Source: Microbacterium testaceum
GTDB lineage: Bacteria > Actinomycetota > Actinomycetes > Actinomycetales > Microbacteriaceae
Reading direction: 5' to 3'
Length of the DNA: 64,000 bases
Assembly (NCBI RefSeq): GCF_006539145.1
Contig: NZ_BJML01000001.1
Span: 372,001-436,000 of the forward strand
Positions within the stretch are counted from its first letter, which is position 1. Every line of letters begins with the position of its first letter. The position numbers were made by a program, and so were the translations under genes. Under the pieces are notes generated by a model, which was not told the DNA's origin, did no database searches, and was given only the letters and a program-made list of their open reading frames with translations. Below are positions 1-64,000 of the stretch, piece by piece.

Positions 1-1733
1 GCCGGCCCCAGGAGGGCGAAGGGGGCGAAACCGGTGACGAGACCCGTCTCGGCGATGACGTCGAAATGCGCCGCGAGGGTGTCTCGGAGCGCCGTGAGCT
101 GGGCGTGCGTGTAGACGACGCCCTTGGCCGGTCCCGTCGAGCCGGAGGTGAAGAGCACCGCGGCCTCGGCCTCCGGGGCGGGGGGAGCGGGCACGGCACG
201 ACCGCGTCCGGCGCGGGCGAGGTCGGACAGGCTCGCCTCGACACCCAGGGCGCGGGAGGTGACCGCCGGAAGAGCCGCAGACGAAATGCGGCGCCCCTGC
301 CACCCCAGGGCGCGCGCGGCCGCGAGCCCCGCGACCTCGCCGATCACGACGTCGGGGACCGCACCGCGTACGGCCCGGGAGAGGCCGCCGATGCCGAGAC
401 CCCGGTCGGCCACGACCACCACGGCGCCGATGCGCAGGCACGCGTAGAGGGCGGCGGTCAGGGTGGGGCCGGGCTGCACGAGCAGCGAGACGCGGTCGCC
501 CGCGCGCACGCCGAAGGCGTCGAGGCCCGCGGCGAGCTCGTCGACGCGAGCGGACAGCTGGCGCCAGCTCACCCGCAACGGGTTTCCGTCGTCGTCGGTG
601 GTCATGTCGATGACGGCGGTGTCGTCGTCGTCGCGGCGCGCGTCGAGGGCGTCCCACAGGTGACCCGACGCATCCCCGGGCGCGGGGGGAGTCTCGGGCG
701 CGGGCGCGGCGGCTGCACGCCTCGCGGCGGCCGAGCGACGCGAACGGGTCGCGGGCGTCACGGCATCCACGACCTTCTCATCGAGCCAGTCGAGCACGAC
801 GTCGGCGTAGGGGCGCTCCTCGGCGATCAGGTGTCCGGCGCCCTCGAAACGATGCACGTCGGCGTGCGGCAGTCGGTCGGTGAGATCGTCGAGGTGGTCC
901 TCGCCGAACACCGGGTCTTTAGGGCCGCGCAGAAGCAGGGCGGGCACGGTGAGTTCGCGCAGGCCCGACGACATGCGGTGCAGGGCCGGGGTGCTCTCGT
1001 GGTCGGGGGTCGCGGGGATGTCGGCGACGAAACCGCCGATGCCGCGTCGCCGGGCGACGGTCGCGTACGGGGCGCGGAAGGCGGCCTTCACCCCGGGATC
1101 GAGCTCGGCCAGGGCCAGGGTGGTGTCGAGGAACGCCGTGGTGCCCGTCGTCCCGGCAGCGAGCATGCCGCGGGCCGTGGCGACGCGCAGGGCGAAGGGG
1201 AGCGCCGCACCATCGGGGTGATGGACGGCGGTGTTGAGCGCGACGACGGCGGCGAGGCGATCGCGGTGCTCGACGGCCCAGCCGAGCGAGACGGGTCCGC
1301 CCCAGTCGTGACCGATGGTGACGACAGGACCCCGGATGCCGAGCTGCTCGACGAGGGCGTCGAGGTCGGCGATGCGCTGAGCCAGGGTGCGTCGCAGCGA
1401 GGAGCGCTCCGAGAAGCCCATCTCGAGCTGGTCGACGGCCACCACGCGCCAGACGGCCGCTCCCCCCTCGGCGCGCGCGAGCGAGGCGTTCACGAGAGCG
1501 CGCCAGAGGTACGACCACGTGGGGTTGCCGTGCACGGCGACGATCGTGCCGATCGGCTCGAAGCCGCGCTCGGCCAGGGCGTCGCCGGTGTCGAGCACGT
1601 GCCACCGGCGCGTGGCTCCCGCGTCGGCGAGCACGCCGTCGACGCTCACGAGGCGCGACAGGGCCGGATCGAGCCCGGGCAGGCCCGCCGGGGGAAGAAC
1701 GGCCTGCGGTCCCGTGACGCGCGGGAAGCTCAC
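1..1733 (-). CDS. oleBC: OleBC fusion: beta-lactone decarboxylase plus acyl-AMP ligase-like synthetase (3' end outside window)
   Basis: Long-chain olefin synthesis: the OleC part activates the beta-hydroxy acid to a beta-lactone, and the OleB part (haloalkane-dehalogenase-like alpha/beta hydrolase) decarboxylates it to the alkene. The GTG start overlaps the oleA stop (GTGA). Residues 1 to about 310 are the hydrolase: HGNPTWSYLWR near residues 69-78, and nucleophile Asp143 in GHDWGG, an Asp as expected for OleB. An Ala/Pro-rich linker leads into an AMP-binding domain with the P-loop TSGSTGPAKG near residue 525. The fused arrangement is known from actinobacteria such as Micrococcus. The gene runs off the left edge, so the rest of the ligase and any oleD are not visible. 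Confidence 0.88.
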   Translation of the reverse strand, partial: MSFPRVTGPQAVLPPAGLPGLDPALSRLVSVDGVLADAGATRRWHVLDTGDALAERGFEPIGTIVAVHGNPTWSYLWRALVNASLARAEGGAAVWRVVAVDQLEMGFSERSSLRRTLAQRIADLDALVEQLGIRGPVVTIGHDWGGPVSLGWAVEHRDRLAAVVALNTAVHHPDGAALPFALRVATARGMLAAGTTGTTAFLDTTLALAELDPGVKAAFRAPYATVARRRGIGGFVADIPATPDHESTPALHRMSSGLRELTVPALLLRGPKDPVFGEDHLDDLTDRLPHADVHRFEGAGHLIAEERPYADVVLDWLDEKVVDAVTPATRSRRSAAARRAAAAPAPETPPAPGDASGHLWDALDARRDDDDTAVIDMTTDDDGNPLRVSWRQLSARVDELAAGLDAFGVRAGDRVSLLVQPGPTLTAALYACLRIGAVVVVADRGLGIGGLSRAVRGAVPDVVIGEVAGLAAARALGWQGRRISSAALPAVTSRALGVEASLSDLARAGRGRAVPAPPAPEAEAAVLFTSGSTGPAKGVVYTHAQLTALRDTLAAHFDVIAETGLVTGFAPFALLGP

Positions 1734-2752
1734 CAGGCCAGCTCCAGCATCCCGGTGTTCAGTCCGGAGCCCACTCCCATCAGCAGGACGCGATCACCTC
1801 GGCGCAGCGTCTTCTGCTCGGCGGCGAGGGTGATCGGGATGGAGGCAGGACCGACATTGCCCAGGCTCGGGTAGGTCACCGGCACGCGGTCGCGGTCGAG
1901 CTTGGCGGCGCGGACGATCGCCGAGGTGTGGACCGACGAGACCTGGTGCGTGATGTAGCGGTCCATGCCGGTCCACGCGAACTCGCCCTTCGCCTCTTTC
2001 CACGCCGAGACGACGAGGTCGAGGCCGCCCTTGAGCAGAGCCTTGGCGTCGGTGAACATGCCGTCGACGCTGCCGACGCAGAGGTCGTAGAACTGGGTCG
2101 CGGCGCGCGTGACGCCGCCCACGATGCGGTGACCCTCGGGGTGGTCGCTCGCCCGGCCGAGGACGGCGGCGGCGGCTCCCGAGCCCAGGGTGAGGGAGGC
2201 GAACTCCTGCATGAAGGCATCGCGGTCGAGGTCCTCGCGCACGAGGCGGTTGATGGTGTTGACCTGGATCTCGTCGGCATCCTCGCCGTTGACGATCAGG
2301 GCGTACTTGACCTGGCCCGACTGGATCATGCCGGCGGCCAGGCTCATGCCGTTGATGAAGCCGAGGCAGGCGTTGGCGACGTCGAAGTTGATCGCGGAGC
2401 TCGGCAGGCCCAGACCGTGGTGCAGCCGCACGGCGACCGAGGGTTCGAGATGCTTTCGCGTCACCGACGTGTTGATGATGAGCCCGATCTCGCTGGGGTC
2501 GACGCCTGCCTCGGCGAGCGCCTGCTTTCCCGCGGCGATGGTGGCTTCGTCGGAGGACTCGCCCTCCGCCCAGTTGCGACGCTCGTTGACGCCCGCGACG
2601 CGGCGCAGGAGACCCGGCTTGAGCTTCAGTCGCTGCAGCGCCGGGGCGAGGCGCTCCTCGATGTCGTCGGACGTCGTGACGCGGCTGGGCAAGACGCTCG
2701 CCACCGAAACGAGAGCCACATCGTCGAAGTGCGTGGTGGCGTTACCTGGCAA
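1730..2752 (-). CDS. oleA: OleA, thiolase-fold condensing enzyme for head-to-head acyl-CoA condensation
   Basis: OleA joins two fatty acyl-CoAs into a beta-keto acid, the first step of olefin formation. The 340-residue protein has the FabH/thiolase triad: Cys129 in NACLGF, His269 in THQVSS and Asn299 in GNVGPAS. I chose the TTG start at 2752 because GGGAG lies just upstream and the sequence before it does not look coding; no suitable ATG is nearby. A 3-oxoacyl-ACP synthase III is the alternative, but the adjacent overlapping oleBC makes OleA much more likely. About 125 bp upstream separates it from the DUF58 gene and should hold its promoter. Confidence 0.88.
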   Translation of the reverse strand: MPGNATTHFDDVALVSVASVLPSRVTTSDDIEERLAPALQRLKLKPGLLRRVAGVNERRNWAEGESSDEATIAAGKQALAEAGVDPSEIGLIINTSVTRKHLEPSVAVRLHHGLGLPSSAINFDVANACLGFINGMSLAAGMIQSGQVKYALIVNGEDADEIQVNTINRLVREDLDRDAFMQEFASLTLGSGAAAAVLGRASDHPEGHRIVGGVTRAATQFYDLCVGSVDGMFTDAKALLKGGLDLVVSAWKEAKGEFAWTGMDRYITHQVSSVHTSAIVRAAKLDRDRVPVTYPSLGNVGPASIPITLAAEQKTLRRGDRVLLMGVGSGLNTGMLELAW

Positions 2753-2877
2753 GAGATCTCCCGCATCCTGTGCGTAGACGGCGCAGCCGGGCGCGGAGGG
2801 GACGCGTTGACGGCTGGAAGGGTACCCCCCAGGATAAGCCGCGAGATATGTCGCGGGCTGCATGGGGAGCGGGTGTG

Positions 2878-4179
2878 CTACAGCCGACCGGCCGCTTTCA
2901 ACGCGAGATAGCGGTCGGCGACGAGCGGGGGAAGGTCGTCTGCCGACGCCGACACCGCATCGCCGCCGGCGCGCACGATCGCCGCCGCGACGCGCTCGGC
3001 GTCGTGCCGGGCGCGCTCGGCGGCGGCGGCGGCGTAGACGTCGGAAGCATCCCGGTGGGCGGGGGTCTCCCCGGGCCCGTCGGTGGCCGTGGCGACCAGC
3101 AGGCGCGAGCGGGAGGCGATCGCGGGAAGCGAGGCGAGGAAGGCGCGGGCCGCCTCGGGATCGTCGGCCGCCGTGAGCAGCACCACGAGGGCCGGGCGGA
3201 CGGCGAACCCGCGGACGTGCGCGAGCGCGGCATCCCAGTCGGTGTCGATCAGCTGCGGATCGACGGGCGCCATGGCGTCGACCAGGGCGGGGAGCAGGGG
3301 GCCTCCGTCGACCCGCGTCACGCGCGCCCGCGGCAGTCTGTCGAACATCAGCAGGTGCACGTGGTCGCCCGCGCGGGTGGCCAGCACCGACAGCAGCAGC
3401 GCCGCCTCCATCGCGGCGTCGAGGCGCACCCCGTCGCCCACGCGAGCCGCGGCCGTGCGCCCGGTGTCGATGACGATCACGACGTGCCGGTCGCGCTCGG
3501 GGCGCCAGGTGCGGAGCATCGTCGTGCCGGCGCGGGCGGTCGCGCGCCAGTCGATCGAGCGCACGTCGTCGCCGCGCACGTATTCGCGGAGGCTGTCGAA
3601 CTCGGTGCCCTGACCGCGCACCTGCAGGCTCGTGTTGCCGTCGAGCTCGCGGAGCCGGGCCAGACGTGACGGAAGGTGCCGCCGCGACGTGAACGGCGGG
3701 AGCACGCGGATCCGGCCGGGGGCGTCGATGACGCCCTGGCGACCGGCCAGCCCCAGGGGTCCCGCCGCGCGAACGGCGACGAAGGCGCTGCGCAGTTCGC
3801 CGCGACGGCGAGGGCGCAACGGCAGGGGCGCGGAGCGTCTCTCTCCGGGCGGCACGGTGAAGCGCTGCCGCTCGGCCGGCGCCCCGGCGGTCGGCTGCCA
3901 CGCGTCGCGCACGCGGGCGCGCAGCAGACGGGTGCCGAGATTGCGCACGCGCAGCTCTCCGGCCACGGTTTCGTCGCGCAGCGCCCGCTCGGGGTGCGTG
4001 CGGGTGATCTCGACCCGGCGCGGGTCGGCGGCGAGCAGGGTGTCGACGGCCGCCAGCACCAGGCACAGCAGCACCCACCCGCCGGCGACCGCCCACGCGG
4101 AGAGCCCCGCCGTGCTCAACAGCACGAGGGGCACGACGCCGAGGGCGACGAGCAGGGCGAGACGGCCGGTGACGAACAT
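2878..4179 (-). CDS. DUF58 domain membrane protein
   Basis: A 433-residue protein with two N-terminal membrane segments (about residues 8-50), then a soluble part. The DUF58 signature RGDDVRSIDWRATAR lies near residues 195-215, followed by a von Willebrand A-like stretch (VVIVIDTGRT). DUF58 proteins usually act with a MoxR AAA+ ATPase, perhaps in assembly or quality control of envelope complexes; the role here is inferred. The ATG overlaps the stop of the MoxR gene (TGATG), so the two are [15 protein letters not shown] coupled. It is the last gene of the cassette that starts at 8402. Confidence 0.85.
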   Translation of the reverse strand: MFVTGRLALLVALGVVPLVLLSTAGLSAWAVAGGWVLLCLVLAAVDTLLAADPRRVEITRTHPERALRDETVAGELRVRNLGTRLLRARVRDAWQPTAGAPAERQRFTVPPGERRSAPLPLRPRRRGELRSAFVAVRAAGPLGLAGRQGVIDAPGRIRVLPPFTSRRHLPSRLARLRELDGNTSLQVRGQGTEFDSLREYVRGDDVRSIDWRATARAGTTMLRTWRPERDRHVVIVIDTGRTAAARVGDGVRLDAAMEAALLLSVLATRAGDHVHLLMFDRLPRARVTRVDGGPLLPALVDAMAPVDPQLIDTDWDAALAHVRGFAVRPALVVLLTAADDPEAARAFLASLPAIASRSRLLVATATDGPGETPAHRDASDVYAAAAAERARHDAERVAAAIVRAGGDAVSASADDLPPLVADRYLALKAAGRL

Positions 4180-5186
4180 CAGATGGGAACGCGGGTCTGC
4201 TGCAGGACGGAGGTGAGGATGGCATCCACCGATACGCCCTCGATCTCCGCCTCGGGACGCAGCCGGATGCGGTGGCGCCACACCGGCACGAGCATGGTCT
4301 GCACGTGGTCGGGCGTGATCGCGGGATACCCACTCAGCCACGCCCACGCCTTGGCGGCGGCGAGCAGGCCGGTGGACGCGCGGGGACTGACCCCGACGAG
4401 CACGGAGGGGCTCTGCCGAGTCGCGCGGGCGAGGTCGACGACGTAGCCGAGCAGGTCGTCGTCGACGGCGACGGATGCCGCCGCGCGTTGCGCCGCGAGG
4501 ATCTGGGGCGCCGTGACGACCGGCGCGACACCGGCGTCGTCGAGACGGCGGGGGTCGAATCCCGCGGCGTGGCGACGCAGAACGTCGACCTCGGCATCGC
4601 GACCGGGGAGATCCACGACGAGCTTGAGGAGGAAGCGGTCGAGCTGTGCCTCGGGCAGCGTGTACGTGCCCTCGTGTTCGATGGGGTTCTGCGTCGCGGC
4701 GACGAGGAACGGATCGGGGAGTGCCCGGCTCTCTCCGTCGGATGACACCTGTCGTTCTTCCATGGCTTCGAGCAGCGCCGCCTGCGTCTTCGGGGGCGTG
4801 CGGTTGATCTCGTCGGCCAGCAGCACGTGGGTGAAGACGGGGCCGGCCCGGAACTCGAAGGTGCCGGCGCGGGCGTCGTAGACGAGGGAGCCGGTGACGT
4901 CTCCCGGCATGAGGTCGGGGGTGAACTGCACGCGGCGGGTGTCGAGTCCGAGCGCACGGCTGAAGGACCGCACGAGCAGCGTCTTGGCGACGCCGGGGAC
5001 ACCCTCGAGCAGGACGTGCCCGCGGGAGAGGAGCGCGATGAGGAGGCCGGTGATCGTGCCGTCCTGGCCGACGACGGCCTTGCCGACCTCGAGACGCACG
5101 CGGTGCATCGCGTCGCGCAGCTGCGCGTGGTCGTCGCTCGGCGCGACGGAGGCCGCGGCTGCGGGGGTCTCGGGGCTGTCGGTCAT
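4179..5186 (-). CDS. MoxR-family AAA+ ATPase
   Basis: A 335-residue AAA+ ATPase of the MoxR family, thought to act as a chaperone for partner proteins with VWA domains. Walker A is GVPGVAKT (residues 62-69), Walker B is VLLADEIN (121-128), and a sensor-1 motif ATQNPIEHEGTY follows. The start ATG overlaps the upstream DUF4350 stop (ATGA) and the stop overlaps the DUF58 start. The neighbouring DUF58 protein is the likely partner. Confidence 0.92.
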   Translation of the reverse strand: MTDSPETPAAAASVAPSDDHAQLRDAMHRVRLEVGKAVVGQDGTITGLLIALLSRGHVLLEGVPGVAKTLLVRSFSRALGLDTRRVQFTPDLMPGDVTGSLVYDARAGTFEFRAGPVFTHVLLADEINRTPPKTQAALLEAMEERQVSSDGESRALPDPFLVAATQNPIEHEGTYTLPEAQLDRFLLKLVVDLPGRDAEVDVLRRHAAGFDPRRLDDAGVAPVVTAPQILAAQRAAASVAVDDDLLGYVVDLARATRQSPSVLVGVSPRASTGLLAAAKAWAWLSGYPAITPDHVQTMLVPVWRHRIRLRPEAEIEGVSVDAILTSVLQQTRVPI

Positions 5187-6361
5187 CGTGTGGTCCCTTC
5201 GGTTCGGACGGCGGCGCGCACGCTCTCTTCGAGATCGCGGAGGCGGTCGGCCGCCGCGACGAGTTCGCGGTCGGTACGGGGGAGGTCGTCGACGAGGATG
5301 CCGCGCACGCGCGCGCGGTCCGCGCCGAGTCTCTGGGCGACGGCATCGGCGACCTCGTGCGGGGAGGTCCGGGCGGTGAGGCCGAGAAGGCGACCCAGAC
5401 GCGCCCGGGCGGCACGGCGGAGCTCGTCGAGCGCGTGCGCAGCGTCCTTCGACGAGGCGTAGAGGCGCGCGCGGCCCTCGGTGGTCTCGGTGGCGCGGAC
5501 GGTGACGGGAAGGCGCTCGGCCACGAGCGGCCCGAAGCGGCGCCCTCGCCAGATCGCGGCGGCGAGAGCGGCGGTCAGAAGCAGCAGCATGGCGGGAGTC
5601 ACCCACGCGGGAGTGAGGTCGCCGAGGGTCGGGGCGGCCGTATTCTGGTCGGCGTCGGAGAGGGCGGGCACGTACCAGACGAGCCTGTCGGTCTGTCCGA
5701 GCACGCCGAGGGCGAGAGCGGCATTCCCGTCGACGGGGAGGGCCGTGTTCGTGAGAACCGAGAGCCCGTCGAGGGCGGTCACCGTCCGGCCGTCCGTTCC
5801 TTCGGACTGCAGAAGCCCGAACTCGCCGTCGACCGGGTAGCAGCCCTGGACACCGTCTCCGGGGCGCAGGAGCTCGCCCACGCGGGCCGTTCCGGCGTTC
5901 GAGGCCGCGGCGACGGTGCACTCGGGGGTCGCGGACGCGTCGGGGGAGAAGCCGCCGAGCGCGGAGCCGTCGAGGAGCACCTCCAGCGCGCGAGACCGGG
6001 GTTCGACGAGGACGACGTGCTGCGCGCGGTCGGTGAGCTCCCGCAGCGCGTCGTCCGACAGCATCGGGGCATCGCGCAGGACGAGGGTGGCGTCGCCGTC
6101 GGCGAGGGCGCGTTCGGCGGCGGCACGGTCGCGAGCGATCGTGACGGTGACACCCTGCCTCTCGAGGACTCGCACGACCGCGCGGGTTCCATCCGGGCCG
6201 GCCGAGTCGGGGTCGAAGATCGCGCGCTGGGTGTACCCGCCGTAGACGAGGGTGCCGCCGATCAGAGCGGCGAGCAGGAGACCCGCGCACAGGGCTGCCC
6301 AGCCGAGGGCGGATCTCCGGCGCGAACGGATCGGGGCGGCCGAGGCCGTCGGCGCGCTCAC
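5183..6361 (-). CDS. DUF4350 domain membrane protein
   Basis: A 392-residue protein with a membrane segment near residues 19-44, a predicted extracytoplasmic DUF4350 domain (GPDGTRAVVRVLERQGVTVTIARD and downstream), a second membrane segment near residues 255-275 and a cytoplasmic tail. Function is unknown. DUF4350 and DUF4129 proteins recur next to MoxR-DUF58 pairs in actinobacteria, which suggests a membrane complex served by the ATPase. The start overlaps the end of the upstream DUF4129 gene by 4 bp. Confidence 0.85.
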   Translation of the reverse strand: MSAPTASAAPIRSRRRSALGWAALCAGLLLAALIGGTLVYGGYTQRAIFDPDSAGPDGTRAVVRVLERQGVTVTIARDRAAAERALADGDATLVLRDAPMLSDDALRELTDRAQHVVLVEPRSRALEVLLDGSALGGFSPDASATPECTVAAASNAGTARVGELLRPGDGVQGCYPVDGEFGLLQSEGTDGRTVTALDGLSVLTNTALPVDGNAALALGVLGQTDRLVWYVPALSDADQNTAAPTLGDLTPAWVTPAMLLLLTAALAAAIWRGRRFGPLVAERLPVTVRATETTEGRARLYASSKDAAHALDELRRAARARLGRLLGLTARTSPHEVADAVAQRLGADRARVRGILVDDLPRTDRELVAAADRLRDLEESVRAAVRTEGTTR

Positions 6362-7014
6362 CGGGATGCCACCGGTACGACGCGCGCGCGGACGGCGGCA
6401 TCGTCGAGGTCGGCGACCTGTCGGTAGCGCTCACGGGTGCCGGGGCGGCGCAGGTAACGGATGTCGTCGAACGTCGTGGCGGCCGGATCGAGCAGCGGGA
6501 CGAGGGCGGGCAGCGCCGTCGCCGTCTCGCGCGCGAAGGCGCGGACCGTGGCGCCGGGAGGCGGATCGACGAGCCCGCGTTCGGTGAGGCCGCGCGCGAA
6601 TGCGCGGAATCGCAGCACGATCGCGTCGTCCCACTCGCCCCGGTCGGCCGCGACCGTCGCGTCGGCGCGGAGGTCGTCGGCGGAGCGGCCGTCGTCGTCG
6701 TCGTCGAAGAGCGCGCGAGCCGGCTCCGAGGCGCGCGTCGACAGGCGCGGTCGGCCCCAGATGAGAAGAGCGACGACGATCAGCGCGACGACGATGATGC
6801 CCAGCACGACGAGAGCGGACGGACCCCACCCGTCGTTGTCGGGGACACGCAGCAGATCTTCGAGGAACTTCCCGATGGCCTGGGAGATACGGTCGACGAC
6901 GTTCGGCTCGGCCGCTTGGTACACGGGGTCGCCGAGCTCCTGCTCGGCCCAGTCCCGGGCCTGGTCGGGGTCGGGAAGCAGCGGGAAGGCGGCTGCCATG
7001 GCCGTGAGGATCAC
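6358..7014 (-). CDS. DUF4129 domain membrane protein
   Basis: About 218 residues. An amphipathic N-terminal region (DPDQARDWAEQELGDPVYQ) precedes one strong membrane segment (SALVVLGIIVVALIVVALLI). The C-terminal DUF4129 part (DDAIVLRFRAFARGLTERGLVDPPPGATVRAFA) is probably cytoplasmic. The GTG at 7014 is chosen because it overlaps the upstream stop as GTGA, like the other junctions in this operon; the ATG at 6999 is a possible alternative. Function unknown. Confidence 0.82.
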   Translation of the reverse strand: MILTAMAAAFPLLPDPDQARDWAEQELGDPVYQAAEPNVVDRISQAIGKFLEDLLRVPDNDGWGPSALVVLGIIVVALIVVALLIWGRPRLSTRASEPARALFDDDDDGRSADDLRADATVAADRGEWDDAIVLRFRAFARGLTERGLVDPPPGATVRAFARETATALPALVPLLDPAATTFDDIRYLRRPGTRERYRQVADLDDAAVRARVVPVASR

Positions 7015-8402
7015 GCGTCGCCGTTCGAGCCGGGGGCGGCCCATGTCGTCTGCGCGCGGTCGGGGGCGCTCGGCGCGGGCGGGGCCGCGGGGGAGTCCTG
7101 CGCGACGGGGGGCACGGGGGGAGCGGGGTAGGCCTGCGGCGCGGGGGCAGTGACCGGCGCCGCGTACGGGGGAGGCGTCGGGGCGGCTGCGGGAGCCGAT
7201 GGTGCGTAGCCCGGAACAGGTCGTCCCTGGGGGGCCGCATACCCTCGCGGTGCAGCGGCGTACCCTCCCGTCGCGGGAGCGCCGTACCCCGCGTTCCCCG
7301 CCGGGGGACCGTAGCCCGCGAACGCCGGCGGAGCGCCGTAGGGCACCGGGGCGGGGCGCTCGACGACCCGGCCCACACCCACGAGGTAGGGGTCGCTCAG
7401 CTCGGCTGCGCCGGAATCGCGTGCCTCCACGTAGGACTGCAGGTCGTGGTCGAGACCTTCGACGCGCATGCGGGCGTCGACGTACACGAGGACGGCGGAG
7501 GTGGACTGCACCACGAGAGCGATGCACTGAACCAGCAGGATCCCGAACTGCCCCACGACCTGCACGACGATGAGGCCGACGACCGCGCCGGCTCCGCTCT
7601 CGCCGGTCGGCGCGATGATCGACGGGACGAAGCCCCCGAACAGGCTCAGGGGCAGCGAGATGATCTGCGCTACGACCCCGAAGACCACCGAGATGATCAC
7701 GACGACCCCGAGCGTCGACCAGAAGCGTCCGCGGGTCAGCTGCCACGATCGAGCGATCGCCCGGAAGACGGGGGCGCGCTCGAGGATGATCACGGAGGGG
7801 ACGAGGAACAGCTTGGGCGTCAACCAGAGGTACAGCGGGATGAGCGCCAGGAAGAACAGCACGCCGACGAGCGCGCCGACCCAGGTCGCGGCGATGACCA
7901 GCAGCGCGACGATCCCCGCGAGGACCCCGACGAGCAGCACCACCGCACCGACCGTGAGCGCGCTGTAGCCGACCAGGCGCCAGAACACCGGACGCACCCG
8001 CGCCCAGACGGCCCTGAGGGAGGGCTTCTCCGCGACCACCGCGTGCGCCACCTCGGCCACCACGATGCCCTGCACGACGACGCCCAGAACCCCGGACAGG
8101 ATGCCGAGCACCAGGGCGGCGATGGCGGTGAGGGCGATCGAGCCCGCGATGATCGCGTCGTAGTCGTCGCTGCCGTACGGGACGGTGTCGAGCCGGGAGA
8201 AGCTCGCGATCGCCACCCCGGCGATCGCCGCCGTCACGACGATGTAGGCCACGGCCTGGACGACGAGGGCGAAACCCAGCAGCACCTTGGGGTTGTGACG
8301 CAGGGCGACGAACGAACGGCCCAAGATGGTGCCGAACCCGTACGGGTGCAGCGGAACGATCCCCGGGCGCGATGCCGGGGTCCAAGACGGGTACGCGGTC
8401 AT
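7011..8402 (-). CDS. Polytopic membrane protein with GPDPase_memb-type domain and Pro/Ala/Tyr-rich tail
   Basis: A 463-residue protein. The first ~330 residues hold about six to eight membrane segments and resemble the membrane domain attached to some glycerophosphodiester phosphodiesterases, but no catalytic GDPD domain is present. The last ~120 residues are low-complexity, rich in Pro, Ala, Gly and Tyr (repeated YGAP/GYGPP-like units), probably a disordered cytoplasmic tail. The ATG at 8402 has GAGGAGG a few bases upstream. It heads the DUF4129-DUF4350-MoxR-DUF58 operon and is divergent from mtrA. Confidence 0.8.
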   Translation of the reverse strand: MTAYPSWTPASRPGIVPLHPYGFGTILGRSFVALRHNPKVLLGFALVVQAVAYIVVTAAIAGVAIASFSRLDTVPYGSDDYDAIIAGSIALTAIAALVLGILSGVLGVVVQGIVVAEVAHAVVAEKPSLRAVWARVRPVFWRLVGYSALTVGAVVLLVGVLAGIVALLVIAATWVGALVGVLFFLALIPLYLWLTPKLFLVPSVIILERAPVFRAIARSWQLTRGRFWSTLGVVVIISVVFGVVAQIISLPLSLFGGFVPSIIAPTGESGAGAVVGLIVVQVVGQFGILLVQCIALVVQSTSAVLVYVDARMRVEGLDHDLQSYVEARDSGAAELSDPYLVGVGRVVERPAPVPYGAPPAFAGYGPPAGNAGYGAPATGGYAAAPRGYAAPQGRPVPGYAPSAPAAAPTPPPYAAPVTAPAPQAYPAPPVPPVAQDSPAAPPAPSAPDRAQTTWAAPGSNGDA

Positions 8403-8486
8403 GTGGGGCCCCTCCTCGTCACATGGCGGTGCCCTCATCGTGTCACACACCCCCGACACGTACGCCTGTCGTGCAGGCAGGTCGAC

Positions 8487-8492
8487 TACTCT
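8487..8492 (+). promoter_or_regulatory. Candidate -10 element of mtrA
   Basis: TACTCT fits the actinobacterial -10 pattern TAnnnT and would give a leader of about 65 nt before the mtrA ATG. I see no convincing -35. Confidence 0.4.
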
Positions 8493-8566
8493 CGATGGGA
8501 CGTGCCCCCACCCGGGGCGTAGTGCCCGTCCCCGAGCGGGTTTCGAGACGGAAGACGTACACCCGA

Positions 8567-9247
8567 ATGACTTCACGGATCCTGGTTGTCGATGACGACA
8601 CCGCGCTGGCCGAGATGATCGGCATCGTGCTGCGCACCGAGGGATTCGAAACGGTGTTCTGCGCAGACGGCGCGCAGGCGGTGGACGCCTGGCGCACCGA
8701 GCGCCCCGACCTGATCCTGCTCGATCTCATGCTCCCGGGCGTGGACGGCATCGAGATCTGCACGCGCGTGCGAGCGGAGTCCGGCGTGCCGATCATCATG
8801 CTCACGGCGCGCACCGACACGGCCGACGTGGTCAAGGGTCTCGAGTCGGGCGCCGACGACTACATCATGAAGCCGTTCAACCCGAAAGAACTCGTCGCGC
8901 GCATCCGAACGCGCCTGCGTCCGGTGCAGGTACCGGTCGACGAGACCCTGCGCATCGGCGACCTCGTCGTCGATGTCGCCGCGCACGAGGTCCGTCGCGG
9001 CGACGCCCCGATCGCCCTGACCCCTCTGGAATTCGAGCTCCTCGTCGCGCTGGCCGAGAAACCGCAGCAGGTGTTCTCGCGCGAGATGCTGCTCGAGCAG
9101 GTGTGGGGCTACCACTACAAGGCCGACACCCGCCTGGTCAACGTGCACGTGCAGCGACTGCGCGCGAAGATCGAGGCCGACCCCGACAACCCGCGCATCG
9201 TGACCACCGTGCGCGGCGTGGGCTACCGCGCCGGCGCGGTGGCCTGA
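8567..9247 (+). CDS. mtrA: MtrA response regulator
   Basis: A 226-residue OmpR-family regulator of the MtrAB system, which controls cell-wall and division genes in actinobacteria. The receiver domain has acidic residues Asp9-Asp10, phospho-acceptor Asp53 (LILLDLMLPG) and Lys102 (DDYIMKPF). The C-terminal winged-helix domain ends in RIVTTVRGVGYRA. The ATG at 8567 (MTSRILVVDDD) is chosen because the receiver domain starts there; longer in-frame starts would add unrelated sequence. mtrB follows after 7 bp. Confidence 0.95.
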   Translation: MTSRILVVDDDTALAEMIGIVLRTEGFETVFCADGAQAVDAWRTERPDLILLDLMLPGVDGIEICTRVRAESGVPIIMLTARTDTADVVKGLESGADDYIMKPFNPKELVARIRTRLRPVQVPVDETLRIGDLVVDVAAHEVRRGDAPIALTPLEFELLVALAEKPQQVFSREMLLEQVWGYHYKADTRLVNVHVQRLRAKIEADPDNPRIVTTVRGVGYRAGAVA

Positions 9248-9254
9248 TCTCCTC

Positions 9255-10940
9255 ATGACGGGCGCGGTGCGCACCTTCCCGCGGCCGCGGGCTCGAGGAT
9301 GGCGCGATTGGCGCGTCGTGCGCGATCGCCTCGCGACGCTGTGGCGCCGCTCGCTGCGCTTCCGCACGATCGTGCTCACGGTGACGCTGACGGCCGCGAC
9401 GATCCTCGTCACGTGCATCGCCATGGCGCTCGTCATCCAGAACGAACTGTTCACGGCCCGCAAGGACCAGGTGCTGCTCGAGGCGCAGCGCGCCACCGCC
9501 GCGGCTCAGGCCACCCTCGACGCCGCCGTCGACTCGACCGACCCGGCCGCGGCGCAAACGCTCATGAACGGTATCGCGACGCGCCTGTCGCAGCAGTCCT
9601 CGAGCGATCTCATCGCCCTGTACCGCATCGGCCCGCCCTCCCCGCTGGCTCCGCAACCCTTCATCTCCCCGGCTTTCGAGTCCCGTATGGTCACCGACGC
9701 CCTGCGCACGCAGGTGCAGTCGAGCCCCGACCTGCAGTGGTGGCAGTCCGTGGCGCTTCCCGCCGACGACGGCCGTGAGGTTCCCGGCATCCTGGTCGGT
9801 CATCAACTGCGCTTCCCCGCGGAGGACGGGGTCGACTCGTACGAGCTGTACATGGGGTACGACCTCACCAGTGCCTCGCAGACCCTGGCCTTCGTGCAGG
9901 TGCTGCTGTGGGTCGTGGGCCTGGTCCTCGTGCTGCTCATCGGCGCCATCGCCTGGTTCGTCCTCAGATCCGTCACGACTCCGATCGCGGATGCCGCCGA
10001 GACCAGCGCCAAGCTCGCGGCAGGGGATCTGGGCGTCAGGCTCCCGGTGCGCGGCGAGGACGAGCTCGCGACCCTGAACCGCTCCTTCAACGCGATGGCC
10101 GACAGCATCGAGTCGCAGATCAAGGAGCTCGCCGACCTCTCGCTCGTGCAGCAGCGCTTCGTCTCGGACGTCTCGCACGAGCTGCGCACGCCGTTGACGA
10201 CGATCAAGCTCGCCGCCGACATGATCAACGACCAGCGCGAGGAGTTCGATCCCGCCACCGGCCGCGCCGCGGAGCTGCTGCACGCGCAGGTGCAGCGCTT
10301 CGAGGTGCTCCTCACCGACCTGCTCGAGATCAGCCGCTACGACGCGGGCTCGGTCCAGCTCGAGCTCGAGGCGACGAGCCTGGCCCATCTGGCCGAAGAC
10401 GTCATCCTCTCCATGGAGCAGCTCGCCGAGGGCCACGGCTCCGACGTGCGCCTCGTCGCCCCGGGCGGCTACACCCCGGTCGACATGGACGCCCGGCGCG
10501 TCCGCCGGATCGTCCGCAACCTCCTCGGCAATGCGATCGAGCACGGTGAGGGACGCCCGATCGTGGTGTCGGTCGACAGCGACCGGGATGCCGTGGCCCT
10601 CGGCGTCCGCGACTTCGGCCTGGGCATGCAGCCCGACGACGTGGAGCGCGTCTTCGACCGCTTCTGGCGCGCCGACCCCTCGCGCGTGCGCACCATCGGC
10701 GGCACGGGCCTCGGCTTGTCCATCGCCCTCGGCGACGCCAAGCTGCACGGCGGTACCCTGTCGGTCTGGTCCGAGCCCGGACGCGGCTCGAACTTCGTGC
10801 TCACCCTGCCGCGCGCCGGTCAGCCGGTCAGCAGCTCGCCCCTGCCCCTCGTCCCCGACGACGAGCAGGGCGGGGCCCTCGAAGCCCTGGGCCTCACACA
10901 GCCCATCTCGACCCGACCCGGAGTGAGGAAGACGACATGA
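9255..10940 (+). CDS. mtrB: MtrB sensor histidine kinase
   Basis: A 561-residue membrane kinase partner of MtrA. A first membrane segment near residues 37-58 and a second near 213-236 flank an extracytoplasmic sensor region. HAMP, HisKA (phospho-acceptor His in FVSDVSHELRTPLT, about residue 311) and HATPase_c (GLGMQPDD, GGTGLGLSIA) follow. Its ATGA stop overlaps the lpqB start, the conserved mtrAB-lpqB order. Confidence 0.95.
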   Translation: MTGAVRTFPRPRARGWRDWRVVRDRLATLWRRSLRFRTIVLTVTLTAATILVTCIAMALVIQNELFTARKDQVLLEAQRATAAAQATLDAAVDSTDPAAAQTLMNGIATRLSQQSSSDLIALYRIGPPSPLAPQPFISPAFESRMVTDALRTQVQSSPDLQWWQSVALPADDGREVPGILVGHQLRFPAEDGVDSYELYMGYDLTSASQTLAFVQVLLWVVGLVLVLLIGAIAWFVLRSVTTPIADAAETSAKLAAGDLGVRLPVRGEDELATLNRSFNAMADSIESQIKELADLSLVQQRFVSDVSHELRTPLTTIKLAADMINDQREEFDPATGRAAELLHAQVQRFEVLLTDLLEISRYDAGSVQLELEATSLAHLAEDVILSMEQLAEGHGSDVRLVAPGGYTPVDMDARRVRRIVRNLLGNAIEHGEGRPIVVSVDSDRDAVALGVRDFGLGMQPDDVERVFDRFWRADPSRVRTIGGTGLGLSIALGDAKLHGGTLSVWSEPGRGSNFVLTLPRAGQPVSSSPLPLVPDDEQGGALEALGLTQPISTRPGVRKTT

Positions 10941-12595
10941 GACGCGCTCTCGCCCTCGTCGGTCTCGCCCTGGTGCTCGCGTTGACCGCGTGCACGGGCC
11001 TTCCGACCTCCGGTTACGTCAATCCCGGGCGGGGCCCCCAGGTCGACGACACGCAGGCCTTCGCCTTCGTCCCCGACGGACCGCAGGACGACGCCTCTCC
11101 CGCCGAGATCGTGGAGGGGTTCCTGCGTGCCGGTTCCGGCCCCGCCGACGACTGGGCCACGGCGAAGCTCTTCCTGGCGTCCGGGACCCAGTGGGATCCC
11201 CGCGCCCGCGTCACCATCGACCGCCTCGCCGATCGCCGCGCCGCCGCGAACGCCGACGGCACCGGAGTGACCGTCGCGCTCACCACGGTCGCGGGGGTGG
11301 ATGCCAACGGTGCCTATGCCCCGACGGCCTCGGGCACCGCGGAATCCCTCTCGTTCACCCTCGCGCGCGTCGACGATCAGTGGCGCATCACGTCGGCACC
11401 CGACGGGGTCGTGCTGTACGAGGAGGTGTTCCCGACCGTCTACCAGTCGGCATCCATCGCGTACTTCGATCCCACGTGGAGCTTCATCGTCCCCGATGTG
11501 CGGTGGTTCCCGCGGGCGCTGGTGGCGAGCCGCGTGGCGACCGCCCTGGTGGACGGGCAGCCCAGCGCGTGGCTCGCCGGCGCGGTCAAGACGGCGTTCC
11601 CCGACGAGCTGTCGCTCGTGGGGCGTTCGGTGACGCTGTCCTCCAGCGGCGTCGCCCAGGTGCAGCTGCCGCGCACCGCCCTGAGCCTGGACCGCACGAC
11701 GCTCGACCGCATGCAGACGCAACTGTCCAAGAGCCTGGTCACGGCCGGCATCAGCGAAGTGCAGATGACGGTGGAGGGCACCCCGGTACCCGCGTCCGAG
11801 GTGTCGGTGCGTGTCACCCGGGTCGATCCCTCTCCTGCCGTGCTGACCACCGCCGGCGCGTTCGGCGCGCTCGCCGGAGACACGGTGGAATCGCTCGGCG
11901 GACTGTCCGAGGCGATCGAGTCTCTCGCCCCGGCCGCGGTCGAGCTCGAGGCCGACCGGAGCCTCGCGGCGGTCCGCACGCAGCAGGGCGCCGTGGCGAG
12001 TGCGCTGGCGGATGGGCGTACCTTCCTGCTCGACGATCGTCCCGGATTGATCGCCCCCACGATCGACGCCGAGGGGGCGATCTGGAGCGTGCCCGCTTCC
12101 GCGCCGACGCAGCTGCGCACGATCTCCGCCGAGGGCGTGCCGCGCAACGTCGGCAATGCCTGGCCCGACGCCTCCGAGATCACCGCGATGCAGATCTCGC
12201 GCGACGGGACGCGGGTGGCGGCGATCGTCACGGTCTCGGGCACACGCGAGGTGTGGGTCGCCGGCATCCAGCGCGAGGGCGGCGAGGTCGATCTCGGCGT
12301 TCCGCACGTGCTGTCGTTCTCGCAACAGGGGGCCTTCGACCTGGCTTGGCTCGACGACACGACGGTGGGCGTCCTGGCCGACGTCGACGGCGCCAGCCGT
12401 CTGCGCGAGCTCAACGTGGGCGGACGAGGGACCGAGGCCGCGGCCCCCGATGGCGCGACCACCCTCGCCGCCGGAAGCACGAGCGTGCGCGTACTCGACG
12501 ACGCCGGTCGTCTCTACAGCCGTCGTGGAAGCTCGTGGACTCTGGTGGCCACCGGTATCCGCGTGCTCGCCGCCCAGCAGGGCACCACCTCCTGA
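10937..12595 (+). CDS. lpqB: LpqB lipoprotein, accessory protein of MtrAB
   Basis: A 552-residue lipoprotein with signal peptide and lipobox (LALTAC, lipidated Cys near residue 18). The middle carries a GerMN-like region (residues about 190-290), and the C-terminal half forms a beta-propeller-like region. In mycobacteria LpqB interacts with the MtrB sensor domain. The 4-bp overlap with mtrB supports co-expression. Confidence 0.93.
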   Translation: MRRALALVGLALVLALTACTGLPTSGYVNPGRGPQVDDTQAFAFVPDGPQDDASPAEIVEGFLRAGSGPADDWATAKLFLASGTQWDPRARVTIDRLADRRAAANADGTGVTVALTTVAGVDANGAYAPTASGTAESLSFTLARVDDQWRITSAPDGVVLYEEVFPTVYQSASIAYFDPTWSFIVPDVRWFPRALVASRVATALVDGQPSAWLAGAVKTAFPDELSLVGRSVTLSSSGVAQVQLPRTALSLDRTTLDRMQTQLSKSLVTAGISEVQMTVEGTPVPASEVSVRVTRVDPSPAVLTTAGAFGALAGDTVESLGGLSEAIESLAPAAVELEADRSLAAVRTQQGAVASALADGRTFLLDDRPGLIAPTIDAEGAIWSVPASAPTQLRTISAEGVPRNVGNAWPDASEITAMQISRDGTRVAAIVTVSGTREVWVAGIQREGGEVDLGVPHVLSFSQQGAFDLAWLDDTTVGVLADVDGASRLRELNVGGRGTEAAAPDGATTLAAGSTSVRVLDDAGRLYSRRGSSWTLVATGIRVLAAQQGTTS

Positions 12596-12607
12596 GACTC
12601 CTCCCCA

Positions 12608-12635
12608 CCGGGGAGAGGCGGTCTTCTCTCCCCGG
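12608..12635 (+). terminator. Hairpin after lpqB
   Basis: A perfect 10-bp stem (CCGGGGAGAG with CTCTCCCCGG) and 8-nt loop, 12 nt past the lpqB stop. There is no clear U-run, as is common in this G+C range. Confidence 0.6.
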
Positions 12636-12685
12636 AGGGGGCCGCCGAACCGGCATGCCTTCGTCGGCCCCGGCACGCTGGGTCC

Positions 12686-13354
12686 ATGTCGTTCCGCGCC
12701 GTTCTCTCCTCCTCCTTCCGCGATGCCGTGACGTTCTGGCTGCCCGTCTCGTGCGCGGGATGCGGCGTGGTCGACTCCGATCTCTGCTCCGGATGCCGTG
12801 ACGCCCTGGCCCCGCAGCCGATCCGTCGTGCGATCGAGCCGGGGCTGGCGGTGACGAGCGCCCTCGTCTTCGACGGTGTCGCGGCCCGCGTCGTCCGCGC
12901 GCTCAAAGAGGAGGGTCGCACTTCCCTCGCGCGCGGCCTCGCTCCCGCGCTGGACGAGGTGCTGCGGCTCTCGGTGCCCGCCGGCGCTCTCGTCACCACG
13001 ATCCCGGGCACGCGCGCGGCCTTTCGTCGCCGCGGGTTCCGACCGCTCGACGTGCTGATGCAGCGTGCCGGGTGGAGGCACCGGCGGCTGCTGCGCGTCG
13101 TCCGTGCGACGCACGACCAGAGGGGGCTCGGTCGGCGCGCGCGACGCGAGAACGTGCGAGAAGCGTTCGTCAGTCGACCGGTCGCGGGAGGCACGGTCGT
13201 CGTCGTCGACGACGTCGTCACGACGGGGGCGACCCTGGCCGAGGCGGCACGCGCTCTGCGCGCGGCGGGAGCGGCCGAGGTCCTCGCCGTGGCGCTCGCG
13301 CACACGCCGCGACTAAGGGACTTCCCTGGTGAATCCCGGGTGATTGAGACGTGA
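12686..13354 (+). CDS. ComF-family phosphoribosyltransferase-like protein
   Basis: A 222-residue protein with an N-terminal double Cys pair (CAGCG...CSGC, residues about 24-40, probably zinc-binding) and a PRTase domain with the PRPP-binding motif VVVVDDVVTTGATL near residues 171-184. ComF proteins take part in DNA uptake in naturally competent bacteria, but the substrate is unknown for actinobacterial members. CACGCT sits 6 nt before the ATG, so the mRNA may be leaderless. Confidence 0.87.
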   Translation: MSFRAVLSSSFRDAVTFWLPVSCAGCGVVDSDLCSGCRDALAPQPIRRAIEPGLAVTSALVFDGVAARVVRALKEEGRTSLARGLAPALDEVLRLSVPAGALVTTIPGTRAAFRRRGFRPLDVLMQRAGWRHRRLLRVVRATHDQRGLGRRARRENVREAFVSRPVAGGTVVVVDDVVTTGATLAEAARALRAAGAAEVLAVALAHTPRLRDFPGESRVIET

Positions 13355-13373
13355 CATGGCGGTGTCGGACTAC

Positions 13374-13379
13374 TAGCGT
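13374..13379 (+). promoter_or_regulatory. Candidate -10 element of hpf
   Basis: TAGCGT (within TACTAGCGT) lies about 70 nt before the hpf ATG and just past the comF stop. It implies an mRNA leader that includes the hairpin at 13403-13427. Confidence 0.4.
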
Positions 13380-13402
13380 GGGGATGACTGAAGGCGACGG
13401 AT

Positions 13403-13427
13403 GTTCCGCCCTTAGACCGGGCGGAAC
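13403..13427 (+). promoter_or_regulatory. Leader hairpin before hpf
   Basis: GTTCCGCCC pairs perfectly with GGGCGGAAC around a 7-nt loop. It ends 7 nt before the strong AAGGAGGT ribosome binding site (13435-13442). It could stabilise the leader or modulate [11 protein letters not shown]. Confidence 0.5.
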
Positions 13428-13447
13428 CCGGAACAAGGAGGTCACTG

Positions 13448-14110
13448 ATGGACACCAACATCGTCGGAGTGGGAGTCGGTATCACCGATCGTTTCCGCTC
13501 GGTCGTCGAAGAGAAGGTCAGCCGCATCGAGCACCTCGCGCCTCGCGCTCAAGCGCTCGAGGTCAAGGTGACTCATCGCTCCTACCGCAACGGTCGTCTG
13601 GAGGACGACACGGTCGAGCTCACGCTCGACGGCAAGGGTCCGGTCGTCCGCGCGGAGGCCACCGACACCGACAAGTTCGCGGCCCTCGACCTCGCGGTCG
13701 ACAAGATCTCCGAGCAGGTGCGTCGCGCGAAGGACAAGCGCATCGATGCGCGCAACCACCCTCGCGGGGCGAAGTTCGAGAAGGGCACCGGAGAACTCTC
13801 GGGCATCGACGTGGAGCCCGCGTCCGTCGAGGTGCTTCGCGCCGTCGCCACCGGGTCGGTCCCCGTGCAAGAGACTTCCGCCGAAGAAGAGGACTACACC
13901 CCCGTCGTCATCCGACAGAAGGAGTTCGGCGCCGAATGGATGACGGTCGAAGACGCCGTCGACCGCATGGAGCTCGTCGGTCACGACTTCTTCCTCTTCA
14001 TCGACGCCCGCACCGATCACCCGAGCGTCGTCTATCGCCGCAAGGGGTGGGACTACGGTGTGATCGCTCTCGCGACCCAGGCGTCGCCGGTCGTGGAGAT
14101 CGCATCCTGA
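13448..14110 (+). CDS. hpf: Long-form ribosome hibernation promoting factor
   Basis: A 220-residue long HPF that binds the 30S subunit and drives 70S dimerisation (100S) during slow growth. The N-terminal HPF/RaiA domain (VGVGVGITDRFRSVVEEKVSR...) occupies about residues 1-105. The C-terminal dimerisation domain (VIRQKEFGAEWMTVEDAVDRMELVGHDFFLF) covers about 155-215. It has an ideal ribosome binding site and an upstream leader hairpin. Confidence 0.94.
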   Translation: MDTNIVGVGVGITDRFRSVVEEKVSRIEHLAPRAQALEVKVTHRSYRNGRLEDDTVELTLDGKGPVVRAEATDTDKFAALDLAVDKISEQVRRAKDKRIDARNHPRGAKFEKGTGELSGIDVEPASVEVLRAVATGSVPVQETSAEEEDYTPVVIRQKEFGAEWMTVEDAVDRMELVGHDFFLFIDARTDHPSVVYRRKGWDYGVIALATQASPVVEIAS

Positions 14111-14122
14111 CCTGAGAACATC

Positions 14123-14156
14123 ACGAAGCCCTCGGCCGAATGGCCGAGGGCTTCGT
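14123..14156. terminator. Bidirectional terminator between hpf and the convergent gene
   Basis: A perfect 15-bp stem (ACGAAGCCCTCGGCC with its complement) and GAAT loop between two convergent genes. It can serve both strands. Confidence 0.8.
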
Positions 14157-14188
14157 CACGCGGGTGGGGCGGGGGAGAACGCGCCGGG

Positions 14189-15496
14189 TCAGCCGTCGAA
14201 GATGTCGCCGAGCAGCGAACCGATGACCAGACCCCCGAGCATGCCGCCGACCATGTTGCCGCCACCCATACCGCCTCCGCGGCCGTAACCGCCGCCCCGG
14301 CCATCGTTGCCCCAGTCGTTCGGGCGGGACTGCTCGATGTCGCGCTGGGCGATCTGGAGGGCCTCGGAGGCCAGGGCACCGGCGCGTCGGGCGGTGGCCA
14401 GTGCCGTCTCGCGCTGGTCCTCGGGTACGGGTCCCAGCGGCAGGCCCGCGCGCAGGCGCTCGGCTTCGACGAAGCGCGTGCGCGCATCGGCTCCGATCCA
14501 CCCGCGATGCCCGGTGATGAGCCCGCGCGCGACGGCGAGCTGACGGTCGGCGTCGTCGATCGCGTGCTCCACCTGATCCTGGGAGGGAACGGGGCGGGCC
14601 GCTCGCTCGCGCGCGAGGTCGAGATCCGCGTTCGCCTGGCGCAGCGACGACAGCGCCTGGAACGGATCGCTGCGGGATCCCGAAGCGGGGAGGGCGGTCA
14701 ACGCCTGCTGCAGTGTGGCCATCGCCTGGACCACGGCCGGTGTCTGCGCACCCATCCGCGCCTCGATGAGGTCGTTGCGCGAGTCGTCGACGACGGCGGC
14801 GAGAGTCGACTCGGCGCGAAGCGCTTCGATCTCGAAGGTGTCCACGGCATCCAGAAGCGATTCCGCCCGGCGCACCGCCTCGGTGGCGGCCTCGAGGGCG
14901 ACGGAGGCCTGCTCGCGCTGGCCCGCCTCACGGCGGCGCTCGGAGACGGACGCGGTGTGCACCGCGAAGTCGAGGAGCTGCTCGATCTCTTCGGGATTGC
15001 CGCCGATCTGCGAGAGGGCCGAATCGCTGTAGCGGCGCGAGAGTCGATCGACGACCTCACGGGCGTTGGGGATGCGCTGGGCGAGCCGGTCGCGGTCGGC
15101 CCGCACGCGCGCCAGTGTCTCGGGGGCGCGGCGCACGGCGTCGATCTTGGGCTGCAGCACCTGGGTGCGCTCCTCGAGGAGGTCTTCGGCCCACTCCGAG
15201 AGCTGGATGATGCGCGCATTACGCGTGCGCAGCTCTTCTTTCGTGTCGGGGATCTCGTCGTGATTCAGCTGGTGCAGCTGGAACGCCTCTGCGAGGTGGG
15301 TGCGCACGGACTCGAGGGCCGCCGCGAGGTCTTCCGTAGCCTTGTCGCCGAGCTCGGCGCGGGCGAAGTCGAGCTCGTCGGAGGTCAAGCGGACGCGCTC
15401 GTCGGCGGCGACGATCGCAAGCTCCGCCCGGCGTGCCAGATCGGCATCCGCCGCGTCCTGTTCTTCGCGCTTCCTCTTGCCCCAGAAACCGGCCAT
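14189..15496 (-). CDS. Coiled-coil protein with Gly-rich hydrophobic tail, function unknown
   Basis: A 435-residue, highly charged, largely helical protein (long heptad-like Ala/Glu/Arg stretches from about residue 20 to 390). It ends in a Gly/Asn/Met-rich tail (GRGGGYGRGGGMGGG) and a short hydrophobic segment (MLGGLVIGSLLGDIF). The helical part resembles the C-terminal region of actinobacterial TPM-domain proteins, but no TPM domain or signal peptide is present. The ATG at 15496 starts MAGFWGKRKREEQ. It is convergent with hpf and divergent from secA. Confidence 0.75.
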   Translation of the reverse strand: MAGFWGKRKREEQDAADADLARRAELAIVAADERVRLTSDELDFARAELGDKATEDLAAALESVRTHLAEAFQLHQLNHDEIPDTKEELRTRNARIIQLSEWAEDLLEERTQVLQPKIDAVRRAPETLARVRADRDRLAQRIPNAREVVDRLSRRYSDSALSQIGGNPEEIEQLLDFAVHTASVSERRREAGQREQASVALEAATEAVRRAESLLDAVDTFEIEALRAESTLAAVVDDSRNDLIEARMGAQTPAVVQAMATLQQALTALPASGSRSDPFQALSSLRQANADLDLARERAARPVPSQDQVEHAIDDADRQLAVARGLITGHRGWIGADARTRFVEAERLRAGLPLGPVPEDQRETALATARRAGALASEALQIAQRDIEQSRPNDWGNDGRGGGYGRGGGMGGGNMVGGMLGGLVIGSLLGDIFDG

Positions 15497-15680
15497 GGCT
15501 CGATCCTAGGCGTCGCTTTCCCTCCCGTCGCCGCGTGTTCGCTGGGGGCGCGCTCCGCCGCTTTCGGATTGTGGCCTCCTCGCAGGTCACGAACGGGTAA
15601 CACGGATAACATGGGCGATGTATGCCTGTTCGCAGGCCGGCGTCCATGCGGGCGCCGCACCCGACAGATGGAGATGCTTC

Positions 15681-18476
<2,796 letters not shown>

Positions 18477-18480
18477 GCGC

Positions 18481-18527
18481 AGACCGGATGCCGCGCCCCG
18501 AGGTCGGGGGCGCGGCATCCGGTCTTT
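18481..18527 (+). terminator. secA terminator containing the GGATGCC motif in both arms
   Basis: A stem of about 20 bp (AGACCGGATGCCGCGCCCCG with its complement, one bulged base), an AGGT loop and then TTT, 4 nt past the secA stop. Confidence 0.85.
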
Positions 18528-18613
18528 CGGGGGTGCTCCGCGGCGTTCCGAGGGGCGCGAGACGCGGCGTCGAGGGGGCCACGCGGTGTCGATTGGCCGG
18601 ACGCGTGCGGGGA

Positions 18614-18619
18614 TATCCT
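18614..18619 (+). promoter_or_regulatory. -10 element for a probable leaderless aminotransferase mRNA
   Basis: TATCCT lies exactly 6 nt before the ATG at 18626, and no ribosome binding site is present. Confidence 0.55.
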
Positions 18620-18625
18620 GAACCG

Positions 18626-19852
18626 ATGAGCCCGCTGCGCCCCCTCGACCAGTCTTCCAAGCTGAAGGACGTCCTGTACGAGATCCGCGGGGAGGCCCTC
18701 GTCGAGGCCGATCGACTCGAGGCCGAGGGACACGCGATCCTCAAGCTCAACACCGGTAACCCGGCGATCTTCGGTTTCGAGGCGCCGCACCAGATCGTGC
18801 GCGACATGATCGCCTCCGTCCCGAGCGCCCACGGCTACAGCGACAGCCGCGGCATCCTGTCGGCTCGGCGCGCGGTCGTGTCGCGCTACGAGCAGGAGCC
18901 CGATTTCCCGCACCTCGACCCCGATCATGTGTTCCTGGGCAACGGTGTGTCCGAGCTGATCACGATGACGATGCAGGCCCTGCTCGACGAGGGCGACGAG
19001 GTGCTCATCCCGGCTCCCGATTACCCGCTGTGGACGGCGATGACGAGCCTGGGCGGCGGCACGCCCGTTCACTACCTCTGCGACGAGCAGCGCGAGTGGC
19101 AGCCCGACCTCGAAGACATCCGCTCCAAGGTCACGCCCCGCACCAAGGCGATCGTCGTCATCAACCCGAACAACCCCACGGGCGCGGTGTACTCGCGTGA
19201 GATCCTCGAGGGCATCGCCGACATCGCCCGCGAGCACTCGCTACTGCTGCTGGCCGACGAGATCTACGACCGCATCCTCTTCGACGACGCGGTACACATC
19301 CCGATGGCCACCGTCGCCCCCGACCTGCTCTGCCTGACCTTCAACGGCCTCTCGAAGACCTATCGCGTCGCCGGCTACCGCTCCGGCTGGTTGGCGATCA
19401 CCGGTCCGAAAGAGCACGCGCAGGGCTTCCTGCACGGCATCAATCTCTTGGCATCCACGCGCTTGTGCCCGAACGTGCCGGCGCAGTTCGCGGTTCAGGC
19501 GGCGCTCTCGGGGGTGCAGTCGATCGACGCGCTCATCGCCCCGACGGGTCGTCTTCACGAGCAGAGGGATGCCGCCTGGCAGGGCCTCGAAGCCATCCCC
19601 GGGGTCTCGTGCGTCATGCCGAGGGGTGCGCTCTACGCGTTCCCGCGCTTCGACCCCGAGGTGTACGAGATTCCCGACGACGGCAAGTTCGTGCGCGACT
19701 TCCTGCTCGCCGAGCACGTGCTGCTCGTACAGGGGTCGGGTTTCAACTGGCCCGCGACCGACCACGTGCGCATCGTGACGCTGCCCGAGGCCCGCGTGAT
19801 CAGCGATGCGATCGAGCGCCTGGGTAACTTCCTCGTGTCCTGGAGGCCCTGA
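18626..19852 (+). CDS. PLP-dependent aminotransferase, AlaA/AlaT-like
   Basis: A 408-residue fold-type I aminotransferase, probably converting pyruvate and glutamate to alanine and 2-oxoglutarate. It shows the AlaA-type N-terminus (SSKLKDVLYEIRG), the NPNNPTGAVYS motif, the Asp-Tyr cofactor region (ADEIYDRILFDD) and the PLP lysine in NGLSKTYRVAGYRSGW (about residue 244). It is preceded by the secA terminator and its own -10 element, so it is transcribed alone. Confidence 0.88.
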   Translation: MSPLRPLDQSSKLKDVLYEIRGEALVEADRLEAEGHAILKLNTGNPAIFGFEAPHQIVRDMIASVPSAHGYSDSRGILSARRAVVSRYEQEPDFPHLDPDHVFLGNGVSELITMTMQALLDEGDEVLIPAPDYPLWTAMTSLGGGTPVHYLCDEQREWQPDLEDIRSKVTPRTKAIVVINPNNPTGAVYSREILEGIADIAREHSLLLLADEIYDRILFDDAVHIPMATVAPDLLCLTFNGLSKTYRVAGYRSGWLAITGPKEHAQGFLHGINLLASTRLCPNVPAQFAVQAALSGVQSIDALIAPTGRLHEQRDAAWQGLEAIPGVSCVMPRGALYAFPRFDPEVYEIPDDGKFVRDFLLAEHVLLVQGSGFNWPATDHVRIVTLPEARVISDAIERLGNFLVSWRP

Positions 19853-20012
19853 GGCGCGTGCCCGACCGCCTCGACGGTTCCCTCCGGCGACGGGAGAAGC
19901 CGTCGATCAGGAGGTCGCCCGGCCGCGCGACCGGGGTGGACAACGTGCGCCCGTCCGTCGGGGGAGAGGCGGAGAACCTCGCGTCGGCGGACGCCGTTCA
20001 CGCTGATGTCCG

Positions 20013-20447
20013 TCACAGCAGGCTGAGCGCCGTGATGCGCCAGCGTCGTTCGATCGATTCGAGGCGCAGGGCCACCGCTCGCGTGCGCATGCGGCCCGAT
20101 ACGACGACGGTCGCTTCGATGGCGCCGTCGCGCGGAGAGGAGAGGCGAACGCTTCGGATCTCGTGCATGACCCGGTAGACCTGGACGCGTCGGGCGCTGC
20201 GCGCTCGCGCCGCGAGGCTCGTGCGCGTGAGAAGGGTGCGGTACACCTCTTCCGACATCCACCGGGCCAGCTGCTCCGGGTCTCGAACACCGGCGACCAC
20301 CTCGAGGACGCCGCGCACCATGTTGCCGACGAACACCTCGATGGGCGAGGGGCTCTCTGAGGACGGATTCTTCTCGAAGGCGCTCGGAAAGCGCTCGGTG
20401 TGCTGCTCATGTCGTGCGATCTCGCGTCGCCGGGCTGCGTCGGGCAT
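20013..20447 (-). CDS. Rv3235-family protein
   Basis: A 144-residue protein of an actinobacterial family of unknown function that often lies near secA. An N-terminal disordered Ser/Pro stretch precedes a conserved domain (VFVGNMVRGVLEVVAGVRDPEQLARWMSEEVYRTL and RVHEIRSVRLSS-like text). It is Arg-rich and has no signal peptide or membrane segment. It is convergent with the aminotransferase and starts 6 bp after the HTH gene. Confidence 0.75.
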   Translation of the reverse strand: MPDAARRREIARHEQHTERFPSAFEKNPSSESPSPIEVFVGNMVRGVLEVVAGVRDPEQLARWMSEEVYRTLLTRTSLAARARSARRVQVYRVMHEIRSVRLSSPRDGAIEATVVVSGRMRTRAVALRLESIERRWRITALSLL

Positions 20448-20453
20448 GGATCC

Positions 20454-20867
20454 TCAATCTGTCGGTCGTTCGTCCAGCGGGGCGGGGATGACGCCGACAG
20501 TAGGCGGGCACACGCACACGCGCCGAGGTATCCGCTGTGTCCGTGGATTGTTTGCCTGCGGGGTGAGGCTCGGGAGGAGCGGGTGATCAGGCGTCGCGGC
20601 GGATCGCGCCGCGCCCCCACCCCTCCGGAAGGTGGCCTCGGGGGATTGCTGCCGCAGAGCCGCCCGGCGCACGAGCTCGGTCTGCTCGTCGAGATACCGG
20701 TCGACGCTGCCGTGGTCGATCCGCCACCGCGGGGGTGAGCCGATCGGAACGCCCCGGAGTCGCCCGCCCGGGACCAGGGCGCGAACGTCCGGTCGTGTGA
20801 TCTCGAGCATCCGTCCGACGGCGTCCGGACTCGCGAATCGCCCTCTGGGTGAGTCCTTCTCCGCCAC
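20454..20867 (-). CDS. Small excisionase-type helix-turn-helix protein with an unusual C-terminal extension
   Basis: About 137 residues. Residues ~10-70 (FASPDAVGRMLEITRPDVRALVPGGRLRGVPIGSPPRWRIDHGSVDRYLDEQ) read as a MerR/excisionase-like helix-turn-helix domain, commonly found beside the Rv3235-like gene. The last ~60 residues are Arg/Pro-rich and unlike a folded domain, so a frameshift near residue 75 or a mis-set stop is possible. The GTG at 20867 is chosen; a GTG at 20909 is the alternative but sits directly on its GGAG. Confidence 0.55.
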   Translation of the reverse strand: MAEKDSPRGRFASPDAVGRMLEITRPDVRALVPGGRLRGVPIGSPPRWRIDHGSVDRYLDEQTELVRRAALRQQSPEATFRRGGGAARSAATPDHPLLPSLTPQANNPRTQRIPRRVCVCPPTVGVIPAPLDERPTD

Positions 20868-21104
20868 GAGATCACGATGTCCACCGTCCTGGGGACAGGG
20901 ACGACTCACCTCCCCACCGCTGTCGCGGGGCCGAGGGGCAGAGAACGTGCCCAGCGTCTGGGCGCGAATGGACCGCCGAGGATCCCCTTAACCCTCTGAG
21001 CCGCGTCGGATTTCACCCGTGCTCTCACCCGTTTCGTCCTGACCGCGCCCACGGCGGCGGCCCACGGCGGCACCCCCCGCGGAGGTTCACCGCGGGGGCT
21101 CCCC

Positions 21105-21110
21105 TAGGGT
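21105..21110 (+). promoter_or_regulatory. -10 element for a probable leaderless pdtaS mRNA
   Basis: TAGGGT lies 6 nt before the GTG at 21117. GGAGGG fills the gap, so a short leadered mRNA cannot be excluded. Confidence 0.5.
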
Positions 21111-21116
21111 GGAGGG

Positions 21117-22613
21117 GTGTCGACACTCAGCGAACTCGTCTACGCCCAGGGCCGCTCCAGCGAGGCGGACGTCGAGTGGCTGCACCGGCTCGCGGGCGAC
21201 GGGCAGCTGCTCGCCGACCTTGCGTTCGCCGACATCGTCATCTGGGTCCCCACTCCCGACGACTCGTTCGTCGCCGTCGCCCACACGCGGCCCGGGGGAG
21301 CGGCGACGCTCTTCTACCGCGACATCGTCGGCGACCGCGTCCGTCCGCAGTGGCGTACCCAGGTGCGAGAGGCCTTCCAGAGCGGCCGCATCGTCGACTC
21401 GGCATCCCCCGATTGGTTCGAAGAGACGCCCACGCGCGTGCGCGCGGTGCCGATCGTGCGCGAGCTCTCGCGCGAGGGCCACGCGGTGACGACCGTGGGC
21501 GTGCTGACCCGCCACACCAATCTCGGCGAGACGCGGACCCCCTCGCGGCAACAGATCACCTTCAACGACTGCGCCGACGACGTCTTCGGCATGATCGCCT
21601 CGGCCGAGTTCCCCGACCTCTCGGCCCCGACCGCCCCCCGGCGCGGGGCTCCCCGCGCCTCTGACGGACTCATCCGTCTCGACGTGGACGGCATCACCAC
21701 CTTCGCGAGCCCGAACGCGCTCTCGGCGTTCAACCGCATGGGCTTCGACGACGAGCTCGAGGGTGAGTCGCTCGCCGAGGTGACCGCGCGCATCCTCCCG
21801 GCCAAGCGCCAGGACGTCGACGAGTCCCTTCCCGTCGTCGTGAGCGGACGCGCTCCCTGGCGTGCCGACATGGAGGCGCGCGGCGTGCAGGTCTCGTTGC
21901 GCACGATCCCGCTGCGCGACCGCGGCACGCGCATCGGCGCGATCGTGCTGAGTCGCGACGTGACCGAGATCCGCCACCAGGAGCAGGAACTCATCACGAA
22001 GGACGCGACGATCCGCGAGATCCACCACCGCGTCAAGAACAACCTGCAGACGGTCGCCTCGCTGCTGCGCATCCAGGCCCGCCGCACGCACTCCGACGAG
22101 GCGCGCGACGCGCTCACCCAAGCCATGCGCCGTGTCTCGGCGATCGCCGTGGTGCACGACACCCTCTCCGAAGGGCTCGCGCAGAACGTCGACTTCGACG
22201 ATGTCTTCGCGCGCGTGCTCAAGCTCGTGGCGGAAGTCGCCGCCGCCCCCAACACCCGTGCGCGCACACGCACCACGGGCAAGTTCGGAACGCTGCCCAG
22301 CCAGTTCGCCACGCCTTTGGCCCTGGCCCTCACCGAGCTCGTGACCAATGCCGTCGAGCACGGTTTGGCCGGCCAAGAGGGAGACGTCGAGATCGCGGCC
22401 GAGCGCAGCGGCGAGATGCTCGAGGTCAGCGTCCGCGACACGGGCGTGGGCCTGCCGGAGGGGCAGGTGGGCCGGGGCCTGGGCACGCAGATCGTCCGCA
22501 CGCTCATCCAGGGCGAGCTCGGTGGCACGATCGACTGGCACACGCTGATGGGCAGCGGCACCGAGGTCACGATCGAGATCCCCCTGCGCTACATCGGCGG
22601 CTCCGCGGCCTGA
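21117..22613 (+). CDS. pdtaS: PdtaS-type sensor histidine kinase
   Basis: A 498-residue soluble kinase of the PdtaS/PdtaR system, which controls RNA-antitermination (ANTAR) responses in actinobacteria. An N-terminal GAF domain covers about residues 1-155, a PAS-like domain about 185-285, then HisKA_2 (IHHRVKNNLQTVASLLRIQARR, His near 303) and HATPase_c (NAVEHG, GVGLPEG, GLGTQIV). No membrane segment. The ANTAR response regulator is not in the window. Confidence 0.9.
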   Translation: MSTLSELVYAQGRSSEADVEWLHRLAGDGQLLADLAFADIVIWVPTPDDSFVAVAHTRPGGAATLFYRDIVGDRVRPQWRTQVREAFQSGRIVDSASPDWFEETPTRVRAVPIVRELSREGHAVTTVGVLTRHTNLGETRTPSRQQITFNDCADDVFGMIASAEFPDLSAPTAPRRGAPRASDGLIRLDVDGITTFASPNALSAFNRMGFDDELEGESLAEVTARILPAKRQDVDESLPVVVSGRAPWRADMEARGVQVSLRTIPLRDRGTRIGAIVLSRDVTEIRHQEQELITKDATIREIHHRVKNNLQTVASLLRIQARRTHSDEARDALTQAMRRVSAIAVVHDTLSEGLAQNVDFDDVFARVLKLVAEVAAAPNTRARTRTTGKFGTLPSQFATPLALALTELVTNAVEHGLAGQEGDVEIAAERSGEMLEVSVRDTGVGLPEGQVGRGLGTQIVRTLIQGELGGTIDWHTLMGSGTEVTIEIPLRYIGGSAA

Positions 22614-22797
22614 CACGCGGTCGCCGTCCGGCACCCGCCGGTTCGGAATCTCCGCTGCCGCGTGCGCGAGAGCCTCAGCGGTCGCGACCCCCGCGGAACG
22701 ACGCGGTCCTCGCAGCTACCGGATGCCGTTCGGCGGGGCCGGCGCACATCCACGAGCGACTGCGCGACGAGGCGGCGGAGTCCCCGCGAACGGAAGA

Positions 22798-22822
22798 AGC
22801 CCGCCCCCGAGGGGAGCGGGCT
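22798..22822 (-). terminator. Terminator after whiB1
   Basis: AGCCCGC pairs with GCGGGCT, and an inner CCCC/GGGG extends the stem. It lies 20 nt past the whiB1 stop and could also stop pdtaS transcription. Confidence 0.6.
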
Positions 22823-22841
22823 CCTCGCGCGAAGGCGGTCG

Positions 22842-23090
22842 TCAGGAGGCGCGGCGGGCGCGGGCGGCGCGACGCTTGAGCGCGCGGCGCTCGTCTTCGC
22901 TCAGACCGCCCCAGACGCCCGAGTCCTGGCCGGACTCGAGGGCGTACTGCAGGCAGACCTCGGTGACGGTGCAGCGAGCGCAGACCGACTTGGCCTTCTC
23001 GATCTGGTCGACCGCGGGGCCGGTGTTGCCGACCGGGAAGAACAGTTCGGGGTCGACGGTCAGGCAGGCTGCTTTGTCGCGCCAATCCAT
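22842..23090 (-). CDS. whiB1: WhiB1-type iron-sulfur transcription regulator
   Basis: An 82-residue Wbl protein that closely resembles the essential mycobacterial WhiB1 along its length (MDWRDKAAC, DPELFFPVGN, GQDSGVWGGLSEDERRALKRR). The four [4Fe-4S] ligands are Cys9, Cys37, Cys40 and Cys46, followed by the GVWGG turn and a basic C-terminus for DNA contact. WhiB1 binds sigma-A and responds to nitric oxide in mycobacteria. It has an AAGGAG ribosome binding site on the minus strand. Confidence 0.93.
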   Translation of the reverse strand: MDWRDKAACLTVDPELFFPVGNTGPAVDQIEKAKSVCARCTVTEVCLQYALESGQDSGVWGGLSEDERRALKRRAARARRAS

Positions 23091-23186
23091 GGGGGTGCTC
23101 CTTGTAACAGAAAAAGTGGTCGATTCGGCACCGGCATTCGGGTCCGGTACCCTGGTGGGAACGCGAGCGATTGCTCGCCCCACTTC

Positions 23187-23224
23187 GCTGTGGGAGCACA
23201 CGGCTTGTTCCATGCTCCCATAGC
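23187..23224. repeat. Inverted repeat upstream of whiB1
   Basis: Arms GCTGTGGGAGCA and TGCTCCCATAGC (11 of 12 complementary, the odd pair G-U) are separated by 14 nt, between the divergent whiB1 and membrane-protein genes. A second small inverted repeat CGAGC-GATT-GCTCG lies at 23164-23177. This may be an operator or a hairpin in the whiB1 leader. Confidence 0.5.
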
Positions 23225-23303
23225 GATTCCGCCTGATCAAGAGGTAACCGGCAGGTTTCCAGATCGTAACGGCGCAGGTGCGCCTGTCGGGGAGGGTTTC
23301 CGG

Positions 23304-23684
23304 ATGCCGATTCGCCTTGCGGCCGCCGCACTCCTGGGGCTCGAAAGCGTCGGCATCCTGGCCCTGGCGGGCTGGCAGACGGTCGCCCTCATCGGTGGAG
23401 ACACCGACTCCGCCGTCAGCTCGATCGCCCTCATCGTGCTCACCGTGATCGGCGCGGCCATCGTCGGCGCGTTCGGTGTCGCGACCGCGCGGGACGTCTC
23501 GGCCGGACGATCGGGCGGGATCGTGACGCAGCTGCTCATCCTGTCGGTGGCCATCGGAGCGGTGACGGGGGAGTGGGCGTCTCCCGGGATCGCCGTGCTC
23601 ATCGCGGTCCCCGCGGTCATCGGCCTCGTCCTGCTCGTGCTGGCGGTACGCGCGTCGGCTCCGCGCCGTCGCGACGGCGACTGA
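23304..23684 (+). CDS. Small integral membrane protein, unknown function
   Basis: 126 residues with four hydrophobic segments (about residues 3-23, 33-55, 70-86 and 92-113) and a basic C-terminus (RASAPRRRDGD). GGGGAGGG precedes the ATG at 23304. Such proteins are sometimes labelled histidine kinase in databases, but no kinase motif is visible. Divergent from whiB1. Confidence 0.75.
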   Translation: MPIRLAAAALLGLESVGILALAGWQTVALIGGDTDSAVSSIALIVLTVIGAAIVGAFGVATARDVSAGRSGGIVTQLLILSVAIGAVTGEWASPGIAVLIAVPAVIGLVLLVLAVRASAPRRRDGD

Positions 23685-23704
23685 CCCCGTCGCCCCATCG
23701 CGAA

Positions 23705-23735
23705 GACCCCGCCGACGCTGTCGCGGGGCGGGGTC
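23705..23735. terminator. Terminator between convergent membrane-protein gene and bcp
   Basis: A 9-bp stem GACCCCGCC/GGCGGGGTC with a 13-nt loop; it is followed by a GGCATCC motif. It lies between convergent genes. Confidence 0.6.
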
Positions 23736-23749
23736 GTGGCATCCGGAGA

Positions 23750-24223
23750 TCAGGCGGCGGCGAGACCCAGGGTCTTGCGCAGACGCGCCACGTGGCCGGT
23801 GGCCTTGACGTTGTACATCGCCTCGACGATCTTGCCGTCCTCGTCGACGACGAACGTCGAGCGCAGCACGCCGGTGACCGTCTTGCCGTAGTTCTGCTTC
23901 TCGCCCCACGCCCCGTAGGCCTCGTGGACGGCGTGGTCGGCGTCGCTGAGGAGCGGGAAGGTCAGTCCGTCGCTGTCGCGGAAAGCGCGCAGCTTCTCGG
24001 GCAGGTCGCGCGAGATACCGAGCACCGTGTAGCCGGCGCCCTGCAGCGAGGCCAGGCTGTCGCGGAAGTCGCAGGCCTGGGTGGTGCATCCCGGCGTCTG
24101 GGCCGCGGGGTAGAAATACAGGATCACGCGGCGGCCGCGGAAGTCGCCCAGAGAGACGGGGTGTTCGTCCTGGTCGAGGAGGGTGAAGTCGGGGGCGTTA
24201 TCGCCCTTTTCGAGGTTCGTCAC
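23750..24223 (-). CDS. bcp: Thioredoxin-dependent thiol peroxidase (Bcp/PrxQ)
   Basis: A 157-residue peroxiredoxin that reduces H2O2 and organic peroxides. Peroxidatic Cys46 lies in YPAAQTPGCTTQAC, with the likely resolving Cys51 spaced as in PrxQ. The start overlaps the rsgA stop by 4 bp, making an aroA-rsgA-bcp operon. The thiol-oxidant sigma factor sigR lies on the other side of the same promoter region. Confidence 0.94.
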   Translation of the reverse strand: MTNLEKGDNAPDFTLLDQDEHPVSLGDFRGRRVILYFYPAAQTPGCTTQACDFRDSLASLQGAGYTVLGISRDLPEKLRAFRDSDGLTFPLLSDADHAVHEAYGAWGEKQNYGKTVTGVLRSTFVVDEDGKIVEAMYNVKATGHVARLRKTLGLAAA

Positions 24224-25284
24224 CCCTCCAGCCTAGAACGCTCGATGCCCTGGAACGTCGTCAGCAGGCGCTGCAGCGAGTCGAGCCGGGCGGCGGCTCC
24301 GGGTCCCAGGCGTCCGGCCTCCACCGCCTCGATGATCGCGCAGTCGGGTGCATCGGGCAGGTGCGTGCACCCCCGCGGGCACTCTTCGGCGACCTCGGCG
24401 AGATCGGTGAAGGCGCCGAGCACGTGCGCGGGGTCGACGTGTCCCAGTCCGAACGATCTCACGCCCGGGGTGTCGATGACCCAGCCCGAGCCGCCGCGGC
24501 CACGGTAGCGCAGCGAGACCGCCGACGACGAGGTGTGACGGCCCCGACCGGTGACGGTGTTGACGTGCCCGATCGCCCGCTCCGAGCCCGTGAGCGCGTT
24601 GACCAGCGTCGACTTGCCGACGCCGGAGTGCCCGACGAACACGGTCGAGTGGCCGATGAGCGCCTCGCCGATCTCGTCGAGGGGCATCTCGCCCTGGGCG
24701 CTCGTGAACACCCGCAGGTCGAGCCCCACGAAGTGCGCGAGGAACGCGGTCGGGTCGGCCAGGTCGGTCTTCGTGACGACGAGCAGGGGACGGATGCCGG
24801 CATCCAGCGCCGCGACCAGATAGCGGTCGACGAGACGGGCGCGGGGTTCGGGGTCGGCTGCAGCGACCACGACGAGCATCTGGTCGGCATTGGCGACGAT
24901 GACGCGTTCGACCTGGTCGGTGTCGTCGGCGCTGCGGCGCAGCAGGGAGGTGCGCTCCTCGAGGCCGATGATGCGTCCGAGCGTTCCTTCGTCGCCCGAG
25001 AGGTCGCCGACCACACGGGCGCGGTCGCCGTTGACGATGGGCTGCTTCCGGAGCTCGCGGGCGCGAGTGGCCAGGACCCGGCGCTCCTCGGGTCCGTCTT
25101 CGTCGACGAGGACCGTGTACCGGCCGCGATCGACGCCGAGCACCCGGGCGATCTGCGCGTCGGCGTGGGCGGGGCGTCGCTTGGTGCGGGGCCTGTTGGC
25201 CTTCGGGTTGGGACGCACCCGGATGGACGACTCGTCGTACCGGAGGTCGTCTTCGTCGTCGTCGGGACTGTCGAGCCAGCTCAC
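24220..25284 (-). CDS. rsgA: Small ribosomal subunit biogenesis GTPase RsgA
   Basis: A 354-residue circularly permuted GTPase that helps mature the 30S subunit. An OB-fold N-terminal domain is followed by G4 (TKTD), G1 (GHSGVGKST) and G3 (DTPG) in permuted order, then a C-terminal zinc region (CPRGCTHLPDAPDC). Cotranscribed with aroA (14-bp gap) and bcp (4-bp overlap). Confidence 0.94.
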   Translation of the reverse strand: MSWLDSPDDDEDDLRYDESSIRVRPNPKANRPRTKRRPAHADAQIARVLGVDRGRYTVLVDEDGPEERRVLATRARELRKQPIVNGDRARVVGDLSGDEGTLGRIIGLEERTSLLRRSADDTDQVERVIVANADQMLVVVAAADPEPRARLVDRYLVAALDAGIRPLLVVTKTDLADPTAFLAHFVGLDLRVFTSAQGEMPLDEIGEALIGHSTVFVGHSGVGKSTLVNALTGSERAIGHVNTVTGRGRHTSSSAVSLRYRGRGGSGWVIDTPGVRSFGLGHVDPAHVLGAFTDLAEVAEECPRGCTHLPDAPDCAIIEAVEAGRLGPGAAARLDSLQRLLTTFQGIERSRLEG

Positions 25285-25298
25285 GCGTCAGTCCTCGT

Positions 25299-26636
25299 TC
25301 ACGGGCGCGAGTCGTCGAGCATCGTCTGCCACAGGCCCGCGAACTGGGGGAGGGTCTTGGCGGTCGTGCCGATGTCGTCGATGCGCACGCCGGGCACGCG
25401 CAGACCGATGAGGGCGCCGGTGGTGGCCAGGCGGTGGTCGTGGTGCGCCTTCCACTCGCCGCCGCTGAGCGGCCGCGGGACGATGCGGATGCCGTCGTCG
25501 AGCTCGTGCGCCTCGCCGCCGAGCGAACGCAGGTTGCCGACGAGGGCCGCGATGCGGTCGGTCTCGTGCCCGCGGATGTGACCGATGCCGTGCAGCGTGG
25601 TCGGTCCGTCCGCGAAGGCGGCGAGACCGAAGAGAGTGGGGGCCAGCTCGCCCGCCGCGGACAGGTCGAGGTCGACGCCCAGGATGCCGTCGTCACCGGC
25701 GGCCACGGTGAGGGCGCCGGCGCGACGGCTGACGCGCGCCCCCATCTCGGCGAGGATGTCGACGAGGAGGGCTCCCGGCTGCGTGCTGTGCAGGGGCCAG
25801 CCCGTGACGGTGACGGAGCCGCCCGTGACCATTGCTGCCGCGAGGAACGGGGAGGCGTTGGAGAGATCGGGCTCGATCGCCACGTCTTTCGCGCGGACGG
25901 GTCCTGCCGGAACGACCCACTCGCCCGGAGCAGGACGCTCCACGTGCACGGCACGGTGGGCGAGGGCCTCGACCGTCATATCGATGTGCGGGATGCTCGG
26001 CAGGCGCGACCCGACGTGGCGGAGGTGGAGTCCGACGTCGAAACGCGCCGCCGCGAGCAACAGGCCCGAGACGAACTGACTCGACTGGCTCGCGTCGATC
26101 TCGACCTCGCCGCCCCGCACGTGGCCGTGCCCGCGGACGGAGAACGGGAGCGCCCAGTGGCCCCCGTCGTCGATGTCGACGCCGACGTCGCGCAGGGCGC
26201 GGATCATCGCCCCCATCGGGCGGTGCAGCGCGCTCTCGTGGGCGGTGACGTGCACGTCGCCCCGGGCGAAGCCGGCCACCGGGGCGATGAATCGCATGAC
26301 GGTTCCCGCCTGGCCGCAGTCGATCGTGCCGTCGCCCGCAAAGGAGGCCGGGGGAGTGACCAGCAGGTCGGGGCCGAAGGGGGAGCCGGTGTCGATCTCG
26401 TCGATCCCGACGCCGAGCACGCGCAACGCGTCGACCATGCGCGCGGAGTCGTCGGAGTGCAGGGGGCCGTGCACCGTGCCGGGGCCGTCGGCGATGGCGG
26501 CGAGGATCAGCTCGCGATTGGTCAGCGACTTCGATCCCGGGACGGTGACCGTGGCATCCAGGGGAGCGTCGAAGACAGGCGCGTTCCACTCACCGCGGGG
26601 GGTGGCGGCGGAAGGGGAATACCCGAGGGGAGACAT
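25299..26636 (-). CDS. aroA: 3-phosphoshikimate 1-carboxyvinyltransferase (EPSP synthase)
   Basis: A 445-residue shikimate-pathway enzyme that joins phosphoenolpyruvate to shikimate-3-phosphate. The substrate-binding motif [14 protein letters not shown] is near residues 33-46, [10 protein letters not shown] near 118, DASQSSQF near 180, and [11 protein letters not shown] near the C-terminus. The ATG at 26636 lies inside the SigR-type promoter of the divergent sigR gene. Confidence 0.95.
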
Positions 26637-26641
26637 CGGTT
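26615..26641 (+). promoter_or_regulatory. SigR-type autoregulatory promoter of sigR
   Basis: GGGAAT (26615-26620), an exactly 18-nt spacer, then GTT (26639-26641) match the SigR/SigH consensus GGGAAT-N18/19-GTT known from Streptomyces and Mycobacterium. Transcription would start near 26648, just before the ribosome binding site AGGGGA (26655-26660). Confidence 0.8.
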
Positions 26642-26668
26642 CCTACCCTACTGAAAGGGGAACGACAC

Positions 26669-27352
26669 GTGACCGCACTTCTCGAACGCGACCGTCTGCC
26701 GGGGGCTGCCCCGGGGGCCGTCGACATGCTCGACGTAGACTGGCGCGCGATGAACGACACCGCAGACGCCGGCCCGCAGGCGGAGCCCCGCGCACAGTTC
26801 GAAGAGCAGGCCCTGCCCTTCATGGACCAGCTGTACGCAGCAGCCATGCGCATGACGCGCAATCCGGCCGACGCGGCCGACCTGGTGCAGGAGACCTTCG
26901 TGAAGGCCTTCGGCTCGTGGGCGACGTTCACGCAGGGGACCAACCTCAAGGCGTGGCTTTACCGCATCCTCACGAATACGTACATCAACACGTATCGCAA
27001 GAAGCAGCGCGAGCCGTATCAGAGTGCGATCGACGACCTCGAGGACTGGCAGCTCGGCGGGGCCGAGTCGACCACCGCGAGCAGCGCCCGTTCGGCCGAG
27101 GCCGAAGCGATCGACCACATGCCCGCATCCGTCGTGAAGGACGCGCTGCAGTCGATCCCCGAGGATTTCCGGATGGCGGTGTACCTCGCCGACGTCGAGG
27201 GATTCGCCTACCAGGAGATCGCCGACATCATGAAAACCCCGATCGGCACGGTCATGAGCCGTCTGCACCGCGGCCGGCGGCTGCTGCGCGACCTGCTGTC
27301 GGATTACGCCAAGGAGCGCGGCATCCAGGCCGCGACGGGAGAGACGAAATGA
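26669..27352 (+). CDS. sigR: SigR/SigH-family ECF sigma factor for thiol-oxidative stress
   Basis: An ECF sigma factor that activates thioredoxin, thiol and protein-quality genes on disulfide stress. The GTG at 26669 (227 residues) is supported by a good ribosome binding site. The conserved SigR sequence begins at the internal ATG 26750 (MNDTADAG), so this start adds 27 residues, reminiscent of the unstable long SigR form of Streptomyces. Region 2 ([30 protein letters not shown]) and region 4 ([27 protein letters not shown]) are clear. The ATGA overlap with the anti-sigma gene gives stoichiometric synthesis. Confidence 0.94.
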
Positions 27353-27591
27353 GTGACTGCGGCTGCGACAAGGCGCGACGCGACCTTGAGGAATACCTCC
27401 GCAACGAGGTGTGCAAGACCCAGCAGAACGACATCCGCGAGCACCTCGAGAATTGCCCCGGATGCCAGGACGAGGCTCTCGTAGCGCGCACGCTGACCGA
27501 GGTGGTCGCCCGTGCGTGCAAAGAGACGGCCCCCGACGAACTCCGCGATCAGGTGCTCTCGCGCCTTCGCGCCATCCAGGCGACGCACTGA
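27349..27591 (+). CDS. rsrA: RsrA-type zinc anti-sigma factor
   Basis: An 80-residue redox-sensing anti-sigma factor that holds SigR and releases it on disulfide formation. The ZAS motif HLENCPGC (His-x3-Cys-x2-Cys, residues about 30-37) and an upstream Cys (VCKTQ) supply the zinc/redox site; there is an additional CGC near the N-terminus. It overlaps sigR by 4 bp. Confidence 0.93.
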
Positions 27592-27595
27592 CGGC

Positions 27596-27618
27596 ACCCG
27601 CGCCGGCCCGGCGCGTGT
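27596..27618 (+). terminator. Hairpin after rsrA
   Basis: ACCCGCGCC pairs with GGCGCGTGT (one mismatch) immediately after the rsrA stop. Confidence 0.5.
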
Positions 27619-27631
27619 CGGAGGTGATCCC

Positions 27632-27637
27632 TAGGCT
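27632..27637 (+). promoter_or_regulatory. -10 element for a probable leaderless Eis-like mRNA
   Basis: TAGGCT lies exactly 6 nt before the ATG at 27644, with no ribosome binding site. Confidence 0.55.
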
Positions 27638-27643
27638 GGGGTC

Positions 27644-28945
27644 ATGGCATCCATCGACACTCTGACGCTGCCCCTCGACCAGACCTCCGCCGCAGACCTC
27701 GCCGCCTCAGGGCTCGAGTACGCGCGAGTGGATGCCGACGGAGAGGGGTTCCGTCCTTTCCAGCGAGCGGTGGCCCGGGGCTTCCTGGGTGCGGAATCGA
27801 CCGACGACGAGGCCGAGAACGCGCGAACGACGCTGCGCACCCGGCGTCTCACCGCGGTCTACGACCGTCAGGGCGTCGAACCCGAGGTGCCCGTCGGCAC
27901 GATCGACTCGTGGGCGTCCGAGCTCACGACCTCGCCCGGGCGCACCACGCCGCTGTGGTCGATCAGCGCCGTGACGGTGGCGGCGACGCATCGCCGCCGG
28001 GGCATCGCCCGCGCCATGATCGGCGGGGAGCTCCGCACGGCCGCGGCGGCGGGATTCGCCATCGCCGGCCTCACGGTCACCGAGGCCACCATCTACGGCC
28101 GGTGGGGGTTCTCTCCCGCCGCGTGGGCCTCCGACGTCGAGGTCGACACCGGCCGAGCCCGCTGGACCGGCCCGACGGCACCCGGGCGACTCGACTTCGT
28201 CCCTCGTGAGGCCGTGGTCGACCGTCTGCGGGCCGTGCACGAGCGCGTGCGCGTGCAGCGTCCGGGCTCGGTGCCCGGGTGGGACGGCCGGTGGCGCGGC
28301 GTGGCCGGTCTCACGCCCGGTGACAAATCGGGCGAGAAGGTGCGCGCCGTCGCCTACCGCACCGCCGAAGGCGACGAGACGGGGATCCTCGTCTACGTGA
28401 TCGACGAGCGCGACGACTTCTCGGCTCACGATCTCGAGGTGCGCGCGATCTTCGCCGTCGACGGCGAGGCCTCGGCCGCCCTCTGGCGCTTCGCGCTCGA
28501 ACACGACCTCGTCGGCCGGGTGAAGGCGTGGCTGCAGCCCTCCACACCGCCCGTGCAGTGGATGGTCTCCGACCGACGTGCCGTGACCGCGACGCTCACC
28601 GATCACCACTGGCTGCGCATCCTCGACGTGCCCGGGGCGCTGGGCTCTCGTCGATACGCGGCCGGGCTCGATGTGATTTTGCGTGTCGCCGATCCGCTCG
28701 GGTTCGCCGAGGGCACGTGGAGTCTGCGGATCGGGGCGGACGGTGAGGCTCAGGTCTCGCCCTCGATCGACCGGCCCGTCGACATCGACCTGACCGTCGG
28801 GGCCCTGAGCTCGCTCCTTCTCGGTGGGGTGCGCTCGGCCGAACTCGCGCTCTCGGGTCTCGTGCGCGGCGAGGCCCGCACGCTCGCATCCCTCGACCGT
28901 GCGTTCGTTCCGGAGGCCACCCCGCTTCTCGACATCTGGTACTGA
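27644..28945 (+). CDS. Eis-family GNAT N-acetyltransferase
   Basis: A 433-residue protein with the three-part Eis architecture: N-terminal GNAT domain with the acetyl-CoA pyrophosphate loop THRRRGIARAMIGG (about residues 110-123), a middle GNAT-like domain, and a C-terminal sterol-carrier-like domain (about 330-425). Tyr in TEATIYGRWGF is the expected catalytic acid, and the protein ends in an aromatic residue (DIWY) whose carboxylate acts as base in this family. Mycobacterial Eis acetylates aminoglycosides and peptides; the substrate here is unknown. Confidence 0.87.
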   Translation: MASIDTLTLPLDQTSAADLAASGLEYARVDADGEGFRPFQRAVARGFLGAESTDDEAENARTTLRTRRLTAVYDRQGVEPEVPVGTIDSWASELTTSPGRTTPLWSISAVTVAATHRRRGIARAMIGGELRTAAAAGFAIAGLTVTEATIYGRWGFSPAAWASDVEVDTGRARWTGPTAPGRLDFVPREAVVDRLRAVHERVRVQRPGSVPGWDGRWRGVAGLTPGDKSGEKVRAVAYRTAEGDETGILVYVIDERDDFSAHDLEVRAIFAVDGEASAALWRFALEHDLVGRVKAWLQPSTPPVQWMVSDRRAVTATLTDHHWLRILDVPGALGSRRYAAGLDVILRVADPLGFAEGTWSLRIGADGEAQVSPSIDRPVDIDLTVGALSSLLLGGVRSAELALSGLVRGEARTLASLDRAFVPEATPLLDIWY

Positions 28946-28968
28946 CGGCTTCTCATAGGAAATGGCAA

Positions 28969-28974
28969 TACGCT
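28969..28974 (+). promoter_or_regulatory. -10 element for a probable leaderless mprF-like mRNA
   Basis: TACGCT lies 7 nt before the ATG at 28982, with no ribosome binding site. Confidence 0.45.
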
Positions 28975-28981
28975 GTCGCCG

Positions 28982-31492
28982 ATGTCCGAATCCGCCGCTC
29001 CTCCGGCCGCCGAACGCTCTCCGTCGCGTCTGACGGCCGTGGGCGCTGCGCTTCGCCGATACGTGTCGCGCAACCCCGTGGCGATCATCGTCGCCGTGCT
29101 GGTCGTCGCGTCCGCGGCGGCGACGGGGTCGCTCTGGGGAGAGGATGCGCTCATCTGGGGCGCGGGGCCGCTGGCCACCTTCGGGAGCGGTCGGTGGTGG
29201 ACGCTGGCGACCGCACTCGTCATTCCGGACTCGGCGATCGACGCCCTCTCATCGGTGCTGCTCGCCCTGACCGCCCTGGCCGCGATCGAGCGGCTGGTCG
29301 GATCGCGGCGTACGAGCGTCTTCCTGGTGGTCATCGGGCTGAGCGGCCTGGTCGTGGGCATCGGCCTCCACGCGGCGGCGTGGACGATCACCGATCTCCG
29401 CCCGGTCGTCGCCGCCGAAGTCCCGGTGCTCGACCCGACCACCGCGATCGCCGGAGCGGTCATGGCGGGGTCGGCCTTCGCGCCGACGCTGTGGCGTCGC
29501 CGTCTGCGTCTGGTGGGCTTCGCCCTTCTGGCTCTTTTCGCTCTCTACGCCGGTGACGCCGACTCCTGGTACCGGCTCTCGGCGGCGATCATCGGTCTCG
29601 TCGTCGGCGCACTGCTCGCGCGGGGTCGGGAGCGGCGGTCGTGGCACCGCAGCTCGACGCGTGAGACGCGCACCCTTCTCGCTCTTCTGGTCGCGGTCGT
29701 GGGCAGCGGGCCGATCGTCGCCCTCGTCAGCGGCGGCGGCCGCGGGCCGCTCTCGCTCGTGGTGGACGCCTACACGCAGTACGACGACGAACTCCTCTCG
29801 CAGTGCGGCAGGGTCGCCTCGTCGGTGTGCGATGAGCAGATCGCCCTCCTGATGACCCGTGGAGCAGGCCCCGCCCTCCTGGCGATCGTGCCCCTGGTCC
29901 TGCTGCTGGTGGCCGCGTGGGGCCTCCGGCAGGGACGACGCTCGGCGTGGATCGTCGCGGAGTTCGTGCTCGTGGCGTCCGCGGTCCTGCCCGTCGTCTC
30001 TCTTCTCGACGGGCGCCTGCGGATCGACCCCTGGGTCGATGGCAGCGGGGCGGAGTACGTCCTGTGGGCGATCGCGACGATCATGATCCCCCTCGCGCTC
30101 GCTGCGGCGCTCGCCGTCGCACGTGCCCGGTTCTCGGTCCGTGCGACCCGGCGCGCGGCGCGCGTCGTCGCGGCCGTGGTCTCGCTCGCCTTCCTCGCCT
30201 GCGCGACGACGCTCTTCGTCGTCGAGGCCATCGGTCATCGCGCCTTCGACCGAGACGTGTCGATCTTCGATCTGCTCGCTCTGACCCTGCGCCGTTTCCT
30301 TCCCCCCGCCTTCACCCACCCGGGCGGATCGACGGCGTTCCCGCACAGCGGACCGGCGCTGTTCGCGTACCAATGGATCGGTGTGCTGTTCTGGGCGATC
30401 GTGGTCGCCGCGATCCTGTGGCTCTACCGCCGCTCGCGTCGCCCGGACACCGTCGACGACGGTCACTATCGCGACCTTCTGCGGCGGGGAAGCGACACCC
30501 TCGGTTTCCTCGGCACCTGGGCGGGCACCAGCCACTGGTATTCCGAGGACCGTGAGTGCGCCGTCGCCTACCGGCTGAGCGGCGATGTCGCCCTGGCCGT
30601 CGGCGACCCCCTCGCCCCCGAGGGGCGACGCGCGGAGGCGTTGCGCGGCTTCACGGACTATTGCGTCGAGCACGGGTGGACACCGGCGTTCTACAGCATC
30701 CACGGTGAGACTCTCGACGATCTGATCGCCCTCGGCTGGCGGTATGTTCCCGTCGGGGTCGAAACGGTGATGGACCTGCCCGGCCTGACATTCGCCGGCA
30801 AGGCCTGGCAGAAGGTGCGGCAACCCCTCACCCGCGCCGAGCGCGAGGGGTACACCGCCGTCTGGTCGCGGTGGCACGAACTGAGCGTCGGTCAGGCGTC
30901 GCAGGTGGTCGCGATCGACGAGGAGTGGGTCGCCGACCGCGCGCTCCCCGAGATGGGCTTCACGCTGGGTTCTCTCGACGAGCTGCGCGACCGTGACGTC
31001 CGCCTGCTGCTCGCCGTGGGTCCCGATGAACGCATCGAGGCGGTCACGAGCTGGATGCCGTCCTGGACGGCGGGCGAGATCACGGGATGGACCCTCGATT
31101 TCATGCGTCGTCGCACCGACGGACCCAACGGCATGATGGAGTTCCTGATCGCGAAGGCCGCTCTCGAGCTGCAGGAGGAGGGCGCGACCGTGCTCAGCCT
31201 GTCGGGGGCACCTCTCGCTGACGACCCCGACGAGGCAGCCGATGATGATCCGGCCCCTCTTCGCGCGTTGCTGCGCTGGCTCGCCGAGGTGCTCGAACCC
31301 GCGTACGGGTTCGCGTCGCTCTTCCGCTTCAAGGGCAAGTTCCGGCCCCGGTACCGCCCCTTGGCGTTGGCGTACCGCGATCCCCTCGAGCTGCCCGTGA
31401 TCGGCGCCGCGGTGGGTCGCGCCTACCTGCCCGACGCCTCACGTCGAGAGATGGTCGCTTTGGCCCGGACCGCCTGGGAGGGCCGTCGGTGA
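28982..31492 (+). CDS. MprF-like aminoacyl-lipid synthase with a rhomboid-like membrane region
   Basis: 836 residues. The C-terminal ~330 residues are a DUF2156/MprF transferase domain (GTSHWYSEDRECAVAYRL, GDVALAVGDPLAP, LFRFKGKFRPRYRPLALAYRDP) that moves an amino acid from aminoacyl-tRNA to a lipid such as phosphatidylglycerol, lowering surface charge. The N-terminal ~500 residues are membrane-embedded. The first ~220 resemble a rhomboid fold (GSGRWWTLATALVIP, then six or so helices), but the rhomboid GxSG serine site reads DPTTAIAG, so protease activity is unlikely. The ATGA-like overlap with the esterase gene gives coupling. Confidence 0.83.
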   Translation: MSESAAPPAAERSPSRLTAVGAALRRYVSRNPVAIIVAVLVVASAAATGSLWGEDALIWGAGPLATFGSGRWWTLATALVIPDSAIDALSSVLLALTALAAIERLVGSRRTSVFLVVIGLSGLVVGIGLHAAAWTITDLRPVVAAEVPVLDPTTAIAGAVMAGSAFAPTLWRRRLRLVGFALLALFALYAGDADSWYRLSAAIIGLVVGALLARGRERRSWHRSSTRETRTLLALLVAVVGSGPIVALVSGGGRGPLSLVVDAYTQYDDELLSQCGRVASSVCDEQIALLMTRGAGPALLAIVPLVLLLVAAWGLRQGRRSAWIVAEFVLVASAVLPVVSLLDGRLRIDPWVDGSGAEYVLWAIATIMIPLALAAALAVARARFSVRATRRAARVVAAVVSLAFLACATTLFVVEAIGHRAFDRDVSIFDLLALTLRRFLPPAFTHPGGSTAFPHSGPALFAYQWIGVLFWAIVVAAILWLYRRSRRPDTVDDGHYRDLLRRGSDTLGFLGTWAGTSHWYSEDRECAVAYRLSGDVALAVGDPLAPEGRRAEALRGFTDYCVEHGWTPAFYSIHGETLDDLIALGWRYVPVGVETVMDLPGLTFAGKAWQKVRQPLTRAEREGYTAVWSRWHELSVGQASQVVAIDEEWVADRALPEMGFTLGSLDELRDRDVRLLLAVGPDERIEAVTSWMPSWTAGEITGWTLDFMRRRTDGPNGMMEFLIAKAALELQEEGATVLSLSGAPLADDPDEAADDDPAPLRALLRWLAEVLEPAYGFASLFRFKGKFRPRYRPLALAYRDPLELPVIGAAVGRAYLPDASRREMVALARTAWEGRR

Positions 31493-32790
31493 ACAAGTTC
31501 ATCCTGTCGTTCGAGCTGATCGACAGCCCCATGTTGCTCATCAGCGCCATCGTCGCTGCGCTGTGCGTGGTCGCTGTCGCCGTATGGCGTCCTCGTCGGC
31601 TCGTCATCACCCTCGTGATCGGTGTCGCGGCCGGGGTGGTCATGTTCATCGTGGCGAAGATCCTCGAGTCGATGAACACGTTCCAAGGCCCGCTGCCGGG
31701 GGCTGCGATCTGGTGGGCGTCGGGAGCGGTGGCGGCCGTCGCCATCGGCATCGTCGGGATCTTCCGCCGCCCCTGGCCGCGTCGAGCGATCGGCGCCGTC
31801 GCCGTCATCGCCTCGCTCCTCGCCGGCATCCTGGGCGTGAACACCTCGTATGGCGTCACGCACAACCTGGCTGCGATCCTCGGCGTACAGGCGCTCGACC
31901 CCGCCTCCCTGCCCCCGCAAGATGCCGTCGCCGGAGACCCGGCGACGCTCTACCAGACGTGGGAGCCTCCCGCGGACATGCCGTCGAAGGGATCGGTCAG
32001 CGCTCTCACCGGCAGCACGAAGATCCCCACCGGTCAGTACGCGGCGCGCGACGCCTCGCTCTACCTGCCGCCGGCAGCCCAGGTCGCCGACCCTCCGGCT
32101 CTGCCGCTCCTGGTGTTCATGATGGGCCAGCCCGGGTCGCCCGACCCGACGGCGCTGGCCAAGGCACTCGACGCCTTCGCCGCGAAGAACAAGGGCCTCG
32201 CACCCATCGCGATCGTCGTCGATCAGCTGACCGCCCCGGACCGCGACCCCACCTGCGTGGATTCCGCGAAGTACGGCGCCGTCGCGACCTACATCAACCA
32301 GCTCGTGCCGCAGTGGGCCGAGAAGAACCTGAACATCGTCACCGACCACAAGTACTGGACCATCGGCGGCTTCTCAAACGGCGGGTCGTGCGCGGCTCTC
32401 TACGGGGCGAAGTACCCCGACACGTGGGGCCAGATGCTCGATGTCATGGGCAATGAGTTCCCGGGATCGGAGCACGTCGATCAGACCGTGAAGGACGTCT
32501 ACAACGGAAACGCGGGCGCCTTCCAAGCCAACAAGCCCGCGGTCGTCATGGCGGCGGCGGCCCCCGGCACCTACAGCGGCCACACCGCCATCTTCACGTG
32601 GGGGAGCGAAGACAAGACGTATGGCCCGGGGCAGCTCGCGAATTCGAAGGCGGCGGAAGCGGCGGGATTCACCGTTCTGACGCACATCGTCGAGGGAGCC
32701 GGTCACACCGGCGAAGCGCTCGACGGCAGCCTGGCGTATGCCATTCCGGCCCTGGCTCCCACGCTGGGGTTGGCCGCGCCGGCATCCTGA
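31489..32790 (+). CDS. Membrane-anchored esterase-fold hydrolase coupled to the MprF-like synthase
   Basis: 433 residues. Four N-terminal membrane segments (residues about 8-120) precede an extracytoplasmic alpha/beta hydrolase of the esterase-D type. The nucleophile is Ser296 in GGFSNGGS; a candidate acid lies in WGSEDKTYGPG and the His in GAGHTGEAL. Other bacteria pair aminoacyl-lipid synthases with hydrolases that remove the amino acid again (for example AhyD in Enterococcus). Coupling to the synthase gene suggests the same role here; this is inference. Confidence 0.75.
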   Translation: MNKFILSFELIDSPMLLISAIVAALCVVAVAVWRPRRLVITLVIGVAAGVVMFIVAKILESMNTFQGPLPGAAIWWASGAVAAVAIGIVGIFRRPWPRRAIGAVAVIASLLAGILGVNTSYGVTHNLAAILGVQALDPASLPPQDAVAGDPATLYQTWEPPADMPSKGSVSALTGSTKIPTGQYAARDASLYLPPAAQVADPPALPLLVFMMGQPGSPDPTALAKALDAFAAKNKGLAPIAIVVDQLTAPDRDPTCVDSAKYGAVATYINQLVPQWAEKNLNIVTDHKYWTIGGFSNGGSCAALYGAKYPDTWGQMLDVMGNEFPGSEHVDQTVKDVYNGNAGAFQANKPAVVMAAAAPGTYSGHTAIFTWGSEDKTYGPGQLANSKAAEAAGFTVLTHIVEGAGHTGEALDGSLAYAIPALAPTLGLAAPAS

Positions 32791-32798
32791 GCTCCGGC

Positions 32799-32897
32799 GC
32801 TCGACCGTCAAGGGTCACCGGTCCCGGCGCCGCTCGACCGTCGAGGGTCACCGGTCCCGGCGCCGCCCGACCTTCCAGGATTACCGGTTCCCGCGCC
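32799..32897. repeat. Three 33-bp tandem repeats after the esterase gene
   Basis: Units at 32799-32831, 32832-32864 and 32865-32897 begin GCTCGACCGT / GCTCGACCGT / GCCCGACCTT and end CCGGTCCCGGCGCC or close. Units 1 and 2 differ at one base; unit 3 is diverged. They lie between convergent genes and encode no obvious protein. Confidence 0.85.
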
Positions 32898-32964
32898 GTC
32901 TCGGGTCTGCGCGACCGCGGACGGTCCTGCGACCGCACGCGTGCCGGTCCGTGTGGCGGAGTAC

Positions 32965-33006
32965 ACGAAGGGCCCGACCGACAGGAATGTCGACCGGGCC
33001 CTTCGT
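32965..33006. terminator. Bidirectional terminator between esterase gene and kgd
   Basis: A 12-bp stem ACGAAGGGCCCG/CGGGCCCTTCGT with an 18-nt internal region that can pair further. It lies just 6 bp past the kgd stop. Confidence 0.75.
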
Positions 33007-33012
33007 GGAAGA

Positions 33013-36000
33013 TCAGCGCGCGAGCGCTTCTTTCATGATCGTGGCGTGTTCATTCGCGTGCACCTTCGGCGAACCGGTCGCGGTCGAGGCCGCGGCCGCG
33101 CGCGAGATACGACGGATCGCTCGGCCACCGAGCTGGTCGGCGACTTCGAGGGCGATGAACGGCCACGCGCCCTGGTTCTCGGGCTCGTCCTGAACCCACA
33201 CCAGCTCGGCGTTCGGGTACTGCGCCAACACGGCGGTCAGCTCCTCGATCGGCGCCGGGTAGTACTGCTCGAGACGTACGAGGGCGATCGCGGGGTTCGG
33301 GTTCTTGTCGAGCTCGGCTCGCAGGTCCCAGTGGATCTTTCCCGCGTGCAGCAGGACGCGCGTCACGGCGTTCTTGTCGACACCGCGGTCGTCGTCGAGC
33401 ACCGGCTCGAAGCGACCCTCGAGGAAGTCCTCGACGGGGCTCGTCGCTCCGCGCAAACGCAGCATCGCCTTCGGGGTGAAGACCACGAGGGGGCGACGGG
33501 GACGCTGGTAGGCCTGGCGACGCAGCAGGTGGAAGTACGACGCGGGGGTCGAGGGGCGCGCGACGATCATGTTGTCCTGCGCGCACATCTGCAGGTAGCG
33601 CTCGATGCGGGCCGATGAGTGGTCCGGACCCTGGCCCTCGTAGCCGTGGGGAAGCAGAAGCACGACGCTCGACTGCTGCGCCCACTTCTGGTCGGCCGAC
33701 GAGATGAACTCGTCGATCACCGACTGGGCGCCGTTGGCGAAGTCGCCGAATTGCGCCTCCCACAGCACGAGCGCGTCGGAGCGCTCGACCGAGTAGCCGT
33801 ACTCGAACGCCATCGCGGCGTACTCGCTCAGCAGGGAGTCGTAGACCCAGAATCGGCCCTGGTTCTCGCTGAGGTTCGCGAGGGGCAGCCATTCCTGACC
33901 GTTGTCGCGATCGTGGAGCACGGAGTGGCGCTGCACGAAGGTCCCGCGGCGGGAGTCCTGGCCGGCGAGTCGGACCGGGGTGCCCTCCATCAGCACCGAG
34001 CCGAAGGCGAGCAGCTCGCCGAAGGCCCAGTCGATGTTGCCGTTGCGGCTCATGTCGTGGCGCTTCTCGAGGAGCTGCTGGAGCTTCGTGTGCACCGTGA
34101 AGCCGTCGGGCTTGTTGACGAAGGCGTCGCCGATGTGATGAACGACCTCGCGCGAGACGCCGGTGGTCTCGGGAGCGCCGACCGCCGGTTCTTCGGCAGC
34201 GTCCATGGTGACGACGGGGTTCGTGCCGGTCTCGGCCTCGTGCGTGTCGGCGAAGGCGACCTCGAGGCGGTTCTGGAAGTCCTGCTTCGCCTGCTCGTAC
34301 TCGTCTTCGGTGATGTCGCCGCGGCCGACGAGCGACTCGGTGTACAGACGGCGCACCGATCGCTTCGCCTCGATGAGGTTCGTCATCAGGGGCTGGGTCA
34401 TCGACGGGTCGTCGCCCTCGTTGTGACCGCGGCGGCGGTAGCAGACCAGGTCGATCACGATGTCGCGGTGGAACTCCTCGCGATACATGAACGCCAGCTC
34501 CGCCGCCCGGACGACGGCCTCGGGGTCGTCGCCGTTCACGTGCAGGATCGGCGCCTGGATCGTCTTCGCGACATCGGTGGCGTACACCGAGGTGCGGGCG
34601 TCGGTCGGGGTGGTGGTGAAGCCGACCTGGTTGTTGACCACGACGTGGATCGTGCCGCCCGTACGGTAGCCGCGCAGCTGCGACATCTGCAGCGTCTCGA
34701 CCACGACACCCTGACCCGCGAACGCGGCATCGCCGTGCACGAGGATCGGCAGCCACGAGAACGTGCCGATGGGCTTGCGGTCCTGCTTGGCGCGGACGAT
34801 GCCCTCGAGCACGCCGTCGACGGTCTCGAGGTGCGAGGGGTTGGCGGCCAAGTACACGGGGAGCTCGTCGCCGGCGTCGCCGACGAAGGTGCCCTCGGTG
34901 CCGAGGTGGTACTTCACGTCGCCCGAGCCGCGCTTGCTGCCGATCGCCACGGCGCCCTCGAATTCGCGGAACACGTGACCGTAGGTCTTGCCGGCGATGT
35001 TGGTGAGCACGTTCAGTCGACCGCGGTGGGCCATGCCGATCGCGGCGCCGTCCAGGCCCGCGGAGGCCGCGCCCTGCAGGATCTGGTCGAGCAGGGGGAT
35101 GAGAGACTCGCCGCCCTCGAGGCTGAAGCGCTTCTGGCCGACGTACTTGGTCTGCAGGAAGGTCTCGAACGCCTCGGCCTGGTTCAGCTTCGACAGGATG
35201 CGCAGCTGCTCGTCGTGGCCGGGCTTGGTGTACTTGACCTCGACGTTGCGCTGGAACCACTGACGCTGCGCCGGGTCCTGGATGTGCATGTACTCGACGC
35301 CCATGGTGCGGCAGTACGAGTCGCGCAGCACGCCCAGGATGTCGCGGAGCTTGGCGACGCGCTTGTTGCCGAGGCCGCCGGTGACGAATTCGCGGTCGAG
35401 ATCCCAGAACGTGAGCCCGTGCGATTCGATCTCGAGGTCGGGGTGCGTGCGCTGGACGTACTCGAGCGGGTCGATGTCGGCCATGAGGTGGCCGCGCACG
35501 CGGAAGGAGTTGATGAGCTCCTGGACGCGGGCGCTCTTATCGATGCGCTCCGAGATGTCGACGCTGATGTCGGCCGCCCAGTGGATGGGGGCGTAGGGGA
35601 TGCGCAACGCGGCGAAGATGTCGTCGTAGAAGCCGCGCTGCCCGATGAGCAGCTCGTGCACCTTCTTGAGGAACTCGCCGGAGCCGGCACCCTGGATGAC
35701 GCGGTGGTCGTAGGTGCTGGTGAGCGTGATCGTCTTGCCGATCGCGAGCTCGTTGAGCGTCTTCTCGCTCGCGCCCATGAATTCGGCGGGGTAATCGAGG
35801 GCGCCGGCGCCGATGATGGCGCCCTGGCCGCGCATGAGTCGCGGCACCGAATGGACCGTACCGATGCCGCCGGGGTTGGTCAGCGAGACCGTGGTGCCCT
35901 GGAAGTCGGCCGGCGTCAGCTTGTTGTTGCGGGCGCGGCGGACGAGGTCTTCGTACGAGGCGAGGAACTCGCCGAACGTGAGCGTGTCGGCGCGCTTGAT

Positions 36001-36702
36001 GCTCGGAACGAGCAGCGCGCGCGAGCCGTCGGGCTTGGGCATGTCGATCGCGATGCCCAGGTTGACGTGCGCGGGGGCCACGACCGAGGGCTTGCCGTCG
36101 ACTTCGGCGTAGTAGACGTTCTGGCTCGGGAACTCCTTGAGCGCCTGGATCAGCGCCCAGCCGATCAGGTGGGTGAAGCTCACCTTGCCACCGCGCGTGC
36201 GCGACATGTGGTTGTTGATGACGATGCGGTTGTCGATCATCAGCTTCGCCGGGATCGTGCGCACGCTCGTCGCGGTGGGGACCGTGAGCGAGTCGTCCAT
36301 GTTGGATGCCAGGGCCTTCGGCATCCCCTTGAGCACCGTCACGCGGTCTTCCTCGGTGCTCTCGGCAGCCGCGGAGGGAACCGCGTTCGGCGCCTGAGCC
36401 GGGATGGGCTGCGGCTTGGCCGGCTTCGCCGTGGTGCGGGCGACGGGCGCCTGTCCGACCACGGGGATCGGGGCCGTCACCGGCTTGGGCTCGGACCCCG
36501 CCGACGCCGGGGGCGCGGAGGGCGGGGGAGCGGCGGAGGATCCGTCGACGACCGGGTGGTACGCCTCCAGAATCGGCCACCAGGCCTTGTCTACGGAGTG
36601 CTTGTCGACTTTGAACTGTTCGTAGAGTTCGTCTACGAGCCACTCGTTCGCGCCGAACTCGCCCTCGCTCGAAGTACCGACGCCCGTCACCTGGCTCGAC
36701 AC
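33013..36702 (-). CDS. kgd: Multifunctional 2-oxoglutarate metabolism enzyme Kgd (E1o with fused E2o-like domain)
   Basis: A 1229-residue actinobacterial enzyme that serves as thiamine-diphosphate E1 of 2-oxoglutarate dehydrogenase, and also as carboligase/decarboxylase. The N-terminus (EFGANEWLVDELYEQFKVDKHSVDKAWWP) leads through a Pro/Ala linker to an E2o-like catalytic domain (YDHRVIQGAGSGEFLKKVHELL) without a lipoyl domain, then the E1 domain (IGMAHRGRLNVL, GDAAFAGQGVV, PHGYEGQGPDHSSARIER). The GTG at 36702 (VSSQVTGVG) is chosen by comparison with the mycobacterial N-terminus and length (1231 residues). Confidence 0.95.
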   Translation of the reverse strand: MSSQVTGVGTSSEGEFGANEWLVDELYEQFKVDKHSVDKAWWPILEAYHPVVDGSSAAPPPSAPPASAGSEPKPVTAPIPVVGQAPVARTTAKPAKPQPIPAQAPNAVPSAAAESTEEDRVTVLKGMPKALASNMDDSLTVPTATSVRTIPAKLMIDNRIVINNHMSRTRGGKVSFTHLIGWALIQALKEFPSQNVYYAEVDGKPSVVAPAHVNLGIAIDMPKPDGSRALLVPSIKRADTLTFGEFLASYEDLVRRARNNKLTPADFQGTTVSLTNPGGIGTVHSVPRLMRGQGAIIGAGALDYPAEFMGASEKTLNELAIGKTITLTSTYDHRVIQGAGSGEFLKKVHELLIGQRGFYDDIFAALRIPYAPIHWAADISVDISERIDKSARVQELINSFRVRGHLMADIDPLEYVQRTHPDLEIESHGLTFWDLDREFVTGGLGNKRVAKLRDILGVLRDSYCRTMGVEYMHIQDPAQRQWFQRNVEVKYTKPGHDEQLRILSKLNQAEAFETFLQTKYVGQKRFSLEGGESLIPLLDQILQGAASAGLDGAAIGMAHRGRLNVLTNIAGKTYGHVFREFEGAVAIGSKRGSGDVKYHLGTEGTFVGDAGDELPVYLAANPSHLETVDGVLEGIVRAKQDRKPIGTFSWLPILVHGDAAFAGQGVVVETLQMSQLRGYRTGGTIHVVVNNQVGFTTTPTDARTSVYATDVAKTIQAPILHVNGDDPEAVVRAAELAFMYREEFHRDIVIDLVCYRRRGHNEGDDPSMTQPLMTNLIEAKRSVRRLYTESLVGRGDITEDEYEQAKQDFQNRLEVAFADTHEAETGTNPVVTMDAAEEPAVGAPETTGVSREVVHHIGDAFVNKPDGFTVHTKLQQLLEKRHDMSRNGNIDWAFGELLAFGSVLMEGTPVRLAGQDSRRGTFVQRHSVLHDRDNGQEWLPLANLSENQGRFWVYDSLLSEYAAMAFEYGYSVERSDALVLWEAQFGDFANGAQSVIDEFISSADQKWAQQSSVVLLLPHGYEGQGPDHSSARIERYLQMCAQDNMIVARPSTPASYFHLLRRQAYQRPRRPLVVFTPKAMLRLRGATSPVEDFLEGRFEPVLDDDRGVDKNAVTRVLLHAGKIHWDLRAELDKNPNPAIALVRLEQYYPAPIEELTAVLAQYPNAELVWVQDEPENQGAWPFIALEVADQLGGRAIRRISRAAAASTATGSPKVHANEHATIMKEALAR

Positions 36703-36839
36703 AGTCGATCGCCTGCTTTCCTCGATGAAGATTCCTGTGGATACGCGCACGTCGCCGCGCTGCGTGCTTTCCAGCCTAGCCGAGGAATCTGGACGCCCTT
36801 CGGGTCTTTACATTCCCCTGATGTGGTGAGGTGGATGCC

Positions 36840-38300
36840 ATGGAGTTCTCCGGCGCGCAGCCCGATGTCGACCTGACGTACTCGGACGTTTTTCTCGTCC
36901 CCCGCCATTCCGAGGTGCGCAGCCGCCTCGACGTGGATCTCGCCCCCGCCGACGGCAGCGGGGCGACCATCCCGTTGGTGTCGGCGAACATGAATTCGGT
37001 CACGGGAACCCGACTCGCGGCGACCCTGGCGCGTCGCGGCGGACTCGGCGTCCTGCCGCAGGACATGGCGCTGCACGATCTGGTCGAGGCCGTGTCGTGG
37101 GTCAAGTCACAGCCCGCGGCGTGGGACACCCCGCTGATCCTCCCGCCCGAGGCCACCGTCGCCGACGCGCGGCGCATCCTTCCCGCTGTGCCCGGCCGGG
37201 GCATCGTCGTGGCGACTCCTCGCGAGGACGGCGTCGTCGCCCTGTCCGAGGTTCGCGGCATCGTGCCGGCGGGGCGCCTGGCCACGGCTCTTCCCGATGC
37301 GACGCTCGGCGACATCGCCCGTCGTGACGCCGAGCCCATCGACGCGGCCGACGTGCACGACCCTCGCGAGGTCTTCGCGCGGATCGAGGCCGCGGGCGTC
37401 GACATCGTCCCGGTCGTCGACGGTGACCGCCTCGTCGGCACGCTGTCGGCGCGCAGCGCCCTGCGCGCCTCCGTCTACCGACCGGGCGTCGACGCACGTG
37501 GCCGCCTCATCGTCGCCGCCGCGGTCGGGGTGAACGGCGACGTCGCCACCAAGGCACGCGCCCTCGTCGACGCCGGTGTCGACGTCCTCGTCGTCGACAC
37601 CGCGCACGGTCACCAGGGACAGATGCTCCGCGCGCTGCGCGCGGTGGCCGCACTCGACCTCGGCATCCCGATCGCAGCCGGCAACGTGGTGACCGCCGAC
37701 GGCGTGGCCGATCTCACCGACGCGGGCGCGACGATCCTCAAGGTGGGCGTGGGCCCGGGGGCGATGTGCACGACCCGAATGATGACGGCCGTCGGCCGGC
37801 CCCAGTTCTCGGCGGTGCTCGAGACCGCCGAGGCCGCGCGCAGCGTCGGAGCCCACGTCTGGGCCGACGGCGGGGTGCGCTACCCGCGCGATGTCGCCCT
37901 GGCGCTCGCCGCGGGCGCCGCGTCCGTCATGGTCGGCTCGTGGTTCGCGGGAACGATCGAGGCTCCGGGCGAACTGCTCACCGACGCCGGCGGCCGCCTC
38001 TACAAAGAGTCGTGGGGCATGGCTTCGACGAAGGCCGTGCAGGGGCGCTTCGGCGGCCTCGACCCGTTCGAGCGCGCCCGCAAGGAGCTGTTCGCCGAGG
38101 GCATCTCGTCGTCGCGCATCTACCTCGATCCCCAGCGTCCGGGCCTGGAAGACCTGCTCGACATGATCACCTCGGGTGTGCGCTCGTCGTTCACCTACGC
38201 CGGTGCGGCCACCGTCGCCGAGTTCCACGAGCGCGCTCGTGTGGGCCTGCAGTCGGCCGCGGGCTACGACGAGGGAAAGGCGCTGCCGGTCAGCTGGTGA
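36840..38300 (+). CDS. guaB1: GuaB1-type IMP dehydrogenase-related protein, probable GMP reductase
   Basis: 486 residues of the IMPDH/GMPR family: (beta/alpha)8 barrel with a central CBS pair (about residues 95-210) and the catalytic loop GPGAMCTTRMMTAVG with its Cys near residue 307. The mycobacterial GuaB1 has been shown to act as a CBS-regulated GMP reductase, so purine salvage is the likely role rather than IMP oxidation. The ATG at 36840 has GAGGTGG at a proper distance; a GTG 9 bp upstream is possible. Its last 11 bases overlap the end of the convergent GH76 gene. Confidence 0.9.
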   Translation: MEFSGAQPDVDLTYSDVFLVPRHSEVRSRLDVDLAPADGSGATIPLVSANMNSVTGTRLAATLARRGGLGVLPQDMALHDLVEAVSWVKSQPAAWDTPLILPPEATVADARRILPAVPGRGIVVATPREDGVVALSEVRGIVPAGRLATALPDATLGDIARRDAEPIDAADVHDPREVFARIEAAGVDIVPVVDGDRLVGTLSARSALRASVYRPGVDARGRLIVAAAVGVNGDVATKARALVDAGVDVLVVDTAHGHQGQMLRALRAVAALDLGIPIAAGNVVTADGVADLTDAGATILKVGVGPGAMCTTRMMTAVGRPQFSAVLETAEAARSVGAHVWADGGVRYPRDVALALAAGAASVMVGSWFAGTIEAPGELLTDAGGRLYKESWGMASTKAVQGRFGGLDPFERARKELFAEGISSSRIYLDPQRPGLEDLLDMITSGVRSSFTYAGAATVAEFHERARVGLQSAAGYDEGKALPVSW

Positions 38301-39327
38301 CCGCGCGCTCGAGGCCGACCGCGGCCTCGAGCGTGATCCATGCCCCCAGCTGCACCGAGAGGTCGAGGTCGTCCCCTTCCGCTCGCGCGGGTCGACGGGG
38401 GTCCGCCGAGAAGAGTCCCTCCCGGCCCCCGACCCAGAGGGCGTCGGCGTTTCGTTCCACGAGGCGCCGAGCCGTCCGCGCGAGGACGTCGCCCTCGGCA
38501 TCCGGCCCCTTCGCGAGATCCCTGGCCGCCTGGGCCAGATAGCGGGCCAGGATGCCGGCGAACAGGCCGCCGTCGCCCCCTCCGGCCGCCGGGAAGAGAC
38601 CGTCGTCGTCGGCGCACCACCGCTCGACGGCCCGTACCAGGGCGCGAGTGCGTTCGATGTGCGACCACTCATCGTGCGCGGGATCCGCGAGAGCGGGCCC
38701 GCCGATCATCAGTTCGAGGCCGATGACGGCGCCCTGGTTGTAGGTCCAGAGCTCGGGGCGGGTCACCCCGTGCTCGATGCCGTCGCGCACGAGATGCGAG
38801 GACGGATCGTCGAGGACGGACGCCATCCACCCGGCTAAGCCGGCGGCCTCGGTGCGTCGTCCGGTCAGGGCCAGCACCATGCCGCCCGGGGCGTTGGCCG
38901 GAGCGTTGTACAGCGCGCTGTCCACGCGCCAGGGAAGGGCGCCGACGGTCGGGTCCACGGCATCGGCCAGTGTCCGTGCGATCTTACGCAGGGCGCGGGG
39001 ATGCCGCCCGCTCTCCGCGAGGGCCAGCCCCATCCACGCGATGTCGTCGTAGAAGGGCGTCGTCCACCGGCCGAGCGTACGCAGGGTCACCCCGCGCGCC
39101 ACGCGCCGGATGAGGCGCCGCCGACGCGCATCGGGGCGATGCGTCTCGGCGTCGGCGAGAACGTGGAGCAGGTGCGCGTGCCACCAGTAATGCCACGTCC
39201 GGGGGTTCTCGCGACCGGGCACCGCAGCGTGCGCCCAGGCGACCGGACCGTAACGGCGGAGGTAGCGATCGAGCACCGCGCGTTCCGCGGTGGCGGCGCG
39301 CTGCTGCGCCGTGGCGTCGGCATCCAT
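38290..39327 (-). CDS. Glycoside hydrolase family 76-like protein (alpha-1,6-mannanase fold)
   Basis: A 345-residue (alpha/alpha)6-barrel protein of GH76. The adjacent Asp94-Asp95 in FYDDIAWMG are the expected catalytic pair, and TYNQGAVIG is the second family signature. No signal peptide is seen (MDADATAQQRAATAER...), so it would act in the cytoplasm, unlike most GH76 mannanases. Alpha-1,6-mannan in lipomannan-like glycans is the presumed substrate; this is inference. Confidence 0.85.
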   Translation of the reverse strand: MDADATAQQRAATAERAVLDRYLRRYGPVAWAHAAVPGRENPRTWHYWWHAHLLHVLADAETHRPDARRRRLIRRVARGVTLRTLGRWTTPFYDDIAWMGLALAESGRHPRALRKIARTLADAVDPTVGALPWRVDSALYNAPANAPGGMVLALTGRRTEAAGLAGWMASVLDDPSSHLVRDGIEHGVTRPELWTYNQGAVIGLELMIGGPALADPAHDEWSHIERTRALVRAVERWCADDDGLFPAAGGGDGGLFAGILARYLAQAARDLAKGPDAEGDVLARTARRLVERNADALWVGGREGLFSADPRRPARAEGDDLDLSVQLGAWITLEAAVGLERAVTS

Positions 39328-39391
39328 TCGTCCATCCTCCCCAGCGGGTGCGGAGTTGCACGAGACGGATGCCGAGGGGTCGGGGCTGCAA

Positions 39392-39397
39392 TAGAAT
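39392..39397 (+). promoter_or_regulatory. -10 element of the CNNM/CorC operon
   Basis: TAGAAT, 10 nt before the ATG of the leader ORF at 39408. The transcript would begin within a few bases of that ATG. Confidence 0.55.
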
Positions 39398-39407
39398 CGT
39401 CCGCACG

Positions 39408-39485
39408 ATGGACGACCCTCCCAGTTGTAGACCCAGGCCCCAACGACCCTCTTCCGCCGAGCGATCGAGCGGGGGTGATGCCTGA
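39408..39485 (+). CDS. 25-residue proline-rich leader peptide coupled to the CNNM/CorC transporter
   Basis: A short ORF begins Met-Asp-Asp-Pro-Pro-Ser-Cys-Arg and has prolines at 4, 5, 8, 10 and 13. Its TGA (39483-39485) overlaps the ATG of the transporter gene (TGATG). It starts a few bases after the likely transcription start, so it could be read leaderless. Acidic-plus-proline starts of this type destabilise ribosomes at low Mg2+ in the enterobacterial mgtL leader; that parallel is inference. The ORF contains a possible hairpin (39454-39457 with 39469-39472) reaching the transporter's ribosome binding site. Confidence 0.5.
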   Translation: MDDPPSCRPRPQRPSSAERSSGGDA

Positions 39486-40828
39486 TGGATTACGTCATGC
39501 TGGTTGTGGGGCTCGTGCTCACCGTGGGAACCGGACTCTTCGTCGCGAGCGAGTTCGCCCTCGTCAACCTCGACCGTGCCGACCTCGAATCGCGTCGTGC
39601 CGCCGGGGAGACCCGGCTGTCGTTGACGATCGATGCTCTTCGCATCACGTCGACGCACCTGTCGAGCGCGCAACTCGGGATCACCCTCACCACGCTGCTC
39701 ACCGGTTACACGATGGAACCGGCGATCTCGAACCTGCTGCGGCCGGTGTTCCAGACCTGGGGACTGCCCGAGGCGATCACGGTGTCGCTCGCCGCGATCA
39801 TCGGTGTCGGCTTCGCCACGGTGCTCTCGATGATCCTCGGCGAGCTCGTCCCCAAGAACTTCGCGCTGGCGATTCCGCGGCAGACGGGCAAGCTCGTCAT
39901 GCCCTTCCAGGTCGCGTTCACGGCGGTGTTCAAGCCCGCGATCGTCGTGCTCAACGGCAGCGCCAACGGCGTCTTGCGCGCCATGGGCGTCGAGCCCAAG
40001 GAGGAGCTGTCGGGAGCGCGTTCCGCCGAAGAGCTGTCGAGCCTTGTCAAGCGCTCGGCCAGCGCGGGCATGCTCGAGAAAGACACGGCGTCCCTCCTCG
40101 ACCGCAGTCTCACCTTCGCGCGCCTCAGCGCGGCCGATGTGATGACCCCGCGGCCGAGCGTGCACGCGCTCGCCGCGGGCGACCCCGCCGACGACGTGGT
40201 GCAGCTCGCCCGGCGCACCGGCCACAGTCGCTTCCCCGTGTACGGCGAGTCGATGGACGACATCGTCGGCGTCGTGCACCTCAAGGCCGCGATCGGCGTG
40301 CCGCGCGAGAAGCGCAGTGAGGTGCCCGTGGCCGCCCTGTCGACCGAGCCGCTGCGCGTCCCCGAGACCGTGCACCTCGACGCCCTCGTCTCGGAGCTGC
40401 GCTCGCGCGGCTACCAGATGGCGATCGTCATCGACGAGTACGGCGGAACGGCCGGAGTCGTCACCCTCGAAGACCTCGTGGAGGAGATCGTGGGCGAGGT
40501 GCTCGACGAGCACGACCGCTCACGCGCCGGCGTGGTGCGCACGAACGCCTTCGTCGCCTTCCCCGGCGATCTGCGCCCCGACGAGGCCCTCGACCGTGCC
40601 GGGGTGCGCGTGCCCGAGGGCGAGGTCTACGACACGGTGGGCGGATACATCATGGCCGCGCTCGAGCGCATCCCCGCCGTCGGCGACACCGTCGATCTCG
40701 AGGACGGACGACTCGCCGTGCAGCGCATGGACGGCCGTCGCGTCGATCGCGTGCAGTTCACGCCGACCCCGGTCGAGCAGAACGTCGGCGACCTCGTCCG
40801 CGAGGCGAAGGGCGGTGACCAGCGATGA
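39485..40828 (+). CDS. CNNM/CorC-family divalent-metal transporter (full-length)
   Basis: 447 residues, often annotated as hemolysin-family protein. An N-terminal DUF21/CNNM domain has about three membrane segments and a re-entrant helix (residues 1-~190), followed by a CBS pair (about 205-335; [46 protein letters not shown]) and a C-terminal CorC/HlyC domain (about 350-435). Relatives export Mg2+ (S. aureus MpfA, B. subtilis YhdP). GGGGG at 39471-39475 is its ribosome binding site. The gene is preceded by a coupled leader ORF and overlaps the second CNNM gene by 4 bp. Confidence 0.9.
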
Positions 40829-41880
40829 GCGACTGGGCCGGAATCGCCTGGCTGGTGGTCCTCCTGGCCGCCAACGCCTTCTTCGTCGGCGCCGAGTTCG
40901 CCGTCATCTCGGCACGACGCTCGCAGATCGAGCCGCACGCCGACCGGGGATCGCGCGCCGCCAAGACGGCGCTGTACGCGATGGAGCACGCGACCCTCAT
41001 GCTGGCGACCTGCCAGCTGGGTATCACGATCTGCTCGCTGCTGATCCTGAACGTCTCGGAGCCCGCGATCCATCACCTGCTCGCGGGACCGCTGGGGCTC
41101 ACCGGCATTCCCGAGGCGGCGGTGGACGTCGTCGGCTTCGTCGTCGCTCTGCTGGTGGTGTCGTACCTGCACGTGGTGTTCGGCGAGATGGTCCCGAAGA
41201 ACCTGGCGTTCTCGTTGCCGGACCGCGCCGTCCTGATGCTCGCCCCGCCGCTCGTGGCCGTCTCGAAGGCGTTCCACCCGATCATCGTGGCGCTCAACTG
41301 GACCGCGAACCACGTGCTGCGGCTGTTTCGTGTCGAGCCGAAGGACGAGGCCGCCTCGACCTACACGCTCGACGAGGTCGCCACGATCGTCACGCAGTCG
41401 CGCCGCGAGGGCGTCCTCGACGACTCGGCTGGGACGGTCACCGCCGTGGTGGAGTTCACCGAGAAGAAGGCGGCCGACATCGCGGTGCCCGTCAGTGCGC
41501 TGGTGACCCTGCCCGAGACGACCACCCCCGCAGAGATCGAGCGGGCCGTCGCCCAGCACGGCTACTCGCGCTACGTGATCGTCGACGAGACGGGGCACCC
41601 CACCGGGTACGTGCACCTCAAAGACGTGCTGCGCGCGGCGGAGGGATCGGATGCCGACATGGCGCGGCCCATCCCGAGCAAGCGCGTGCACCACATGGTG
41701 TCGATGCTCGAGACCACCGACCTCGAGGACGCTCTGGCTCTCATGCGTCGGTCCGGTCGCCACCTCGCACAGGTGCGCGACGAGCGCGGCGACGTGCAGT
41801 CGGTCCTCTTCCTCGAGGACGTCATCGAAGAGCTGGTCGGCGAAGTGCAGGACGCCACCGAGCGTCGTCGCTTCGTCTGA
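40825..41880 (+). CDS. CNNM/CorC-family transporter paralogue lacking the CorC domain
   Basis: 351 residues with the same DUF21 membrane domain (about 1-190) and CBS pair (about 210-335; GYVHLKDVLRA, VLFLEDVIEELVGEV), but it stops right after the second CBS domain, without the C-terminal CorC domain of its neighbour. The 4-bp overlap suggests the two work together, perhaps as a heterodimer. The substrate is unknown; Mg2+ is the best guess. Confidence 0.9.
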   Translation: MSDWAGIAWLVVLLAANAFFVGAEFAVISARRSQIEPHADRGSRAAKTALYAMEHATLMLATCQLGITICSLLILNVSEPAIHHLLAGPLGLTGIPEAAVDVVGFVVALLVVSYLHVVFGEMVPKNLAFSLPDRAVLMLAPPLVAVSKAFHPIIVALNWTANHVLRLFRVEPKDEAASTYTLDEVATIVTQSRREGVLDDSAGTVTAVVEFTEKKAADIAVPVSALVTLPETTTPAEIERAVAQHGYSRYVIVDETGHPTGYVHLKDVLRAAEGSDADMARPIPSKRVHHMVSMLETTDLEDALALMRRSGRHLAQVRDERGDVQSVLFLEDVIEELVGEVQDATERRRFV

Positions 41881-41884
41881 ACAC

Positions 41885-41928
41885 GACACCGGATGCCGCG
41901 GAGCCGGGGCTCCGTGGCATCCGGTGTC
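41885..41928 (+). terminator. Terminator after the CNNM operon built from GGATGCC/GGCATCC
   Basis: An almost perfect 21-bp stem with 2-nt tip; the left arm contains CACCGGATGCCG and the right arm its complement (one G-U). It starts 5 nt past the stop. Confidence 0.85.
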
Positions 41929-41968
41929 TTCGTGTGAGGTCGCGCGGGTACGAGCGGCCGGCGCGGCG

Positions 41969-42074
41969 CGAGATCACGTGACCGTGCCCACAGCACCCGT
42001 CGTGGCGCGTGCTGTGGGCGAGATCACGTGATCCGGCCCCTGAAGAGGGCGGTACGGCGCGAGATCACGTGACC
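41969..42074. repeat. Three copies of GAGATCACGTGAYC in a convergent intergenic region
   Basis: CGAGATCACGTGACC (41969), CGAGATCACGTGATCC (42019) and CGAGATCACGTGACC (42060). Copy 2 contains the perfect 12-bp palindrome GATCACGTGATC. Between copies 1 and 2 an 11-bp perfect inverted repeat (GCCCACAGCAC at 41986-41996, GTGCTGTGGGC at 42009-42019) can form a hairpin. I noticed no other copy in the window. Confidence 0.85.
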
Positions 42075-42090
42075 TGGATCGGGGCGGTGG

Positions 42091-43149
42091 TCAGTAGGCG
42101 CGAAGGTACTGCGCGGGGGCGGGGGAGTCCGCACCGAGAGCGGCCGCGGCGCGCAGCGCGTAGTGCGGGTCGCGGAGCCACTCCCGACCCGACATGATCG
42201 CATCGGCGCGCCCGTCGGCGAGGATCTGCTCGCCGAACGTGGGGTCGTCGATCATGCCGACCGCGCTGACCAGGAGCCCCGTCTCGCGGCGCACGGTGTC
42301 GGCATAGTCGACCTGGTAGCCGGGGCCGGGGACGATGCGCTGCTCGGGCACGAGGCCTCCGCTGGACACATCGATGAGGTCGGCGCCCGCGTCGGCGACG
42401 AGACGGGCGGCGGCCACGGTGTCGGCGACGTCCCAGCCGCCGTCGGCCGCGTCGGTCGCCGAGAAGCGCACGAACACGGCGGCGTCCCCCGCGGCGGCGC
42501 GAACCGCCTCGGTCACGCGGACCAGCAGGCGCACGCGGTTCTCGAACGACCCGCCGTACGCGTCGTCGCGGTGGTTGGTGAGGGGAGAGAGGAACTGGTG
42601 CAGCAGGTAGCCGTGGGCGGCGTGCACCTCGACGACCTCGAAACCGGCGCGAACGGCCCGGCGGGTGGCATCCGCGAAGTCGGTGACGACCTTCTCGATC
42701 CCCCCGGCATCGAGAGCGACGGGGGCGGCGAAGCTGTCGTAGGCCAGGGCCGAGGGAGCGACGGTGGTCCAACCCCCCTCGGCGGCAGCGATCGTGCCGC
42801 GGCCCCCGGTGAGGGGCGAGGTGGTCGAGGCCTTCCGGCCGGCGTGGCCGAGCTGCACCCCGGCGACGGCACCGCGCGAGCGGATCGCGGCGACGATGGG
42901 GGTCCACGCCTCCGCCTGCTCGTCGGTCCAGATACCGGCGTCCTCGGGCGAGATGCGGCCCTCGGGCGAGACGGCCGTCGCCTCGGCGATCACCATGCCG
43001 GCACCGCCCGCGGCGAACTGCGCGAGGTGCACGTGGTGCCAGTCGTTCGGGACCCCCTCGATCGCGCTGTACTGACACATGGGGGAGACCCAGAGGCGGT
43101 TGCGCACCTCGGTACCGCGGATGGACAGGGGTGTGAAGAGGGCACTCAT
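42091..43149 (-). CDS. YqjM-type old yellow enzyme, NADH:flavin oxidoreductase
   Basis: A 352-residue FMN-dependent ene-reductase. The YqjM-class thiol site SPMCQYSA (Cys near residue 25), the His pair region HVHLAQFAAGGAGM, the substrate-binding QLGHAGRKAS and EVHAAHGYLLHQFLSPLTNHR with YGGS are all present. The physiological substrate is unknown; members reduce activated C=C bonds and may detoxify electrophiles. Transcribed divergently from nnrD. Confidence 0.92.
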   Translation of the reverse strand: MSALFTPLSIRGTEVRNRLWVSPMCQYSAIEGVPNDWHHVHLAQFAAGGAGMVIAEATAVSPEGRISPEDAGIWTDEQAEAWTPIVAAIRSRGAVAGVQLGHAGRKASTTSPLTGGRGTIAAAEGGWTTVAPSALAYDSFAAPVALDAGGIEKVVTDFADATRRAVRAGFEVVEVHAAHGYLLHQFLSPLTNHRDDAYGGSFENRVRLLVRVTEAVRAAAGDAAVFVRFSATDAADGGWDVADTVAAARLVADAGADLIDVSSGGLVPEQRIVPGPGYQVDYADTVRRETGLLVSAVGMIDDPTFGEQILADGRADAIMSGREWLRDPHYALRAAAALGADSPAPAQYLRAY

Positions 43150-43165
43150 GAGGACCTTTGCGTTC

Positions 43166-43171
43166 TAGGGT
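43166..43171 (+). promoter_or_regulatory. -10 element for a probable leaderless nnrD mRNA
   Basis: TAGGGT lies exactly 6 nt before the ATG at 43178, with no ribosome binding site. Confidence 0.55.
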
Positions 43172-43177
43172 GACGCC

Positions 43178-44035
43178 ATGACGGCGAAGGACTTCAGCGG
43201 GCACGATGTCGCCCGCGCACTGCGGAAGCCAACGGCGGACGACGACAAGTATTCCCGCGGGGTGGTCGGGCTGCGAACCGGCTCGGCCCGGTACCCGGGC
43301 GCTGCGGTGCTCGGCGTCGAGGCCGCGTGGCGCACCGGGACGGGGATGGTCCGCTACCTCGGCCCCGCACGTGCCCAGGACTTCGTGCTGCAGCGTCGCC
43401 CCGAGACCGTGACGGCCGACGGGCGCGTGCAGGCGTGGGTGATGGGATCGGGTACGGATGCCGCCGAGCGCGACGCGGCCGAGACCGCAGCGCTGCGCGG
43501 CATCCTGTCGGGTGAGATCCCCGTGGTCGTCGATGCCGGGGCGCTGAATCTCGTCGCGGGAGCGACGGCCCCCGTGATCGTCACGCCCCACGCGCGGGAG
43601 CTCGACCGGTTGCGCGACGGTCTCGGGTTGCCGAGGGTCGATGCGCGCGACGACGACGCGCGAGAGGCGGCGGCGCGAGAGACGGCCGAGGCCTTCGGGG
43701 GAGTCGTGCTCTCGAAGGGCGCGGTCACGATCGTCGCGGCGGCCGGGGGCTGGACGCGACGCGTCTCGGCCGGGACGCCGTGGCTCGCGACCGCGGGCAC
43801 CGGCGACGTGCTCGGCGGAGTGCTCGGGGCCGTGCTGGCGGGATCGGTGGCCGCCGGGCGGGACGGCGTGGAGGATCTGGCCGCCGCAGCCGCCGCGGCC
43901 GCATGGTTGCACGGGAGGGCCGGGCGGGTGGCATCCCTCGCCCGCGGCGACGGCGGGGGCCCCATCGCGGCGCTCGACGTCGCCGAAGCCCTGCCGGGCG
44001 TCGTGGCCGCGGTGCTGAGGGACTCGATCGCGTAA
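43178..44035 (+). CDS. nnrD: ADP-dependent NAD(P)H-hydrate dehydratase
   Basis: A 285-residue ribokinase-like repair enzyme that restores NAD(P)H from its hydrated form. Typical motifs are KYSRGVVGLRTGSARYPGAAVLGVEAAWRTG at the N-terminus, VVDAGALNLV near residue 120, TPHARELDRL near 137, and the nucleotide loop TAGTGDVLGGVLGA near 206-219. The epimerase domain found in some fused homologues is absent. Confidence 0.92.
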   Translation: MTAKDFSGHDVARALRKPTADDDKYSRGVVGLRTGSARYPGAAVLGVEAAWRTGTGMVRYLGPARAQDFVLQRRPETVTADGRVQAWVMGSGTDAAERDAAETAALRGILSGEIPVVVDAGALNLVAGATAPVIVTPHARELDRLRDGLGLPRVDARDDDAREAAARETAEAFGGVVLSKGAVTIVAAAGGWTRRVSAGTPWLATAGTGDVLGGVLGAVLAGSVAAGRDGVEDLAAAAAAAAWLHGRAGRVASLARGDGGGPIAALDVAEALPGVVAAVLRDSIA

Positions 44036-44109
44036 CGGTTCTCCGCGCCGAGCCGCTCGACGGCGGGGGTCCGGCCCGCCCTGGTCCGGGGCGCCGCGCG
44101 TCGCCCGCT

Positions 44110-44115
44110 TAGGAT
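44110..44115 (+). promoter_or_regulatory. -10 element for a probable leaderless GT87 mRNA
   Basis: TAGGAT lies exactly 6 nt before the GTG at 44122. Confidence 0.5.
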
Positions 44116-44121
44116 GAGGCG

Positions 44122-45429
44122 GTGTTGAGGCGTGTCGTTCCCCTGTTGGTCGCATTCGTCGCCGTGCACGTCGTGGTGGGGGTCCTGGGCTACCAGCAGC
44201 CCAACGAACCCATGGGCGATGTGTACCTGGTGTACGAACCCTGGTCGCGGTGCGCCCTCTTCGGCGGCGTCGATGTGACCTCGTGCACGCGGAGCGACGC
44301 GTGGGCCTGGCCGGGCATCACCGAGAAGTGGATCTACCCGCAGCTCGCGTTCCTGCCGATGACGTTCGCGTGGGTCTTCGCCTGGGCCGTCGGCTACACC
44401 CCGGCGTGGGCGATCACCGTCGCGCTCTTCAACCTCGTCGCCTTCGTCGTGCTGGTCGGCAAGGGGCGTTCGACCGGTCGTGTGCTCGCCGCCTGGTTCT
44501 GGCTCGCCGCCATCCTGCTGATCGGCCCCGTGGGGCTGTACCGCATCGACGGCATCACGGTGCCCTTCGCGATCCTCGGCAGCATCTGGATGCTCCGGCG
44601 CCCGTTCGTGGCCTCCCTTCTGCTCTCGATCTCGGTGTGGATGAAGGTGTGGCCCGCCGCGATCCTCGCCGCCGGGCTCATCGTCGTTCGCCGCCGGCTC
44701 GCTCTCGTGTGGGGAGCCGTCGCGGTGTCGCTCGCGACGATCATCCCCGTCGTGGCCCTGGGCGGAGCGCCCTACGTCTTCGGCTTCGTCGGCGACCAGA
44801 CCTCGCGCGGCATCCAGATGGAGGCCCCCGTCGGCGGTCTGTACATGTTCCTCGCCGCGTTCTACGTGCCGGGGAGCGAGGTCTACTACGACGGCGGCGT
44901 GCTCACCTTCCAGGTGACCGGGCCCGGGGCCGAGCCCCTCATCGCCGCGATGACACCGATCATGCTGCTCACGATGGTCGCCGTCGCGATCGTCGGCGTG
45001 GCGAAGATGCGCCGCGGGGCGACCTTCCTCTTGCTCTTCCCACCGCTGACCCTGGCACTGGTGACGGCGTTCATCGCGCTGAACAAGGTCGGCTCCCCCC
45101 AGTACTACGTGTGGCTGTTCGCCCCTGTCGTGCTCGGACTCATGATCGACCGCCGTCGCTGGTACGCCTTCGCCGGGATGACGCTCGTGATCGCCGCGCT
45201 CACGCAGTGGATGTACCCGCTGCTGTACGACGGACTCATGGCGACGCACCCGAACCCCTTCCCCGTGGTGGTGCTCGAGGCGCGCAACCTGCTCGCCCTC
45301 GTGCTGCTGGTGTGGGCGATCGTGCGCGTCGTGCGCGTTCCCACGGGGCGTGTGCGTCCGCCGGCGGGGCTTCGCGAGATCGTGACGGGGCGCCGTCCGA
45401 TCCCGGCCCGGGTTCCGACCGGGCGCTGA
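44122..45429 (+). CDS. GT87-family (DUF2029) polyprenyl-phosphate-mannose-type glycosyltransferase
   Basis: A 435-residue polytopic membrane protein with about ten hydrophobic helices. The first extracytoplasmic loop carries GDVYLVYEPWSR with the Asp expected in GT-C transferases. Mycobacterial GT87 enzymes (PimE and relatives) add mannose to PIM/lipomannan-type glycolipids from polyprenyl donors. The acceptor here is unknown. The C-terminal ~35 residues are basic (VPTGRVRPP...ARVPTGR). Confidence 0.8.
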   Translation: MLRRVVPLLVAFVAVHVVVGVLGYQQPNEPMGDVYLVYEPWSRCALFGGVDVTSCTRSDAWAWPGITEKWIYPQLAFLPMTFAWVFAWAVGYTPAWAITVALFNLVAFVVLVGKGRSTGRVLAAWFWLAAILLIGPVGLYRIDGITVPFAILGSIWMLRRPFVASLLLSISVWMKVWPAAILAAGLIVVRRRLALVWGAVAVSLATIIPVVALGGAPYVFGFVGDQTSRGIQMEAPVGGLYMFLAAFYVPGSEVYYDGGVLTFQVTGPGAEPLIAAMTPIMLLTMVAVAIVGVAKMRRGATFLLLFPPLTLALVTAFIALNKVGSPQYYVWLFAPVVLGLMIDRRRWYAFAGMTLVIAALTQWMYPLLYDGLMATHPNPFPVVVLEARNLLALVLLVWAIVRVVRVPTGRVRPPAGLREIVTGRRPIPARVPTGR

Positions 45430-45465
45430 TCGGGGCGAGCCGTCCCGTGCTGCGGGCCGGAGACG

Positions 45466-45471
45466 TAGTCT
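45466..45471 (+). promoter_or_regulatory. -10 element for a probable leaderless mRNA of the thiamine-binding protein
   Basis: TAGTCT lies exactly 6 nt before the ATG at 45478. Confidence 0.5.
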
Positions 45472-45477
45472 CGATCC

Positions 45478-45804
45478 ATGCTCATCGCTTTCTCGGTCGC
45501 CCCGTCCGGTGTCGGCACCGCCGCCACGGAGAACCCCGACGGATCCGTTCACGACGCGGTCGCCGCGGCTGTCGCCGTCGTGCGCGCCTCGGGCTTACCG
45601 CACCGCACGACCTCGATGTTCACCGAGGTCGAGGGGGAGTGGGACGAGGTGTTCGCCGTGGTGAAGGCGGCGACGGATGCCGTGATGCCCTACGGATCGC
45701 GTGTCTCGCTGGTGCTGAAGGCGGATATCCGCCCCGGGCGCACCGGCGAGCTCGACGGCAAGATCGAACGCCTCGAGAACGCTTTGGAGCGCCGCGCGGA
45801 CTGA
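45478..45804 (+). CDS. MTH1187/YkoF-family thiamine-binding protein
   Basis: A 108-residue protein with a ferredoxin-like fold (MLIAFSVAPSGVG, TTSMFTEVEGEWDEVF, RVSLVLKADIRPG). Members bind thiamine or related pyrimidines in the cytoplasm. No thiamine-synthesis or transport gene is adjacent, so the role is not fixed by context. Confidence 0.87.
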   Translation: MLIAFSVAPSGVGTAATENPDGSVHDAVAAAVAVVRASGLPHRTTSMFTEVEGEWDEVFAVVKAATDAVMPYGSRVSLVLKADIRPGRTGELDGKIERLENALERRAD

Positions 45805-45883
45805 CCCCCGGGGCGGGGGGAGCGTTCGGCGACCACGCCACTCCCGACTCTCGAAACGATTCGACCCGAGCCCGCGCGCCGAC

Positions 45884-45889
45884 TAGCAT
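45884..45889 (+). promoter_or_regulatory. -10 element for a probable leaderless MFS mRNA
   Basis: TAGCAT lies exactly 6 nt before the GTG at 45896. Confidence 0.55.
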
Positions 45890-45895
45890 CGCCTG

Positions 45896-47176
45896 GTGAC
45901 CTCTTCGACGATCTCGAGAGGTGCGGCGATGCGGGCGCTCCTTTCTCTCGCCATCGGCAGTTTCGGCATCGGCATGACCGAGTTCGTGGTGATGGGTCTG
46001 CTGCCCAACATCGCCCGCGAACTCGTCCCCGGTGCGTGGGCCGCGTCCCCGGACGACGCGATCGCCCAGGCGGGCTGGCTCATCTCGCTCTACGCCCTGG
46101 GCGTCGTCGTCGGAGCTCCCACGATCGCCGGCTCCGTGGCCCGCTTCCCGCGGCACCGCGTGATGATCGTGCTGGCCGCGGCCCTGGCGTTCTTCACCCT
46201 GCTGACCGTGATCGCCCCCACGTTCGAGCTCGTCGCGGCATCCCGCTTCCTCGCCGGGCTCCCTCACGGCGCGTACTTCGGCATCGGTGCTCTCGTCGCC
46301 GCCGACGCTCTCGGCCCGGGCAACCGCGCCAAGGGCGTGGCGTTCGTCCTCACGGGCCTGACGATCGCCAACGTCGTCGGCGTTCCCCTCGGTACCCTCC
46401 TCGGTCAACAGGTCGGCTGGCGCGCCGCCTTCGCCGTGGTCACCGCCATCTTCCTGCTCGCGACGATCTGCATCGCCCTGTTCGTGCCGAAGCACCCCGG
46501 CTCACCGGGGCGGCGGCTGCGCGACGAGCTGCGAGTGTTCCGCATCGGTCAGGTCTGGCTCGCCCTCGGCATCGGGGCGATCGGTTTCGGCGGGTTTTTC
46601 GCGATGTACAGCTACATCGCCCCCATGATCACCGAGATCGCGGGTCAGCCCGAGTGGGCCGTCTCGCTCGTGCTGGTGCTCGTGGGCATCGGCATGACGA
46701 TCGGCAACATCGTCGGCGGCGCCCTCGCCGACAAAGACCTGCGGTTCTGGCTCTTCACGGGCCTCGTCGCCCTGGGGGCGGCATCCGTCGGTCTGGCCCT
46801 GACGGCGGGGTGGATCGTGAGCCTGGTGCTGTTCGCGTTCCTCGTGGCGTTCTGCGGCTCGGCGCTGAGCCCCGCGATCCAGACGCGCCTCATGGACGTG
46901 GCCGAAGACAACCAGTCGATCGCCGCGGCCCTCAACCACTCGGCGCTGAACATCGGCAACAGCCTCGGTGCCTTCTTGGGCGGTCTCGCGATCGCCGCCG
47001 GGCTCGGTCTCGTGGCGCCGGCGTGGGTCGGTGCGGTGCTCGCCGCGGGTGGGCTCGTTGTGGCGATCGTGGCGTACCGGGTCGAGGACCGCACCGGACG
47101 CCACCCCGATCACCGGATGCCGGCGGCCGAGGCCGCGCAGACCGCGATCACCGGATCGATCCCGACGCAGGGCTGA
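45896..47176 (+). CDS. MFS exporter of the DHA1/AraJ-like group
   Basis: A 426-residue, 12-helix transporter. The first helix IGSFGIGMTEFVVMGLLPNIA is characteristic of the arabinose-efflux/chloramphenicol-resistance group of DHA1. The conserved motif between helices 2 and 3 reads GAPTIAGSVARFPRHRVM. The substrate is not predictable. A basic C-terminal tail follows the last helix. Confidence 0.87.
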   Translation: MTSSTISRGAAMRALLSLAIGSFGIGMTEFVVMGLLPNIARELVPGAWAASPDDAIAQAGWLISLYALGVVVGAPTIAGSVARFPRHRVMIVLAAALAFFTLLTVIAPTFELVAASRFLAGLPHGAYFGIGALVAADALGPGNRAKGVAFVLTGLTIANVVGVPLGTLLGQQVGWRAAFAVVTAIFLLATICIALFVPKHPGSPGRRLRDELRVFRIGQVWLALGIGAIGFGGFFAMYSYIAPMITEIAGQPEWAVSLVLVLVGIGMTIGNIVGGALADKDLRFWLFTGLVALGAASVGLALTAGWIVSLVLFAFLVAFCGSALSPAIQTRLMDVAEDNQSIAAALNHSALNIGNSLGAFLGGLAIAAGLGLVAPAWVGAVLAAGGLVVAIVAYRVEDRTGRHPDHRMPAAEAAQTAITGSIPTQG

Positions 47177-47200
47177 CGCGGTCGGCCGGCCGCCTCCCGC

Positions 47201-47255
47201 GAGTGTCCAGAACACCCGGACGTTCCGCTGCACTGTCCGGGTGTCGTGGACACTC
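47201..47255 (+). terminator. Long hairpin after the MFS gene
   Basis: A 21-nt arm beginning GAGTGTCCA pairs with an arm ending TGGACACTC (19 of 21 matched), with a 13-nt loop. Confidence 0.7.
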
Positions 47256-47353
47256 GACCAGGCGCAGCGGTCGTCGCCATCACCGCCGCTCCCGCCGCGA
47301 CCCGCACTCGGCGCTCGGGCGGGCTCGCGCGGTGACGGGAACCCCGTCGGGCG

Positions 47354-47391
47354 GATCGGCGGATGCCGTGGGCTCGCGGCATCCGCCGATC
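47354..47391 (-). terminator. metX terminator with GGATGCC in both arms
   Basis: A perfect 15-bp stem GATCGGCGGATGCCG/CGGCATCCGCCGATC and 8-nt loop, directly after the metX stop on the minus strand. Confidence 0.8.
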
Positions 47392-47392
47392 G

Positions 47393-48598
47393 TCAGGTCG
47401 CGAGGAGTCGGCGCAGGTGCGCGGCGACCGCGGCGGTCTCGATGAGGAAGCCGTCGTGGCCGAAGTCGCTCGAGAGGACGATCGCGCTGTCTGCGTCGAG
47501 GGTGTTCGGGATGCCGCGGGCGATGCGGTGCTGCCCGTCGATGGGGAACAGGCGGTCGCTGTCGACGCCCAGGACGAGGGTCGTGGCGGTGACGCGGCGC
47601 AGCGCGTCTTCGACGCCGTCGCGGTCGCGGCCGACGTCGTGCGAGTTCATCGCCTCGACGAGGACGAGGTAGCTGTTGGCGTCGAAGCGCCGCGTGAACT
47701 TGTTGCCGTGGAAGTCGAGGTACGACTCGACGGCGAAGCGACCACCGCGGCCGAGTGGGCTCACCCCCGACTGCCACGATCGCTGGAAACGCTGGTTCAG
47801 TTCGGTGGGGCTTCGGTAGTTGAGCAGCGCCATGCGCCGGGCGAGGGCGAGACCGCGGTGCGGGCCGTCTCCGTCGCCGGAGTCGTAGTACTCGCCACCC
47901 GCGAAGCGCGGGTCGACGCGCACGGTGTCGAGCTGCACGGAGTTCAACGCGATCTGGTCGGCCGTGGTGACGGGGGGTGCGGAGAGGATCGCCGCGCGCT
48001 CGACGCGGTCGGGGAAGCCGACGGCCCACTCGAGCGCGTGCATTCCGCCCATCGACCCGCCGACGACGGCGTTCCAGCGCTCGATGCCGAGCTGGTCGGC
48101 GAGGAGGGCCTGGGCTCGCACCTGGTCGCGGATCGTGAGGTACGGGAAGCGCGAGGCCCACTCGTAGCCGTCGGGGGCGACGCTCGCGGGACCCGTGGAG
48201 CCCTGGCAGCCGCCCAGCATGTTCGGGGCGACGACGAAGTACCGGTCGGTGTCGATCGCGGCCCCCGGCCCCACGAGGTCGCTCCACCAACCGGCCGTGG
48301 GGTGCCCGGGACCGGCGGAGCCGCGGACGTGGCTGTCGCCGGTGAGGGCGTGCAGGATGAGCACGGCGTTGTCGCGCGCGGGGGAGAGCTCCCCCCAGGT
48401 CTCGAACGCGAGGCGGAACGCGGGGAGGGACTCGCCGCTCTCGGTCTCGAAGACGCCGAAGGCGGCGAAGCGTCGGTCGCCGACGGGGTCGCCGTCGCGC
48501 CACGCGCCGGTCGCGGGGGGTCTGCCGAGGAGGGAGCGGGCGTCCGCCTCCGTCACCGGGGCCGAGGGCACCGTGTCTTCGGAGATCTGCCAGTCCAT
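47393..48598 (-). CDS. metX: Homoserine O-acetyltransferase
   Basis: A 401-residue alpha/beta hydrolase-fold enzyme that acetylates homoserine for methionine synthesis. The nucleophile elbow is GGSMGGMHALEW, the acid is in VLGVDSDRLFP and the His in DFGHDGFLIE. Two ATGs are possible: 48607 and 48598. I prefer 48598 (MDWQISED) because the earlier one lies within the probable promoter bases (TAGGGAGAAT), as in a leaderless gene. It serves the MetY enzyme encoded at 49704-51026. Confidence 0.93.
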   Translation of the reverse strand: MDWQISEDTVPSAPVTEADARSLLGRPPATGAWRDGDPVGDRRFAAFGVFETESGESLPAFRLAFETWGELSPARDNAVLILHALTGDSHVRGSAGPGHPTAGWWSDLVGPGAAIDTDRYFVVAPNMLGGCQGSTGPASVAPDGYEWASRFPYLTIRDQVRAQALLADQLGIERWNAVVGGSMGGMHALEWAVGFPDRVERAAILSAPPVTTADQIALNSVQLDTVRVDPRFAGGEYYDSGDGDGPHRGLALARRMALLNYRSPTELNQRFQRSWQSGVSPLGRGGRFAVESYLDFHGNKFTRRFDANSYLVLVEAMNSHDVGRDRDGVEDALRRVTATTLVLGVDSDRLFPIDGQHRIARGIPNTLDADSAIVLSSDFGHDGFLIETAAVAAHLRRLLAT

Positions 48599-48743
48599 GG
48601 CATCCATTCTCCCTAGGTGGGGAGGATCGCCACGAACTGTTACGACCGGTGCGACGACAAGGGTCTGCGCGGTGCCCCGACCACCGGTGGACCCCGTTGT
48701 CCAGCCCCCGCCGACGCACGGGTCGGCTCGTCATGATCGCGGC

Positions 48744-49442
48744 ATGGCGAACTTCCTCCTCATCGCGGCCTCGAGCGACATCGGTCAGGCGACGGCGACA
48801 CGACTGCAGGGCGCGGGTCACCGCGTCGTGACCACCGCGCGGGACTCCTCGCGGATCGAGCCCGATTTCTTCCTGGATGCGACCGATTTCGACGCCGTCG
48901 ACCGCGTCGTCGGCGAGGCGGGGGAGCTCGACGGCATCGCGGTGTTCGCGGGTTCCATGTTGCTCAAGCCCGCGCACCTGACCTCGCGCGCGCAGTACGA
49001 CGACCTCATCGCCGCCTCGCTCACCACGGCGTTCGCTGCGGTGCGCGCCGCGGGCTCGCACATGCGCGACGGCGGTGCGGTCGTGCTCGTGTCGTCGGCG
49101 GCCGCCCTCGCGGGTCTTCCGAACCACGACGGGATCGCCGCGGCGAAGGCCGGAGTGGTCGGACTGACCCTGTCGGCGGCGGCGAGCTACGCCGCGCACG
49201 GACTGCGCGTGAACGCCGTCGCGCCGGGTCTCGTCCAGACCCGGCTGACCGAGAAGCTCACCTCCAGCGACATGTCGCGCACGGTGTCGGAGGCGATGCA
49301 CCCGCTCGGGCGGCTCGGCGAGCCCGACGACGTGGCGCGCGCCGTGGAGTTCCTGCTCGCGCCTGAGAACGCCTGGATGACGGGACAGGTGCTCGGCGTC
49401 GACGGCGGGCTGGGGAGTCTGCGGCCGCGTCAGAAGGTATAG
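48744..49442 (+). CDS. SDR-family protein lacking the catalytic tyrosine
   Basis: A 232-residue Rossmann-fold protein. The cofactor motif reads AASSDIGQA (TGxxxGxG variant, residues 8-16). The conserved Ser is in VLVSSAAA, but the YxxxK motif reads IAAAK (context NHDGIAAAKAG), so the general-acid Tyr is replaced by Ile. The family C-terminus (NAVAPGLVQT, GEPDDVARAVEFL, GQVLGVDGG) is intact. Oxidoreductase activity is doubtful. The gene is inverted between metX and metY. Confidence 0.82.
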   Translation: MANFLLIAASSDIGQATATRLQGAGHRVVTTARDSSRIEPDFFLDATDFDAVDRVVGEAGELDGIAVFAGSMLLKPAHLTSRAQYDDLIAASLTTAFAAVRAAGSHMRDGGAVVLVSSAAALAGLPNHDGIAAAKAGVVGLTLSAAASYAAHGLRVNAVAPGLVQTRLTEKLTSSDMSRTVSEAMHPLGRLGEPDDVARAVEFLLAPENAWMTGQVLGVDGGLGSLRPRQKV

Positions 49443-49656
49443 CGCGGGGTTCCGCTCGTGCGCCGGCACGGCCCGGGCGGCCCGGTTCCGGTGGGGGAGG
49501 TCCCTTTGGCGGAGGGGATCCGGGCGGCGGAGGGGGAATGCGGCGACGTCGGTCCTCCGCTCCCCGAATCTCCTCCCGCGGGCTCGATCCGAGGCGGTAG
49601 GCGCGGTGTGGTCGGACCGATCGCTTCCCCCCAGATGCTCGAGATTCGGAGACGCA

Positions 49657-49693
49657 CGAACGCCCCGCCCGGAGAGCCGGGACGGGGCGTTCG
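49657..49693 (-). terminator. metY terminator
   Basis: CGAACGCCCCG/CGGGGCGTTCG (11 bp) encloses CCCGG/CCGGG, 11 nt past the metY stop. Confidence 0.8.
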
Positions 49694-49703
49694 CGACACC
49701 GCG

Positions 49704-51026
49704 TCAGGCGCGCGCGGCCTCGGACAGGCGACGCGCCGACGCGAGGGCCTGGTCGAGGTCGGCCTTGAGGTCGTCGATGTTCTCGAGGCCCACCGACAGT
49801 CGCACGAGGCCCGGCGTGACCCCCGCGGTCAGCTGCTGCTCGGGGGTGAGCTGCGAGTGCGTGGTCGAGGCCGGGTGGATGACGAGCGAGCGCACGTCGC
49901 CGATGTTGGCCAGGTGGCTGAAGAGGCCGAGCGAGTTGACGAACTCGCGGCCCGCCTCGACTCCGCCCTTGAGCTCGAACGACAGGACCGCACCCACGCC
50001 CTTGGGGGCGTAGTTGTTCGCGGCGGCGTACCAGGGCGACGTGGGGAGGCCGGAGTAGTTCACCGTGGCGACGTCGGGGTGCGACTCGAGCCACTCCGCG
50101 ATCTCCTGTGCGTTCTGGACGTGGCGCTCGATGCGCAGGGACAGGGTCTCGATGCCCTGGATGAGCTGCCACGCGCTCTGGGGGGCGATCGAGGCGCCGA
50201 GGTCGCGCAGCAGCTGCACGCGCGCCTTGATGATGTACGCGAGACCGTCGCCGACCGCCTGCGTGTAGACGGCGCCGTGGTACGAGGGGTCGGGCGTGGT
50301 CAGGCCCGGGAAGCGGTCGGAGTGCTCGGACCAGCTGAACGTTCCGCCGTCGACGATGACGCCGCCGATCGTGGTGCCGTGTCCGCCGAGGAACTTCGTC
50401 GCCGAGTGCACGATGATGTCGGCGCCGTGCTCGAAGGGGCGGATCAGGTACGGGGTCGCGATCGTGTTGTCGACGATGAGCGGCACGCCCGCGTCGTGCG
50501 CCACGTCGGCGACCGAGCGGATGTCGAGCACGTTGATCTTGGGGTTGCCGATGGTCTCGGCGAAGAACAGCTTGGTGTTCGGGCGGACGGCGGCGCGCCA
50601 CTCGGCGGGGTCGTCCTGGTTCTCCACGAACGTGGTCTCGATGCCGAGCTTGGCGAGCGTGTACTTGAACAGGTTGTACGTGCCGCCGTAGATCGAGCTG
50701 GACGAGACGATGTGGTCGCCGGCCTGCGCGATGTTGAGCACGGCGAAGGTTTCGGCCGCCTGGCCGCTGGCGACGAGGAGGGCGCCCGTGCCGCCCTCGA
50801 GGCCCGCGACGCGCTGCTCGACGACGTCCTGCGTGGGGTTCTGGATGCGCGTGTAGATGTTGCCGAACTCGGCCAGGGCGAACAGGTTCGCGGCGTGGTC
50901 GGCGTTGTCGAACACGTACGAGGTGGTCTGGTAGATCGGGGTGGCACGCGCCTTGGTCACCGGGTCGGGCTGGGCACCCGTGTGGATCTGCTTGGTCTCG
51001 AAACGCCAGTTCTCGGGTGCCGACAT
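49704..51026 (-). CDS. metY: O-acetylhomoserine sulfhydrylase
   Basis: A 440-residue Cys/Met-metabolism PLP enzyme that makes homocysteine from O-acetylhomoserine and sulfide. PLP binds Lys211 in HSATKFLGGHG. TSYVFDNADHAANLFAL, NIYTRIQNPTQDVVE and SLGLFSHLANIGDVRSLVIHPASTTH are typical of the MetY subclass. GAGGAG precedes the ATG. Its leader begins with a hairpin (51048-51068). Confidence 0.95.
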   Translation of the reverse strand: MSAPENWRFETKQIHTGAQPDPVTKARATPIYQTTSYVFDNADHAANLFALAEFGNIYTRIQNPTQDVVEQRVAGLEGGTGALLVASGQAAETFAVLNIAQAGDHIVSSSSIYGGTYNLFKYTLAKLGIETTFVENQDDPAEWRAAVRPNTKLFFAETIGNPKINVLDIRSVADVAHDAGVPLIVDNTIATPYLIRPFEHGADIIVHSATKFLGGHGTTIGGVIVDGGTFSWSEHSDRFPGLTTPDPSYHGAVYTQAVGDGLAYIIKARVQLLRDLGASIAPQSAWQLIQGIETLSLRIERHVQNAQEIAEWLESHPDVATVNYSGLPTSPWYAAANNYAPKGVGAVLSFELKGGVEAGREFVNSLGLFSHLANIGDVRSLVIHPASTTHSQLTPEQQLTAGVTPGLVRLSVGLENIDDLKADLDQALASARRLSEAARA

Positions 51027-51047
51027 GACTGCTCCTCAGCTTCGGGA

Positions 51048-51081
51048 GGCCGGGCGAACGCCCTGGCCTGCTGCGAGCGTA
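51048..51081 (-). promoter_or_regulatory. metY -10 element and 5'-terminal leader hairpin
   Basis: On the minus strand TACGCT (51081-51076) puts the start near 51069. The leader then begins at once with GGCC-A-GGGCG-TT-CGCCC-GGCC (51068-51048). It is too small for a known SAM riboswitch and may only stabilise the mRNA. Confidence 0.45.
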
Positions 51082-51159
51082 GGGATCGCCCCGGGCAGCG
51101 ACAAGCGCCCCGGACACGGGCCGTAACACCTCGGCCGTCCCGGTGCCGGAAGGGACCGA

Positions 51160-51165
51160 TAGCGT
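51160..51165 (+). promoter_or_regulatory. -10 element for a probable leaderless SDR mRNA
   Basis: TAGCGT lies 7 nt before the ATG at 51173, divergent from the metY promoter. Confidence 0.5.
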
Positions 51166-51172
51166 GGATGCC

Positions 51173-51943
51173 ATGACGCGACGCGCAGTGGTGACCGGGG
51201 CGAGTTCGGGTATCGGAGAGGCGACGGCGAGGCTCTTGCGCTCGCGCGGGTGGGACGTGGTGGGCGTCGCCCGCCGCGCCGACCGTCTCGAAGCCCTCGA
51301 GGCCGAGACGGGTGTCGTCGCGCACGCGGCCGACCTCACCGACGCCGACGACATCGCGGGTCTTGAGACCTGGCTGGGCGAGACCGGGGGCGTCGACGCC
51401 CTCGTGCACATCGCGGGCGGGGCCCGCGGCAGCGACCGGATCGAAGACGGCGATGCCGAGGATTGGCGCTGGATGTTCGAGGCGAACGTGCTCTCGGGGC
51501 AGCGGCTCGTGGCATCCCTTCTGCCGCTCCTGCGCCGGGCCGCGGACGCGAGCGGCCACGCCGACCTGCTCTTCGTCACCTCGACCGCCGCGCAGGTGGC
51601 CTATCCGGGCGGCGGTGGGTACAACGCGGCCAAGGCGGGCGAGGCCATGCTCGTGCGCGCGCTGCGCCAGGAGCTCAACGGCGAGCCGCTGCGCGTCATC
51701 GAGATCGCCCCGGGCATGGTGCGCACGGAGGAGTTCACCCTCAACCGCCTGGGCGGTGATCAGGATGCCGCCGACAAGCTCTACGAGGGGGTCGAGTCGC
51801 CGCTCGTCGCCGGCGACGTCGCCGACGTCATCGTCTATGCGCTCGATGCGCCCGGCCACGTCAACCTCGACCTGGTGACCCTGCGCCCCGTCGCGCAGTC
51901 GGCGCAGCACCTCCTGGCGCGGGGGCCTCTGACGACACGCTGA
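51173..51943 (+). CDS. SDR-family oxidoreductase
   Basis: A 256-residue classical SDR with TGASSGIGEA (residues 8-17), the Ser in FVTSTAAQVAYP and an intact YNAAK catalytic motif. The C-terminus NLDLVTLRPVAQSAQ resembles the YdfG-like group (3-hydroxy acid dehydrogenases). The ATG at 51173 is chosen for the -10 spacing; a GTG 30 bp upstream is in frame. Physiological substrate unknown. Confidence 0.87.
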   Translation: MTRRAVVTGASSGIGEATARLLRSRGWDVVGVARRADRLEALEAETGVVAHAADLTDADDIAGLETWLGETGGVDALVHIAGGARGSDRIEDGDAEDWRWMFEANVLSGQRLVASLLPLLRRAADASGHADLLFVTSTAAQVAYPGGGGYNAAKAGEAMLVRALRQELNGEPLRVIEIAPGMVRTEEFTLNRLGGDQDAADKLYEGVESPLVAGDVADVIVYALDAPGHVNLDLVTLRPVAQSAQHLLARGPLTTR

Positions 51944-51976
51944 CGCGAGGGCGCGCCCCCTGACCGGGGGCGCGGC

Positions 51977-53470
51977 TCAGGCGATCTCTCCGTTCGCGGC
52001 GGCCGGACGTGCGCTCGCCTCCGTGTCAGCGAACGCGACCTTCGGCACGAACAGGAGCAGGATCACGGCGAGGAACCCGCCGGCGCTGCAGATGATCCAG
52101 ACCGTCAGGTACCCGGCGAAGGGGGCGGCCGTGCCGACCACCGCCCCCGCACCGCCCGCGAGGACGACGCCGAAGACGGCGGACGACATCGTGCCGCCCA
52201 CGGTTTTGGTCGTGTTGGTGAGGGCGGTCGCCACTCCCGTCTGTCCGCGGGGAGCAGCCGCTGCGGCCGCCGCCGGCATCGCCGCGACCAGCGCCCCCGA
52301 TCCGAGTCCGGCGACGCCGAGGCACAGCAGCACCTGCCAGAGCGTGGTGTGCAGCGGAAGGAACAGCGCGTAACCGACACCGACGAGCCCGGCAGCGCCG
52401 ATCAGCACGAGGCGCGGACTCGCGCGCCGCGAGGTGACGGCGAAGAGGACGGCGCCCACGATGACCGATACGAGGTACACCCCGATCACGTTCGAGCGGT
52501 CGGTGGCATCCAATCCGAGTCCGTACCCGAGCGCGGGGTCCGTTCCGGCATAGGTGGCGAGGGGACCCTGCGCGCCCAGCAGGCTGATGCCCACCAGGAA
52601 GGCCGTGGTCTGCACCGGCCACATCTCGGGGCGTCGGAGGACGCGGATGTCGATCGCCGGGTCTCGCTGGGCGAGCTCGTAGCGGACGAACATCGCTCCC
52701 AGCACGACGCCCGCGAGGAGGAGTCCGACGACGACGACGGGTCCCGGTCCGTCGGGCAACCGCACGAAGGACAGCGCGCCGGTGACGCACAGCAGTGCAC
52801 CGGCCAGGATCGCGAAGCCGCCCACGTCGAGACGGCGCCGCCCGTCCGGCCGCTCGGACTCCGGGATCCCGAGCCAGATGACGGGGCAGACGACGGTGAC
52901 CACGATCGCCGGGACGGCGAGCGAGAGGCGCAGGTCGCCTCCGGTGGCGGTGAAGAGGCGTCCGGCTGCGAGAGCGCCGACGATGGCGCCGATCTGTAAT
53001 CCGACCACCAGGAGGCCGGCCGCCCGCCGCGTCCGTGACACGCCGTGCTGCTCTCGACGGCCGCGGTCGAAGATGAGGGCGATCTCGAGGGGGAGCCAGA
53101 CGACATAGAAGCCCTGCAGCGCCCAGGCGGCGAGGAAGGCGCCGAACGAGTCCGCGAACACGAGCCACCAACTCGCCGCAGCGGACGCCAGGGCCGAGAA
53201 CAGCAGGACGCGCTTGTGGCCGAACATGTCGCCGAGCTTGGCGAGCACGGGGAGCACGAGGGCCGAGAGCAGGAGCTGCGCGGCCTCGAACCAGTTGACG
53301 TCGGCGTCGCGGATCCCGAGGTGCGTGACGATGTCGGGGAGGAGGGGCACGTAGAACCCCTGCAGGATGCCGCTGGCGAATTCCACCAGGACGAACCAAC
53401 CGATGAGGCCCGCGGTCACCCCGAGCGCGGAGGCGCGCACCCGTGCGACCGCGCCGGAGACGCGCGACAT
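51977..53470 (-). CDS. MFS exporter, DHA2-like
   Basis: A 497-residue transporter with about 14 hydrophobic helices, as expected for DHA2-type drug/proton antiporters. The loop 2-3 motif reads LGDMFGHKRVLLFSALASA. The substrate cannot be predicted. It is convergent with the SDR gene, and the unusual intergenic region before the flagellar cluster lies upstream of it. Confidence 0.85.
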   Translation of the reverse strand: MSRVSGAVARVRASALGVTAGLIGWFVLVEFASGILQGFYVPLLPDIVTHLGIRDADVNWFEAAQLLLSALVLPVLAKLGDMFGHKRVLLFSALASAAASWWLVFADSFGAFLAAWALQGFYVVWLPLEIALIFDRGRREQHGVSRTRRAAGLLVVGLQIGAIVGALAAGRLFTATGGDLRLSLAVPAIVVTVVCPVIWLGIPESERPDGRRRLDVGGFAILAGALLCVTGALSFVRLPDGPGPVVVVGLLLAGVVLGAMFVRYELAQRDPAIDIRVLRRPEMWPVQTTAFLVGISLLGAQGPLATYAGTDPALGYGLGLDATDRSNVIGVYLVSVIVGAVLFAVTSRRASPRLVLIGAAGLVGVGYALFLPLHTTLWQVLLCLGVAGLGSGALVAAMPAAAAAAAPRGQTGVATALTNTTKTVGGTMSSAVFGVVLAGGAGAVVGTAAPFAGYLTVWIICSAGGFLAVILLLFVPKVAFADTEASARPAAANGEIA

Positions 53471-54019
53471 GGCGCGAGAGTAACACCGTCGCCGCGCGTG
53501 CCGATGGCACCCCCGGACGCGGCAGAGCCCGACCCGCGGAGCCGGGATGTCGTCGCACGGATTCGGCGTGCTACGTTCACTCGTAAACGTGCAAAAAAAG
53601 GGGGCAGTCTGGAGGGGTGCGACGTGCGGTCCGCGGCAAGTGAGGGGGTCGGACTGCGAGGGTACATGACGCCGTCCGAGAGGGTGACCCGGTTCGCGCG
53701 GCTCGACGATCCGACGGTCGCCCGCCCTGCCGAGCAGCTCGACGATGCTCTCTCGCCGACTCCGACTTTACGTGCTCTCGCCCCCGCGACCTCCCCGAGT
53801 GCAGGCCGGGGCGCATCTGCATCCCGCGGGCGACCGGCGCCGGATCGAGCGTGAGCGGTTCTCGCCAGTGTCGCACCGGCACGGGTTTCGCGCGCACTCG
53901 GGCCTGGCCGAAGACCGCGCACGCGGGTTCCGTAGGGGGAGGCGCCTGGGGCGGGCCTCTGAATCGGCTGGCAATTGTGTTAGTTTCTGCTTGTAAACAA
54001 GCAAAAAGCAGGAGCAACC
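53471..54019. other. 549-bp intergenic region before the flagellar cluster
   Basis: This is the only gap over 300 bp. It holds the MFS promoter, an AT-rich block at 53575-53600 with GTAAAC and an A-run, and a second AT-rich block at 53972-54010 next to the sigma-factor gene. A 62-codon ORF (53666-53854) with a GAGGG upstream resembles no family and is probably not a gene. I see no RNA gene here. Confidence 0.6.
53989..54002. promoter_or_regulatory. Palindrome GCTTGT-AA-ACAAGC before the flagellar sigma gene
   Basis: 6-bp perfect arms with an AA centre, inside the likely promoter/leader of the sigma factor. A diverged relative (TCGTAAACGTGCAAAAA) lies at 53581-53597, upstream of the divergent MFS gene. 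This is a candidate operator. Confidence 0.5.
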
Positions 54020-54895
54020 GTGTCGAGCAGCGTCACTGCACCCTCAGAGCCCGCGTCCCCGATGTCGCCGGAGCGACTCGCGCGCGAGAACCTGCCCCTG
54101 GCGAAATACCTCGCGGTCGAGAAGGCGCGCAGTGCCCAGCACGTCGACCTCGACGACCTGCTGTCGGCGGCCTATCTGGGCCTGGCGACCGCGTCGATGG
54201 AGTACGAGCCCGAACGCGGCATCCCCTTCGGCGCCTACGCGCGCACCAAGATCACCTGGGCCATCCTGAACGAGATGCGCTCCGCCGATCCCGCGGGTGA
54301 GCGCAGTCGCGAGAAGATCGAGCGCGTCCGCGTCGCCGACGAGATCGTGCGCGCGCGCACCGGCCGCGCGGCGAGCGTCCCCGAGCTGGCGGCGGAATCG
54401 GGACTCGACGCGGACGTCGTGGTGAAGATGCAGGTGCTCGACGAGATGGTCCGCACCGGAACGAGCTTCGAAGTGCAGTTCGAGGGCGATGACTCCCGTC
54501 AGCCGGTCGACCTCACCGACAGCGTGATCCTCCCCGAGCACGCCGTCGAGCAGGCCGAGAAGCAGCGCATGCTCGATCGCATCATCGGAGCGCTGCCCGA
54601 TCAGATGCGTCGCGTCATCCGCGGCGTGTACCTCGACGAACGCATGGTGAAAGACGTCGCGGCCGATCTCGAGGTGAGCCACGCCTATGTGTCCAAGCTC
54701 CGCCGTGTCGGCCTGACGCTCATGCGCGAGGCCCTCGACGCGTGGGAGAACGGCACGGTCCCCGACCGATCGACCGCCACGAAGGCCGCCTTCTTCGACG
54801 GCGTCTTCGGCCCCGTCGCCGTGCCGTCGGGCCGCGGAGCGAGAGATGCGGTGTCTTCGAGCGTCGACCTGACGGGACTGGCCCTCCCCGCCTGA
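54020..54895 (+). CDS. fliA: Flagellar-type sigma-70 factor (FliA/WhiG group)
   Basis: A 291-residue sigma factor with region 2 (NLPLAKYLAVEKARSAQHVDLDDLLSAAYLGLATASMEYEP, FGAYARTKITWAILNEMR), region 3 and region 4 (MVKDVAADLEVSHAYVSKLRRVGLTLMREAL). It heads the flagellar genes, ahead of flagellin. The GTG at 54020 has CAGGAG upstream. It probably reads the shared promoter motif before fliC, flgB and fliH, whose CGATA core matches the FliA/WhiG -10. Its own upstream region lacks that motif, so another factor controls it. A Ser/Gly-rich C-terminal tail extends past region 4. Confidence 0.85.
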   Translation: MSSSVTAPSEPASPMSPERLARENLPLAKYLAVEKARSAQHVDLDDLLSAAYLGLATASMEYEPERGIPFGAYARTKITWAILNEMRSADPAGERSREKIERVRVADEIVRARTGRAASVPELAAESGLDADVVVKMQVLDEMVRTGTSFEVQFEGDDSRQPVDLTDSVILPEHAVEQAEKQRMLDRIIGALPDQMRRVIRGVYLDERMVKDVAADLEVSHAYVSKLRRVGLTLMREALDAWENGTVPDRSTATKAAFFDGVFGPVAVPSGRGARDAVSSSVDLTGLALPA

Positions 54896-54920
54896 GCGCA
54901 GAAGTTTCCTCGGGCGGGTC

Positions 54921-54951
54921 GGTTACACCTCGGCGGATCCGTCGCGATGGT
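54921..54951 (+). promoter_or_regulatory. Flagellar-class promoter of fliC
   Basis: GGTTAC (54921-54926), 14 nt, then GTCGCGATGGT (54941-54951). The same spacing and sequence precede flgB and fliH. Confidence 0.7.
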
Positions 54952-54958
54952 GGGGGAT

Positions 54959-55001
54959 GCGGGGCCACGGACGGCGCCGCATCAAACCCCATCCACGGAG
55001 G
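54959..55001 (+). promoter_or_regulatory. fliC leader with two ACGGA sites, one in a hairpin loop and one on the ribosome binding site
   Basis: 54959-54966 (GCGGGGCC) pairs with 54973-54980 (GGCGCCGC, one G-G mismatch), exposing the loop ACGGAC. A second ACGGA (54995-54999) overlaps the ribosome binding site GGAGG (54997-55001). This is the two-site layout of CsrA control of flagellin in Bacillus; inferred here. Confidence 0.6.
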
Positions 55002-55007
55002 AACAAC

Positions 55008-55835
55008 ATGGGTCTTCAGATCGCAACCAACGTCGGTGCCCTCAACGCGTACCGCAACCTGTCGGCGAACCAGAACGACGTGTCGAAGTCGCTCGAGAAG
55101 CTCTCGAGCGGTCAGCGCATCAACCGCGCGGCCGACGACGCCGCCGGCCTCGCCATCTCCGAGGGTCTGCGCTCGCAGGTCAACGGCCTGAACGTGGCCG
55201 CGCGCAACGCCCAGGACGGCATCTCGGTCATCCAGACCGCGGAAGGCGCCCTGACCCAGGTCCACTCGATCCTGCAGCGCGTGCGCGACCTCGCGGTGCA
55301 GGCGGGTAACGACTCCAACAACCCCGCGTCGCGCGACGCGATCAAGACGGAGATCGACACTCTCGGCGAGGAGCTGACACGCGTCGCCGCGAGCACCAAC
55401 TTCAACGGCATCAAGCTGCTGAACGGCGAGAACGCCTCGCTGACCTTCCAGGTCGGCGCCGGTGCCGTCGCCGCCGAGGACCAGATCTCGGTCACGCTCA
55501 CGGACTTCAGCACGCTGGGCGCGACCATCGGTGCGCTGACCGTCGACTCGGCGACCAACGCGGCGACGTCCATCGCGGCCATCGACACCCAGATCTCGAA
55601 CGTGTCGACCGCGCGTGCCGGTATCGGTGCCGCGCAGAACCGCTTCGAGTCGACCATCAACTCGCTGCAGGTCTCGGCCGAGAACCTCTCCGCCGCCAAG
55701 AGCCGCATCGTCGACACCGACATGGCGGCCCAGATGGTCAAGTACACGGCCTCGAACATCCTCGCTCAGGCGGGAACCGCGATGCTCGCCCAGGCCAACC
55801 AGTCGGGCCAGGGCGTCCTGCAGCTCCTGCGCTGA
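55008..55835 (+). CDS. fliC: Flagellin
   Basis: A 275-residue short flagellin: N-terminal D0/D1 (IATNVGALNAYRNLSANQNDVSKSLEKLSSG, ADDAAGLAISEGLRSQ) and C-terminal D1/D0 (SRIVDTDMAAQMVKYTASNILAQAGTAMLAQANQSGQGVLQLLR) are complete, while the variable middle is only about 60-70 residues, so D2/D3 are essentially absent. It has its own promoter, a structured leader and a strong terminator. Confidence 0.96.
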   Translation: MGLQIATNVGALNAYRNLSANQNDVSKSLEKLSSGQRINRAADDAAGLAISEGLRSQVNGLNVAARNAQDGISVIQTAEGALTQVHSILQRVRDLAVQAGNDSNNPASRDAIKTEIDTLGEELTRVAASTNFNGIKLLNGENASLTFQVGAGAVAAEDQISVTLTDFSTLGATIGALTVDSATNAATSIAAIDTQISNVSTARAGIGAAQNRFESTINSLQVSAENLSAAKSRIVDTDMAAQMVKYTASNILAQAGTAMLAQANQSGQGVLQLLR

Positions 55836-55855
55836 TCCGCAGCACTGACGCGCCG

Positions 55856-55895
55856 ACGACGCCCGGGCGGGGGATTGCTCCCGCTCGGGCGTCGT
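55856..55895 (+). terminator. fliC terminator
   Basis: ACGACGCCCGGGCGGG pairs with CCCGCTCGGGCGTCGT (one G-U) around a short loop, 20 nt past the flagellin stop. Confidence 0.8.
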
Positions 55896-55935
55896 TCGCC
55901 CCGGGTTCGCTTCACCGACGGAAGGCGGAGACACG

Positions 55936-57300
55936 ATGAACATCGACGGCCTGGCATCCGGTATCAAGACAAAAGATGTCATCGACGCGCTCATGAACGT
56001 CGCGGCGATCCCCAAGACTCTGGTCAAGAACAAGATCACCGATCACACGACGATCATCACCAACCTCCAGTCGCTCAACACCTCGCTGCAGAGCCTCGAC
56101 GACAAGGCGAAGACCGCGGCGACCGCCACCTCGCTCGCGCGCTTCTCGGCGGCGAGCTCCTCGGAGACCGTGACCGTCACCGCGGGGGAGAAGGCGCGGG
56201 CGTTCTCGACCGCCGTCGTGGTCGACACCCTCGCCGTCGCGCACACCATCGTGACCGCACCCGGAGGGGCGGATGCATTCGCGGGTCCGTTCACCCTGGT
56301 CGCCCGAGACGGCACGGTCACCGAGATCGCCCCGGCCGGTGCCGCGCCGAGCGACCTCGTCGCCGCGCTCAACGCCGCCGGTGCGGGCGTCATCGCCACG
56401 GTCGTGCCGGGCGGGCGGGGCGCCGACGGTCAGCCCCTCTCGCGCGTGCAGATCTCCGCGACGCAGACGGGCGCGGACGCCTCCTTCGTCCTGCACCGCG
56501 GCAGCGCCGCCGACGTCGCCGCGGGAACCGGTACCGACGTGGCGAGCCAGGCGGGTGCGGCGATCGTCGGACGGGGAACGGATGCCGTGATCCGCCTGTT
56601 CGCGGGAACGACCGCCGAGCAGACGGTCACCAGCTCCTCCAACACCTTCGTCGGAATCGGCGAGGGCATCGACGTCACGGTGCGCGCCACGTCGACGCAG
56701 CCGATCACGATCACCGTCGCTGCCGACGGCAAGGCGCAATCCGACACCGCGGCGGCCTTCGTGAAGGAGATCGCCGCCCTGATGACGCGTATCGACAACG
56801 GCTCGAAGGCCACGGTCGCCGCACCGGGCTCGGCGACCACTCTCGGAGTGTTCACCGGCGACAGCACGGTGCGTTCTCTCCGCGGCGCGCTCTCCGGTGC
56901 CGTCCAGGATCCGATCGAGGGTGTCTCGCCGTCGACGATCGGCATCAGCGTCGACAAGTACGGCGCGCTGTCGTTCGACCAGGAGAAGTTCGCCGCCGCG
57001 ATGCAGGCCGATCCGGTCGCCACGCAAGCGACGTTCTCGGCCGTCGCGGAACGCGTCCACGCGACCACCGCGCGCTACTCCGACAAGTACGACGGCCTGC
57101 TAACCCAGCGCATCGCGGGCCAGCAGAAAGAGGTCACGTCGCTGCAGCAGCAGGTGGAACGCATGGACCTGCGCCTCGACATGCGTCGAGCCACGCTCGA
57201 ACGCACCTACTCCGCGATGGAAGTGCGGCTGTCGGGGCTGCAGTCGCAGTCGTCGTGGCTCACTTCTCAGCTGGCCGCCCTCACCCCGCCGTCGCAGTAA
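55936..57300 (+). CDS. fliD: Flagellar filament cap protein FliD
   Basis: A 454-residue hook-associated protein 2. The N-terminal FliD_N (IDGLASGIKTKDVIDALMNVAAIPKTLVKNKI) and C-terminal FliD_C (SPSTIGISVDKYGALSFDQEKFAAAM, then coiled coil ERTYSAMEVRLSGLQSQSSWLTSQL) are clear. AAGGCGGAG precedes the ATG, and an ACGGA lies at 55918-55922 directly before it. It is followed by fliS after 21 bp. Confidence 0.94.
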   Translation: MNIDGLASGIKTKDVIDALMNVAAIPKTLVKNKITDHTTIITNLQSLNTSLQSLDDKAKTAATATSLARFSAASSSETVTVTAGEKARAFSTAVVVDTLAVAHTIVTAPGGADAFAGPFTLVARDGTVTEIAPAGAAPSDLVAALNAAGAGVIATVVPGGRGADGQPLSRVQISATQTGADASFVLHRGSAADVAAGTGTDVASQAGAAIVGRGTDAVIRLFAGTTAEQTVTSSSNTFVGIGEGIDVTVRATSTQPITITVAADGKAQSDTAAAFVKEIAALMTRIDNGSKATVAAPGSATTLGVFTGDSTVRSLRGALSGAVQDPIEGVSPSTIGISVDKYGALSFDQEKFAAAMQADPVATQATFSAVAERVHATTARYSDKYDGLLTQRIAGQQKEVTSLQQQVERMDLRLDMRRATLERTYSAMEVRLSGLQSQSSWLTSQLAALTPPSQ

Positions 57301-57321
57301 CCGCGAACAGGAGACAGATCG

Positions 57322-57708
57322 ATGCCCGTCACCACCCTCGCCCGCGCCCAGCAGGAATACCTCGAGCAGCAGGTGTCGTCCGCCACCCCCGAGCGGCTCG
57401 TCACGATGCTCTACGACCGGCTGCTCGTCGACGTCGAGCGCGCACGCGTCGCGCAGCAGAACGGCGACTGGCCGTCGGCGGGCACCTACCTCACGCACGC
57501 GCAGGCGATCATCGCGGAGCTGAGCGGTTCGCTCGACAGCGGCTGGGAGGGCTCGGACGGGTTGCGGGGGCTCTACACCTACATCACGGGCCGCCTCATC
57601 GTCGCCAACGTCGGTCGCGACGTGGCGGCTACGGAGGAGTGCGGAACCCTCATCGCGCCGCTCCGCGAGGCCTGGCACGCCGCCGCGGCCGCGCTCACCG
57701 TCTCGTGA
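57322..57708 (+). CDS. fliS: Flagellin export chaperone FliS
   Basis: A 128-residue helical chaperone that keeps flagellin unpolymerised before export. The start QQEYLEQQVSSATPERLVTMLYDRLLVDVERA is typical. CAGGAG precedes the ATG. The next small gene begins 8 nt after its stop. Confidence 0.93.
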   Translation: MPVTTLARAQQEYLEQQVSSATPERLVTMLYDRLLVDVERARVAQQNGDWPSAGTYLTHAQAIIAELSGSLDSGWEGSDGLRGLYTYITGRLIVANVGRDVAATEECGTLIAPLREAWHAAAAALTVS

Positions 57709-57715
57709 CGCAACG

Positions 57716-57988
57716 ATGACCGACGACACGGCGTGGGCCGCCCTCCTGGACGCCTTCGAGCGCGCCCTCGACGCGGGGGACGAGGTCGATCCCGGGGCGT
57801 TCGAGCGACCTGCCGGACCGCCGCCGCAGCACCTCGTCACCCGCGCGCGGGACGTGCTCGAGAGGCAGCTCCGCGCGATCGAGGAGCTCGGCGTCGCCCG
57901 TGCCGAGCTCGCGCGCGAGATCGCGGCCCTACGGCGGATCCCGCCTACCCGGGTGAGCGCACCCGTCTACCTCGATGTGCGCGGATAA
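57716..57988 (+). CDS. Small helical protein in the FliT position
   Basis: A 90-residue, acidic-to-basic helical protein (WAALLDAFERALDAGDEVDPGAFERP, then RARDVLERQLRAIEELGVARAELAREIAALRR). It lies directly after fliS, where FliT-like chaperones for FliD are found in other bacteria. The sequence is too diverged to assign by eye, so FliT is a contextual guess. It is the last gene before the flgB promoter. Confidence 0.72.
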   Translation: MTDDTAWAALLDAFERALDAGDEVDPGAFERPAGPPPQHLVTRARDVLERQLRAIEELGVARAELAREIAALRRIPPTRVSAPVYLDVRG

Positions 57989-58051
57989 CCGGAACCCCCC
58001 GCGCGTGCCGTGATCGCTCCGGGCCGGCATCCGTCTGCGCACCCCCTGCGC

Positions 58052-58082
58052 GGTTACGTCCGAGCGCCCCTGTCGCGATAGT
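58052..58082 (+). promoter_or_regulatory. Flagellar-class promoter of the flgB operon
   Basis: GGTTAC (58052-58057), 14 nt, then GTCGCGATAGT (58072-58082). Same layout as before fliC and fliH. Confidence 0.7.
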
Positions 58083-58089
58083 CGGTACC

Positions 58090-58126
58090 GAGCACGGATC
58101 GCTCAACGACTGGCCACGGATCGGCT
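58090..58126 (+). promoter_or_regulatory. Twin ACGGATC hairpins in the flgB leader
   Basis: GAGC-ACGGATC-GCTC (58090-58104) and GGCC-ACGGATC-GGCT (58112-58126) present identical 7-nt loops 22 bp apart, beginning close to the predicted transcription start. Nearly the same text lies before fliH. Confidence 0.6.
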
Positions 58127-58148
58127 CGCCCCACGACCGGAGTGCCGC

Positions 58149-58496
58149 GTGCTCGAATCCGTCACCTCAACAGCCCTGTCCAGCGCCCTCGACGCGTTGT
58201 CGATCCGACAGCGCGCGATCGCCGAGAACATCTCGAACGTCAACACGCCCGGCTATCACGCCAAACGCGTGTCGTTCGAGAAGGAGCTCACGACCGCCGT
58301 CGAACGGGGGTCCGGGAGCGTCGAAGCGGTCGTCCAGCGCTCGCTCGAGCCCACGCGGCTCAACGGCAACAACGTCAACCTCGACACCGAGACGATGTCG
58401 AACATCGACACGGTGCTGCGCTATCAGTTCGCCGCCCAGGCCCTCAGCGGGCAGGCCTCCTCCATCACCAAGGCGATCGGGCAGGCCTCCGCATGA
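58149..58496 (+). CDS. flgB: Flagellar proximal rod protein FlgB
   Basis: 115 residues. LDALSIRQRAIAENISNVNTPGYHAKRVSFE is the rod-protein N-terminal signature, and the C-terminus (DTETMSNIDTVLRYQFAAQALSGQ) is the usual FlgB end. The GTG at 58149 has GGAG 6 nt upstream. It overlaps flgC by 4 bp. Confidence 0.93.
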   Translation: MLESVTSTALSSALDALSIRQRAIAENISNVNTPGYHAKRVSFEKELTTAVERGSGSVEAVVQRSLEPTRLNGNNVNLDTETMSNIDTVLRYQFAAQALSGQASSITKAIGQASA

Positions 58497-58885
58497 GTTT
58501 CGACGCGATCGGCATCGCGGGAACCGGGTTGTCGGCTCACCGCAAGTGGTTGGACGCCATCAGCGACAACATCGCCAACGTCAACACCGCCACCCCCGCG
58601 GGCCAGGACATGTTCCGCGAGAAGTACGTCACGGTGGCCGAGGGGGCCGAGACCCCCGGCGTCTACGTCACGGGTGTGCGCGAGTCGACGGCGGAGGGAC
58701 GTCTGGTCTACGAGCCGGAGCACCCGTACGCCGACGAGAACGGCTACGTGCAGTACCCCAACGTCGACCTCGGCGATCAGATGAGCATGCTGATCCTCGC
58801 TCAGCGCGGCTATCAGGCCAACGCCGCCGTCATCGACCGCGCCAAGACGAGCTACGAAGCGGCCCTGCAGATCGGACGAAGCTGA
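58493..58885 (+). CDS. flgC: Flagellar proximal rod protein FlgC
   Basis: 130 residues with FDAIGIAGTGLSAHRKWLDAISDNIANVNTA at the N-terminus and PNVDLGDQMSMLILAQRGYQANAAVIDRAKTSYEAALQIGRS at the C-terminus, as in FlgC. It overlaps flgB by 4 bp (ATGA) and fliE by one base (TGATG). Confidence 0.94.
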   Translation: MSFDAIGIAGTGLSAHRKWLDAISDNIANVNTATPAGQDMFREKYVTVAEGAETPGVYVTGVRESTAEGRLVYEPEHPYADENGYVQYPNVDLGDQMSMLILAQRGYQANAAVIDRAKTSYEAALQIGRS

Positions 58886-59211
58886 TGAGCATCCCCATCG
58901 ACCCCGTCGCGGCCGCGGGCGTGACGCCCCTGAATCCCCTGAGCTTCGAGCAGACCACCGCGGCACCCCGGATCGGGGGTGCCGCGAGCGGACAGTCGTT
59001 CGCCGGTTCGCTCGCCGCCGCCGTCGAGAACCTGCAGCAGCTGCAGTCGACCTCGAACGGCCTCGCCGTGCAGGCCGTCACCGGAGACCTCGACGACATC
59101 CACAAGGCCACGCTCGCCTCGACGCGCGCCGGGGTCACGCTCGACCTGATGGTCGCCGTGCGCGATCGCGGTGTCGCCGCATTCAACGACGTCATGCGGA
59201 TGCAGGCCTAG
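58885..59211 (+). CDS. fliE: Flagellar hook-basal body adaptor FliE
   Basis: 108 residues joining the MS ring to the rod. The conserved part is the C-terminal half (SFAGSLAAAVENLQQLQ, VTGDLDDIHKATLASTRAGVTLDLMVAVRDRGVAAFNDVMRMQA). Coupled to flgC by TGATG; fliF starts 3 nt after. Confidence 0.92.
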   Translation: MSIPIDPVAAAGVTPLNPLSFEQTTAAPRIGGAASGQSFAGSLAAAVENLQQLQSTSNGLAVQAVTGDLDDIHKATLASTRAGVTLDLMVAVRDRGVAAFNDVMRMQA

Positions 59212-59213
59212 CC

Positions 59214-60848
59214 GTGCCCCGCGTTTTCGCGTCTTCGCTCGAGCGTCTCAAACGGATCGTCGCCGGCTTCAGCGTCGCCCAGCGAACGATCGCCGTGATC
59301 GGCGCCGCCCTTGTCGTGATGGGCATCATCGCGCTCGGCAGCTGGCTGGCGAAACCGCAGATGAGCCCGCTGTTCACGGGTCTGAGCCCGAGCGACGCCT
59401 CAGCCGTCGTGGAGCAGCTCAAGTCGGCGGGGGTGGGCTATGAGCTCACCGAGGGTGGAGCGACGGTCCTCGTGCCCGATGCGCAGGTCTACCCGCAGCG
59501 TCTGGCTGCCGCGGCAGCGGGCCTGCCCACCAACGACACCGGGGGGTACACGCTCCTCGACAAGATGGGCGTGACCGCGAGCGAGTTCCAGCAGTCGGTG
59601 ACATACAAACGCGCCATCGAGGGCGAGCTGGCGGCGACCATCGGGGCGATGTCGGGGGTCACCGCGGCATCCGTGCAGTTGGCCATCCCCGAGCAAAGCG
59701 TCTTCGTGGCCGATAAGCAGCACCCCACGGCATCCGTCTTCGTCAAGACCCAGGGCGGTGCGAGCCTCAGCGACGATCAGATCGCCGCGATCGTGCATCT
59801 GACCAGCGCCTCGATCCCCGGAATGACCCCCGAAGACGTCGCGGTGACCGACCAATCGGGGCGGGTGCTCGCGGCGGTGGGGCAGGGGCTCACCGGTTCC
59901 GCGAGTACGCAAGCCTCGGAGCACGAGGCGAAGGTCGCCGGGGCGGTGACGAAGATGCTCGAGACCATCGTCGGCCCGGGCAACTCCACCGTCAGCGTCA
60001 GTGCCGACGTGGCCACCTCGACCTCCGAACGCATGGACGAGACGTACACCGCCCCCGAGGGCGGCGTGATGACCAACGAGCAGACCCGCACCCAGACCTC
60101 CAGCGGCGGTCAGGCGGGGGGAACGGGCGTGCTGGGACCCGACAACATCGCCGTGCCGAACACCGGGGGAGCGGGGTCGTTCGAATCCGAGGAGTCGACG
60201 CGCAACAACGCCGTCAACAAAACGACCGAGAAGACGACGACCCCGGCCGGCGACGTCACCCGGCAGACCGTCAGCATCGCCCTCGACCGCGGGTCGGTGC
60301 AGGGGGTCACGGCCGAACAGGTGCAGGCGCTGGTCACCAACGCGGCGGGCATCGACACGGCCCGCGGCGACACGGTCACGGTCGAGTTCGTCGACTTCAG
60401 CCAGAGCGCGGCTGCCACGGCCGCCGCGGCGCTCGAGGCGGCCGAGGCCGAGAAGGCAGCTCAGGCGCAGTCCGAGCTCGCGCGCGCGGCCATCATCGGC
60501 GGTTCGATCGTGCTCGCGGCCCTCATCCTCGTGATCGCGCTGCTGGTCCGTCGCCGCATGAAGCGACGCACGCTCTACACCGAGGACGGACCGATCGAGT
60601 ACTTCGCGACGATGACCGAGACCGAGGAGCAGAAGCTCAAGACCCTCAAGGGGCTGGCCGAGCCCATCGCGTTGCCCGCGGTGCCGCCGACCAAGGTCAT
60701 TCCCACCCTGCTCGATATCGAGGAGGAGCCGGAGTCGCCGCAGGTTCTCGTCGAGCAACGTCGGCGCGAGGTGGAGCAGCTCGCCAAGAGCGACCCGCAG
60801 AACGCGGCGAAGGCTCTCGCCCACCTCATGGACGAGGCAATGGCATGA
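59214..60848 (+). CDS. fliF: Flagellar MS-ring protein FliF
   Basis: A 544-residue basal-body ring protein. The N-terminal membrane helix lies near residues 22-45, followed by the YscJ/FliF domain (LFTGLSPSDASAVVEQLKSAGVGYELTEGG...) and a periplasmic C-terminal domain. A second membrane helix lies near 421-443 (AAIIGGSIVLAALILVIALLV). The cytoplasmic tail (DEAMA end) should bind FliG. GTG start, 4-bp overlap with fliG. Confidence 0.95.
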   Translation: MPRVFASSLERLKRIVAGFSVAQRTIAVIGAALVVMGIIALGSWLAKPQMSPLFTGLSPSDASAVVEQLKSAGVGYELTEGGATVLVPDAQVYPQRLAAAAAGLPTNDTGGYTLLDKMGVTASEFQQSVTYKRAIEGELAATIGAMSGVTAASVQLAIPEQSVFVADKQHPTASVFVKTQGGASLSDDQIAAIVHLTSASIPGMTPEDVAVTDQSGRVLAAVGQGLTGSASTQASEHEAKVAGAVTKMLETIVGPGNSTVSVSADVATSTSERMDETYTAPEGGVMTNEQTRTQTSSGGQAGGTGVLGPDNIAVPNTGGAGSFESEESTRNNAVNKTTEKTTTPAGDVTRQTVSIALDRGSVQGVTAEQVQALVTNAAGIDTARGDTVTVEFVDFSQSAAATAAAALEAAEAEKAAQAQSELARAAIIGGSIVLAALILVIALLVRRRMKRRTLYTEDGPIEYFATMTETEEQKLKTLKGLAEPIALPAVPPTKVIPTLLDIEEEPESPQVLVEQRRREVEQLAKSDPQNAAKALAHLMDEAMA

Positions 60849-61924
60849 GCCTGGTGAACACCCCGACGACGGATGCCGAGCACGCCCCCGCCACCGCTGT
60901 GACCGAGGTGCTCGCCGCGCCGGCGGTCACGATGTCGGGTCTGCGCAAGGCCGCGATCGTCATGCTCAACATGGACCGCGAGACCAGCGCCGAGGTGCTG
61001 CGTCATCTCGGCGAGGAACGCGCCGAGCTCCTGGCCGGAGAACTCGCTCAGCTCGGCAGCATCGACACCGCCGCCACCGCGGCAGCGCTCGCCGACTTCC
61101 GTCGTATCGCCTCGGGCCGTTCGCTCCTGAGCCGCGGCGGAGAGCAGTTCGCGACCGGACTGCTCGAGACGGCGTTCGGGCGCGAGAAGGCCGTGGGCAT
61201 GGTGGGGCGTGTGATGTCGCAGGGCGTGGTCTCGTTCGACTTCCTCAACGCGGCGGACCCGACCCAGCTGGCCACGATCCTCGACGGCGAGATGCCGACC
61301 ACCGTCGCCGTCGTGCTCGCGAACCTCCGCGCGGACCGCGCCGCCGCGGTCCTCGCCGCGCTTCAGGATCCGCTGCGCACCGACGTCGCGCAGGCGATCG
61401 CCGAGCTCGGGGTCGCCTCGCAGGAGGCGATCACCGTGGTCGCGGAGTCGCTGCGCGCGCGGACGGGGGTGTTCGGCACGCGTGAGGCGCACGAGGCCAT
61501 CGGTGGTGTGCAGCCGCTGGTCGACATCATCAACCGGTCCGACACCGCCCTCGAGAAAGCGCTGTTGGCCGGTTTGGACGACCGCGACCGGGTGCTCGCC
61601 GAAGAGGTCCGCAGCCGGATGCTGACCTTCGCCGACATCTCGCGGCTCGAGGACCGCGACGCCCAGCGCGTGCTGCGGGGGATCGACCTGCGCGTGCTCG
61701 CCCTCGCGCTCAAGGGCGCCGACGAGCAGATCGGCGACGTGATCCGCCGCAACATGACCGAGCGCAACCGAGAGAACCTCGACGAGGAGACGCGGGCGCT
61801 CGGACCCGTGCGCATGCGGCAGGTCGACGAGGCTCGTGCCGAGGTCGTGCGTGTCATCCGCGAGCTCGAAGCCGCCGAGGAGATCACGCTCGCACGCGAG
61901 GACGACGACGAACTGATCGAGTGA
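60845..61924 (+). CDS. fliG: Flagellar motor switch protein FliG
   Basis: A 359-residue rotor protein with N-terminal (SGLRKAAIVMLNMDRETSAEVLRHLGEE), middle and C-terminal domains. The C-terminal charged helix that faces the stator reads DQIGDVIRRNMTERNRENLDEETRALGPVRMRQVDEAR. It ends in an unusually acidic tail (EDDDELIE). Confidence 0.95.
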   Translation: MSLVNTPTTDAEHAPATAVTEVLAAPAVTMSGLRKAAIVMLNMDRETSAEVLRHLGEERAELLAGELAQLGSIDTAATAAALADFRRIASGRSLLSRGGEQFATGLLETAFGREKAVGMVGRVMSQGVVSFDFLNAADPTQLATILDGEMPTTVAVVLANLRADRAAAVLAALQDPLRTDVAQAIAELGVASQEAITVVAESLRARTGVFGTREAHEAIGGVQPLVDIINRSDTALEKALLAGLDDRDRVLAEEVRSRMLTFADISRLEDRDAQRVLRGIDLRVLALALKGADEQIGDVIRRNMTERNRENLDEETRALGPVRMRQVDEARAEVVRVIRELEAAEEITLAREDDDELIE

Positions 61925-61932
61925 TCGCGATG

Positions 61933-61958
61933 CCGACCGCCCTCCCGGATGCGGTCGG
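61933..61958 (+). promoter_or_regulatory. Hairpin overlapping the fliH promoter -35
   Basis: CCGACCGC (61933-61940) pairs with GCGGTCGG (61951-61958) around 10 nt. Its right arm overlaps the GGTTAC element (61957-61962). It may end fliG transcripts or tune read-through into fliH. Confidence 0.5.
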
Positions 61959-61987
61959 TTACGGCGGGCAGCGCCCGTCGCGATAGT
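61957..61987 (+). promoter_or_regulatory. Flagellar-class promoter of fliH-fliI
   Basis: GGTTAC (61957-61962), 14 nt, then GTCGCGATAGT (61977-61987), identical in layout to the flgB promoter. Confidence 0.7.
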
Positions 61988-61994
61988 CGGGGAA

Positions 61995-62032
61995 GAGCAC
62001 GGATCGCTCGTCGACTTGGCCACGGATCGGCT
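61995..62032 (+). promoter_or_regulatory. Twin ACGGATC hairpins in the fliH leader
   Basis: GAGC-ACGGATC-GCTC (61995-62009) and GGCC-ACGGATC-GGCT (62018-62032), a near copy of the flgB leader with two single-base insertions relative to it. Confidence 0.6.
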
Positions 62033-62057
62033 TCGCCACAACCGCAGGGTGACCACC

Positions 62058-62690
62058 GTGTCCGATTCCGTCTTCACTCCGCTGGTTCTGCCGCGCGTGG
62101 GCGAGGCGCAACCGGACGTTCGGGCTGTCGCCGACAGAGCGCGGGCGCGGGGATACGCCGACGGGTTCGCCGAGGGGCGCCGCGACGCCCGGGTCGAGCT
62201 CGAGAGCGAGCGTCTCGCGGCCGAGCGGCGCGTCGCCGCCCGCGACGCCGCAGCCGACGCGGCCCATCGAGCGGCCCTCTCGGCTCTCGGCGAAGCGAGG
62301 GCCCGGCTCGACGCCGAGATCGCCGCTCTCGTGGCATCCGACGTGCGACGTCTCGAGGAGCTCGCGATCGAGATGGCCGCCGAGATCTTGCGGACGGAGA
62401 TGTCGGATGCCGCCCGCTCGGCCGCTCACGCGATGCGGCGGGCCGCCGCTCAGACGCCCCGCGCGGCATGGGTGCGGGTGCACCTGAACGAACGCGACCT
62501 GCGCACGCTCCACGATGCGGCCGCCGCGGAACTCGCGGAGGGCGTGGAGGTCGTGGCGGACGCCGACGTGGATCCCGGCGGCGCGATCGTCCGGATCGTG
62601 CACGGCAGCGTGGACACGCGGATCGGTGCGGCGCTCGAGCGGGCGCGCGCGGAACTCGCTCTGGACGACGACGGCGAGGCCGGCTCGTGA
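62058..62690 (+). CDS. fliH: Flagellar export regulator FliH
   Basis: About 210 residues. FliH inhibits the FliI ATPase and carries it to the export gate. The N-terminal region is followed by a long helix rich in Ala, Arg and Glu (YADGFAEGRRDARVELESERLAAERR), with a FliH/V-ATPase E-subunit-like C-terminal domain. The GTG at 62058 is chosen for the AGGGTG before it; GTG 62049 is in frame. Overlaps fliI by 4 bp. Confidence 0.88.
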   Translation: MSDSVFTPLVLPRVGEAQPDVRAVADRARARGYADGFAEGRRDARVELESERLAAERRVAARDAAADAAHRAALSALGEARARLDAEIAALVASDVRRLEELAIEMAAEILRTEMSDAARSAAHAMRRAAAQTPRAAWVRVHLNERDLRTLHDAAAAELAEGVEVVADADVDPGGAIVRIVHGSVDTRIGAALERARAELALDDDGEAGS

Positions 62691-64000
62691 GCGTCGCCAC
62701 CCGTCGCTGGGAGCGCGCACTGAGGGCGACCGGTCCGCGCCGCTCGGGGGTCGTGAAGGCCGTGGTGGGTCTCGGCGTGGAGGCTCTCGGCATCCCCGCC
62801 GCCGTCGGCGACCGCGTGCGCATCGAAGCCGCCGGCGCCGTCGAGATCGAGGCCGAGGTCGTCGCGGTCGACGGCGAAGCCGTGCGCTGCATGCCGATGG
62901 GCCCGATGACCGGTGTGCGCGTCGGCGCGGCGGTGCACCACTCCGCTGCGGCGCTGACGGTGCCGACCGGTCGCGGCCTGCTGGGGCGCGTTCTCGATGG
63001 TCTCGGTCGCCCGATCGATGGTCTCGGTCCGCTCGCCGGCGCCCCCGTCGTCGCCCTGGACAACACCGCGCCCAGCGTCATCGGACGCCAGCGGATCGAC
63101 CGCCAACTGGGGCTGGGGGTGCGCGCGCTCGACACGATGACCCCCGTCGGCGTGGGCCAGCGGCTCGGACTGTTCGCGGGCTCGGGGGTCGGCAAGTCGT
63201 CGCTGATGTCGATGATCGCGCGCGGCTCGACCGCCGACGTCACCGTGATCGCGCTGGTGGGCGAGCGCGGTCGCGAGGTACGGGAGTTCCTCGAGGACGA
63301 CCTCGGTCCCGAGGGCCTCGCGCGCGCGGTGGTCGTGGTGGCCACCTCGGACCAACCGGCGATGGCGCGCCTGCGGTCGGCGTTCGTCGCGACGCGCATC
63401 GCCGAGCAGTTCCGCGACGACGGCCTCGACGTGGTGCTGATGATGGACTCGCTCACGCGTGTGGCGATGGCTCAGCGCGAGATCGGGCTGTCTGCGGGAG
63501 AACCGCCCGCGACCCGCGGCTACCCGCCTTCCACCTTCTCGGTGCTGGCGGGTCTGCTCGAGCGCGCGGGCACCGGGCCCACCGGGTCGATCACGGGGTT
63601 GTACACCGTGCTCGTCGACGGCGACGATCACAACGAGCCGGTCGCCGACGCCGCGCGCGGGATCCTCGACGGGCACGTGGTGCTCGACCGCGGTCTCGCC
63701 GTGCGCGGCCACTTCCCGGCGATCGACGTTCTCGGGTCGGTCTCGCGCGTCGTGTCGAAGGTGACCACGCCCGACCAACGCGAGACTGCGGTGACCCTGC
63801 GCCGCGTGCTCGCCGCGCGTCGGCAGGCGAACGACCTCATCGACATCGGCGCGTACAAGGCGGGGGCGAACCCGCTCGTGGATGCCGCCCTCGCCCATCA
63901 GGGCGCCATCGACGGGTTCCTCACCCAGCGCATGGACGATCTGACCCCGACCGACGACTCCTGGCGGCGGTTGACCGCCCTGACGACCACCTTCGGAGGA
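62687..64000 (+). CDS. fliI: Flagellar export ATPase FliI (3' end outside window)
   Basis: 438 codons visible. Beta-ATPase fold: Walker A FAGSGVGKSS, Walker B VVLMMDSLTRVA and the family motif ATRGYPPSTFS. GTG start overlapping the fliH stop (GTGA). The usual length is about 440 residues, so only the last few residues lie beyond the right edge. It energises flagellar protein export. Confidence 0.95.
   Translation, partial: MSVATRRWERALRATGPRRSGVVKAVVGLGVEALGIPAAVGDRVRIEAAGAVEIEAEVVAVDGEAVRCMPMGPMTGVRVGAAVHHSAAALTVPTGRGLLGRVLDGLGRPIDGLGPLAGAPVVALDNTAPSVIGRQRIDRQLGLGVRALDTMTPVGVGQRLGLFAGSGVGKSSLMSMIARGSTADVTVIALVGERGREVREFLEDDLGPEGLARAVVVVATSDQPAMARLRSAFVATRIAEQFRDDGLDVVLMMDSLTRVAMAQREIGLSAGEPPATRGYPPSTFSVLAGLLERAGTGPTGSITGLYTVLVDGDDHNEPVADAARGILDGHVVLDRGLAVRGHFPAIDVLGSVSRVVSKVTTPDQRETAVTLRRVLAARRQANDLIDIGAYKAGANPLVDAALAHQGAIDGFLTQRMDDLTPTDDSWRRLTALTTTFGG

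Follow-up and report, generated by a model that had tools for sequence, protein, structure and literature searches.

The window analysed here, a stretch of 64,000 nucleotides from Microbacterium testaceum, carries on its forward strand flagellar genes whose leaders contain hairpins with GGA in the loop. A candidate sigma factor gene (54020 to 54895), taken as FliA-like, adjoins fliC; it matches Pfam sigma-70 region 2 with an E value of 4.4e-8 and region 4 with an E value of 2.5e-4, the latter under that family's cut-off. The promoter-like elements GGTTAC and GTCGCGATG lie at 54921 to 54949, in a layout that is the same in relatives, and are followed by a leader hairpin (54959 to 54980) with an 8-pair stem, including one G.G mismatch, and the loop ACGGAC (54967 to 54972), by a second ANGGA (ACGGAGG, 54995 to 55001) over the ribosome binding site, and by the flagellin gene fliC itself (55008 to 55835, with ATG at 55008; Pfam Flagellin_N and Flagellin_C). 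Farther downstream, the promoter-like pattern GGTTAC-N-GCGATAGT occurs at 58052 to 58082, ahead of flgB (58149 to 58496; Pfam Flg_bb_rod), which heads the gene row flgB-flgC-fliE-fliF-fliG (names after flgB read from the translations), and again at 61957 to 61987, ahead of fliH (Pfam FliH, E value of 5.7e-10), for which the second GTG was taken as the start (62058 to 62690); an alternative in-frame GTG is located at 62049. This pattern has four matches in the genome, every one inside the flagellar cluster, and the promoter type is common to flgB, fliH, fliP, and flgN, with fliC presenting a variant form. The GGTTAC-N-GCGATAGT promoters are probably read by this FliA-like sigma factor.

The flgB and fliH leaders share the same two hairpins, H1 (GAGC-ACGGATC-GCTC; 58090 to 58104 and 61995 to 62009, respectively) and H2 (GGCC-ACGGATC-GGCT; 58112 to 58126 and 62018 to 62032, respectively), recognized by direct reading, by a pair pattern, and by a covariance model. 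In both leaders the twin hairpins, spaced 22 to 23 nt, start 8 nt past the promoter CGATAG and are clear of the ribosome site, which does not contain ANGGA. The first-pass annotation had described these twin hairpins, together with the single fliC hairpin and the ACGGA overlapping its ribosome site, and the letters bear it out on each count. A search of Rfam over positions 54800 to 62200 gave three matches up to an E value of 5, all far under the gathering scores.

In the fliC leader, an ANGGA hairpin site was found in 57 of 58 leaders, the exception being L173; these 58 leaders omit 11 of 38 loci without a script-called fliC start. The stem covariation reached 0.342, against 0.127 (standard deviation, 0.023) in shuffles and a maximum of 0.112 in a slid control. 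Across 49 distinct leaders, pairs 2 to 7 were above all 200 shuffles; the choice of the site among these distinct leaders favoured a C..G closing pair, so that pair 1 is uninformative. Alignment A2 omits L024, L025, and L041 owing to loop shifts. The fliC hairpins keep the loop and the complementarity, with a free stem sequence, and the fliC leader folds more stably than its shuffles (z of -3.74). Furthermore, a second ANGGA occurs within the last 24 nt of the leader in 28 of 28 and 27 of 30 leaders of two samples, which is weak evidence alone because the canonical ribosome site AAGGAGG already contains ANGGA.

A scan of the 3.59-Mb genome with a covariance model of the pair (R1) allowed us to identify three strong places (58.7, 57.1, and 55.0 bits; next, 20.4 bits), the third copy lying upstream of fliP, outside the window; the hairpins as a pair thus depart widely from chance. 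When further regulon members were sought in this genome with models R1 and R2, nothing emerged beyond fliC and the three twin-hairpin leaders, the next matches being at 20 and 15 bits. Over the window and 46 loci, the forward strand holds 57 occurrences of the pair pattern (8 in the window or loci of its own genome and 49 in 33 of 38 loci of relatives) and the reverse strand holds none. ACGGA is depleted in the window (116 observed versus 199 expected on both strands) and single ANGGA hairpins are at the chance level (27 on the forward strand, where 30 simulated sequences averaged 24.6); therefore, a lone hairpin is no proof, and counts of ANGGA and of single hairpins were excluded from the evidence.

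Among the 36 genomes with FlgC, the loci of 30 were examined, and 27 of them have a pair of GGA-loop hairpins ahead of flgB, compared with 1.6% of 1500 control windows drawn outside leaders (an earlier value of 3.0% came from windows drawn across whole loci, leaders included) and with none of 30 when the opposite strand was scanned. At a strict score of 7.5, the pair was present in 22 of 30 genomes versus 0 of 1500 control windows. The script found no pair in three flgB leaders (L115, L116, and L117); by eye, L115 has one with a wider spacing, and L116 and L117 have none. flgB is the widespread target of the twin hairpins, and the fliH and fliP copies are narrower in distribution. Among more distant loci, the script gave a weak score for L042 (6.8) and no pair in L043, L045, and L046, none of which was counted as a member; a candidate twin element in L043 (Acidimicrobiaceae) was rejected at 21.2 bits, versus 20.4 bits for a chance match on the opposite strand of L024.

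GGA-loop hairpins occupy fixed places in the leaders of fliC, flgB, fliH, and fliP. The GGA-to-GGA distance is 19 to 25 nt across the 63 leaders with a pair and 21 to 24 nt in 58 of them, in a scan restricted to spacings of 18 to 30 nt. The -10 element was recognised in 52 of the 63, and in 47 of these 52 H1 starts 9 or 10 nt past its (C/G)CGAT, in agreement with the earlier proposal that the first hairpin begins at about the expected transcription start. In 35 of the 41 distinct leaders, H2 ends 21 to 37 nt ahead of the start codon, and this distance to the start codon varies more than the near-constant spacing between H1 and H2.

Compensatory changes in the stems under constant loops, which the first-pass annotation had put forward as a check in relatives, are strongly present in fliC; for the twin element they emerged in a wider sample of the class, whereas the first alignment was unconvincing, with three of four H1 pairs invariant and a covariation of 0.093 versus 0.087 in the slid control. 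In the wider sample, H1 pairs 4 and 5 and H2 pair 4 were above all 500 shuffles in both pairing and double changes; these pairs were not required for selection. Longer stems had an advantage in the scan of this sample, and at H2 pair 5 pairing was below that of shuffles. On the whole, the twin stems are mostly conserved in sequence, with the GAGC and GCC arms strongly kept, and in the loops of most elements the A and the GGA are fixed, with the position between them free (L042 was omitted from the loop-conservation and wider covariation analyses, as well as from the 41-leader distance and duplex analyses). Folded alone, the flgB, fliH, and fliP leaders showed no gain over shuffles (z of -0.54, 1.01, and 1.33, respectively), and the csrA and flgN leaders likewise folded no better than shuffles; the predicted probability of the twin hairpins is low, with medians of 0.07 and 0.04 in 51 leaders.

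The genome search for csrA and fliW proposed at first pass found both, in the same flagellar cluster: a canonical csrA (E value of 9.8e-23; PF02599, 2.7e-23), belonging to a family that includes homologues with solved structures, and fliW (E value of 2.4e-18). Among 296 genomes of the class, flhA occurs in 37, and csrA was detected in all of these 37 versus 4 of the 259 genomes without flhA; within the 41 csrA-positive genomes covered by the search, FliW is present in 38, including all 37 with flhA. No flagellated genome lacking csrA, which would have served as a natural control, occurs among the 296, and dependence on csrA is therefore inseparable in this sample from being flagellated. Matches to R1 at an E value below 1e-5 occur in 11 genomes (that of the window included), all with csrA and flhA, and miss 26 of the 37 flhA-positive genomes; between 1e-5 and 1e-4 the model also matches the csrA-less genomes G111, G168, and G125. 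In the 30 loci read out of 42 csrA matches (the own locus included), the CsrA residues L4, R6, R44, E46, and N55 are invariant. L4, R6, and R44 are RNA-contact residues. N55 is required for FliW binding, according to PMC7829508. Downstream of the fliP leader, the csrA gene follows flhA by 93 nt. The ribosome site of csrA lies inside a GCC-ACGGAA-GGC hairpin, and this position and structure suggest a feedback on csrA.

Taken as a whole, these data suggest that the hairpins are the predicted sites at which CsrA binds its targets in a flagellar CsrA-FliW regulon, a reading to which we assign a probability of about 0.82, and CsrA very likely controls flagellum building in this actinobacterial group. 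The arrangement is best read as a hag-like repression of fliC joined to a new type of leader, with twin hairpins, ahead of structural operons. At fliC, as in Bacillus hag, free CsrA would bind the hairpin and bridge to the ANGGA over the ribosome site, blocking flagellin translation, until flagellin export allows FliW to remove CsrA. At flgB, fliH, and fliP, one CsrA dimer would bridge H1 and H2 at the extreme 5' end; the GGA distance of 19 to 25 nt is within the range of 10 to 63 nt that a CsrA dimer can bridge, as given in PMC7652899. The first-pass proposal of a joint control of flagellin and two structural operons by CsrA is thus supported and would extend to at least three twin-leader operons, but joint control does not imply the same sign, because the twin hairpins of flgB and fliH leave the ribosome site uncovered.

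As for the effect in the twin leaders, we consider activation, by protecting the mRNA or by freeing a masked start codon, somewhat better than an even bet and rank it first, because the hairpins are clear of the ribosome site and the spacing between them is near-constant, with the start codon at a less constant distance; the position at the mRNA 5' end also fits a predicted 5'-end protection of the flhDC type. The same CsrA regulon could instead be repressed throughout, with the H1-H2 dimer hindering ribosome loading downstream and all operons lowered together. Three observations speak for it, namely, the position of the H2 end, close to the edge of an initiating ribosome, the extra ACGGAG over the ribosome site in the fliP leader of this genome and in five flgB leaders of family f21 (L127, L129, L130, L135, and L142), and the repression of multiple flagellar mRNAs by CsrA in Campylobacter jejuni, as reported in PMC4894983. 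However, the flgB and fliH ribosome sites of the window carry no ANGGA and the start-codon distance is the more variable one, and we regard such a block as a real but lesser possibility.

A bolder and rather unlikely extension of activation is that actinobacteria time the assembly of their flagella with a reciprocal CsrA switch, with flagellin off and the basal-body and export operons on. Before hook completion, free CsrA would capture H1, whose 5' arm and loop (GAGCACGG) would otherwise pair with the start-codon region (CCGUGCUC, or CGUGUUC in many leaders); once flagellin is exported, FliW would take CsrA and both outputs would flip. In 63 leaders, some with miscalled starts, the energy of the arm-start duplex averaged -12.6 versus -11.9 (standard deviation, 0.23) with swapped starts; with corrected starts, in 41 distinct leaders, the values were -10.8 versus -10.3, a level reached by 4.8% of shuffles (9.6% for the H2-arm control). 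Ranked against coding windows, the start regions fall within the best 3.8% (median) for 51 leaders, a set omitting twelve doubtful starts, and within the best 9.7% for the 41 distinct leaders (H2 arm, 31%). For fliH the ranking is mixed: in 14 leaders, between 0 and 62% of windows do equally well, although several starts there were placed at an upstream GTG and that of L032 looks wrong. Changes at the variable loop position, inspected by eye in the 41 distinct leaders, in general lack a compensating change at the start codon. We keep this pairing as a hypothesis only. If the reciprocal switch were true, the opposite signs would be encoded solely in leader architecture, which could replace a hierarchy at the level of transcription, since one promoter type serves flgB, fliH, fliP, and flgN and, as a variant, fliC as well.

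It is also conceivable, although improbable, that the CACGGATCG direct repeats, about 22 bp apart past the promoter, are a DNA operator bound by a transcription factor, the hairpins being incidental. Such an operator would account for the primary-sequence conservation of the GAGC and GCC arms, the fixed position behind the -10 element, and the distance of about two helical turns; on the other hand, the spacing drifts between 19 and 25 nt, the loops of most elements fix A and GGA and free the position between, double changes at H1 pairs 4 and 5 and at H2 pair 4 go beyond those of shuffles, and the fliC hairpins preserve complementarity rather than stem sequence. Marginally less probable still is a reader other than CsrA, such as another RNA-binding protein or a ribonuclease: CsrA by itself would not seem to call for arms this conserved, but the fliC hexaloop C-ANGGAN-G matches the CsrA selection consensus quoted in PMC7652899, and all 37 genomes with flhA also have csrA and FliW.

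The predicted CsrA-FliW regulon resembles the CsrA-FliW-Hag switch of Bacillus subtilis in the two CsrA sites of the flagellin leader, one over the ribosome site (PMC7652899), and in the presence of both csrA and fliW with the FliW contact N55 kept; different from hag, the phylum is another, the sites are predicted from sequence, and flgB, fliH, and fliP also carry them, as paired 5'-end hairpins. In C. jejuni, two ANGGA stem-loops with compensatory changes occur in the flaA leader, further flagellar mRNAs are targets, and FliW is the antagonist; the available text of PMC4894983 describes a hierarchy using RpoN and FliA and no twin-hairpin element repeated ahead of several operons. The Escherichia coli flhDC leader also has two CsrA sites by the mRNA 5' end, but there, as summarized in PMC7652899, CsrA shields a master-regulator mRNA from RNase E, whereas here structural operons are concerned and the mechanism is hypothetical. 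The TwoAYGGAY RNA motif, tabulated in PMC2864571, has, judged by its name, two AYGGAY loops, but it is reported from the human gut, gamma-Proteobacteria, and Clostridiales, and the leader region reached no Rfam threshold. Also for an actinobacterium, the 2008 genome paper of Kineococcus radiotolerans (PMC2587704) proposed CsrA control of flagellin via a BS2-like ribosome site, with csrA within a motility island; in its accessible sections, the comparison concerns BS2 only, without flgB, fliH, or fliP leaders. In the open literature searched, we found no earlier report of twin-hairpin leaders.

CsrA targets have mainly been worked out in Proteobacteria and Bacillus. According to PMC4682653, B. 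subtilis was, as of 2015, the only Gram-positive bacterium studied for CsrA. Our analysis suggests that flagella in one class of Actinobacteria always come with a dedicated CsrA-FliW system and names the candidate RNA targets of this system to the nucleotide; the conserved twin-hairpin leader may offer a handle on how flagellar assembly is ordered under one promoter type.

The flagellar cluster of this 3.59-Mb genome begins inside the window, on contig 1, with a sigma factor gene, fliC, fliD, a fliS-like gene, flgB, flgC, fliE, fliF, fliG, fliH and fliI. By FlgC similarity, the closest genomes of the named collection belong to Microbacterium, and M. testaceum is one of the two best. Pfam matches back the sigma factor, FliC, FlgB and FliH; the names fliD, fliS-like, flgC, fliE, fliF, fliG and fliI are presumed identities. 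FliP and FlgN (both by Pfam), flhA, csrA and fliW lie past the window end (locus L003). The promoter pattern GGTTACN{16,22}GCGATAGT has four matches genome-wide, all in the flagellar cluster, preceding flgB, fliH, fliP and flgN (none for the reversed control), and fliC has a variant form. Between fliC and fliD lies a GC-rich inverted repeat (window 55844-55904), perhaps a terminator or a processing stem, for which Rfam returned a chance miRNA match only.

The twin hairpins reported by the first-pass annotation for the flgB and fliH leaders are both present, but the set is not limited to those two operons, as the fliP leader carries a third copy. The first hairpin (H1) reads GAGC-ACGGATC-GCTC and the second (H2) GGCC-ACGGATC-GGCT, with GGCT-ACGGATC-GGCC as H2 at fliP, where a third ACGGAG lies inside GCAC-GGA-GTGC at the ribosome site. 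Covariance models of the hairpin pair (R1) and of the fliC leader (R2) gave three strong matches and one match, respectively, in the own genome. The leader of the flgN-flgK operon (L001:1787-1848; C1:449025-449086) has the same promoter pattern and a different stem, GTGGG/CCCAC; the CsrA-type site ANGGA was looked for there and not found, and therefore this hook-associated operon seems to be outside the twin-hairpin set.

Control by CsrA or another RNA-binding protein had been proposed from these hairpins, and both csrA (C1:448739) and fliW (C1:451911) were found in the genome. The csrA gene begins 93 nt past flhA and encodes 85 amino acids matching PF02599 (E 9.8e-23) as well as solved CsrA/RsmE structures. 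In 30 csrA loci (the own and 29 others, out of 42 csrA matches in all), residues L4, R6, R44, E46 and N55 are invariant and H43 occurs in 25; according to the available part of PMC7829508, FliW binding needs N55 in Campylobacter jejuni and, by citation, in Bacillus subtilis. In a class sample of 296 genomes, csrA occurs in 41 and flhA in 37, and all 37 flhA-positive genomes also have csrA and FliW, the latter searched within the 41 csrA-positive genomes. Since only four csrA-positive genomes are without flhA, csrA is nearly confined to the flagellated genomes of this sample and absent from none of them; a flagellated genome without csrA, to serve as a control, was not found among the 296. One of the four (G008) has FliW, while G090, G220 and G281 have neither flhA nor FliW, with weaker CsrA matches in G090 and G281, and possibly encode a non-flagellar CsrA.

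The ribosome site of csrA itself sits in GCC-ACGGAA-GGC (L001:1477-1488), likewise in a genus relative (L096), which suggests autoregulation; the own csrA leader folded no better than its shuffles. The csrA leaders of L098 and L099, from another family, have a hairpin-like GGCGC-ACGGAA-G(T/A)GCC and AGGGAAGG at the ribosome site, suggesting autoregulation there too.

The fliC leader showed the clearest compensatory changes. An ANGGA site lies 28 to 75 nt before the fliC start in 57 of 58 leaders (27 loci of the 38-locus relatives' set, the window and 30 wider-sample loci), the exception being L173. In the fliC-leader alignment (25 sequences, 21 distinct), both sides change at 5 of 8 pairs, and the covariation score of 0.342 compares with 0.127 (SD, 0.023) for shuffles, which do not preserve relatedness, and at most 0.112 for slid controls, which do. 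For 49 distinct leaders, each stem place from 2 to 7, but not place 8, had a double-change score above all 200 shuffles, and the second loop base is C in 39, T in 8 and A in 2. The hexaloop C-ANGGAN-G agrees with the CsrA selection consensus as quoted in the available part of PMC7652899.

For the twin element, the expectation of compensatory stem changes around constant loops was not convincingly borne out in the first alignment (42 sequences, 41 distinct), where 97.9% of cells are paired and covariation is weak (0.093 versus 0.065 for shuffles and 0.087 for the slid control); variation in H1 is limited to a single pair of a single sequence, from Timonella (A-U to G-C), and the outer H2 pair is G-C in 25, G-U in 10, A-U in 4 and unpaired in 2. 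It did hold at three pairs in the wider class sample, for which 30 further loci came from the 36 flagellated genomes having FlgC: at H1 pairs 4 and 5 and H2 pair 4, pairing and double changes were both above all 500 shuffles, and slid controls paired less frequently, while pair 6 of either hairpin and H2 pair 5 were not above all 500. Pair 4 is G-C in 49, A-U in 4 and unpaired in 1 for H1, and G-C in 31, G-U in 7, C-G in 6, A-U in 3 and unpaired in 5 for H2. The loops of 50 distinct elements mostly keep A and GGA with C, G, A or T between them (45 in H1, 48 in H2), the remainder being mostly AGGA.

The arrangement is conserved as well. In 47 sequences, including 38 FlgC-centred loci from relatives, the pair pattern matched 57 times forward and never in reverse; 33 of the 38 relatives' loci have it. 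A few of the 57 matches are not of the flgB type, being at fliC in L037 and L038, in coding sequence in L044, or second fliP pairs. Seven other loop cores matched between 0 and 19 times forward and between 0 and 14 times in reverse. By the sole criterion of GGA-loop hairpin pairs 18 to 30 nt apart, 27 of the 30 wider-sample loci have a pair before flgB, 22 at a score of at least 7.5. That score is reached by 3.0% of 1520 windows over the 38-locus set. In the 30 loci, 1500 windows drawn away from the leaders never reach it and 1.6% of them hold any pair, and the opposite strand of the flgB leaders gave 0/30. The 38-locus set plus the window gave 35/39 at 7.5, but the scoring had been shaped on this set. 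GGA-to-GGA spacing is 21 to 24 nt in 58 of 63 leaders, H2 lies 21 to 37 nt from the start in 35 of 41 (maximum, 62), and H1 starts 9 or 10 nt past the -10 CGAT in 47 of 52 with a recognised -10. The flgB leaders of L116 and L117 are without the element, and those of L024 and L025 have an extra base before GGA in the H2 loop (ATCGGAC) and a canonical H1. Near FlgC in an Acidimicrobiaceae locus (L043:6058-6094), GAGC-ATGGATA-GCTC and a weaker second hairpin occur at the expected place, scoring 21.2 bits, no better than chance matches of the same search.

At E<=0.1 R1 matched 199 of the 296 genomes, taken as mostly noise of GC-rich DNA. Each of the 11 genomes matched at E<1e-5 carries both csrA and flhA. 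Between 1e-5 and 1e-4 are three genomes with csrA (G048, G284, G132) and three without (G111, G168, G125), and the matched loci of the latter showed no flagellar leader. R1, which was built mainly from Micrococcales, misses 26 of 37 flhA-positive genomes at 1e-5; of the missed genomes that were examined, most do have the element by the hairpin scan. The genus sample comprises 119 genomes, 29 of them with the element at E<=1e-4. Judged from likeness and position, 24 of 27 loci read precede flgB and three (L193, L194, L198) a fliP-like gene. Three copies occur in 11 of the 29, the own genome included; in ten, all are on one contig, 3.9 kb and 13.2 to 14.7 kb from the flgB copy, which fits fliH and fliP, and in G401 one is on a separate contig. 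Thus, as a target flgB is widespread, and the copies at fliH and fliP are a narrower expansion. A second copy also occurs in L032 (Microbacteriaceae).

Parts of this proposed regulation have been anticipated. In the available portions of the sources, the Kineococcus genome authors proposed that a BS2-like site puts the flagellin of that organism under CsrA control and pointed out that Nocardioides, A. cellulolyticus and L. xyli have csrA close to flagellar genes (PMC2587704), possible FliW use by Actinobacteria was suggested (PMC4682653), CsrA and FliW were among the proteins searched, with no targets named (PMC10746217), and Microbacterium csrA was tied to biofilm by analogy (PMC10384088). 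We found no description of flgB, fliH or fliP twin leaders in the parts of the literature searched, which covered non-subscription papers.

The leader hairpins are predicted CsrA sites. The fliC leader has the architecture of hag and the two-stem-loop layout reported for C. jejuni flaA (PMC4894983, available part): CsrA would anchor at the hairpin, reach across to the ribosome site and block flagellin output, and FliW would relieve the block. At flgB, fliH and fliP, H1 and H2 would suit one CsrA dimer at the extreme 5' end, placed similarly to the CsrA that protects E. coli flhDC mRNA; the bridging range is given as 10 to 63 nt in the available part of PMC7652899. Against this reading, the arms are conserved in sequence more than CsrA should need, and folding of the twin leaders alone gave no support to the hairpins, which are predicted to form rarely in protein-free folding of 51 leaders (0.07 and 0.04). 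There the flgB start codon is predicted to be usually paired (median probability, 0.89), partly, in the window, by an H1 arm pairing with the start region. CsrA on the twin hairpins would free this codon and switch flgB on. Support for a specifically conserved arm-start pairing is weak, 4.8% of swaps doing equally well in 41 distinct leaders, so activation of the twin leaders by CsrA is only somewhat more likely than repression.
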